From a virus: a stretch of 34,659 nt of DNA. Of this stretch, positions 1-34,659 are shown piece after piece. Each line of letters opens with the position of its first letter. The first letter of the stretch is position 1. The stretch is from positions 1-34,659 of IMG/VR virus record IMGVR_UViG_3300033553_000315. One strand, written 5' to 3'. Below the pieces are notes generated by a model. That model was not told the origin of the DNA. It made no database searches and saw nothing but the letters and a program-made list of their open reading frames with translations. Made by a program: the position numbers and the translations under genes.

Positions 1-70
1 ATTCTGGAGTAATGTTTGTTTTTCCATCCATATTAAAATTAATAGTTACCCATCCTAAAATATTATCCAT
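1..70 (-). CDS. Partial hypothetical protein, cut by window edge
   Basis: Twenty-three codons of a minus-strand gene are visible, starting at 70 and running off the left edge. The start is supported by an AAGGAG ribosome binding site about 6 bases upstream and by its place just after the gene at 81-599, so the two are probably co-transcribed. The visible residues, beginning MDNILGWVTINFN, match no family I recognise. If the window is a closed circle the frame would continue at the right end and stop after ten more codons, giving only 33 residues; this cannot be settled from the window alone. Confidence 0.55.
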   Translation of the reverse strand, partial: MDNILGWVTINFNMDGKTNITPE

Positions 71-80
71 AATCTTCTCC

Positions 81-599
81 TTATATTTTATTTAACTTAT
101 TTATTTTAGTTATTGATTGTTTTATATTACTTTCAAGCATTAATGACTCATATAATTCTTTACTTAAAATATGCTTAAACACTTCAGAATCATTTAGATA
201 AACTAAATAACTATAACGTTTAAGTATGTCTAATGTTAAGTCTTTAATATGTTGTAATGTATTGTCTTTATTTAATATATATTTATTATTTATACTTAGA
301 TTAAAATCAAAATCATTCAATTTATTATTAATTGTTTCAAATTTAATTCTTAGGCATTTTGATTTTTCTATCACATCATTATATACAAGAGATATATACA
401 TATTAAAGTAATTAGTATTGTATGAAATTACTGCAATATCATTCTGTATGTATATATTGCTATTTATATAAGCTTCTACTTGTTTATAACGTTCAGCAAC
501 TTCATCAGTAGTTGTATACATCTCCTCTAAATAACTTTCGTCGGTTAGCAAGATTTTAAAAAAATTATCATTAAAGTAATTTTTAAGTGTATCATTCAT
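81..599 (-). CDS. Hypothetical early phage protein (172 aa)
   Basis: I do not recognise this protein. It is 172 residues, rich in Asn, Lys, Ile and Tyr, with no signal peptide, membrane segment or obvious catalytic motif; the second half looks helical. The start at 599 is supported by AAGGAGAAG seven bases upstream. A TTGACA-type promoter at 625-652 sits directly in front, and the partial gene at 1-70 follows after 10 bases with its own ribosome binding site, so this is the first gene of an early leftward unit. That promoter class is shared with the replication genes, which suggests early expression or a role in host takeover or regulation. Function unknown. Confidence 0.75.
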   Translation of the reverse strand: MNDTLKNYFNDNFFKILLTDESYLEEMYTTTDEVAERYKQVEAYINSNIYIQNDIAVISYNTNYFNMYISLVYNDVIEKSKCLRIKFETINNKLNDFDFNLSINNKYILNKDNTLQHIKDLTLDILKRYSYLVYLNDSEVFKHILSKELYESLMLESNIKQSITKINKLNKI

Positions 600-624
600 T
601 ATTCTTCTCCTTAGTCATACTATA

Positions 625-652
625 AATATACTAAATATTTAATGTATGTCAA
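625..652 (-). promoter_or_regulatory. Early-type promoter, TTGACA class (site 1)
   Basis: On the minus strand TTGACA lies at 647-652 and a TATATT -10 at 625-630, 16 bases apart. The bases after the -35 read TACATTAAA, matching five other sites in the window. It is correctly placed to drive the gene starting at 599. Confidence 0.7.
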
Positions 653-670
653 TAGGAAAACAATATATAT

Positions 671-814
671 TTAACTTGTTTTGATTAATTCTTTAATATA
701 GCTATAGATTATCTTAGATATGTTCTTTTTATTATTAACTGAATACTCAATTAACTTTTTCTTATCTTCTTTAGATATCCTGATAATTACATTATCATCT
801 TTTTTATCACTCAT
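671..814 (-). CDS. Small ribbon-helix-helix (CopG/Arc-like) regulator, 47 aa
   Basis: This 47-residue gene starts with ATG at 814 and ends with TAA at 671-673. The pattern is typical of a minimal RHH DNA-binding protein: a short strand (DNVIIRIS), then two helices (KEDKKKLIEYSVNN and NISKIIYSYIKELIK). RHH proteins bind DNA as dimers through the paired strands. The ribosome binding site is weak, but a promoter with a TGTATATACA palindrome lies just upstream at 832-848, which could be its own operator. A second RHH gene lies at 2710-2880. No CI-type repressor is visible, so these are the best candidates for the lysogeny or early/late switch. Calling the fold is fairly safe; the target is inference. 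Confidence 0.7.
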   Translation of the reverse strand: MSDKKDDNVIIRISKEDKKKLIEYSVNNKKNISKIIYSYIKELIKTS

Positions 815-831
815 TATTTAAATCTCATATC

Positions 832-848
832 TGTATATACATATTATA
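832..848 (-). promoter_or_regulatory. Palindrome-associated promoter, TGTATATACA class (site a)
   Basis: On the minus strand a TATAAT -10 (843-848) is followed after one base by the perfect palindrome TGTATATACA (832-841), which would span the transcription start. The same arrangement occurs upstream of five other genes. It precedes the RHH gene at 671-814. Confidence 0.6.
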
Positions 849-874
849 TTAAATATAAAATAATAAGCAAAAAA

Positions 875-892
875 AAGAGGCGTAAGCCTCTT
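875..892 (-). terminator. Intrinsic terminator, second of a tandem pair
   Basis: A 7-bp stem AAGAGGC/GCCTCTT closes a GTAA loop (plus-strand sense), followed on the minus strand by a run of T. It lies 50 bases beyond a near-identical copy at 925-942 and backs it up for leftward transcription. Confidence 0.8.
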
Positions 893-924
893 AATTCTAT
901 TTAAATAACATAATAAACAAAAAA

Positions 925-942
925 AAGAGGCGCAAGCCTCTT
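925..942 (-). terminator. Intrinsic terminator after replication ATPase
   Basis: The stem AAGAGGC/GCCTCTT closes a GCAA loop and is followed by a T-run in the leftward sense. It lies just beyond the stop codon of the gene at 961-2679. Stem and loop nearly match the copy at 875-892, and the style matches the terminator at 3490-3509. Confidence 0.85.
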
Positions 943-960
943 CTTTAGATTACCATTATA

Positions 961-2679
961 TTAATCAAATGGGTTCTCGTCTTTTTTAACACTATCCTCA
1001 CCAGTCTTTAATTGAATATATTTACTATAGTTATACTTATCAGCATCTAATACTATCTTTAAATATCCTCTCTTCTGTATTCCATCAATACTTTTAGCTG
1101 ACTTAACTTCTTCACATCCATCGATACGTGTTAACACTTGTTTAATATCACCGTTCTCAAACCTGCTACCCCTTATTAGATTCTTAATGTTTCCTCTGTT
1201 TGGGTCAATTAATACACTTAAACTATTATCATCATCTAATACTCTAAACCCATATTTACCAACAATTGAATTTAAGTGTTTAAAATCGTTTAATTTACCA
1301 TCTTTAAAATAATAATAAGCTTCGTAAATGTATTTAATAAATGATTTTTTACTTTTACCATCCTCGTCTGATATTTCTTTAATCATCATTGTTTCAAAAA
1401 GTTCATCATGATCTTTGCTTGAGTTTCTTTGTATTTCGTTATCAAAGTTAAATCCTTTAATATATGCTTTAATCTCTTCTACATCTGTATTATTATGTAT
1501 AGCTAAGTAACTACAAGCAATTAAAACGCCATAGGTATCTGCATATCTCTCGCTCGATGATAATAATAACTCACTTCTTACAATATCATTTATTTCAATA
1601 AGCTTTTTATAGTTCTTAATCATAAACATCTGCATCTTTTTACCGTAAACACCAATCTTTTTATGATCAGTAAAGAACTTTTTAATATCATCACTAATAT
1701 TATCTTTAATGTCTTTAGTCATTGGTAATAATTCAAGTTTTAAAAATCTTGAGTTATCTGCTTGGTTAAGTTCAATTGGAACAATACCAGTCAGTAATCC
1801 GCAAAACCTTAAAGTAAAATCAATACCAGATTGATCACTTGTTCCTTTTAAAACAGTTGCGCCTGAGGACGCTGAGCGAAACATTCTCAATATATTAACC
1901 ATCTTCTTACCATCTGCTTCGCTTTCGTCTACAAGTACAGCACAAGCATCATTACAAATCTTTTGACGTATACCAGCCTCCGAACTATCACCATCAATCA
2001 ATATTGAGTTGTTGCTTAGTGTTAATTCAATTAGTTTCTGTAAGTAGCTCTTACCTGAGCCTGCTTCACCACTGACATAACCGTGTACACGCCACTTTAA
2101 AGCACCCGCTATGAGGCTATGAAGAGTCCACCCATACATAAGCTTAGCGTCTTGCTCTTTACGCTTCCAATTGAAAGACTTAAATACTTCATACATTTCT
2201 AATCTTTCAAGATCGTGAGACTGTTTTGTTAATGGGCTAATATCAAGATCTTTTGTATATATATAAATACCATCGTTTTGTATTCTGCTACCATCAAACT
2301 TTGGATCAGTTGAAAAAATCTCTTTTGAGTTAATAATCAATTCATCTTTATTATTACTCCAAACTCCAGCACCTCTTTGTTTTTCAACATTATAAACGCC
2401 TTTCTTTTGACAACCGTTTATAATGTCATTACCCAAATCGTTATAATTTATAAATGGCTGTCCTTTTTCATTAATTTGTTCATATCTTGATTTTATAAAC
2501 TCTATACCAACAATATTATTTAAGTAAGATTTAACCATTTCGTTAGGGTTAATCTTAAATAAGTAGTTTTTGAAGTTACTCCAAATATAATTAGAGTTAC
2601 CTGAAAACCCTAAACAAATAAAACCTTTTGAATTTTCTTCTGCTTCTTGTACTTCTATTGCTATATCCTTATATCCCAT
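961..2679 (-). CDS. Phage replication P-loop ATPase/helicase-like protein
   Basis: The 572-residue protein has a clear nucleotide-binding core: Walker A GEAGSGKS at about 204-211, a hydrophobic strand ending in acidic residues (AVLVDESE, about 247-254) as Walker B, and an NSRF arginine-finger-like segment near 309-312. Before it comes a domain of about 180 residues without TOPRIM or primase motifs that I can recognise. The layout fits the DUF927/D5-like ATPases carried by phages and plasmids as replicative helicases or loaders. The start at 2679 has AAGGAG upstream. It follows an RHH gene by 30 bases and ends at tandem terminators. No DNA polymerase or separate primase is seen, so this is the main replication protein here. 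Exact helicase family is uncertain. Confidence 0.8.
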   Translation of the reverse strand: MGYKDIAIEVQEAEENSKGFICLGFSGNSNYIWSNFKNYLFKINPNEMVKSYLNNIVGIEFIKSRYEQINEKGQPFINYNDLGNDIINGCQKKGVYNVEKQRGAGVWSNNKDELIINSKEIFSTDPKFDGSRIQNDGIYIYTKDLDISPLTKQSHDLERLEMYEVFKSFNWKRKEQDAKLMYGWTLHSLIAGALKWRVHGYVSGEAGSGKSYLQKLIELTLSNNSILIDGDSSEAGIRQKICNDACAVLVDESEADGKKMVNILRMFRSASSGATVLKGTSDQSGIDFTLRFCGLLTGIVPIELNQADNSRFLKLELLPMTKDIKDNISDDIKKFFTDHKKIGVYGKKMQMFMIKNYKKLIEINDIVRSELLLSSSERYADTYGVLIACSYLAIHNNTDVEEIKAYIKGFNFDNEIQRNSSKDHDELFETMMIKEISDEDGKSKKSFIKYIYEAYYYFKDGKLNDFKHLNSIVGKYGFRVLDDDNSLSVLIDPNRGNIKNLIRGSRFENGDIKQVLTRIDGCEEVKSAKSIDGIQKRGYLKIVLDADKYNYSKYIQLKTGEDSVKKDENPFD

Positions 2680-2709
2680 TATTATTCTCCTTAATATGTT
2701 GGGTTGTTT

Positions 2710-2880
2710 TTAAAACTTTGTATCGTATTCCTTTTTAATTAAACTTGTTATTACTTTGCTTTTATTACATCCAGCATCGTTGACTAATTGATTCAATTCT
2801 TCATTTTGTTTATCAGTCATTCTAAATGTAATCTTTACGCCTTTATTTCCAATTTGTCCTTCTTCTTTTTTTACTTTCAT
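2710..2880 (-). CDS. Ribbon-helix-helix regulator, 56 aa
   Basis: ATG at 2880, stop at 2710-2712, with AAGGAGT upstream. After a charged N-terminal arm the protein shows the RHH pattern: strand VKITFRMT, helix DKQNEELNQLVNDAG, turn, and helix NKSKVITSLIKKEY. Such proteins are dimeric repressors. It is the first gene of the unit with the replication ATPase at 961-2679, directly behind a TTGACA-type promoter at 2909-2937, so it may autoregulate its own replication operon. It resembles the 47-residue RHH at 671-814 in fold but not closely in sequence. Confidence 0.75.
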   Translation of the reverse strand: MKVKKEEGQIGNKGVKITFRMTDKQNEELNQLVNDAGCNKSKVITSLIKKEYDTKF

Positions 2881-2908
2881 TTTAATACTCCTTTATTGTT
2901 ATAGTTAT

Positions 2909-2937
2909 ATAGTATTATATTTATTTATGTATGTCAA
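2909..2937 (-). promoter_or_regulatory. Early-type promoter, TTGACA class (site 2)
   Basis: TTGACA at 2932-2937 and TACTAT at 2909-2914, separated by 17 bases on the minus strand. TACATAAA follows the -35. It drives the RHH and ATPase genes; its -35 overlaps the stop codon of the upstream gene at 2934. Confidence 0.75.
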
Positions 2938-3413
2938 TACTTATTGAAATATTTATTTTTAAAATATTCAAAGCTTTTATCATTAATGACAAAATTATTA
3001 AATATCTCTATTGTTTTATTAATTGCTTTTTCATCTGTGCATCTTGTTATAATATTATCAAATGTTTCAAAAGTTCCAATTCTTTTAAATTCATTATTTT
3101 TATTAACATACTCAATGTTATACCAAATAGTAATTTGTTTGTGATATTTATCATAAGTAAAAGCTGTTGTTTTTACCTCGATATACTCATCTTCATTGAA
3201 AAATATTGTCTGTAGTTCATTGTGAAAATTTTCATCAATTCTAAACATTAATCTTTCTTTAGAAAAACGGTTATTCTTACTGTAATAAACATTTTTATAT
3301 TCATTAGTAACATCGTTTTCTCTATTCATTCCCAATTTGGCGAGAAATGTATAAACGTGTCCTTCGTATATTCTGTCTGATCGCTTTATTATATCTACTT
3401 CTTTCTTTCTCAT
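2934..3413 (-). CDS. Hypothetical early phage protein (159 aa)
   Basis: I do not recognise this protein. I place the start at 3413 (MRKKEVD) because AAGGAGAATATA sits directly before it; an in-frame ATG at 3437 has no ribosome binding site and lies inside the -10 region of the promoter at 3438-3466. The 159-residue product is hydrophilic, with many aromatic and Asn/Lys residues and alternating strand-like segments (EYIEVKTTAFTY, QITIWYNIEYV), which suggests a small alpha/beta protein. It ends where the next early promoter begins, so it is an independent early gene upstream of the RHH/ATPase unit. No function can be assigned. Confidence 0.75.
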   Translation of the reverse strand: MRKKEVDIIKRSDRIYEGHVYTFLAKLGMNRENDVTNEYKNVYYSKNNRFSKERLMFRIDENFHNELQTIFFNEDEYIEVKTTAFTYDKYHKQITIWYNIEYVNKNNEFKRIGTFETFDNIITRCTDEKAINKTIEIFNNFVINDKSFEYFKNKYFNKY

Positions 3414-3437
3414 TATATTCTCCTTAGTTACATCCAT

Positions 3438-3466
3438 ATATTAATATATTATTTTATGTCTGTCAA
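3438..3466 (-). promoter_or_regulatory. Early-type promoter, TTGACA class (site 3)
   Basis: TTGACA at 3461-3466 and TAATAT at 3438-3443, 17 bases apart on the minus strand. The stretch GACATAAAATAAT after the -35 is identical to that at the nuclease-cassette promoter (12029-12057). Confidence 0.75.
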
Positions 3467-3489
3467 TATATATTTAATAAACAATAAAA

Positions 3490-3509
3490 AAAGGGGCGTA
3501 AGCCCCTTT
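3490..3509 (-). terminator. Intrinsic terminator
   Basis: Stem AAAGGGGC/GCCCCTTT (8 bp) closes a GTAA loop, with a T-run in the leftward sense. It lies 28 bases after the stop codon of the gene at 3537-4229 and has the same GYAA-loop design as those at 875-892 and 925-942. Confidence 0.85.
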
Positions 3510-3536
3510 ATATCGTGATGTTGTAATTAAGTTATA

Positions 3537-4229
3537 TCATTCTTTTACCTCTTCTTTAATTTCAAGTACATAATCTTTCGTAAGTTCTTGCATAAACTTA
3601 AAGCTTTTAATACCAAATTCAACTTGAATAAGCTTATTAATGAATTTCTCATTTTCCTTTGCCCATTTCAAACCATTTTTTTGATGGCTCATCAGGTCAA
3701 TAATAAAAGCGTTTTGCTTCTCGTTAGTCTTAAGTTCATTCAATGATGCTTTGAACTCAATAAAACCTTTGCTGCTTGTAACGTTTGGCGTAAATTTGGC
3801 GTAGGGGTAAAAATTGGTACCGCCTTCTTTACGGGTTGATTTGTAAACCTTAAGCTCGGGGATAATCTCGCGATGACCGTCACCACGCCCAGCTTTAGCT
3901 TGATAGGGCTTACCAACAAACATAAACAGAAGGTTGTCTTTATCAAATTCTTCTTTGTCTTTGTCTTCGTATTTCTTCATTTCAGCCTTAATATCTTTCA
4001 AGCTTATTTTTGAGTTACGAAGCTCAGTAATAACCTCACCGAATTTCTTAAATGCACCTTTCTCTTTGAATTCCTTAAGGATCTTCTTTCCAGTTTTAAA
4101 TGCTTGATCGTAAACGTCTTTTGTAATCATTGATGCTGGCTTTGTGTTGTAATCAGTCCAGCATTGAAATTCGTAATCACTCAACTCGATTTCAACAATA
4201 TCGCCTTGAAAGTTCACATTATGCATCAT
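3537..4229 (-). CDS. Hypothetical early phage protein (230 aa)
   Basis: The start is placed at 4229, where ATG follows AGGAG by seven bases. An ATG at 4313 would extend the frame but lies in the -35 of a strong promoter (4285-4313), so the longer form could not come from that promoter. The protein is hydrophilic and mostly helical in the middle (DIKAEMKKYEDKDKEEFDKD), followed by a Gly/aromatic segment (KAGRGDGHREIIPELKVY) and a KFTPN segment. No signal peptide or membrane helix is seen. It is a single-gene unit with its own promoter and terminator beside the integrase. It might be a replication or recombination accessory factor, but I recognise no family. Confidence 0.7.
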   Translation of the reverse strand: MMHNVNFQGDIVEIELSDYEFQCWTDYNTKPASMITKDVYDQAFKTGKKILKEFKEKGAFKKFGEVITELRNSKISLKDIKAEMKKYEDKDKEEFDKDNLLFMFVGKPYQAKAGRGDGHREIIPELKVYKSTRKEGGTNFYPYAKFTPNVTSSKGFIEFKASLNELKTNEKQNAFIIDLMSHQKNGLKWAKENEKFINKLIQVEFGIKSFKFMQELTKDYVLEIKEEVKE

Positions 4230-4284
4230 TTTGTAGCTCCTAATTAATGGTTTATATGTATCGTTGTTTTCACAACTTGAATCC

Positions 4285-4313
4285 ATTATAGATATATATG
4301 TTTTGTCTGTCAA
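4285..4313 (-). promoter_or_regulatory. Early-type promoter, TTGACA class (site 4)
   Basis: A perfect consensus pair on the minus strand: TTGACA at 4308-4313 and TATAAT at 4285-4290, with 17 bases between. GACAAAAC follows the -35. It decides the start of the downstream gene at 4229, because the longer reading frame begins inside this promoter. Confidence 0.85.
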
Positions 4314-4357
4314 GTGATATTTAATGATTTATTTAACTTATTTTTAGTGTTGTACTG

Positions 4358-5386
4358 TTACCACAATTTAGAACTTAAGTAGTGCGGGCGTAGGTTTGCG
4401 TAACGTTTTAACATCTTTAAATCTGTGTGCCCTGTAATGTGTGCAATCTCTATATCTCTTAAATTAGTCTTCTCGTAAAACATACAAGTAGCCTCGTGCC
4501 TTAAATCGTGAAAGTGTAAATCTTTAATATTAGAGTTTTTGACTATTAGCGCCCAACGATGTTCAAAAGCATTTGTATCACTCCAACAACCAAACACACG
4601 ACCATCTTTTCCACTGCCAAACCTGTTTTTAAGAAGTTTATATGTAATCGAAGACATAGGGATAATTCTTGATTCGTTTGATTTCGTAATCTCTTTAGTT
4701 AAACTTATTAATCTATTCTCAAAATTAACATATTTCCATTCTAACTTAAGAATTTCACCAAGACGCATAGCTGTATTGATAGCGAACAAGATAATTAATT
4801 TATATTCATTCTTATTTTTATACATCTTATTTGATGCTTTAAATAGTTTTTGTATTTCGCCTTTTTCCAAACGCCTATCTCGCTTAATATCTGTGCTTGG
4901 TGCTTTTACTAATTTAAACGCATTTGTTAGAGTTAAATAATCATACTCAAGACAATGCCAATCTATCATAATTTTTAAGCGATAATAAAGCTTTCTTATT
5001 GTCGCTTCTTCATACAGTTTTCCTCTGGCGTTATTAGTAGTTTTTAATGTAGCTATAAATCTATTTAACACTTTACTTGTAATATTTATTTGAGTTAATT
5101 CACCAAACCAAGCCCTTACTATATTAATTTCACTTTTATTATTACTATTTAAAACATTACAATTAACATATTCATCTGCTATTTCATTTATTGTTAAACG
5201 CTTAATATCAACTGATGTTATGCGTTCACCTTTTAATATTTTTGCTTCTGTTTCAATTATAAAATTTTTAGCCTCAATTTTACTTTTGAATGATTTAGTT
5301 ATGTTCTTAATTCCTTTTTTTCTTATTTGAACTTCATATGAAAGTTTTCCAGTGCGCTCACTCTTCTTGTCAATTATTACAGCCAT
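4358..5386 (-). CDS. int: Tyrosine recombinase / phage integrase
   Basis: The product is 342 residues from the ATG at 5386, which has AGGGGG upstream. The N-terminal 60 residues form the arm-binding-like part with charged strands; residues about 62-160 are the SAM-like core-binding domain; the rest is the catalytic domain. Visible catalytic residues are R208 (NTAMRLGEI), a Lys near 231-235, H293 and R296 (HDLRHE), H320 (GHTD) and the nucleophile Y329 (RYANL). It would recombine attP with a bacterial attB to insert and, with an Xis, excise the phage. Repeats, a hairpin and tRNA-Arg lie directly upstream and form the likely attachment region. A longer reading from a TTG at 5479 has no well-spaced ribosome binding site and is not adopted. 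Confidence 0.95.
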   Translation of the reverse strand: MAVIIDKKSERTGKLSYEVQIRKKGIKNITKSFKSKIEAKNFIIETEAKILKGERITSVDIKRLTINEIADEYVNCNVLNSNNKSEINIVRAWFGELTQINITSKVLNRFIATLKTTNNARGKLYEEATIRKLYYRLKIMIDWHCLEYDYLTLTNAFKLVKAPSTDIKRDRRLEKGEIQKLFKASNKMYKNKNEYKLIILFAINTAMRLGEILKLEWKYVNFENRLISLTKEITKSNESRIIPMSSITYKLLKNRFGSGKDGRVFGCWSDTNAFEHRWALIVKNSNIKDLHFHDLRHEATCMFYEKTNLRDIEIAHITGHTDLKMLKRYANLRPHYLSSKLW

Positions 5387-5407
5387 TTTAAGCCCCCTTG
5401 GTGGCAT

Positions 5408-5427
5408 TGCAGAGAATATGCAGAGAA
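5408..5427. repeat. Arm-site repeat pair, left (TGCAGAGAA x2)
   Basis: TGCAGAGAA occurs at 5408-5416 and 5419-5427, 11 bases apart. An identical pair with the same spacing lies at 5603-5622. Direct repeats flanking a recombination core next to an integrase gene are typical arm-type integrase sites; that role is inferred. Confidence 0.65.
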
Positions 5428-5491
5428 GACTATAGATGATATACTTAAACCCAGCAAGAGCCTTGCAAACAGTGAGCAAAAGAAAAATAGT

Positions 5492-5514
5492 ATAACCCCC
5501 TCCTAAGGGGTTAT
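5492..5514. other. Hairpin with anticodon-loop sequence; candidate attP core
   Basis: A perfect 8-bp stem ATAACCCC/GGGGTTAT closes the 7-base loop CTCCTAA. The same loop, also 7 bases on a stem, is the anticodon loop of the tRNA-Arg at 5628-5700, and the shared stretch CCCTCCTAAGG is 11 bases. The hairpin lies between the two arm-repeat pairs, where an attP core belongs. Read leftward it is followed by ACTATTTTT, so it could instead be a terminator separating the integrase from upstream transcription. Confidence 0.5.
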
Positions 5515-5559
5515 GAATGGCTTAAAATTCGTATTAATTGTTTATTTTCAGTATGTTAC

Positions 5560-5599
5560 ATAGTTTGTGATAGTGTTGTATAGTTGCACATAGTTGAGC
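5560..5599. repeat. Four helically phased ATAGT repeats
   Basis: ATAGT begins at 5560, 5570, 5580 and 5590, exactly every 10 bases (ATAGTTTGTG, ATAGTGTTGT, ATAGTTGCAC, ATAGTTGAGC). One site per helical turn on the same DNA face suggests a cooperative binding array for Xis, integrase or a bending protein beside the attachment core. Confidence 0.55.
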
Positions 5600-5602
5600 A
5601 AT

Positions 5603-5622
5603 TGCAGAGAATTTGCAGAGAA
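5603..5622. repeat. Arm-site repeat pair, right (TGCAGAGAA x2)
   Basis: TGCAGAGAA at 5603-5611 and 5614-5622, with the same 11-base register as the pair at 5408-5427. It ends five bases before the tRNA. Confidence 0.65.
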
Positions 5623-5627
5623 TTAAC

Positions 5628-5700
5628 GCCCGCATAGCTCAGGGGATAGAGCACAACCCTCCTAAGGTTGGGGTCACACGTTCGAATCGTGTTGCGGGCA
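5628..5700 (+). tRNA. tRNA-Arg (anticodon CCT)
   Basis: The 73-base cloverleaf is complete: acceptor GCCCGCA/TGCGGGC, D-arm GCTC/GAGC, anticodon stem CAACC/GGTTG with loop CTCCTAA (anticodon CCT at 5661-5663), T-arm ACACG/CGTGT with loop TTCGAAT, and discriminator A at 5700. The encoded 3' end is followed by CTC, not CCA. It would read AGG codons. Every helix is fully paired, so it looks functional rather than an attL/attR remnant. Phage genes lie on both sides, so it appears to be carried by the phage. Confidence 0.97.
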
Positions 5701-5716
5701 CTCATAAGGATCTTAA

Positions 5717-6133
5717 ATGTTTGAATTGATATTTAATGACATTAAAGAACGTTTTCCAAACAAAATAATTCTTTCTCCAGAAGATATTGCGCCTTTGATT
5801 TGTATTAATAAACAAGTTCAGGCGGATATGAGACATAGGGGAACATTTCCAATTCCTATTAAAAAGATAGGCAAGAAGGTTGGTATAAGCATTTATGATC
5901 TTGCTGAATATTTAAGCAATGATAACAAAAAAGAAGATGTTATAGTTATTAAAAAAGAAAAAATAAAGAAAGAAAGAATAGATAATATTAAATATAACGT
6001 TCCCAAAAATTGGCATATAGGATTTAAACAACAATCTAATTATTTGAATGAATTATTTATAGAAGTTGATAAAATATTATTAAATACTAATATAAAAAAT
6101 GTTGAAAAGGAAATTAAGAGGGGAAGATTTTAG
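5717..6133 (+). CDS. Winged-helix DNA-binding protein, Xis/AlpA-like
   Basis: 138 residues on the plus strand, with AAGGA upstream of the ATG at 5717, only 16 bases after the tRNA. Residues about 18-65 (LSPEDIAPLICINKQVQADM, then an RGTFP-IPIKKIGKKVGISIYDLAEYL pattern) resemble the MerR/AlpA-type winged helix of phage excisionases: a helix-turn-helix, a short wing and a final helix that selects a column name-like 'DLAEYL' end. A Lys-rich linker and a helical tail follow. Its place beside the attachment region and opposite to the integrase fits a recombination directionality factor; it could also be a transcriptional regulator. The domain call is moderate and the excisionase role is inferred. 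Confidence 0.55.
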   Translation: MFELIFNDIKERFPNKIILSPEDIAPLICINKQVQADMRHRGTFPIPIKKIGKKVGISIYDLAEYLSNDNKKEDVIVIKKEKIKKERIDNIKYNVPKNWHIGFKQQSNYLNELFIEVDKILLNTNIKNVEKEIKRGRF

Positions 6134-6157
6134 CTGTCTTAAGTTCTTTTCTATACA

Positions 6158-7513
6158 TCATTTCATTATTTTTTTTTTTAAAATCTCCAAATGCCTCTGA
6201 ATATCCATAATTTGAATTGATATTCTTACTTGTTGTTCTGTAGTTATACCTTTTCTCATTAACTCACTCATTAAACTACCAAGTTTTAAATTAAGGCTGG
6301 CTATATTTTCAGCCGTTGAATATATATTATTATCTAATTTAACGGTATTAGGAATGAATGAAAAATGATAATTACCCTCATCGCTTAAAACATTAGACTT
6401 TACTAATTCATTCTTTAATGATTTGTAATTAATACCGCTATATTGTTCTTGTTCTGCCATTCTCTGATCTATGTGCATATCAAAAAGCTTACCAGTTTTT
6501 GTATGTGCCATTTCTATCAATTTATTATAATCAATAAAATTATTAACTCTGTTTACCGTTACACTTTCATTATTATTTCTTAAATTGTCTATAAATTTCT
6601 CATCTACTCCAAATAATTCCTTTGCTTCTTTCTTCCAAAAGTCTCTTATAATACTTTCTTTATAAACAACTTTAGGGGATTTAATACTCTGAGCAATATT
6701 AAATTTATCTATTGCTGTGGATTTTCCTTTTAATTCTGCAACTTCGTTTATTTGATTTCTTCTCTTTGAATAATGTTGTCTAAGTTCATTAGATATACCG
6801 TCTATTTTAAATGATTTAATTTTTTTATTTTCGCTATCAAATTCCTCGGTTTGCGAGATTTTAAAGCCAATATTTCTTAATCCATTTGCAAGTTCTGCTC
6901 TAAAAATTGTTCCATAAAGCTTTTGAAAATTAAATAAAGGATGGTTTTCTAATGTCTTTATTTTATTATCTTCACTTAAACATTTTCTACTTATTATAGT
7001 ATGAATATGTTCCTGCATATCTGGCATGTCACCGTTAACGCCTCTTGAGGTGTGATGCCTAAAACATGACATTAATAGTTTAGTGTCATAGCTTTTCTTA
7101 TTGTATTTTAAACGCCTATAAGATCTCTTTTCTATTTCTTTTGCAACTCTTTTATACGCATTCATAAATACAATATTTAAGTCTTCTTTTAAATATGCGT
7201 CCGAGAGATTATATACAATAGAAAAATCTTTAGGTGCTGACAGGGTTAAGTCAGTTGCTATATATTTTACTTCTTTTAAAGTAAATAATCTCTCATTTGA
7301 TAATGGGTGAATACCGTTTATCAATTTGGTAAAATCTCCAGATTTTATTTGTCCAGTTAAACCTAACTGTTCACATCCTTTTCCATACCAAAAGCTATCA
7401 ACATTATTATTTTCACTATAATAATTTTCCTTATCCTTCTTATTTTTCCAAGTCGTAAATTCTGGCTTTTCATAATATGCTGGAAATTTAACTGTTGATA
7501 CTGTTGCAACCAT
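6158..7513 (-). CDS. TrwC/TraI-type (MOBF) relaxase without helicase domain
   Basis: The 451-residue protein has the hallmarks of a MOBF relaxase. Near the N-terminus are two tyrosine pairs, Y13-Y14 and Y31-Y32, as in TrwC/TraI, followed by FWYGKGCEQLGLTG, the family pattern. DLTLSAPKDFSIVY (88-101) matches the conserved 'DLTxSxPK' segment. The metal site is present: FRHHTSR (H153/H154), then PDMQEHIHT with H169 and H171. Such enzymes nick one strand at oriT and stay bound through tyrosine. The SF1 helicase half of conjugative TrwC is absent, and no mating-pair or coupling gene is seen. A perfect 20-bp inverted repeat with an inner hairpin lies directly upstream (7514-7616). Roles could be mobilisation by a helper or rolling-circle initiation of phage DNA. 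Confidence 0.88.
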   Translation of the reverse strand: MVATVSTVKFPAYYEKPEFTTWKNKKDKENYYSENNNVDSFWYGKGCEQLGLTGQIKSGDFTKLINGIHPLSNERLFTLKEVKYIATDLTLSAPKDFSIVYNLSDAYLKEDLNIVFMNAYKRVAKEIEKRSYRRLKYNKKSYDTKLLMSCFRHHTSRGVNGDMPDMQEHIHTIISRKCLSEDNKIKTLENHPLFNFQKLYGTIFRAELANGLRNIGFKISQTEEFDSENKKIKSFKIDGISNELRQHYSKRRNQINEVAELKGKSTAIDKFNIAQSIKSPKVVYKESIIRDFWKKEAKELFGVDEKFIDNLRNNNESVTVNRVNNFIDYNKLIEMAHTKTGKLFDMHIDQRMAEQEQYSGINYKSLKNELVKSNVLSDEGNYHFSFIPNTVKLDNNIYSTAENIASLNLKLGSLMSELMRKGITTEQQVRISIQIMDIQRHLEILKKKIMK

Positions 7514-7616
7514 ATTCTTTTTCTCTCTATTTATAAAACAATTATATTATAATTTTTACACCTTTACAAAAGGTGTGTATGGTGTGTTAGTACTTTTAAA
7601 TAGAGAGAAAAAGAAT
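7514..7616. other. Inverted repeat with inner hairpin: oriT-like or nick site
   Basis: Perfect 20-bp arms lie at 7514-7533 and 7597-7616 (right arm TAAATAGAGAGAAAAAGAAT). Inside the 63-base spacer is an 8-bp hairpin, ACACCTTT at 7558-7565 and AAAGGTGT at 7569-7576, followed by GTATGGTGTG. The arm nearest the relaxase contains its ribosome binding site. An inverted repeat immediately upstream of a MOBF relaxase is where its oriT usually lies. A minus-strand -10 (TATAAT) also sits in the spacer, so it may double as an autoregulated promoter. The nick site itself is not identified. Confidence 0.55.
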
Positions 7617-7629
7617 TTGTTTTTATCTG

Positions 7630-7989
7630 TTAGATTGTTTCTATGATTACTATGACTTTACCGCCTTTGATAACTTCTCTTTTTTCTGCATATATAACAT
7701 CAATTTGCTCATCGTCTGCGAATAAATTACCATCTCTTAAAGCGTCGAAGACTCCCTTAAAAAAATTGTCCAAATCTCTTGTTCTTCGATCTGGTGGATA
7801 ATAAAAGAATTGTATTTTTAATCTTTCTGTAATATTTAAATTTAGTAACTCTTCATTAATTAGTATTTGTTTTGTATCTTTTTTGAATTGAACAGCCTTA
7901 GGACTTAAATATTTACGTCCTCCTCGTGCCGTGGACCAATAAGTATTAACTGATGGAGGAGTAGGTAGCGTTAATGTTATTCTTTCCAT
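7630..7989 (-). CDS. rusA: RusA-family Holliday junction resolvase
   Basis: At 119 residues this matches the usual RusA length. The N-terminal PTPPSVNTYW and the acidic signature PPDRRTRDLDNFFKGVFDAL, with D72 and D74, followed by FADDEQI (D92/D93), are the RusA catalytic carboxylates and substrate-binding surface. The enzyme is a dimeric Mg-dependent endonuclease that resolves four-way junctions formed in recombination or replication. The start at 7989 overlaps the stop codon of the upstream gene by one base, so the two are translationally linked. It lies upstream of the relaxase across the inverted-repeat region; together they form the DNA-processing part of this end. Confidence 0.93.
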   Translation of the reverse strand: MERITLTLPTPPSVNTYWSTARGGRKYLSPKAVQFKKDTKQILINEELLNLNITERLKIQFFYYPPDRRTRDLDNFFKGVFDALRDGNLFADDEQIDVIYAEKREVIKGGKVIVIIETI

Positions 7990-8330
7990 TAAATTCTACT
8001 TCTAATACTTAATGGACTTCCACACATTGCATTTAATTTATATGGGTCCATTGGTTTTGGAAGCATATAAATAAATTCTATTTCATTTACTATTGTTATT
8101 ATAAATTCATCTGTAAAATAACTATTATCTAATTTTTTATATAAATCTTTTCTATCTACACCAGCAATTCTTAATTCAGTAATTCTTTTTTGAAAGTAAA
8201 ATAGGGTAGGGCACGTTAATACATTATTCTGTTCTTTATTGTCTTTTAATATATATACATTTGCTCTTGCTATATTAACCACCAACATTAGACTAATTAA
8301 ACATAGCGTTAAATATAATTTTATTCTCAT
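7989..8330 (-). CDS. Exported hypothetical protein (113 aa)
   Basis: The first 24 residues form a good signal peptide: MRIKL, a hydrophobic core LTLCLISLMLVV, and a likely cleavage site around ARA-NV. The mature part of about 90 residues is mixed in charge with two cysteines (LTCPTLF and NAMCGS), which could form a disulfide in the periplasm. I do not recognise the family. AAGGAAATAAT lies before the ATG at 8330. It shares a divergent promoter region with the plus-strand membrane gene at 8391 and overlaps rusA by one base. A secreted protein paired with rusA is odd; it might be a lysogenic conversion or surface-exclusion factor, but that is speculation. Confidence 0.7.
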   Translation of the reverse strand: MRIKLYLTLCLISLMLVVNIARANVYILKDNKEQNNVLTCPTLFYFQKRITELRIAGVDRKDLYKKLDNSYFTDEFIITIVNEIEFIYMLPKPMDPYKLNAMCGSPLSIRSRI

Positions 8331-8359
8331 TATTATTTCCTTTTGTTACATATCTATAT

Positions 8360-8376
8360 TATAATATGTATATACA
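8360..8376 (+). promoter_or_regulatory. Palindrome-associated promoter, TGTATATACA class (site b)
   Basis: TATAAT at 8360-8365 is followed after one base by TGTATATACA at 8367-8376 on the plus strand. The surrounding TATATTATAATATA is nearly symmetric, so a -10 also reads on the minus strand toward 8330. The two divergent ribosome binding sites make an imperfect inverted repeat around it. Confidence 0.6.
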
Positions 8377-8390
8377 AAAAAGGAAATAAT

Positions 8391-8663
8391 ATGTTTAAAT
8401 TAGACGAATATAAAACTTACATATCAGATTTTTCAGTTATATTGTGTTTTGTTTTATTTGGTTACTCGGTTCATATGGGTTCATTAAATATATTTTATTT
8501 GTTCTTAGTATCTTTTTTGTTACTAATTACTGAAGTAAAAAGATATGCAATGTTTTGTATTGTTTTTACTGTATTATTTATTAATGTTATGTCTATCCAA
8601 TATTATAACTTATTTCGTGTAATTATTATTTTTTTAATAATATTGACATTATTTTTTATTTGA
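8391..8663 (+). CDS. Small polytopic membrane protein, moron candidate
   Basis: I place the start at 8391 because AAGGAAATAAT lies directly before it; an earlier ATG at 8343 has no such site and lies upstream of the promoter. The 90-residue product is almost entirely membrane: after a short head (MFKLDEYKTYIS) about three to four hydrophobic helices follow, with a single KR pair (EVKRYAM) between them. It is the only plus-strand gene among the lysis genes, has its own promoter (8360-8376), and its end overlaps the convergent spanin gene by 15 bases. Such independently promoted membrane genes in prophages often act in superinfection exclusion; a holin or antiholin is also possible. Confidence 0.65.
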   Translation: MFKLDEYKTYISDFSVILCFVLFGYSVHMGSLNIFYLFLVSFLLLITEVKRYAMFCIVFTVLFINVMSIQYYNLFRVIIIFLIILTLFFI

Positions 8664-8939
8664 ATGATTTCTTAAAATCCAGTCTTTCAATTCTTTTTGT
8701 TTTTCAAAGCATTGTTTATATTTTACAATTGTATCAACATTGAAATTAATTAATTCCTCAAAACTTCCGTCTTTTAAACGGTTTAATTTATCACATTCTT
8801 TTAATATTTCATCATCAGGTAAAACATAAACTTCTTTTGTTTTATCGTATACAATAGTTTCTTGTTGTTTTTTAGTAAATGAAGAACAACCAGTCATTAA
8901 AAATAAAGTTAGTATTAAAGTAGTTATAATTTTAGTCAT
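8649..8939 (-). CDS. Outer-membrane spanin lipoprotein (Rz1-like)
   Basis: A lipoprotein signal is clear: MTKIITTLILTLFLMTGC, with lipobox LMTGC and the acylated Cys at residue 18. The rest (96 residues in all) is hydrophilic and charged, with two further cysteines. It directly follows the inner-membrane spanin candidate; its start at 8939 overlaps that stop codon by one base. Inner and outer spanins join across the periplasm and fuse the two membranes in the last step of lysis. Unlike lambda Rz1 it is not nested inside Rz and is longer. Its 3' end overlaps the convergent membrane gene at 8391-8663. Confidence 0.75.
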   Translation of the reverse strand: MTKIITTLILTLFLMTGCSSFTKKQQETIVYDKTKEVYVLPDDEILKECDKLNRLKDGSFEELINFNVDTIVKYKQCFEKQKELKDWILRNHSNKK

Positions 8940-9325
8940 TAAAGATCCAATTCTTTCAATAAATTATTAAACTTATCTTTAGTATTATTTTGCATAACAC
9001 ACTCTTTATTGATAATTTTTACATCACGTTTAATAATTTCTTTTATTTCTACTTTTTTATTATCTGTATTTCTTTTTAATTCTTCATATTTTATGATTGA
9101 TTGTTTATGTTTATTTATCTCAATTAAAAACTTTTTAGAATTTTCTTCATTAATTTTAGTTATAACCTCAGTATATTCTTTAGTTAACTTTAATTTTTCA
9201 TTATTAGTTCCTTTTGAATAACCAAGTGTATATATTCCAGACAAAAATAATACAATAGCAAATATATATAATGCATATTGTATTATTTTGCTTCCTTTTA
9301 TTACTGTTAAAACTGTAGCAAACAT
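8939..9325 (-). CDS. Inner-membrane spanin (Rz-like)
   Basis: 128 residues with one N-terminal membrane helix (about 17-36, YALYIFAIVLFLSGIYTLGY) and a long helical, coiled-coil-like periplasmic part rich in Lys and Glu. This is the classical type II topology of an i-spanin. A Cys lies near residue 109, which could crosslink dimers. It sits one base after the fibre-like gene at 9327 and immediately before the lipoprotein, completing a spanin pair with the holin and endolysin genes just upstream. The sequence itself is not conserved enough to name a family, so the call rests on topology and order. Confidence 0.72.
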   Translation of the reverse strand: MFATVLTVIKGSKIIQYALYIFAIVLFLSGIYTLGYSKGTNNEKLKLTKEYTEVITKINEENSKKFLIEINKHKQSIIKYEELKRNTDNKKVEIKEIIKRDVKIINKECVMQNNTKDKFNNLLKELDL

Positions 9326-9326
9326 A

Positions 9327-10259
9327 TTAATATTCCGTTTCGTGTCTATAAGCCATTACATCAAGACCTGTTGTATCTGCAAGATCTTTATTATTTGTTG
9401 ATATATGTGCCCCAAATTTAACACCTCTAATTTCTGGAACTAATAATGTAGCTTCATATATATGACCAGTCGATAGTCTTGTAACTTTTACATAAACATT
9501 TAAAGAATTACCAGTTGTTTTAATTTCACAATCATATATTTCAGTTTCATCAGTATTTATTGGGAAATTAACACCTAAGTCAATTTTTAATGTTGTGGCT
9601 GCACTTACTATAAATTGCAAATTTGTATCAGTGCTATCTGCTCCAACACCCATTATTCTATACCCGTCTACACCATACAAACTTGGTTCATTATTTACTA
9701 AAGCAATAGCGTCCGAACATCCAATAATAAATCTTGTTTTACTTACTAAAAACTTTTGCATTCCAAATTTAAACTTAATATTAAATCCTAAGTTGTTTAC
9801 TTGACTAATCCAAAGCGGTTTAAAATCGCTTGGTGTAACCACTCCTGCCGAACTTCCTGCGGCAATAGCCGTAGTAAATCCTGCTCTTCTAAATGATTTA
9901 TACCAATTTGTAATATCATTAACTCTCGTAACGGGACCAGTAGCAAGAGCAGAAAGAGCGCCATTCGTTGAAAAAGAACTTGCAGATCCACCTCCCCACA
10001 CTTGTATTTCCCCATAGTTATTATTTTTTGCAGCAGTATCGTGCGTATGTGTTTTTACTGCATATAAAGAATCACCTTCAAGCTGAGTTAAATTAGGGTC
10101 TGTGTCTAAAACAGACTTAACTAATGCGGGATCATATTTAGCAAAACCTTTCCCAACCAAATAAGTTTCAATTTCAATGGTTGATGCTGTAACTAAATCA
10201 TCTTTTGCATATAAAACACTACCAACAAATACACTATTTATTATTTTAATTTGATTCAT
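9327..10259 (-). CDS. Fibre-like / receptor-binding candidate protein
   Basis: The 310-residue protein begins with a short region on a variable theme (KGFAKYDPALVKSVLD), contains THTHD (residues 70-74), the metal-binding HxH type of motif seen in fibre trimers, then a Gly/Ser/Ala-rich stretch and a C-terminal half with alternating beta strands, as in lectin-like or carbohydrate-binding fibre tips. No signal peptide or membrane helix. GGACAATAAA precedes the ATG at 10259. It lies between holin and spanin rather than with the other fibres (12.6-14.7 kb), which is unusual; placement at the distal end of the late operon is common for receptor-binding proteins. Fibre identity is likely but not proven. 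Confidence 0.6.
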   Translation of the reverse strand: MNQIKIINSVFVGSVLYAKDDLVTASTIEIETYLVGKGFAKYDPALVKSVLDTDPNLTQLEGDSLYAVKTHTHDTAAKNNNYGEIQVWGGGSASSFSTNGALSALATGPVTRVNDITNWYKSFRRAGFTTAIAAGSSAGVVTPSDFKPLWISQVNNLGFNIKFKFGMQKFLVSKTRFIIGCSDAIALVNNEPSLYGVDGYRIMGVGADSTDTNLQFIVSAATTLKIDLGVNFPINTDETEIYDCEIKTTGNSLNVYVKVTRLSTGHIYEATLLVPEIRGVKFGAHISTNNKDLADTTGLDVMAYRHETEY

Positions 10260-10260
10260 T

Positions 10261-10497
10261 TTATTGTCCTTTTATTTTTTTAATTGCTTCAGTTGTTATT
10301 GTTCTTAAATAAAAATTTACCATCGGAACAACTACAGATATAATAACAAATATATCCATATTAAAAATTTCTTTTATATATCCCAAATTCTGCTCAAGAG
10401 TTACTAAGCCCACGACAGCAGTATTAAATATAAGAGTTTTACTTTTATACCATTTCTTTGTTATTGCATCTTCTATTTCTTTAATTTTTTCTATCAT
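10261..10497 (-). CDS. Holin candidate
   Basis: 78 residues: a charged N-terminal helix (IEKIKEIEDAITKKWYKSK), then two hydrophobic helices (about 23-38 and 48-65) and a basic tail TTEAIKKIKGQ. Small two-helix proteins with a charged tail beside an endolysin are typical class II holins. The ATG at 10497 overlaps the endolysin stop codon in an ATGA arrangement, so the two are translationally coupled. Holins form holes in the inner membrane that time lysis and release the endolysin. The XhlA-like protein at 12182-12523 may assist or compete for this role. Confidence 0.7.
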   Translation of the reverse strand: MIEKIKEIEDAITKKWYKSKTLIFNTAVVGLVTLEQNLGYIKEIFNMDIFVIISVVVPMVNFYLRTITTEAIKKIKGQ

Positions 10498-10922
10498 ATT
10501 TTTAACCCATTCTTTAAATCATTTATTGTTAATTTTCTATTTAAAGTTTTACTAAATCTGTATTGAAAATGTAACATATCAGCAAATCCAACAAAATCGC
10601 CACCCCATTCTAATCCTAATACTTTCCCAATACTTCCTATTTTTTTATAATTAGCAGTATCCGCAAAATCAACTTTACCATTTTTTATAATACATATATC
10701 AAACGCAAGTCTATAATTATGATAACTTCCTCCGCCTTTGACTTTAGTAACTATATGACCAGTTTTAATACCATCATCATATATTTTTTGCTGAGATTCT
10801 ATATCTCTATAAGTGGAAGTTAAAATAACATTTAAACCCTTTTCTTTACATAAGTCCAATAATTGTTTAGCTTTTTGTTGCAAAAAAGGGTGTAATTCAT
10901 TAATGTCACGACTATTTATCAT
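10494..10922 (-). CDS. Endolysin, M15 (VanY-like) L-Ala-D-Glu peptidase
   Basis: 142 residues, the usual size for phage M15 peptidases. Motifs in order: TSTYRDIESQQKIYDDG (35-51), the zinc ligands H68 and D75 in SYHNYRLAFD, and H118 in DMLHFQY, with an acidic catalytic candidate in LEWGGDF (about 105-109). The enzyme cleaves peptide crosslinks of peptidoglycan after holin opening; no signal peptide is present, so it depends on the holin. GAGGAT precedes the ATG at 10922 but lies partly in the small hairpin at 10927-10958. The downstream holin gene overlaps its stop codon. Confidence 0.93.
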   Translation of the reverse strand: MINSRDINELHPFLQQKAKQLLDLCKEKGLNVILTSTYRDIESQQKIYDDGIKTGHIVTKVKGGGSYHNYRLAFDICIIKNGKVDFADTANYKKIGSIGKVLGLEWGGDFVGFADMLHFQYRFSKTLNRKLTINDLKNGLKI

Positions 10923-10926
10923 AAAA

Positions 10927-10958
10927 AAATCCTCTATATATATTATTATAAAGGATTT
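10927..10958 (-). promoter_or_regulatory. Hairpin covering the endolysin ribosome binding site
   Basis: On the minus strand AAATCCT and AGGATTT pair (10952-10958 with 10927-10933) around an 18-base AT-rich loop. The right arm contains most of the GAGGA ribosome binding site of the endolysin and is followed by T residues. It could weakly terminate readthrough from the nuclease cassette or delay endolysin translation. A 7-bp stem is marginal. Confidence 0.35.
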
Positions 10959-10975
10959 AAATTATTTATAAATGA

Positions 10976-11668
10976 CTATTTGTTTAAAATATTGACATAC
11001 TCACTTAATAAATCATCTTTAATTTTATCATTTGTTAGCTTATCAACAAAATTATGACTTAATTTTTCAATATCATAATTCTTCAAATAATATTTTTCTA
11101 ACCATCTTGTATAATGTTTTGAATTTCTATTTATTTCAAAACCAAGTTCAACATTTTTATTCTCTCCATTTTTTAATGCTGTCATGTGGCAAGGGTTTCC
11201 CAATATTTCACATTCTTCAATCATTTCTTGTTTAGTTAATTTAAATGTTTTATATTTAATTTTATCTAAATCAGTAAAATCAACTTCAAAAATGTAATAA
11301 TAATGAATATCTTGCCACAACCTTACTTGTCTAACGTTTATTACGTTCGAATTTAAACCTAAAAAACTACATTTAAATTCGACAAGTTCACCATATTTAT
11401 TTTCAAAGTCTCCACTATCTAAACTTGATGGTATTAATTTATAACCCATCAGTAACGAGAAGTAAGCTTGAACCCTGAAACCGTAGCGCTGTGGCTTTAA
11501 GTTATATACACGTATCATAAAGTCATAAATATACATATCAAAACTATAATATTTATTACTTGCATATTTATATGTTAAATAATCATTAATTCTTATTTTC
11601 ATTTTAATTATTTCGTTGTCTGCACACAATTCTTCTAAATATTCTATGTCTTCCTTAGTATATTCCAT
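10976..11668 (-). CDS. PD-(D/E)XK nuclease-like protein
   Basis: 230 residues. The middle shows a restriction-endonuclease-like core: a helix (QRYGFRVQAYFSLLMGYKL, about 60-78), D84/D87 in SLDSGDFENKYGE, then a strand carrying E97-x-K99 (VEFKCS), followed by NVRQVRLWQDIHYYYIFEVD, a helix-strand unit common in this fold. D...ExK are the metal-binding and catalytic residues of the superfamily. No methyltransferase gene is nearby, so an ordinary restriction-modification pair is unlikely; a host-DNA-degrading, homing or phage-exclusion nuclease is possible. It is the second gene of a two-gene cassette whose first gene (11671-11997) supplies its AAGGAG site, under an early-type promoter though embedded in the late region. 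Fold call moderate; target unknown. Confidence 0.6.
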   Translation of the reverse strand: MEYTKEDIEYLEELCADNEIIKMKIRINDYLTYKYASNKYYSFDMYIYDFMIRVYNLKPQRYGFRVQAYFSLLMGYKLIPSSLDSGDFENKYGELVEFKCSFLGLNSNVINVRQVRLWQDIHYYYIFEVDFTDLDKIKYKTFKLTKQEMIEECEILGNPCHMTALKNGENKNVELGFEINRNSKHYTRWLEKYYLKNYDIEKLSHNFVDKLTNDKIKDDLLSEYVNILNK

Positions 11669-11670
11669 TG

Positions 11671-11997
11671 TTATTCTCCTTTTTTATTTATTATAATGTT
11701 TAATTTTTGCAAATCAGTTTGACACATAACAAGAAGAAGATTTAATTTAGAAACAATTAATGAATTTTCTAATAATGATTTTTTTATATCATCTATAATC
11801 TTTCTTTTGACATCTTTACGTTCATCGTAAAAATCCAAATCAAATACAGATAAATTAATTTCACTTAACTTTCCTGATTTTATTAATTCTCTGATATTTA
11901 ATAATTCTTTTAAATCTTTTGACATTACCTTATGTTTAATAATATTGTTTTTATTTTCATCAAGTAAATCTATATAGTTTGTTTTAATAATTGTCAT
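11671..11997 (-). CDS. Hypothetical protein paired with nuclease (108 aa)
   Basis: I do not recognise this protein. It is 108 residues, helical and charged, with repeated Leu/Ile/Lys heptad-like spacing from about residue 25 on (DLKELLNIRELIKSGKL, DDIKKSLLENSLIVSKLNLL). No signal peptide. AAGGAG precedes the ATG at 11997, and the early-type promoter at 12029-12057 sits right in front. The last codons contain the ribosome binding site of the nuclease gene two bases downstream, so the two are made together. A small helical partner directly before a nuclease could be an inhibitor, specificity or dimerisation subunit, but this is inference from order only. Confidence 0.65.
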   Translation of the reverse strand: MTIIKTNYIDLLDENKNNIIKHKVMSKDLKELLNIRELIKSGKLSEINLSVFDLDFYDERKDVKRKIIDDIKKSLLENSLIVSKLNLLLVMCQTDLQKLNIIINKKGE

Positions 11998-12028
11998 TTT
12001 TTTCTCCTTATTTTTAATTATTAATATA

Positions 12029-12057
12029 TTTATAAACTATTATTTTATGTCTGTCAA
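12029..12057 (-). promoter_or_regulatory. Early-type promoter, TTGACA class (site 5)
   Basis: TTGACA at 12052-12057 and TATAAA at 12029-12034, 17 bases apart on the minus strand. Flanks AAATATGTA before and GACATAAAATAAT after the -35 are shared with other early sites. It gives the nuclease cassette its own control inside the late region. Confidence 0.75.
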
Positions 12058-12122
12058 TACATATTTAATGATTTATCTATAAACCATACAATATATTTAT
12101 GTTCTATAGATTAAACAAGAAA

Positions 12123-12143
12123 AAACCACCTGCGCGGTGGTTT
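12123..12143 (-). terminator. Intrinsic terminator after XhlA-like gene
   Basis: Stem AAACCACC/GGTGGTTT (8 bp) with loop TGCGC, followed by six T in the leftward sense. It lies about 40 bases beyond the stop codon at 12182 and insulates the nuclease cassette from late transcription. Some T also follow on the plus side. Confidence 0.8.
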
Positions 12144-12181
12144 AATCATTTTTTACTAAGGAGAGTTACTATTATCGCAAA

Positions 12182-12523
12182 TTATTTAAATAAGTCAAAT
12201 ATTATTTTAACAAATGCGCCAATACTAAAAATTACTGAAGATAATAATACTATCGTTTTCCACCCACCTTTTGAAAAAGTAATTAATGAGTTGATATTTT
12301 CTATTTTTGCAGTAATTTTATTCAAATCATTTTCAATTCTGCTGTCTATGTGATTTTTATATGTATTTAACTTTGCATCAAAAGAGTCAATTTTACTTTC
12401 AATCTTAGTTTCAATGCTATCAAGTTTTCTAAAAATATCGGTTTCCAATTTTTCAATCCTTTTTTCTAACAGTTCTACTTTTAATTTTAACAGTGATATG
12501 TCTACGTTTATATTTTCAGCCAT
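12182..12523 (-). CDS. XhlA-like coiled-coil membrane protein
   Basis: 113 residues: a long N-terminal coiled coil (about 8-80, with repeats such as KLDSIETKIESKIDSFDAKL), the segment FSKGGWKTIVLLSSVIFSIG and a single C-terminal membrane helix ending FDLFK. Coiled coil plus a 'GGWK' helix at the C-terminus is the layout of the haemolysin XhlA family, which works with a holin in phage lysis cassettes. It lies directly after the fibre genes and ends at a strong terminator, with the nuclease cassette separating it from endolysin and holin. The family call is from layout and the GGWK segment. Confidence 0.7.
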   Translation of the reverse strand: MAENINVDISLLKLKVELLEKRIEKLETDIFRKLDSIETKIESKIDSFDAKLNTYKNHIDSRIENDLNKITAKIENINSLITFSKGGWKTIVLLSSVIFSIGAFVKIIFDLFK

Positions 12524-12591
12524 TTTATACTACCTATTATTATTGTATTTATATATTTTATAATATAAGTAGATATAAATAAACTATTAAA

Positions 12592-13650
12592 TTATAAAAT
12601 TGGCACAAGTTTAAATAATAAATCCCAGTTTGCTATATTTACAGTTCCTATAGTGCCGATAAACGTTGCATCTCTTCGTGTTACTGTTAAACTACTACCA
12701 ATTACTGCATTTAAACTCGTTGTATCAATAAATTTTGATATTAACTGACCATTAGCAGATCCGTCTGTTGTATTAACTACAACTTCATCATCAACAGCAT
12801 AACCAAATTCTGCAACTTTACATTTTAAATTCAATGTAAATAAACAATTATCTAAACCATCAACACCTAATTCAATAGTATTTACATAATTTACTGAAAT
12901 TACAGAATTTAATGTTATTGTTGATAATTGTTGAAATGCTAAATTGCCACCTCTTCGCATTCCAGTCGAAAATCTTATATCACTTATTGAAGTAATTTTT
13001 GTTGCATCAGTCGTGCATTTATATACATAATATAAATATGTGCTAAGCCTTGTTGTGTTTGAAACTAAATTTACATTATTATAAGCAACACCAAACCATC
13101 TTGTTGCATTTGCTGTAAGTGTAAAAGGACCATTTGCCAAAATATTACTTGTTTGAATCATAGTAATTACTTCGTAGGGCGGTGGCGCTACAATTGGATC
13201 TATATTTAAAACTAAATTATTTGAACTGCTTAATTTATAACCACTCTGAATTGGAGATATTCCGATAGTATTAACAAAAGGAATATTATTTAAACTTAAA
13301 GAAAAAACACGTTTTTCAATGATTGATGTTTTTTTAGTTAAATCTGTTGTAACTAAAAATAAAGGGATATTATCGCTCGTAAAACCAGTTGTATTTGTTT
13401 GTATTAAACTTGTAGTTCTATTTAATTCTATATAATTTGTTGCGCTTGCAGTTAGTAAAATAAAACCATTTAATATTATTTGTTGCACTCCATTTTTGTC
13501 AACAAATTCGCCACCGAAGTAATAAAAATTTAAACTTACTAAGCTATTATTATCTTTATCTTCGCATATTAATGCAGCATTATTGACTGCATTAAACATT
13601 GAATTTATAAACCCTTCTGGGTTTGCTGTATTTTGTAGTAGATTATTCAT
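12592..13650 (-). CDS. Tail fibre/appendage protein, paralogue 1
   Basis: The 352-residue protein is mostly beta-rich, with many Asn/Thr/Ser, as in short fibres. It is a clear paralogue of the next gene upstream (13659-14711): both carry the segment CKVAEFGYAV near residue 270-290, the segment RRDATFIG followed by IG, and the final NWDLLFKLVPIL/SWRIILRIKPIL pattern; both also share the layout YYFGGEFVDKNG/FYGGNYINKNG near the N-terminus. I infer a duplicated fibre that forms part of the adhesion apparatus, perhaps as hetero-oligomers. It starts at 13650, eight bases after the upstream stop codon, so translation is coupled. Its substrate cannot be read from the sequence. Confidence 0.7.
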   Translation of the reverse strand: MNNLLQNTANPEGFINSMFNAVNNAALICEDKDNNSLVSLNFYYFGGEFVDKNGVQQIILNGFILLTASATNYIELNRTTSLIQTNTTGFTSDNIPLFLVTTDLTKKTSIIEKRVFSLSLNNIPFVNTIGISPIQSGYKLSSSNNLVLNIDPIVAPPPYEVITMIQTSNILANGPFTLTANATRWFGVAYNNVNLVSNTTRLSTYLYYVYKCTTDATKITSISDIRFSTGMRRGGNLAFQQLSTITLNSVISVNYVNTIELGVDGLDNCLFTLNLKCKVAEFGYAVDDEVVVNTTDGSANGQLISKFIDTTSLNAVIGSSLTVTRRDATFIGTIGTVNIANWDLLFKLVPIL

Positions 13651-13658
13651 ATATATTT

Positions 13659-14711
13659 TTATAATATCGGTTTAATTCTTAATATTATTCTCCAACTTGC
13701 AAATGTTAATTCACCAATAACACCTATAAAAGTTGCATCTCTTCTCGCAATTTTTACTGTTGCGCCAACAGAACAGCCTATGTTTGTAATATTAGCCCAA
13801 CCAGTTGAAATACCTGCACCTGCTGCTGGTCCTGTTGTAAAACTAACCTCATCTCCAACTGCATAACCAAACTCCGCTACTTTACATCGTACTAATACAT
13901 CAAACTGCCAATTTCCAGCTTGTGCAGCAGCACCCAACCCAAGTCCGTGCGCCACTAAATAATTAGTACTTGCTGTTATAGTTTGTTCTAAACTCGTAAA
14001 AGCTGTAAATCCACCCCTCGACAATCCATTTGAAAATCTTTGATCACTAATAACTGTAATTTTAGTTGCATCTGTCGTCAATGAATATAAGTTAAAAACT
14101 TGAGTTTTTGTTGGTCTTGTTGTTACAGCAGTAAAAACTCCATTAGCTATGTCATATAATATATAATAAGTAGAACTTGCTAATAATGTTAAAGTTGTAT
14201 TAGGAATAGTAATAAAGCTATTTACGCCACTTCTTACTTCACCACCTCTTATTGTTATGGTTAATCCAGCATTAGAAACAATTTCAAATACTTGTGAATA
14301 ACCACTGATACCGTCTATATTACCGCCATAAGGAATATTTAAAGGATTAAGTGATAAAACTCTTTTATCCAAAATTCCGCCAAACGGAATTGTGTTATTT
14401 AAAGTTGTTATTTTATAAAGAGGTATAAATGCTGAAGTAAAACCAACAGTATTACTTGTTACTAAATTAGTTGTAGTATTAAATTCAACATAGTTTGCAA
14501 TATTATTTGCTAATAATACAGTTCCATCATCTACAACAATTGGTGCTCCATTTTTATTAATATAGTTACCACCATAGAAAGCAAAAGTTAATCCATTAAC
14601 GCCGTAAATTTTCATGGAGAAAATAGCAGCAGGATTTGTTAACTCAAAATTTTGATTAATAACACTTTCTTTTTGCAACATACTACTTGTTAATTGTTTA
14701 AATGCACCCAT
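13659..14711 (-). CDS. Tail fibre/appendage protein, paralogue 2
   Basis: 350 residues, paralogous along its whole length to 12592-13650 (shared CKVAEFGYAV and RRDATFIG). The N-terminal 30 residues (MGAFKQLTSSMLQKESVINQ) differ and may attach the protein to the tail tip. The middle contains a Gly/Ala/Pro-rich loop (TTGPAAGAGIS) absent from its partner. AAGGATAATAA precedes the ATG at 14711 and a palindrome-associated promoter lies at 14726-14742, so the two fibres can be transcribed separately from the tail tip gene upstream. Identity as fibre rests on position after the tail tip gene and on composition. Confidence 0.7.
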   Translation of the reverse strand: MGAFKQLTSSMLQKESVINQNFELTNPAAIFSMKIYGVNGLTFAFYGGNYINKNGAPIVVDDGTVLLANNIANYVEFNTTTNLVTSNTVGFTSAFIPLYKITTLNNTIPFGGILDKRVLSLNPLNIPYGGNIDGISGYSQVFEIVSNAGLTITIRGGEVRSGVNSFITIPNTTLTLLASSTYYILYDIANGVFTAVTTRPTKTQVFNLYSLTTDATKITVISDQRFSNGLSRGGFTAFTSLEQTITASTNYLVAHGLGLGAAAQAGNWQFDVLVRCKVAEFGYAVGDEVSFTTGPAAGAGISTGWANITNIGCSVGATVKIARRDATFIGVIGELTFASWRIILRIKPIL

Positions 14712-14725
14712 TTATTATCCTTTTT

Positions 14726-14742
14726 TGTATATACATATTGTA
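14726..14742 (-). promoter_or_regulatory. Palindrome-associated promoter, TGTATATACA class (site c)
   Basis: On the minus strand TACAAT (14737-14742) is followed after one base by TGTATATACA (14726-14735). It precedes the fibre gene starting at 14711 and fills the 31-base gap after the tail tip gene. Confidence 0.6.
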
Positions 14743-17700
14743 TTATATATATTTAGTTTTTTCAAATCCTCGTCCAATTATACTATTCATTTTATATATA
14801 ATAATTTGAACAGATGATTGATTACTTCCAAAATCTGTAACTTGATTTGCTGATGTATATATAGCAGAAGTTAAATCAGTAACAATAATTGTTCTTATAA
14901 CTAATCCATTTTTAATTACATCAATTTCATAATTATCACCATCAGGATCGACATTAGTTACACCATCTCTTATGTGTGCATCACCCCTTATTCTTTTATT
15001 CCAAGTTATATTTAAATTTGCAGATGAGTCTCTACTACCAATTACATTATAAACAGCATATGATTTTAATCCAATTCCGTTATTAACAAATCTAACAGCT
15101 TTTACATCTGCTAAATATTTTCCATAAGAAACATTTTTATAAAACTTTTGAGTTTTAATTATATTTATATCACTTAATATTCTTTGTATGCTTCCACTGT
15201 TATCTAATTTAACAAAATTTTCATAAGTTGAAAAATGATTATTTATATATTTATCAGTGCCATAGCGACCCCTCAACAACCAACTCAATTCGTAGGTGTT
15301 AATATCGGTTAATACTGCGTTTTTAAATGTTATAATTTCATTACCAATTATTGCAGTATTAACTCCACTTAAAAATTCTTCTTCAGTAATACTTGTTAAT
15401 ATTCCACCATTAACTTTTACAGTTATTTTATTATAAAAATCAACTGTATTATTATCTGTAAAATTACCTAATTTATTTAATAGATAACCATTTATTGCTT
15501 CAATATTAAAGTCTGTTACTTCATCATATTCGCCAAATTCTGTATTTGAAGAATATAAAACTGAACCAGTCCAATCTAAATTATTATTATTTTTTTTAGT
15601 TGCAATATAACAACCAACATCATTATTACTATCCAATAAAATTGGAATATCTAAAAATATAGATGAACTGTTTGTTGTAATACTTATTGTTTGTTTATTA
15701 TTTAAAATGCTTGCACCAGTCGAATCTTGGCTATATACTGTTGCATCTTCACTTACTACTTGAAATTTAATTTTTCCTAAGTCTTCTTCTTTTTTAACAA
15801 TTCTTAAATTATAAGTTGCATCTTCTTTATTTACAGTTATAACATCACTTGGTTCTAAATCAATATGATCATAGTTTGTTGTAAAAGTAAAACTATCACG
15901 AGAAACCCAAGCATTATACATAAGTTTATCAACTAATTGTTTTGCTTTATTGTTATTAAAAACAATGGGTAAAGAAATGCTTTGAACTTCTTCTGTAGTA
16001 TTTAACTGTCTTTTGCTTTCTTCAGTGTTTGGCTGATAATCTTTATTTTTATCTATATAAATTAAATTAATTTTCTTAGGCAATTCAAGTTCTTGTTGTC
16101 TTGTCATTGTTAATAATTCAGAAAAATTTAAATTATTTGAATAATCCATCGCTCCAAATTCTTTATAGTCAATTATTTTTACCGAATTTTTACCTCTTAA
16201 TATAAATTTTAATTTATACTCGCTTTCTATTCCATCAAATAAAAAACCTGTTGAAAGCTGTTCCAAACAGCTTCTTATAGCCGTTCTTGTTGATACAACA
16301 TAACCATCAACCAATATATTTTGTAATTGTGTAACATCAGTTTTTATTGCTTTAATTCCTGTTCTTGTGCTTAAATCATTAACTATTGCATCGAGCCAAT
16401 ATCCGCCATCAGTCATTCTGTCACCATACATCCAGATATATGCATTTTTATATAAACTATTGTCTCCAATAAAAATATATCTATCTCTTAAATAATCATA
16501 AGTTCCACTGTATTTCGTAAAATTGAAGCCGTTCGCTAATGCTGCAATATTGCCATAAATTTCACTTCTAATATTTCCTGTATCCAAACTAATATAAGAC
16601 ATAGTATTAGCTACATTATTTGATATATAAAACATCTCTCTTTTATTTTTATTGATTGATATTTTAGTATTATTTAAATCATCTTTATTTGTTGACATAT
16701 TAAGAAAAATATTAAATATCATTGTATTAGTATCTACATTATATTTATATAAATAATATGTATATGATAATCGTGAAATTCCTGTCGATTTTCTATATAA
16801 TACAAAAACGCATCTTGTAACCTCATCAAAATATAAATCTGTTGCGCCATCACCTTCAATATTGCTTATAGTATGAAATCTTTTTTGTGCTTCTAAATTT
16901 ATACCAACAGTTTTAAATGCAGATAAATATGCCCCAGAAAATGTGTCTCTGTCACTTGTCCAATCTCTTTCGATATAATATATAATTCCAGTTTTTGGGT
17001 CAATATCATAACAATTCTTAGTTAATAAACCTTTAGTAGAATAAACTAATGTCATTCCACCAACTTCAAAATTCTCTATTAAATCAATATTATATCTATT
17101 AAATGTTATTGCATATTTGTCTGTTTTATAATATTCTGTATCTGCACCTACGTTAAATGTTCCTACAGAATAATACGATACATCTTTAATTCCATCATAA
17201 TCATAATTATTTAAAACTAATTTACCACCCAAAACTTCTGCGTTAATATCTCTATTAACTACGCTGCCATCAATATAAAAAGCATTAGTTTTTGTCGAAC
17301 TATAACTTTTTAATGCAAGTGTGTTAGCATCGTAAATTAATAAATGGTTAGCAATTCTTCCATTTCCACCATCAGCACTATAGCATATTATTGCCACGTC
17401 ACCATTAAACAAAATATTTATATGATAATCTTTTTCTTCTGTAAAATTTAAAAGACTACTAATGCCATGACCAACTAATGAATCTGAAATTGAAGGACCT
17501 TTTAAAATAGTATCATCTGTATTTAATTTATATAAACTTACATATGTGTTACTGTTAATGGAATAACTTGCTAATGAATATACACAATTATTATAATCAC
17601 TATAAGCAATTCCTTTTATATCTGATTGTGCTAATGTTTCCGTTATTTCCGCATAACCGTTCGGTTTTACAATATTTGAAAGTGGTGATCGTATCACTTC

Positions 17701-18258
17701 AAAAGTTAAGTTAGGTAATGTATTTCCAAATTCAGCAAGTTCTAAATTATTAAACACAACATAAGCCATACCTCTATAAGCTGGTGTTTTTCCTACACCT
17801 TCAATCGATTCAATTGTTGGATCTGGTAGTTGTGTTTGAGTGCCTTTGTATGTAACAAATTTATCATTCAATAATCCAGTGCTTTCTGTATTTGTTTCGC
17901 TTATATCATATACAAGTTTTCCGTGATTCCAAATTCTTCTAATTCCAGTTATTTCGCCTTCGCATAATGCAATAGCAAAACTCGCTGCATAAGTGTAAGT
18001 TGTTTGTGTAACTTTAGGACCCCCCCCTTTACCACCTGATTTTTTAACTGTTTTAGTTTCAATTTTATTGGTGGACCATATTACATTTCCCGCGATTCTT
18101 ACTGTTCCATAGACGATTGGTAAAGAGACACCATAGGTCGAGGTTTGTATTGTTAAATCCTCAAGTCTTGGTCCAGTTTGTACAACATCTTCGGGTTTGT
18201 TTACAATAGCATTTACTACCATACTTACGACTGCACCAATGATCTGCGGCCAAGACAT
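14743..18258 (-). CDS. Tail tip / host specificity protein (GTA gp15/J-like)
   Basis: At 1171 residues this is the largest gene. The N-terminus (residues 1-130) has the signature of phage tail hub proteins of the J / GTA TIM-barrel class: a short hydrophobic start (IGAVVSMVVNAIV), LPIVYGTVRIAGNVIW, then TYTYAASFAIALCEGEITGIRRIW and later GMAYVVFNNLELAEFGN. A repetitive beta-rich middle (about 210-600, with many NNxY and WxxD units, propeller-like) precedes the hub-like part (DYSNNLNFSELL... RYGTD) and a C-terminal fibronectin-like segment. It forms the distal tail tip that contacts the host surface. Near codon 78 it carries a run of eight G (18020-18027). It overlaps the NlpC gene by one base. 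Confidence 0.87.
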   Translation of the reverse strand: MSWPQIIGAVVSMVVNAIVNKPEDVVQTGPRLEDLTIQTSTYGVSLPIVYGTVRIAGNVIWSTNKIETKTVKKSGGKGGGPKVTQTTYTYAASFAIALCEGEITGIRRIWNHGKLVYDISETNTESTGLLNDKFVTYKGTQTQLPDPTIESIEGVGKTPAYRGMAYVVFNNLELAEFGNTLPNLTFEVIRSPLSNIVKPNGYAEITETLAQSDIKGIAYSDYNNCVYSLASYSINSNTYVSLYKLNTDDTILKGPSISDSLVGHGISSLLNFTEEKDYHINILFNGDVAIICYSADGGNGRIANHLLIYDANTLALKSYSSTKTNAFYIDGSVVNRDINAEVLGGKLVLNNYDYDGIKDVSYYSVGTFNVGADTEYYKTDKYAITFNRYNIDLIENFEVGGMTLVYSTKGLLTKNCYDIDPKTGIIYYIERDWTSDRDTFSGAYLSAFKTVGINLEAQKRFHTISNIEGDGATDLYFDEVTRCVFVLYRKSTGISRLSYTYYLYKYNVDTNTMIFNIFLNMSTNKDDLNNTKISINKNKREMFYISNNVANTMSYISLDTGNIRSEIYGNIAALANGFNFTKYSGTYDYLRDRYIFIGDNSLYKNAYIWMYGDRMTDGGYWLDAIVNDLSTRTGIKAIKTDVTQLQNILVDGYVVSTRTAIRSCLEQLSTGFLFDGIESEYKLKFILRGKNSVKIIDYKEFGAMDYSNNLNFSELLTMTRQQELELPKKINLIYIDKNKDYQPNTEESKRQLNTTEEVQSISLPIVFNNNKAKQLVDKLMYNAWVSRDSFTFTTNYDHIDLEPSDVITVNKEDATYNLRIVKKEEDLGKIKFQVVSEDATVYSQDSTGASILNNKQTISITTNSSSIFLDIPILLDSNNDVGCYIATKKNNNNLDWTGSVLYSSNTEFGEYDEVTDFNIEAINGYLLNKLGNFTDNNTVDFYNKITVKVNGGILTSITEEEFLSGVNTAIIGNEIITFKNAVLTDINTYELSWLLRGRYGTDKYINNHFSTYENFVKLDNSGSIQRILSDINIIKTQKFYKNVSYGKYLADVKAVRFVNNGIGLKSYAVYNVIGSRDSSANLNITWNKRIRGDAHIRDGVTNVDPDGDNYEIDVIKNGLVIRTIIVTDLTSAIYTSANQVTDFGSNQSSVQIIIYKMNSIIGRGFEKTKYI
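18020..18027 (-). repeat. G8 homopolymer in tail tip gene
   Basis: Eight consecutive C on the plus strand (G on the coding strand) within codons of KGGGP, about residues 77-80 of the tail tip protein. Such a tract is rare in DNA this AT-rich. In Campylobacter, G tracts of this length are known slipping sites; here a slip would frameshift the gene. Confidence 0.8.
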
Positions 18259-18677
18259 TATTTAACTCCCTTAAAACTAAATACAGCAACAACCTTATTT
18301 TTCCATTCTTCATTTAATCTATGTATAGTTGTTTTTTTGGCACTTAAGTAAGAATGAATAATATAATTATCTTCTAATAAAACAGCTAAATGCTGAGGGC
18401 TTTCTTTAAATCTCATTAGTAATATATCTCCTTCTTGCATATCATTAATATTTTTTTCAATGCAATGATTTCTTAAGTTGTTAATTAATTTAAAGCCATC
18501 TGGATTCATTGAATAGCCGTCATAATCCGAACCTTCTTGAAATATCCCAAGCTCTCTCGATATCTCCAAAACTAAACCAGCGCAATCGATACCAACGTGT
18601 TTTTTACGACCCTGATGGTGGTAGGGTGTATTTTCATAAGTTCTTGCAATGTTACATACTTGTTTTCTTGTTATCAT
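18258..18677 (-). CDS. NlpC/P60-family tail peptidase
   Basis: 139 residues from the ATG at 18677; a longer reading into 18770 would overlap the upstream gene and is not needed. The catalytic set of NlpC/P60 cysteine peptidases is visible: C32 in VGIDCAGLVLE, H96 in SPQHLAVLL and H108 in NYIIHSY. ENTPYHHQGR precedes the cysteine, as usual in phage members. This subfamily sits in the tail between the DUF2163 and tip proteins and cuts peptidoglycan locally during DNA entry. The stop codon of the upstream gene is one base away, and the gene overlaps the tip gene by one base. Confidence 0.92.
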   Translation of the reverse strand: MITRKQVCNIARTYENTPYHHQGRKKHVGIDCAGLVLEISRELGIFQEGSDYDGYSMNPDGFKLINNLRNHCIEKNINDMQEGDILLMRFKESPQHLAVLLEDNYIIHSYLSAKKTTIHRLNEEWKNKVVAVFSFKGVK

Positions 18678-18678
18678 T

Positions 18679-19539
18679 TTATCCACTCGCTTTCGTTCCC
18701 AGCTTAATAAAATCAACTCCTGGAATGTGCGGCTCACCCCTAAAATTAATCGCATTGTTAAATTTTTCATAACACGTTATAAAACTTTTATTGCAACCTG
18801 CTACTATAACAAAACTATCATTAATAAGAATATTGTATTGGACTGGTAGTTGTAACTCAATTGTATTAGTTGTTAAATCCCACGTTTTAACTTCCATTTC
18901 TAAACCATTAGAAAACCTTATTAAACCACCATTAAAATATCCAGTCGATTGAATTAAACCACTCACAATAAATTTTCTATTACTAACTAATATACTTGTT
19001 ATAGTTCCAGCGTAAGTATTAGCCACGGCGCTTAAACCGCACTTAGTATCGCAAAATTCTGCTCTACAGGCTGGCTGAAATAGAACACCAATATTATTTT
19101 GCAAAAATTGCATAATTCCTCTGATTTCTGCTGTAAACATATTCTTATTAGTTTTAATTTCACCCAACACACCAAAACGTAATTTTTCAATTTTTGAGGA
19201 ATGGTGTGGTATATCGTCATAATTTATTCTAAAAACATAAATTTCTGAAAAATCCCAAACACCAGATCTTAAATCTGCTTCAGTTATTAAGCCACTGTTT
19301 AAAACTCCATTAACATCTAAGTTATCTACATTGTAAGCAGCGGAAGATGATATTGCAGTAGGTGTAAAGCCTATTACTGCTCTATAAATAACATCAGGCT
19401 CATCAGTTAAAGTTATATCTCTTGTGTTATCTGTAAAGCCATAAACCAACCCACTTTTTAAAACAATTTTCCAACAGGTTACTAAATTCGTAATTGGTTT
19501 AAGTGTATGTAATTTATAAGTATTATTTAATTGTTTCAT
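18679..19539 (-). CDS. Baseplate hub protein, DUF2163/BR0599 family
   Basis: 286 residues. The order of features fits DUF2163 (phage conserved BR0599): VTCWKIVLKSGLVYGFTDNT at 20-39, a middle with DLDVNGVLNSGLITEADLRSG, and the cysteine pair region PACRAEFCDTKCGL near 175-190, which likely carries an iron-sulfur cluster as in the GTA gp13 hub protein. It lies between the DUF2460 and NlpC genes, the conserved order of GTA-like tails. Start overlaps the upstream stop codon by one base. Confidence 0.9.
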   Translation of the reverse strand: MKQLNNTYKLHTLKPITNLVTCWKIVLKSGLVYGFTDNTRDITLTDEPDVIYRAVIGFTPTAISSSAAYNVDNLDVNGVLNSGLITEADLRSGVWDFSEIYVFRINYDDIPHHSSKIEKLRFGVLGEIKTNKNMFTAEIRGIMQFLQNNIGVLFQPACRAEFCDTKCGLSAVANTYAGTITSILVSNRKFIVSGLIQSTGYFNGGLIRFSNGLEMEVKTWDLTTNTIELQLPVQYNILINDSFVIVAGCNKSFITCYEKFNNAINFRGEPHIPGVDFIKLGTKASG

Positions 19540-20408
19540 TAAATTCTTACCTCAACAACTGGAATTTGTCCCCAGCTATAAACGTTATAATCATCAATAT
19601 TCACTTTCATTGAATCAGTATTAAAACGAACAGGAACGTCAAACTCGCCACTCCATTCTAAAATATCGCTTTGAGCTAAAAACATTTTTACTAATCCACC
19701 AGATGTATATGTTGTAAATAATGTTGAATTAATATTTACAGTGAAATTATTTAAATCAATAACAGATGTAACAGTAGCTTTTAAATTATTTATTTCCACC
19801 ATTCCAACAACGCCACTAAAACTAACCTTATCGTTAACTGTTAATCCGTGATTTGTTGATGTTACTACTGCTTCAATAGCTTTTGATATTGCAGTTATAG
19901 TTAATGATTTATTTGGTGTTAATATATTAATAAAACCATTTGCATAATCAATCGTATAATTAGTGTTTTCAACTAATAACACATTATTTTTATAAATTTT
20001 AACAGTAGTAAATGCTGGTTTATTTATTCTTCTATAATATAAATCATTAGTTTGTAATTGATATTTTTTAAATAGATATAATTTACTTGTTCCATCATAT
20101 TTTATATCTATACCATTGTCAAAAATACCATCTGATTGTAAAGTTTGAAAATCTGCCCAATCTTTAAAGCGAAAAGGTATGCCTCTACCTTTTACGGTAA
20201 GAAAGAATTTTTTTAAATCTTGAATTTGGTAAGGTGTTTTTAAACCGTGTGCAACATCGTATTCGTGGATTGAATCAATCCAATTTATATTTCTTTTTTC
20301 AAATCCACTTTGAACTATTATAACGTCTGTATTAAATTTTGGTCCACCAGAAGCACCGTATGATATATCTTCAGGAAATCTCGGACTTTCAATAAATGAT
20401 TGTGTCAT
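19539..20408 (-). CDS. Distal tail protein, DUF2460 family (GTA gp12-like)
   Basis: 289 residues. The N-terminal block FPEDISYGASGGPKFNTDVI, GFEKRNINW and the following EYDVAHGLKTPYQIQDL...FFLTVKGRGIPFRFKDW...FQ are the DUF2460 hallmarks. The C-terminus (SDILEWSGEFDVPVRFNTDSM) is also typical. An extra segment of about 35 residues (SKAIEAVVTSTNHGLTVNDKV) looks like an inserted small beta module. This is the first gene of the GTA-like hub set and would form the ring that joins tail tube and tip. It starts at 20408 behind a palindrome-type promoter and a 373-base gene-free gap. Confidence 0.9.
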   Translation of the reverse strand: MTQSFIESPRFPEDISYGASGGPKFNTDVIIVQSGFEKRNINWIDSIHEYDVAHGLKTPYQIQDLKKFFLTVKGRGIPFRFKDWADFQTLQSDGIFDNGIDIKYDGTSKLYLFKKYQLQTNDLYYRRINKPAFTTVKIYKNNVLLVENTNYTIDYANGFINILTPNKSLTITAISKAIEAVVTSTNHGLTVNDKVSFSGVVGMVEINNLKATVTSVIDLNNFTVNINSTLFTTYTSGGLVKMFLAQSDILEWSGEFDVPVRFNTDSMKVNIDDYNVYSWGQIPVVEVRI

Positions 20409-20426
20409 ATGTTCTTCTTTATTATT

Positions 20427-20443
20427 TGTATTAACATATTATA
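20427..20443 (-). promoter_or_regulatory. Palindrome-associated promoter variant (site g)
   Basis: TATAAT (20438-20443) then one base and TGTTAATACA (20427-20436) on the minus strand: the same geometry as the other sites, with two central changes that keep the TGT/ACA ends. It would restart transcription for the hub genes after the long gap. Confidence 0.55.
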
Positions 20444-20489
20444 TAATATTAATAATAAAATATAAACTACTTTACAAATATAAAAGCAC

Positions 20490-20752
20490 CTTGACACTAT
20501 TTGTCAAGCACTTTGTCAAGCACAAAAGTGTTATATATCAATAACTTACATCAATATATCGACCTCCTTGACGTACTTGACAGATTTTAATAGACCTATA
20601 GAAAAAAATAAATAGATATTTATTAATAGTTATATTTATTCTTATGTATATATCTATTTATTTTTGTAAAGTTGTAAAGTACTACCTCTAAGCCTTTAAA
20701 AATAAGGATCTTGACCTTGACAACCTCCTTGACAAATTTGTCAACCTGTCAA
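20490..20752. repeat. Cluster of ten TTGAC/GTCAA repeats in tail-operon gap
   Basis: The 373-base gap 20409-20781 has no credible gene. It contains ten TTGAC or GTCAA boxes, starting at 20491, 20503, 20515, 20568, 20577, 20711, 20717, 20729, 20740 and 20748. They include the hairpin CTTGACA/TGTCAAG (20490-20507) and the perfect 16-bp palindrome TTGACAAATTTGTCAA (20729-20744). Several steps are 11-12 bases. The array looks like iterons or a multi-site operator and flanks the inverted repeat at 20604-20665. Candidate replication origin or regulatory region; no binding protein can be named. Confidence 0.6.
20604..20665. repeat. Perfect 16-bp inverted repeat
   Basis: Arms AAAAATAAATAGATAT (20604-20619) and its exact complement (20650-20665) enclose 30 bases of pure AT-rich sequence. 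The tandem TTGTAAAG TTGTAAAG follows at 20664-20679. It lies in the middle of the TTGAC repeat cluster, where an AT-rich unwinding element would lie if this is an origin. Confidence 0.65.
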
Positions 20753-20781
20753 CCATCAAAATCCTTAAGTTATTGATTTAA

Positions 20782-23352
<2,571 letters not shown>

Positions 23353-23374
23353 ATTTATTCCTTTTTATTAATTA

Positions 23375-24040
23375 TTATAATGCATTTATGTTGCTAATTA
23401 TATCATCTTTTATTTTATTTATATTTCTTTGAACTTTTTTAACTATGTCAATTCTATTTTTTAACTTTACAGAGTTAACAATTATAGCGATTGGCACATC
23501 CATTTTTTTAGATATAGATTTTCCTGTTGCTTTTTTAAACCTTATTTTAAAACCGTGTTTAGAAAAGAAATTTTGATTTTCTGGGGTATTCTTTAAAAAT
23601 ATAAATACACTTCTTCCAATTCTTTTAAAGTATGCATTTCCATTTTTTAAATAGTTATCTATTAATAATTTAAATGTTTTTTTACCAATTCTATTTTTAT
23701 TGGTTAGTGGTATCATTAACTTTTTATTAATAGTTCCGCCATTTTCGTGAATTGGCATAAAATCAATACCTGATCGTATCCTTAAATCTGCGGGTGCATC
23801 TTTGAATTTATTAAAAATATCATATTTTATAGATTTTAAAAATCTTTGATCTTTAATTTTAAAATTCTTTCTTGCTTCGCTTTGTATTTCTTTTTTTAGT
23901 CTATTACCGTTCGATGCTAATGCTTTACGAACAGAACCAAAAAGTTTTGATTTAACTGATTTCTCAAGCTTTTCAAAACCTTTTATTGTTATTGATCCTC
24001 CGAGTTCTATATTTGCTTTAAAATATGGTGTTTCAGCCAT
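23375..24040 (-). CDS. Tail-morphogenesis protein, HK97 gp10/DUF6441-like
   Basis: 221 basic residues. The N-terminal segment with IKGFEKLEKSVKSKLFGSVRKAL, NGNRLKKEIQ... and the later MPIHENGGTI (substrate-like 'HENGG' turn) and RIGRSVFIFLKN resemble the minor tail or tail-completion proteins found between chaperone and tape measure in GTA-like phages. High Lys/Arg content fits a structural joiner. It starts at 24040, 13 bases after the frameshifted chaperone stop. Family placement is by position and a few motifs, so the exact class is uncertain. Confidence 0.55.
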   Translation of the reverse strand: MAETPYFKANIELGGSITIKGFEKLEKSVKSKLFGSVRKALASNGNRLKKEIQSEARKNFKIKDQRFLKSIKYDIFNKFKDAPADLRIRSGIDFMPIHENGGTINKKLMIPLTNKNRIGKKTFKLLIDNYLKNGNAYFKRIGRSVFIFLKNTPENQNFFSKHGFKIRFKKATGKSISKKMDVPIAIIVNSVKLKNRIDIVKKVQRNINKIKDDIISNINAL

Positions 24041-24053
24041 TATTATCCTTTTA

Positions 24054-24410
24054 TTATTTATCGAGGTATCCTTTTGCTTCTAATATTTGCAACGCTTTAG
24101 AATTGATAGAACTACCTTTCTTCTTATCTTCTTCTATTTTATCATAAAATTTATTAATAGTAGATTTAATTAAAACAATAGCCTCTGCTGCATATTCAAT
24201 ATCTTCTATTTCATACAACTCAATAAAGAATGTGAAACCATTCCAATCGATTGCTTGATTAGCATCAATTACTGAATTATATATTTTTAGAAGTAATTGA
24301 TTATCGAATAAAAATATTTCTGGAGGGTTATATTTAGTTACATATTTATATGCAACATTACCGTCTTTGAGGCTATCAAAAACAGAACTCTCAACAAATT
24401 GAATTAAGTT
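24054..24410 (-). CDS. T extension of tail assembly chaperone (-1 frameshift product)
   Basis: After the stop of the 128-residue upstream protein an open frame continues in the -1 register for 118 codons to TAA at 24054-24056 without its own start codon. It reads NLIQFVESSVFDSL through EAKGYLDK. The upstream gene ends in CAA AAA AAA ACT TAA, nine A in a row (24409-24417 on the plus strand), a slippery site where tRNA-Lys can move back one base to give AAC. The fused product would be 245 residues. A G/GT pair made by -1 frameshifting directly before the tape measure region is the lambda arrangement; both forms guide tail assembly. Confidence 0.85.
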   Translation of the reverse strand, partial: NLIQFVESSVFDSLKDGNVAYKYVTKYNPPEIFLFDNQLLLKIYNSVIDANQAIDWNGFTFFIELYEIEDIEYAAEAIVLIKSTINKFYDKIEEDKKKGSSINSKALQILEAKGYLDK

Positions 24411-24790
24411 TTTTTTTGAAGTTCTATTTTTTTCAAGTAATCATTAATTACTTTAGAAATCTCTTCGTATAACTTAGTCATAACGTCCTGATGAAGTCCT
24501 AAAAACTCAGTAAATATTTCTCTATCAAATTCTTCAATATCTTGTTCCATTTCTTTTTTACTTAACAATTCATTAGCAGAAATTAAATCTTTAACTTTAA
24601 TATTTTTATAATCTATAACACTTTGTAAAACCATCTCTATCTCTGCTTGAGTGTCTTCTTTTTGGCACTTTAAAAAGATTTTTGACATATCTAAACTATT
24701 TAATGTTTTAATAGTAAAACCATAACCCATTATTTCGACTTCTTTAATTTTGTCTTTTTTAATCTGTTCTTTAAGTTTTTTGATATCCAT
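24404..24790 (-). CDS. Tail assembly chaperone, G-like short form
   Basis: 128 residues, acidic and helical, with IMGYGFTIKTLNSLDMSKIF near the start and ISANELLSKKEMEQDIEEFDREIFTEFL in the middle, a pattern seen in tail assembly chaperones. AAGGAAATTAG precedes the ATG at 24790, behind a palindrome-type promoter (24809-24825). The last codons form the A9 slippery run that leads into the T extension (24054-24410). The unfused form is usually made in large excess over the fusion. It is placed after the major tail protein and before the tape measure, as in other long-tailed phages. Confidence 0.82.
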   Translation of the reverse strand: MDIKKLKEQIKKDKIKEVEIMGYGFTIKTLNSLDMSKIFLKCQKEDTQAEIEMVLQSVIDYKNIKVKDLISANELLSKKEMEQDIEEFDREIFTEFLGLHQDVMTKLYEEISKVINDYLKKIELQKKT

Positions 24791-24808
24791 CTAATTTCCT
24801 TTTTAATT

Positions 24809-24825
24809 TGTATATACATATTATA
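24809..24825 (-). promoter_or_regulatory. Palindrome-associated promoter, TGTATATACA class (site d)
   Basis: TATAAT (24820-24825) then one base and TGTATATACA (24809-24818) on the minus strand. It restarts late transcription for the tail chaperone and everything downstream, after the plus-strand cassette interrupts the operon. Confidence 0.65.
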
Positions 24826-24854
24826 AACAATAATAAATATATTTCAAATATGTA

Positions 24855-24882
24855 TTGACATACAATAAATATATGTTATATT
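24855..24882 (+). promoter_or_regulatory. Early-type promoter, TTGACA class (site 6)
   Basis: TTGACA (24855-24860) and TATATT (24877-24882), 16 bases apart on the plus strand; AAATATGTA precedes and TACAATAAA follows the -35, as at the nuclease-cassette promoter. It drives the three-gene plus-strand cassette and lies back-to-back with the late promoter at 24809-24825. Confidence 0.75.
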
Positions 24883-24912
24883 TATATTAATACTAATAAA
24901 AAGGAATATAAA

Positions 24913-25026
24913 ATGACAACAATAGATAAAATCGTATATGCAACATATATACTTGTAGGTCTTGATGTTGCTTGTATATTGATATTAGTATACTTAGAAA
25001 ATTTTAAACAAGGAGAAAAAAAATGA
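24913..25026 (+). CDS. Single-span membrane peptide (37 aa)
   Basis: ATG at 24913 with AAGGAATATAAA upstream, TGA at 25024-25026 overlapping the next ATG by four bases (ATGA). The 37-residue product has one hydrophobic helix (about 7-28, VYATYILVGLDVACILILVY) and a polar tail NFKQGEKK. Together with the early-type promoter and the overlap this is a true gene. It is the first gene of the plus-strand cassette. Small membrane peptides of this type can be toxins, exclusion factors or anchors; nothing here decides. Confidence 0.7.
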   Translation: MTTIDKIVYATYILVGLDVACILILVYLENFKQGEKK

Positions 25027-25238
25027 GACTAAGAATGATAGATGTTGAAGATATTAAAGGAATGTTACCAAAAAAATATATAAAAGAAATTTATAAGGAC
25101 AAAATTGTTATAAAAGATATGGAGGAATATTGTTTAATGATGATTAAAAATAATAACAACATAACTATAACTATAAGTGATTATAGTGGAAATATGGATT
25201 ATGTTTTAACAGATGATTTTGATGATTTAAAAATTTAA
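25023..25238 (+). CDS. Hypothetical protein of plus-strand cassette (71 aa)
   Basis: 71 residues, starting inside the stop of the membrane peptide gene, with AAGGAG upstream at the end of that gene. The first half is Lys-rich (LPKKYIKEIYKDKIVIKDMEEY) and the second alternates strands (NITITISDYSGNMDYVLTDDFDDL) with a strongly acidic end. No known domain. Being coupled to a membrane peptide and followed within 14 bases by another small gene, it is one part of a three-gene unit under early-type control. Confidence 0.7.
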   Translation: MRLRMIDVEDIKGMLPKKYIKEIYKDKIVIKDMEEYCLMMIKNNNNITITISDYSGNMDYVLTDDFDDLKI

Positions 25239-25251
25239 AAGGAGAATAAAA

Positions 25252-25581
25252 ATGAATATTATAATAAAAACAGAAATAATTAATTTAGAAACAAATCCAG
25301 TATTAAATATAACTTTTGATGAATGTTGGAGTATTAATCATTTAAAATTATATGCTGAATTTAAAAAAGCTTTATACAAATTAAATAATGCAAAAGAATT
25401 AAAAAATAAATTATTAATTAAAGAGTTAAATAAAAGCGTTAAAAAATATGAAAAAGATATGAGTGAATTACATATGGAATTTCATACAAAAAGAAAATTA
25501 GAAGAAAAAATATTAATTAATAATTATAATATTTTATATAACATAAAATTAAAAGAATTTAATTATTATAATTATATATAA
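25252..25581 (+). CDS. Hypothetical protein of plus-strand cassette (109 aa)
   Basis: 109 residues with AAGGAG before the ATG. A short N-terminal strand region (NIIIKTEIINLETNPVLNITF) precedes a long Lys/Glu/Asn-rich helix (about 31-90: HLKLYAEFKKALYKLNNAKELKNKLL and onward) that should form a coiled coil, ending in a Tyr/Asn-rich tail. The gene ends four bases before a bidirectional terminator shared with the convergent major tail gene. Last gene of the cassette; function unknown. Confidence 0.7.
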   Translation: MNIIIKTEIINLETNPVLNITFDECWSINHLKLYAEFKKALYKLNNAKELKNKLLIKELNKSVKKYEKDMSELHMEFHTKRKLEEKILINNYNILYNIKLKEFNYYNYI

Positions 25582-25584
25582 AAA

Positions 25585-25606
25585 AAGCCCTCTAAAAAGA
25601 GGGCTT
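25585..25606 (-). terminator. Bidirectional terminator between cassette and tail tube gene
   Basis: Stem AAGCCCTCT/AGAGGGCTT (9 bp) with an AAAA loop. The leftward side has a long T-run and is strong; the rightward side ends TTAATTATT and is weaker. It lies 21 bases from the stop of the major tail gene and four from the stop of the plus-strand cassette, so it serves both. Confidence 0.88.
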
Positions 25607-25626
25607 AATTATTACTAATTTATTTA

Positions 25627-26577
25627 TTAAACAGTTACTTCATCGTTTATTAAAGTAATAACAACGTCTGTTGCTAACGCATTATCGACCAATGCTCTAA
25701 AGTTAAGATTTAAAACAATACCTTCTTGTGTTTCAATCGCTGGTGAACCTTCGCCGTTATACTTAACACGAGGAAAGTTAAACTCACAAGAATTAAGACC
25801 ATTTATGTATTTTAATTTTAAAGAACTTTCAGTTTCATTTAACCATTTTGAGAAATAAGTTAAATCTTCAAACATAACAGTAATTTGACCAGTAATTTCA
25901 GATTTACCAACGCCGATCTGAGCACTTTCGCGACTTCCAACGATACGGCTATCATATAAACCATTGCTAATATTAAAGCTGAAGTTTAATAATTTCGCAG
26001 CTACTCCACCCTCTAATAATCCACCCTCGAAGTTTGCGTACATTTTATGAACTGAACTTATTAATGTTGAATTTAATGGTGTTGAACTTGTTGCAATATT
26101 TTTACCCATCACTTCAAAAGTTCCAGAAGCAATACCCTCAGGATTTACATTTAAAGACATACCGCCAATTCTACAACCACGATAAACAAAATATTGTGAA
26201 ATATCTGTAAATGCTTTTTCAATAGTGAAAGATGGAACAGTTGTACCTCTTTTCATAGTGTGAGTATATTTTAAAGTCGTAACGTTTTGTGCGCTACTAA
26301 CATTAGAGCCTAAAACACCTTTTAGGATTGTCCCCATTCCGTTCGTAGAAAGCTCAAAAGGCACCGACCCAGAAACCTTGACCTGTCCTCCTCGAGTATC
26401 AAGTATTCCACGATTTGGATTAATTGCGTTACTAACGAGTTCATCTGCACTCGATTTTAAACTTTCACCATACAAAGAAGCACTTAAAACTTTCATTGCT
26501 GGGGTTGTTGGTGTAACTCCCCAAGTCACTTCTTCGACATATCTAATACTTGCGGCACTTCCAACGGCTTGAGGCAT
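25627..26577 (-). CDS. Major tail (tube) protein
   Basis: 316 residues. The N-terminus SAASIRYVEEVTWGVTPTTPAMKVL and the segment ELVSNAINPNRGILDTRGGQVKVSGSVPFEL are typical of the siphophage tail tube family with this 'R(E)vxWGxTPt' start. Later GCRIGGMSLNVNPEGIASGTFEVMGKN also matches. The subunits stack as hexamer rings around the tape measure. The ATG at 26577 has AAGGAAAAATT upstream. It lies between the tail terminator-like gene and the chaperone, the usual order, but is cut off from the chaperone by the plus-strand cassette. Confidence 0.9.
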   Translation of the reverse strand: MPQAVGSAASIRYVEEVTWGVTPTTPAMKVLSASLYGESLKSSADELVSNAINPNRGILDTRGGQVKVSGSVPFELSTNGMGTILKGVLGSNVSSAQNVTTLKYTHTMKRGTTVPSFTIEKAFTDISQYFVYRGCRIGGMSLNVNPEGIASGTFEVMGKNIATSSTPLNSTLISSVHKMYANFEGGLLEGGVAAKLLNFSFNISNGLYDSRIVGSRESAQIGVGKSEITGQITVMFEDLTYFSKWLNETESSLKLKYINGLNSCEFNFPRVKYNGEGSPAIETQEGIVLNLNFRALVDNALATDVVITLINDEVTV

Positions 26578-26650
26578 AATTTTTCCTTTTTAATAATTAT
26601 TATAATAATAGTTATATTTTAATACATATTTATCAATAAATAAACAATAT

Positions 26651-27097
26651 TTAATTTATAATGAGTTCAATATTGTTTTCGTAGACTCTATAAGTAATCG
26701 TATAACTCATATTTACAGATCCAACAACCTCATCCAAGTCATCATTATATTCTGTTTCTATTTGATTTAGTTGAGTATTTAAAACTAAATTATCAAGTCT
26801 TATATTATTACCAAAAACATTTTCAACTTCTTTTACAATTAAATCGCAAGTATCTTGATAATTTGATGATGCTTTAACAACTCCAATAATATTGATATTT
26901 AATAATCTTTCTTGTAATCTGGGTTGACCAATAATAATATTACTAACATTTTCTGAGCCTGTAAAAATTAACAAGGCTGGCAAATTTTTAGGGTTAATTG
27001 TATTTGCATAGTCAAAAAAAACATTATTGCCAGTTGTTGTTAAGCCAGTTAGCATTAATTTAATTTTATCTCTTATTTGTTTACGTGCGTGAGCCAT
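26651..27097 (-). CDS. Tail terminator-like protein (gpU type)
   Basis: 148 residues. HARKQIRDKIKLMLTGL at the start and a strand-rich body (NLPALLIFTGSEN, RLLNINIIGVVKAS, VNMSYTITYRVYENN) resemble the lambda gpU/HK97-type tail terminator fold, which caps the growing tube. It sits immediately after the head-tail gene (one base gap) and before the major tail protein, the position of gpU. Confidence comes mainly from order, length and strand pattern. Confidence 0.65.
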   Translation of the reverse strand: MAHARKQIRDKIKLMLTGLTTTGNNVFFDYANTINPKNLPALLIFTGSENVSNIIIGQPRLQERLLNINIIGVVKASSNYQDTCDLIVKEVENVFGNNIRLDNLVLNTQLNQIETEYNDDLDEVVGSVNMSYTITYRVYENNIELIIN

Positions 27098-27098
27098 A

Positions 27099-27386
27099 TT
27101 AAACCTCTTCTAACTCTAAAATACTAATCCCAGTTTTATCATCTTTTATTGTTTTAATTCTATACAAAATACTTCTTACAGTTATATTGGTATCTTCAAG
27201 TATTGCATATAAAACTACATCACTTGATTTTAATGTTAATGAAGTTGTTGAACCTGAGACTGAAGTTAAATAAACATTACTTTCTGCATAGTTATTATCA
27301 TAAATACCTTTTAAAACAAATGTTTTATAATTAACATTTTCTGCAAAATCATTAAAAAACTCTTTAACGTCATTATCATAAAACAT
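27099..27386 (-). CDS. Head-tail joining protein (FII-like candidate)
   Basis: 95 residues, small and beta-rich: TFVLKGIYDN, SNVYLTSVSGSTTSLTLKSSDV, VRSILYRIKTIKDDKTGISILELEE. This matches the pattern and size of the lambda gpFII-like head-tail joiners and is placed where that gene belongs, between a small head gene and the tail terminator. The start at 27386 overlaps the upstream stop by one base, and the tail terminator gene starts one base after its end, so all three are coupled. Confidence 0.6.
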   Translation of the reverse strand: MFYDNDVKEFFNDFAENVNYKTFVLKGIYDNNYAESNVYLTSVSGSTTSLTLKSSDVVLYAILEDTNITVRSILYRIKTIKDDKTGISILELEEV

Positions 27387-27637
27387 TATTTAACAACCCT
27401 TTTATTAATTTTCTTTTTAATTGCAACTTCTTTATTTACTATAATATCTTTAAATTCTTCTTTAACATCAACATTTTCAAGAATTACAGCGTCTTCAATG
27501 TCTTCTTTTACATCAATTTGTATTGCTTTACCAATTTTTACTAAATAATAAGCATCTTTAAAATCAAGATTAATAACATCGCCAACTTTTAAAAAATTAG
27601 AATCAATAAACATAGCTTCTTTCACTTTTATTCTCAT
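27386..27637 (-). CDS. Small head-completion-like protein (83 aa)
   Basis: 83 residues with an SH3-like N-terminal half (LKVGDVINLDFKDAYYLVKIGKAIQ) and a charged C-terminal half alternating acidic (DVKEDIEDAV) and basic (KKKINKRVVK) blocks. The 'VGDVINLDxxxAxxLVxxGxA' pattern is seen in several small phage head or connector proteins. It is the first gene after the capsid, behind a promoter at 27657-27673 and AAGGATATTGTT. A head-completion role is inferred from position. Confidence 0.6.
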   Translation of the reverse strand: MRIKVKEAMFIDSNFLKVGDVINLDFKDAYYLVKIGKAIQIDVKEDIEDAVILENVDVKEEFKDIIVNKEVAIKKKINKRVVK

Positions 27638-27656
27638 AACAATATCCTTTTTTATT

Positions 27657-27673
27657 TGTATATACTTATTATA
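27657..27673 (-). promoter_or_regulatory. Palindrome-associated promoter variant (site e)
   Basis: TATAAT (27668-27673), one base, then AGTATATACA (27657-27666) on the minus strand: one change from the common palindrome. It restarts transcription of the tail genes after the capsid terminator. Confidence 0.6.
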
Positions 27674-27703
27674 ATAAATTAATAATATAATACAAATAAA
27701 AAA

Positions 27704-27725
27704 AGACCCTGAAAAATCAGGGTCT
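27704..27725 (-). terminator. Terminator after capsid gene
   Basis: Stem AGACCCTGA/TCAGGGTCT (9 bp) with an AAAA loop and a leftward T-run. It lies 22 bases after the capsid stop codon and would reduce tail transcription relative to capsid. It resembles the terminator at 25585-25606 in stem length and loop. Confidence 0.88.
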
Positions 27726-27747
27726 AATTCTTTATCACTTATTACTA

Positions 27748-29682
27748 TTACACAGTTACAGCGTCAATTATTGCAGCAAAAGATTCAGGATGACGAACAA
27801 CAACATCAACATCTTGAAAAGCTACAATTTTCAATGCACCAGTGCTTGAAGCTGAGTATGGATCAACTAACAAATCTAACACACCCCATTGACCAATTAT
27901 GATATCTGCAAAGTTACCGAAAATCATTGAAGATAAAGCGGTACCAGTTCCCTTCGTTAAATCGGACCTCATTGCATTTGTAATCGCTGCGTTGTATCCG
28001 TTTACTTTATTACCATTTTCATAAATAAATGGAAGTCCAGCCGCTTTAAGAACAGTCTTTAATTTGCCACGCATTTTTGTGTTGGTTAAATAATTCATTG
28101 CGCCAACATCAGCATTCACGTTTGCAACAGCAGACTCAAGAGCTACAATAGAGTTCCAATCTGGCACTCCACCGTTAGCACCAAGGGAAACTGCACCAAT
28201 TCCAGTCGTTGCCAAAATACCTTTTGGCTGATTAGCCAAGCCAGTTCCATTAATTGCAACTCTATCCAACTCTAAAGCGCAGGCAGTTGCTAATTCATTC
28301 ATAACAAACATTTCAACATCTAAAGAAGACTGCTTCAATAAGCTTCTTGAAATCATTGAGTATGCACCCATTGTTTTTGGGGTCATTCCAATTTGGTCAA
28401 ACGTTGCGCTCGACTCACTCAATGCACCATTCTCGTTAACCCAACCAACAGCAACTCCACCAGACTGCCTTGGGATCTGAATTTTGTCAGTTAAACCAGA
28501 CATAAACTGAGCACCCAACTGACGCATAACTAATTTATTACGAAACATTGTAATAAAGTCAGAAGCCATTAAATTAGTAGCTACAGTATTTCCACCTGCG
28601 ATTGCAGTTCCGACGTTATAATCTCTTTTTAGAATTTCAGCAGGGATTAAAATACCTTGAGGTTTTTTGCCTAATTGTTTTGCTAAAGTTGCAGAAATTT
28701 CCATTTCTTTAGAATTAGTTCCTTCTAAATGTGAACGAATTGCATTCAATAAAGAATATTCTTTAACTTCTTTTGAACTTAAACCAGCTTCGTTAGATTT
28801 TGCTTCAGCAGTTTTAATAGCGCCAGAAGTTTCCAATTTTTCAAACAATGCAGTTTTGAACTCTTCAACATCAAATTTACCATTCCTGATAAATGAATTG
28901 GCTAAATCTTTTCCGCCGTTCTTTTCAAACTTATCGCCAAGAGACATAATCTCGTTGATGTTTTTTTGTATATCCATTTTATTATCCTTTTTATAATTAA
29001 TTATATTGTTATTATATTCTTTATTTTCTTTTATTTCTACAACTGTGTCAATATTTTTAACATTATCTTTAATAATATCATCACTTTTTTCTTCTTTTTT
29101 AACTTCTTCTTCTAAAACATCAGTATTAACTACTTCATCATCTGTTTCTTTATTTATTTCAAAAACAAATTCTTTTTCCGTAATTTCGACATTTCTGCCG
29201 ATTCCAACACTCCCGTCCGCTGGTATGCTGACAACTGAAATCTCAAGTGGTTCCCAATCTGTCACTCTATAAACGTCATTATCATTCTGTTTTGCTTCCA
29301 TTACCATTTCGTGAACAATATAACCAACTGAGATTTTGCTTCTAATTCCGTCTATAACATCTTGAAAAACTTCTTGAGCTTTTTGACTTTTTGAAAATCT
29401 AACTGTTGCACGACCAACTCTATCAGCCCCAATATTAATGCTTTCAATGACGCCAATTTGATTATTTGCATCATGATCTAACAATAAAGGTGCGCCATCC
29501 ATCAATCTTCCCATCCTTATTGATGTAGAATTATGATCAAGAATTTCCATACCAAAATAACGCTCATAGGGTATTTCGCTTGAAAAAGATAACTCAACAG
29601 TTCTCAATTCTTCATTAATTGCACTTTTATCAACTTTATAACCACGATTTAATGCGCCTAATTTTATTTTTTTTATTTCCAT
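27748..29682 (-). CDS. Prohead protease-major capsid fusion (HK97-type)
   Basis: 644 residues. Residues 1-165 form an S78-type prohead protease: LLLDHD with H70, and GIRSKISVGY with the serine S118, followed by WEPLEISVVSIPADGSVGIGR. An acidic and Lys-rich linker (about 170-235) follows. From residue 236 (MDIQKNINEIM) begins an HK97-type capsid: scaffold-like delta region (to about 300), then the conserved GWVNENGALSESSATFDQI, KQSSLDVEMFVMNEL and GTGLANQPKGIL. ATG 28977 for residue 236 has its own AAGGATAATAAA site, so free capsid protein can be made from the same gene. Fusion of both enzymes in one frame with an internal start is uncommon but known in principle. Confidence 0.93.
   Translation of the reverse strand: MEIKKIKLGALNRGYKVDKSAINEELRTVELSFSSEIPYERYFGMEILDHNSTSIRMGRLMDGAPLLLDHDANNQIGVIESINIGADRVGRATVRFSKSQKAQEVFQDVIDGIRSKISVGYIVHEMVMEAKQNDNDVYRVTDWEPLEISVVSIPADGSVGIGRNVEITEKEFVFEINKETDDEVVNTDVLEEEVKKEEKSDDIIKDNVKNIDTVVEIKENKEYNNNIINYKKDNKMDIQKNINEIMSLGDKFEKNGGKDLANSFIRNGKFDVEEFKTALFEKLETSGAIKTAEAKSNEAGLSSKEVKEYSLLNAIRSHLEGTNSKEMEISATLAKQLGKKPQGILIPAEILKRDYNVGTAIAGGNTVATNLMASDFITMFRNKLVMRQLGAQFMSGLTDKIQIPRQSGGVAVGWVNENGALSESSATFDQIGMTPKTMGAYSMISRSLLKQSSLDVEMFVMNELATACALELDRVAINGTGLANQPKGILATTGIGAVSLGANGGVPDWNSIVALESAVANVNADVGAMNYLTNTKMRGKLKTVLKAAGLPFIYENGNKVNGYNAAITNAMRSDLTKGTGTALSSMIFGNFADIIIGQWGVLDLLVDPYSASSTGALKIVAFQDVDVVVRHPESFAAIIDAVTV
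28977..28992 (-). promoter_or_regulatory. Internal ribosome binding site for separate capsid protein
   Basis: AAAAGGATAATAAA precedes the in-frame ATG at 28977, at the same spacing as other starts in the window. Translation from here gives a 409-residue capsid without the protease, so most capsid may come from this internal start. Confidence 0.7.
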
Positions 29683-29707
29683 TTAAAAATCCTTTTTATT
29701 TATTATA

Positions 29708-31237
29708 TTATTTATTTTGCTCATTGTCATTATTATTAATATCAACAGTATTTTTATAAATATTATCATCTTTACTTAAATTAAGATTATATTTAACAGC
29801 CATATCCTGCTCTTTACTTAAGCTCATAAATACATCTTCAATATCATTACCCATTTCATTGATAACATCAGTTCTTGATTTCAAACCATAATCAATCGCT
29901 TGTATATGTGCTTGTATATCTTTTAGTGGATCAACCCAAGCAAATCTGCGACCTTTCCACGAGTATATAGAAAACTTATCAAGCTTCTCTATCGGTAATA
30001 CTGAGCCATTATAAAATTTTAAAGCATTATTAAGCATTGAAGTGTTCAACCACTCAATATATATGTCTTTTAAGAAGTTTTCAATAAACCAGTTTTGAAT
30101 ATTCATATACATATCACGTTCTTCAAGTAAACCCGCACGAATTGACGAATAATTAACACCTTCTAAGTCACTTGCTAATGAGTTATAAGAAACATTTAAG
30201 CCGCTTGATATGCTACGTAATACGGATTTAATAAAATTAGCGTATTCGCCTGTTGGATATCCAGGATCAAAAGTCTTGAAATCATAACCCTCAGGTAATG
30301 TGCTAAAAACTCCAGGATCTGCTTCCATTATTAGATTTCCTTTTTCATCTTCGCTATCTGCTATTTGCGTAGCGTCGTTAGAGGAGTTATTCGATACAAA
30401 GAAGCCCATCTTTGAAGCTCCAACTCTTGCAGCAACTAATGCAGCCTCTTGATACGAATCGAGCATTTTTAAACTAATCATTGCAGTGTGTAACCAAGTA
30501 AAACCTCTGCTTTGCTCAGGTCTATCACTTATAAATAGATGTATAATGTCATCAGCTTTAATTCTTTCAAAATCACCTTGGTTATATGTGGCATTTCCCA
30601 TTGTGTCATTGTTTTTGAATTTGCGAATATGGTAAGCTACTGGCTTTCCGTATTGATTCATTTCAATACCCATTTTAATAACGTTACCACCTTGTAATTC
30701 AACGTTATACATATGATCTAAACGATCTATATCTAAGATTTGCAAAGTAAAGCCGAATTTATTTTGTTTTTTATCTCTTATTTTTCTTACTAAACATTCC
30801 CCATCACGAGCAACAGTTTTAATAATCAATCGACACAAGTCATTAAAACCATATTTACCTGTTACTTCACAAAATTCTTTATGGCTCCATTGGGTAAAAT
30901 AATCTTCTACCAATTGATTTCCAACAGTATCAACCACTCCTTTAAAGTCAGCGGCTTGAACTTGTAAATTAAAACCATTAGGTCCAACGATGTTATTACT
31001 CATTAAGTTTAAATATTTTTTAACATAGTCGTTATTAATACTTAAATCTCTTGCGCGTGAACGTAATTGAGAAAGACTTGAATATATTTCTTTATCAATA
31101 GCTGTGTTAGTAGTTCCCCATCCACTTGATAATCTATTTTGTATTGCACCCTCAAAATTCTTTTTTGATGTATTCTTTTTATATCCAACATAATTCAAAA
31201 AACGTTCCATCACACCCTTTTGGTTTATTTTAGCCAT
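29708..31237 (-). CDS. Portal protein (lambda gpB-like)
   Basis: 509 residues, the usual size for this family. Characteristic segments in order: RSRARDLSINNDYVKKYLNLMSNNIVGPNGF (about 55-85), DGECLVRKIRDKKQNKFGFTLQILDIDRLD, DDIIHLFISDRPEQSRGFTWLHTAM, and SSGLNVSYNSLASDLEGVNYSSIRAGLLEERD. These are the classic lambda-type portal motifs. Twelve copies form the ring at one capsid vertex through which DNA enters and leaves. It lies between the gpW-like joiner and the protease-capsid gene. The C-terminal tail is Asn/Asp-rich and may be disordered. Confidence 0.95.
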   Translation of the reverse strand: MAKINQKGVMERFLNYVGYKKNTSKKNFEGAIQNRLSSGWGTTNTAIDKEIYSSLSQLRSRARDLSINNDYVKKYLNLMSNNIVGPNGFNLQVQAADFKGVVDTVGNQLVEDYFTQWSHKEFCEVTGKYGFNDLCRLIIKTVARDGECLVRKIRDKKQNKFGFTLQILDIDRLDHMYNVELQGGNVIKMGIEMNQYGKPVAYHIRKFKNNDTMGNATYNQGDFERIKADDIIHLFISDRPEQSRGFTWLHTAMISLKMLDSYQEAALVAARVGASKMGFFVSNNSSNDATQIADSEDEKGNLIMEADPGVFSTLPEGYDFKTFDPGYPTGEYANFIKSVLRSISSGLNVSYNSLASDLEGVNYSSIRAGLLEERDMYMNIQNWFIENFLKDIYIEWLNTSMLNNALKFYNGSVLPIEKLDKFSIYSWKGRRFAWVDPLKDIQAHIQAIDYGLKSRTDVINEMGNDIEDVFMSLSKEQDMAVKYNLNLSKDDNIYKNTVDINNNDNEQNK

Positions 31238-31265
31238 TTTATTATTATCCTTTTTGACTTATTTA

Positions 31266-31829
31266 TTAATTGAATTTAATAAATATTCTATTTTTCTTAG
31301 TTACAGTTCCGCCTGTTTTTGCCTTTTCTGCCAATACTTCACTATTTACTAAACCTTCATAATACTGTTTAAAATAAATTAAATCTTTCACTGGCATTCT
31401 CGACAAAGAACGACCCTGTATCGAGTAACTCATCTGATCGATGGTTGCTCTATTTTCTATAACTGCCTTTATTGAATTTAAAACCTTTGAATTGTGCGAC
31501 ACTACGTCTTTATTTATGCTGTTAAAAATACTTTCTAATACTTCAATATATCCAAAATCTATAGTTTGTTTAAATGCTAAATCTAAACTTTCAACAATTG
31601 CATATATTTTATAATTACCAACAGCATAACTTAATGTGTTTAATGGCACAACTAATACTTTAAATTCATTGTTTACTAAATCTTTAGTAGCTGTTATTGT
31701 TATTTTTCCAACAGAATTAATTAAAATATAACTTAAGTTATAACTATTAGTATTAAAACTATCAAAAGATTGCTCCCATTCTAAACTATCGCCAGCCCTT
31801 ACATTTTTAGGTATTGTATTATTATCCAT
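31266..31829 (-). CDS. gpW-like head-tail joiner with N-terminal extension
   Basis: 187 residues in two parts. Residues about 120-187 (TIDQMSYSIQGRSLSRMPVKDLIYFKQYYEGLV) carry the gpW-like pattern 'SYSIxGRSLSRxPxxDLxxxxxYY'. The first 115 residues are an extra beta-sandwich-like domain (SLEWEQSFDSFN, YNLSYILINS, KITITATKD). gpW is normally about 65 residues, so this one has gained a module. It joins the finished head to the tail. It lies between the terminase and portal genes, as in lambda. AAGGTTTTAAA precedes the ATG. Confidence 0.72.
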   Translation of the reverse strand: MDNNTIPKNVRAGDSLEWEQSFDSFNTNSYNLSYILINSVGKITITATKDLVNNEFKVLVVPLNTLSYAVGNYKIYAIVESLDLAFKQTIDFGYIEVLESIFNSINKDVVSHNSKVLNSIKAVIENRATIDQMSYSIQGRSLSRMPVKDLIYFKQYYEGLVNSEVLAEKAKTGGTVTKKNRIFIKFN

Positions 31830-31866
31830 TTTAAAACCTTTTTATTATTATAATATTATACTATAT

Positions 31867-33765
31867 TTATTTATATTTTTTAACAAATCCTTTTTTTGTA
31901 TTCTTTCTTATTAATTTGCTATAATTATTGTTTAAATTAGTTGATTTTTCTTCTTCAATAACTTTTGGTTTTAATTCTTCTAATTTTTTCCCAATAATTT
32001 GTTCATATAATGTTTTATAATCCATTCTTTTTATTCCAAGATGATAAGCAACAGCATAAGAATAAACGGAACAGTCTAAAACTTCGTTACGTACATATGT
32101 TTTAATCCATTCTATTTGAGCTTGTCCTTTAACTATTTTAGTTATCATCTTTTCAGCGGTTAACATCTTATAAAATTCTTCATCAAAATCTTTTGAAAAA
32201 TGTATATATCTATCACCAAAATCTTCTAATCTTAAACGACTATATATTTCTTCTTTTGTTATTGATGTTCCGACGAAGTAAACACCGTTTTTATTTGGTT
32301 TTCCGCTTATTATTGAATTCATTACATAAGAAGAACCTTTAATTATTATATATTTATCTGTATTTTTATTACAGAAATCATATACACGTTGAGCGAAGTG
32401 ACCACCTGAATCGAAAGCGGCTTTACGTATATATAAATCAACACCACTTGGATGTTTAAAAGGTCTTCTAATGAGTTTATTTAATTCAATAAACACATCA
32501 TCTTCAGCAGGATTTCCCATTATTTCAGTATAATATACATTCCAACATTCTTCATTCTCTCCCCAAGCTTGTATAATTACAGCCAATCTATTATCTTGTA
32601 TATCAACACCAGCCGTTAAAAATATAGCTTTCTCATTAATTTCAAAAAATTTATAATCTTCTGCTCTTTCTAATAAAGAAACATAAGAAGGTTGCGATCC
32701 ATCTGCTTCCCAAGTTTGAGCTAATACAGTATTAATAAATGTTTTTAATTTAAAGTTATCATCTTTGCTTTCTAAAAACTTATTACAAATTTCTTCCCAT
32801 TCAAACCAACCTAATGGACTATAAAGAGAATTTAAATGATATGTTCTTTTTGATGGATTATTAAAATTAAGATTCTCTGCAATCCATTCACCATTTTCAA
32901 GCATATATGTTTTATGATGTTCTTTGATATGTTCTTTACAATTTTGGCATTCGTAATAAACACTACCACTCAAAACTCTTTTTTGATTGTTAACTTGCTT
33001 TCTAAATTTTAGATTATCAAATATTAGTGGTTGTTTAACTTTACAAAAAGGGCAGGGGACATAATACTTACGCTGATCACCATCTTCATATGCTTTCTCT
33101 ACTGCTGATAAACCTTTGATTGTCGGTGTTGATGTAATGAAGATTTTCTTTTTCTTGCCATAAGTGTCAGTTCTCTTTCTTGCTAAGTCAATTGGATCGC
33201 CTTCTCCCTCAACGTCTAAAGGGTAAGCATCAACCTCATCAAGATAAACATACTTGGCTGGGATGGAACGAAGACCAGCAGCACTATTTGCACCGATAAT
33301 ATTTATTATCCCGCCAGTAAACTCTTTTACTAATACAGTGTTAGTTCCATCCCTTGATTTGGCTGGTTTAATTTTATATTTAAGTGTTGGGCTTTCTTCA
33401 ATCATTGGAGTGATTGATTGTTTACTTCTTTTTTTTGCTATATCAACCGTAGGAAAAACCAAAATCATTGATGAGGGGTTAATGTCTATTACATAGCCAA
33501 GCCAATTAAAACCTATTGTTGTTTTAGAAACCTGAGTACCAGCCATAAACACAACTTCTGTTATTCCATTATTAGCTGTTAAGCAATCCATAATCTCTCG
33601 ACCATATGGCGCTCTTGAAGATTTATAAGGTCCGGGTTCTGCACTATCCTTTGAAGATAATAAGCGAAAGTTATCAGCCCACTCAGTAACCGTATAATCT
33701 TTTACAGGCTTTAATCCTTCGATAAAACTGAGTTTATATATATTTTTATTATCATTATTATTCAT
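31867..33765 (-). CDS. Terminase large subunit, GpA family
   Basis: 632 residues. Visible motifs: Walker A-like AGTQVSKT (75-82), Walker B KYVYLDEVDAYP (171-182), coupling motif ITSTPT (210-215), a zinc-binding pair CPFC (238-241) and YECQNCKEH (about 272-280), and the nuclease part with FLTAGVDIQDNRL and RKAAFDSGGHFAQRVYDFC. These define lambda GpA-type terminases, which cut at a cos-like site and pump DNA into the prohead. It starts two bases after the stop codon of the small gene at 33768 and is the third gene of the late operon. Confidence 0.97.
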   Translation of the reverse strand: MNNNDNKNIYKLSFIEGLKPVKDYTVTEWADNFRLLSSKDSAEPGPYKSSRAPYGREIMDCLTANNGITEVVFMAGTQVSKTTIGFNWLGYVIDINPSSMILVFPTVDIAKKRSKQSITPMIEESPTLKYKIKPAKSRDGTNTVLVKEFTGGIINIIGANSAAGLRSIPAKYVYLDEVDAYPLDVEGEGDPIDLARKRTDTYGKKKKIFITSTPTIKGLSAVEKAYEDGDQRKYYVPCPFCKVKQPLIFDNLKFRKQVNNQKRVLSGSVYYECQNCKEHIKEHHKTYMLENGEWIAENLNFNNPSKRTYHLNSLYSPLGWFEWEEICNKFLESKDDNFKLKTFINTVLAQTWEADGSQPSYVSLLERAEDYKFFEINEKAIFLTAGVDIQDNRLAVIIQAWGENEECWNVYYTEIMGNPAEDDVFIELNKLIRRPFKHPSGVDLYIRKAAFDSGGHFAQRVYDFCNKNTDKYIIIKGSSYVMNSIISGKPNKNGVYFVGTSITKEEIYSRLRLEDFGDRYIHFSKDFDEEFYKMLTAEKMITKIVKGQAQIEWIKTYVRNEVLDCSVYSYAVAYHLGIKRMDYKTLYEQIIGKKLEELKPKVIEEEKSTNLNNNYSKLIRKNTKKGFVKKYK

Positions 33766-33767
33766 TA

Positions 33768-33989
33768 TTAATATATTATACTAACATACTTATCAACAAA
33801 CTCTTTAAATCCAGTATTCATTAAATAGTTTTTTTTGAATAAATCATATAGTAAAGTATGATTTTCATCATCTTTATAGGCTCTTATTATATTATCATTA
33901 ACATAACTATAACCTTCTCTTTTATTATTAATAGATAATGAATAACTGATTAATAATGTTAGCACTTCTTCCCTTGTTAAATCATCCAT
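33768..33989 (-). CDS. Hypothetical protein between terminase genes (73 aa)
   Basis: 73 residues, helical, with AAGGAGAATTG before the ATG at 33989. It begins DDLTREEVLTLLISYSLSINNKREG and ends FVDKYVSIIY. No domain recognised. It lies 12 bases after the small terminase and two before the large one, in the same operon. A small protein in this place might assist packaging, but nothing shows that. Confidence 0.65.
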   Translation of the reverse strand: MDDLTREEVLTLLISYSLSINNKREGYSYVNDNIIRAYKDDENHTLLYDLFKKNYLMNTGFKEFVDKYVSIIY

Positions 33990-34001
33990 ACAATTCTCCT
34001 T

Positions 34002-34559
34002 TTATAAGTCTTTCATTATCTCAATTTCTATTTCTTCTAATACTTGTTTAATCTCACTGTTAATCATTTGCCTAATTTTAATCGAGTCACTCTCAGCAGC
34101 TAATATATCAGCAAGACGATCAGGAATATTTAAAAGATTATCACGCAACTTTCTTGCAATATTAAAAGCATCTTTTTTTACTTGTTCAGCATCGATCAAT
34201 TCTTTTGATTGTGTTTGATATTCTAATTTTGCTTTACCTGCAAGATATCTTTCTTTAACTGTCTTAGCTTCGTTAAAGGTTAACAAATCTAAGTCGATGG
34301 TTAACAAACCATCAATCTGATTATTTTCAATAACTTCTTTTACTTCTTCTTCGTTTATTTTACTTGCATAAGATGGATTACTATTTTCTTTAATTTGTTT
34401 TAATGCGTCAATTAAAGTAATTTTCTTTTTATTATTTAAAATTAATATATTTGCTTTAACTAATTTTGAAATATATGCACGACTAACTTCTAAAACTTTT
34501 GATAGAGAAGCTTGTGTGTGTTCAATATTTAATTCTTTATCTGTATATTTATTATTCAT
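34002..34559 (-). CDS. Terminase small subunit (Nu1-like)
   Basis: 185 residues. The N-terminus holds a helix-turn-helix (TQASLSKVLEVSRAYISKLVKAN, about 15-37) with a following ITLIDALKQIKE segment, as in Nu1-type small terminases that bind the cos site. The C-terminal half has LTFNEAKTVKERYLAGKAKLEYQ and IARKLRDNLLNIPDRLADILA, a pattern of this family that mediates oligomerisation and contact with the large subunit. It is the first gene of the late operon. Repeats of AACTGTT upstream (34572-34637) are candidate binding sites. Confidence 0.85.
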   Translation of the reverse strand: MNNKYTDKELNIEHTQASLSKVLEVSRAYISKLVKANILILNNKKKITLIDALKQIKENSNPSYASKINEEEVKEVIENNQIDGLLTIDLDLLTFNEAKTVKERYLAGKAKLEYQTQSKELIDAEQVKKDAFNIARKLRDNLLNIPDRLADILAAESDSIKIRQMINSEIKQVLEEIEIEIMKDL

Positions 34560-34571
34560 TTTTATATTTTA

Positions 34572-34637
34572 AACAGTTTATATATATATTATACATTTTA
34601 GAAATATATTTGTATATACATAAACTGTTAACTGTTA
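34572..34637. repeat. AACTGTT repeats upstream of terminase; cos/pac or operator candidate
   Basis: AACAGTTTAT (34572-34581) is the exact complement of ATAAACTGTT (34620-34629), and a second AACTGTT (34630-34636) follows in tandem, each ending in GTTAAC. The palindrome TGTATATACA (34611-34620) lies between but without the geometry of the promoters. The array sits just upstream of the small terminase gene at the right end of the window, where cos/pac sites or the late-operon promoter belong. Confidence 0.5.
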
Positions 34638-34659
34638 ACCAAATTTGAAAACCTGCAAC

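Follow-up and report, generated by a model that had tools for sequence, protein, structure and literature searches.

The 451-residue product of positions 6158-7513 is, with near certainty, a relaxase of the MOBF class with an intact catalytic set. It is carried by a lambda-like siphophage genome, whose phage nature is secure: matches were obtained for the terminase, the portal, the capsid, the tape measure and tail proteins. The relaxase lacks a helicase half and has a nic-like site of its own in its leader. Our best reading, which we put at about an even chance, is that the two form a compact, self-controlled mobilisation module, through which the excised phage would be moved by the conjugation apparatus of a helper.

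The phage genome and its relaxase

The window analysed here is the whole of IMG/VR record IMGVR_UViG_3300033553_000315 (34,659 bases, 28% GC, without end repeats). On the minus strand the genes run from the small and large terminase subunits through portal, capsid with a protease domain, tail tube, tape measure, tail tip, endolysin and two spanins to RusA, the relaxase and the integrase, and end in a replication block that encodes a primase/helicase-type protein. An integrase alongside terminase, portal, capsid, tail and lysis genes is the gene set of a temperate tailed phage. The small terminase begins some 100 bases into the record, as would be expected in a cos-type phage, so the record may be near complete. 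The features on which the argument draws are as follows.

961-2679: replication protein of primase/helicase type, in a block of its own
4358-5479, minus strand: tyrosine integrase (family match)
5492-5514, no strand assigned: palindrome ATAACCCCCTCCTAAGGGGTTAT, candidate attP core; its 10-mer CCTCCTAAGG is common with the tRNA-Arg anticodon arm (5658-5667)
5628-5701, plus strand: phage-borne tRNA-Arg (CCT) gene
5717-6133, plus strand: small protein with an HTH/AlpA-type DNA-binding look by eye; candidate excisionase or accessory factor
6158-7513, minus strand: MOBF (TrwC/TraI-type) relaxase, 451 aa; trans-esterase domain at about residues 1-315 and a 135-aa helical C-terminal tail, without helicase
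7630-7989, minus strand: RusA-like Holliday junction resolvase (family match), the gene upstream of the relaxase
8649-9325: spanins
10494-10922: endolysin
31867-33765, minus strand: terminase large subunit of the lambda gpA type (family match), a marker of the phage backbone

The earlier note, made from the letters of the window, had proposed a MOBF relaxase lying between the integrase and the lysis genes. The open reading frame is real and on the minus strand, and its position holds, with RusA also intervening on the lysis side. A profile search and a structural overlay on TrwC, both of which that note had called for, bore out the class. The protein matches Pfam PF08751 (TrwC) with an E value of 6.9e-47 and scores 146.5 bits against NCBIfam NF041492 (MobF), for which the cut-off is 100; against TIGR02686 it reaches 129 bits, under the cut-off of 145.5. 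Solved TrwC and TraI structures were also matched by sequence (PDB TrwC 1omh, 1.8e-18). Aligned to R388 TrwC, the protein retains both tyrosine pairs (Y13-Y14 and Y31-Y32), the DLTLSAPK segment with its aspartate D88 and the metal-site histidines H153, H169 and H171.

An AlphaFold model built on a 44-row alignment has pLDDT above 80 across residues 41-310 and superimposes over about 270 residues on pKM101 TraI (8a1c, Z 28.6) and R388 TrwC (1osb, Z 28.4), while relaxases from other MOB classes give Z below 8. Confidence is low at the tyrosine stretch (residues 15-34), so that the tyrosine-histidine geometry there is only predicted. Residues 316-451 are predicted to be helical. No helicase domain was matched in the protein, as the earlier note had said; such a C-terminal half is usual in MOBF proteins and does not strictly define them.

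In a tree of 94 MOBF domains the phage protein is a lone long branch, with about 2.6 changes per site on the terminal branch. Despite this, it keeps 30 of the 38 columns that are at least 95% conserved in 43 other MOBF proteins, catalytic residues included, a sign that its enzymatic role has been maintained.

The palindrome at 5492-5514 sits between the integrase and tRNA-Arg (CCT); if it is the attP core, the phage carries a spare, intact tRNA-Arg. Searches with the tRNA-Arg core gave no match in scans of GTDB genomes or the IMG/VR collection, at best 87% across 55 bases in 298 Campylobacterota genomes, and none within three mismatches in 398 genomes from the phylum to which the Shewanella locus belongs. 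The small protein at 5717-6133 had no match in protein-family searches.

Two repeated intergenic elements were also observed. The first, around TGTCTGTCAATA, occurs at 2913-2949, 3442-3478, 4286-4335 and 12030-12079; its reverse complement reads TTGACAGACA... TATAA and lies near the starts of small genes and of replication-block genes, and on its sequence it resembles a shared early promoter with an operator. The second, TGTATATACATATTAT, recurs between late genes (829-862, 14726-14751, 20424-20457, 24806-24839 and 27654-27687) and is possibly a late promoter or activator site. Between the endolysin and the tail genes, 10976-11668 encodes a 230-aa protein with a possible nuclease-like motif by eye and no Pfam or PHROGs family match.

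The relaxase leader

The earlier note had pointed to an oriT-like repeat upstream of the relaxase. The repeat is present and proved more structured than described: the 116 bp between the relaxase and RusA hold three interlocked features, namely a perfect 20-bp inverted repeat, an 8-bp hairpin inside it that abuts a nic-like 9-mer, and a promoter-like site.

7514-7533, minus strand: inverted-repeat arm containing the relaxase RBS (AGAGAGA), which directly precedes the ATG
7541-7569, minus strand: promoter-like TTGTAA-17-TATAAT in the loop between the arms, directed toward the relaxase; predicted start about 7534
7558-7576, plus strand: perfect 8-bp hairpin ACACCTTT-ACA-AAAGGTGT, in the position of IR2 in MOBF nic sites
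7577-7586, plus strand: nic-like GTATGGTGT/G, directly 3' of the hairpin with no gap
7597-7616, plus strand: matching inverted-repeat arm, which in a read-through transcript would pair with the RBS and hide it

The nic-like site and the relaxase gene are on opposite strands. In the register of R388 the nick is predicted after 7585, and in an F-like register after 7583. The R388 site itself is GCGCACC-GAAA-GGTGC-GTATTGTCT/A, and TrwC is reported to need a purine after the nick for efficient transfer (PMC4176350). In the phage, GTATGGTGT matches GTATTGTCT at 7 of the 9 pre-nick bases, and a purine (G) follows. The 3' arm of the hairpin also carries the sole site in the window with no more than three mismatches to the 14-base R388 core GGTGCGTATTGTCT, where 1.1 would be expected by chance somewhere. 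Among 20,000 shuffled intergenes, 177 (about 1%) equalled the nic match with an abutting stem of at least 6, for a hairpin that had been noticed before the test. Taken by itself the nic resemblance is modest, and we regard the shuffle result as suggestive and not as proof.

The Campylobacterota locus L129, which encodes a relaxase 36% identical to that of the phage, gives independent support for the phage site. In the leader of that relaxase, on the same relative strand as in the phage, a GCCA-GTTGCAA-TGGC hairpin is followed by GTATGGTCT, which matches R388 at 8 of 9 bases. The oriT area of the IncN plasmid R46 has GTATAG without an obvious adjoining hairpin, so the R388 form is not universal among MOBF sites. 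The phage oriT region itself had no DNA match in plasmids.

No perfect repeat of 18 bp or longer (loop up to 120) to compare with the 20-bp inverted repeat arose in 40 shuffled windows. The promoter-like site has the tied top score in 5400-8400, a stretch in which the count of such sites is not above that of shuffles, and its -35 box overlaps the nic hairpin. Predicted folds differ sharply between the two possible messages. In read-through RNA from RusA the RBS lies within the 20-bp stem (-33.9 kcal/mol, z -4.7), whereas RNA from the inner promoter (about 7534) contains one arm only and leaves the RBS open (-2.9 kcal/mol). The leader may therefore act as a switch for relaxase expression, in which the relaxase could also repress the promoter by way of the -35 box. 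A literature search for published cases of RBS hiding in read-through transcripts gave nothing.

Proposed mobilisation in trans and its alternatives

Mobilisation in trans seems the best reading because the nic-like site is conjugative in form, no transfer machinery was matched and the gene would be shut off by late transcription. Neither a TrwB-type coupling protein (T4CP) nor a VirB4-type ATPase was matched in this possibly incomplete record, as expected for an element that is mobilisable and not self-transmissible. A relaxase is present, and a putative oriT is recognised by similarity. On the other side of the account, no accessory relaxosome protein was identified among the phage genes, which, together with the absence of a fused helicase, counts against mobilisation.

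The proposed course of events would be the following. During late transcription through RusA, the mRNA stem would hide the RBS, no relaxase would be made and packaging would go on undisturbed. Outside the late phase, mRNA from the inner promoter would lack the upstream arm and the relaxase would be translated; by binding the nic hairpin it would cover the -35 box and so limit its own expression. On excised, circular phage DNA, the relaxase would nick the plus strand near 7585 and stay on the 5' end. The coupling protein and type IV secretion system of a co-resident conjugative element would then export the strand, the RusA side first and the relaxase and integrase last, and the integrase would install the phage in the recipient. 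The fuller form of this proposal is a small dual-mode temperate phage of lambda-like type, packaged in virions and also mobilised in trans by conjugative elements as an excised or lysogenic circle, by means of its own MOBF relaxase and oriT, with the inverted repeat in the RNA as the switch that turns the relaxase off under late lytic read-through. We advance this form tentatively, as possible and somewhat short of probable.

The integrase, the tRNA gene and the relaxase adjoin one another, as they do in integrative mobilisable elements. This raises the question of whether the integrase, tRNA, small HTH protein, relaxase and oriT are the remnant of such an element, fused with the prophage and unused by it, or whether assembly joined two neighbouring elements. 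A further IMG/VR record (L134/G305), in which phage-like ORFs stand beside a MOBF gene and two integrases, lends this some weight, as does the lack of end repeats in a phage record that is possibly incomplete. However, the window contains a single integrase, and, a few small ORFs and the tRNA apart, every gene between terminase and replication block has the same orientation. The third-position GC of the relaxase is low like that of its neighbours, and its catalytic residues and leader structure are intact. We consider a passenger of this kind unlikely. As for a phage-plasmid, whose lysogeny would be extrachromosomal, no plasmid replication or partition genes were seen among the ORFs searched, several of which are without a match, and an integrase is present.

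We also think it rather unlikely, and to a very similar degree, that the relaxase has been co-opted to initiate rolling-circle replication, nicking the phage circle upstream of its gene for sigma-type late replication or to supply concatemers for cos packaging. HUH two-tyrosine nickases start rolling-circle replication in other phages, such as P2 (A) and phiX174 (A), and by analogy the enzyme here might do the same. The loss of the helicase half, a nick site that adjoins the gene and the location of the gene in the phage interior, with RusA on one side and the integrase on the other, would all suit such a role. What weakens it is that the phage already encodes a replication protein of primase/helicase type in another block (961-2679) and that the inverted repeat would silence the relaxase in late transcription, just when sigma replication is needed. 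Moreover, the relaxase does not share the repeated promoter-like element of the early genes, and the nic-like site retains the MOBF conjugative form.

It is very improbable that the relaxase serves as a weapon or regulator that competes for a coupling protein or plasmid oriT and so blocks or hijacks conjugation in the same cell: a helicase-less protein with an intact DNA-binding domain fits this, but an adjoining nic-like site of its own would be superfluous and competition alone would not require the kept catalytic residues.

Phages and conjugative elements are normally seen as alternative routes of gene spread. If mobilisation in trans is correct, a structurally complete phage could reach cells that lack its receptor, and cargo carried by the phage could travel along plasmid networks. 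With a nic hairpin, a promoter and a read-through-sensitive RBS in about 115 bp, the leader would be one possible way to separate the two routes in time. A minimal, helicase-less MOBF protein could also show whether the family works with a helicase supplied in trans.

Other records and known systems

Relaxases are indeed unusual in phages, as the earlier note had held: no genuine phage matched among 50,697 deposited records. The single match there, MT836143, was rejected as a phage on its bacterial gene content. Pattern scans and alignments in IMG/VR gave five further MOBF records; the scans rest on short motifs and will miss divergent proteins. Several of the IMG/VR matches were first read as plasmids, a reading that was rejected as phage genes are present. 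At least two other IMG/VR records join phage structural genes to a MOBF gene, and the combination is rare, not unique.

IMGVR_UViG_3300012668_000143 (100.6 kb; L008, L139-L142) has terminase, capsid, portal, tape measure and tail genes. It also encodes a full-length MOBF relaxase and a TrwB-type coupling protein, as well as ORFs resembling tra/T4SS genes, and is either a conjugative phage-plasmid or a chimera. IMGVR_UViG_2866922325_000003 (42.8 kb; L011, L137) has capsid, portal and tape measure genes alongside a MOBF relaxase of 1215 aa; a TrwB-family coupling protein was not found in the record. In IMGVR_UViG_2571042908_000001 (L134, L143-L144), phage-like ORFs lie beside two tyrosine integrases and a MOBF gene whose second half falls in an overlapping ORF of its own; one phage-like ORF was recognised as terminase-like by inspection only. 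IMG/VR scans with the relaxase and with the terminase gave no close relatives of the phage. A small helicase-less MOBF protein with its own nic-like leader is new so far as searched, and literature searches found no published report of the relaxase/oriT arrangement in such a phage.

The nearest known systems are R388 TrwC and pKM101/pCU1 TraI, with which the phage relaxase shares its fold (Z 28), two tyrosine pairs, the HUH motif plus a third histidine and DLTxSAPK. As in the phage, the R388 hairpin stands directly 5' of a GTATxGTxT nic sequence. The phage protein differs in its identity of about 25%, a 10-aa insert between the tyrosine pairs and the missing helicase half and, unlike TrwC and TraI, it is encoded on a tailed phage with no adjoining coupling-protein gene.

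The top core-domain identity (35-37%) is to MOBF proteins of Campylobacterota, from Sulfurospirillum-type ICE/IME-like loci (L129-L132), with which the GIHP segment is also common. These loci differ in being chromosomal; a ParA-like gene precedes the relaxase, no phage genes were seen nearby, and the best-match relaxases are about 960 aa long against 451 aa. A Campylobacterota origin of the phage relaxase, considered on this identity, found no support: other MOBF proteins score just as well in bits, and the two do not group in the tree.

UViG_3300012668_000143 and UViG_2866922325_000003 resemble the phage in holding structural genes and MOBF in one record, but their relaxases are 1070 and 1215 aa long and they are not close relatives. 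The leader has its counterpart in insertion sequences such as IS10, where a like arrangement keeps the transposase off under impinging transcription; in the phage it would be the relaxase that is kept silent while late lytic transcription runs. Finally, P1-like phage-plasmids and the mobilisable plasmids derived from them also mix phage and conjugation functions, with a relaxase or oriT in two of the phage-plasmids and in most of the derived plasmids (PMC10879196). The P1-derived plasmids have lost phage function (PMC10879196), whereas here a full structural set, an integrase and a relaxase stand together in a small lambda-like phage.
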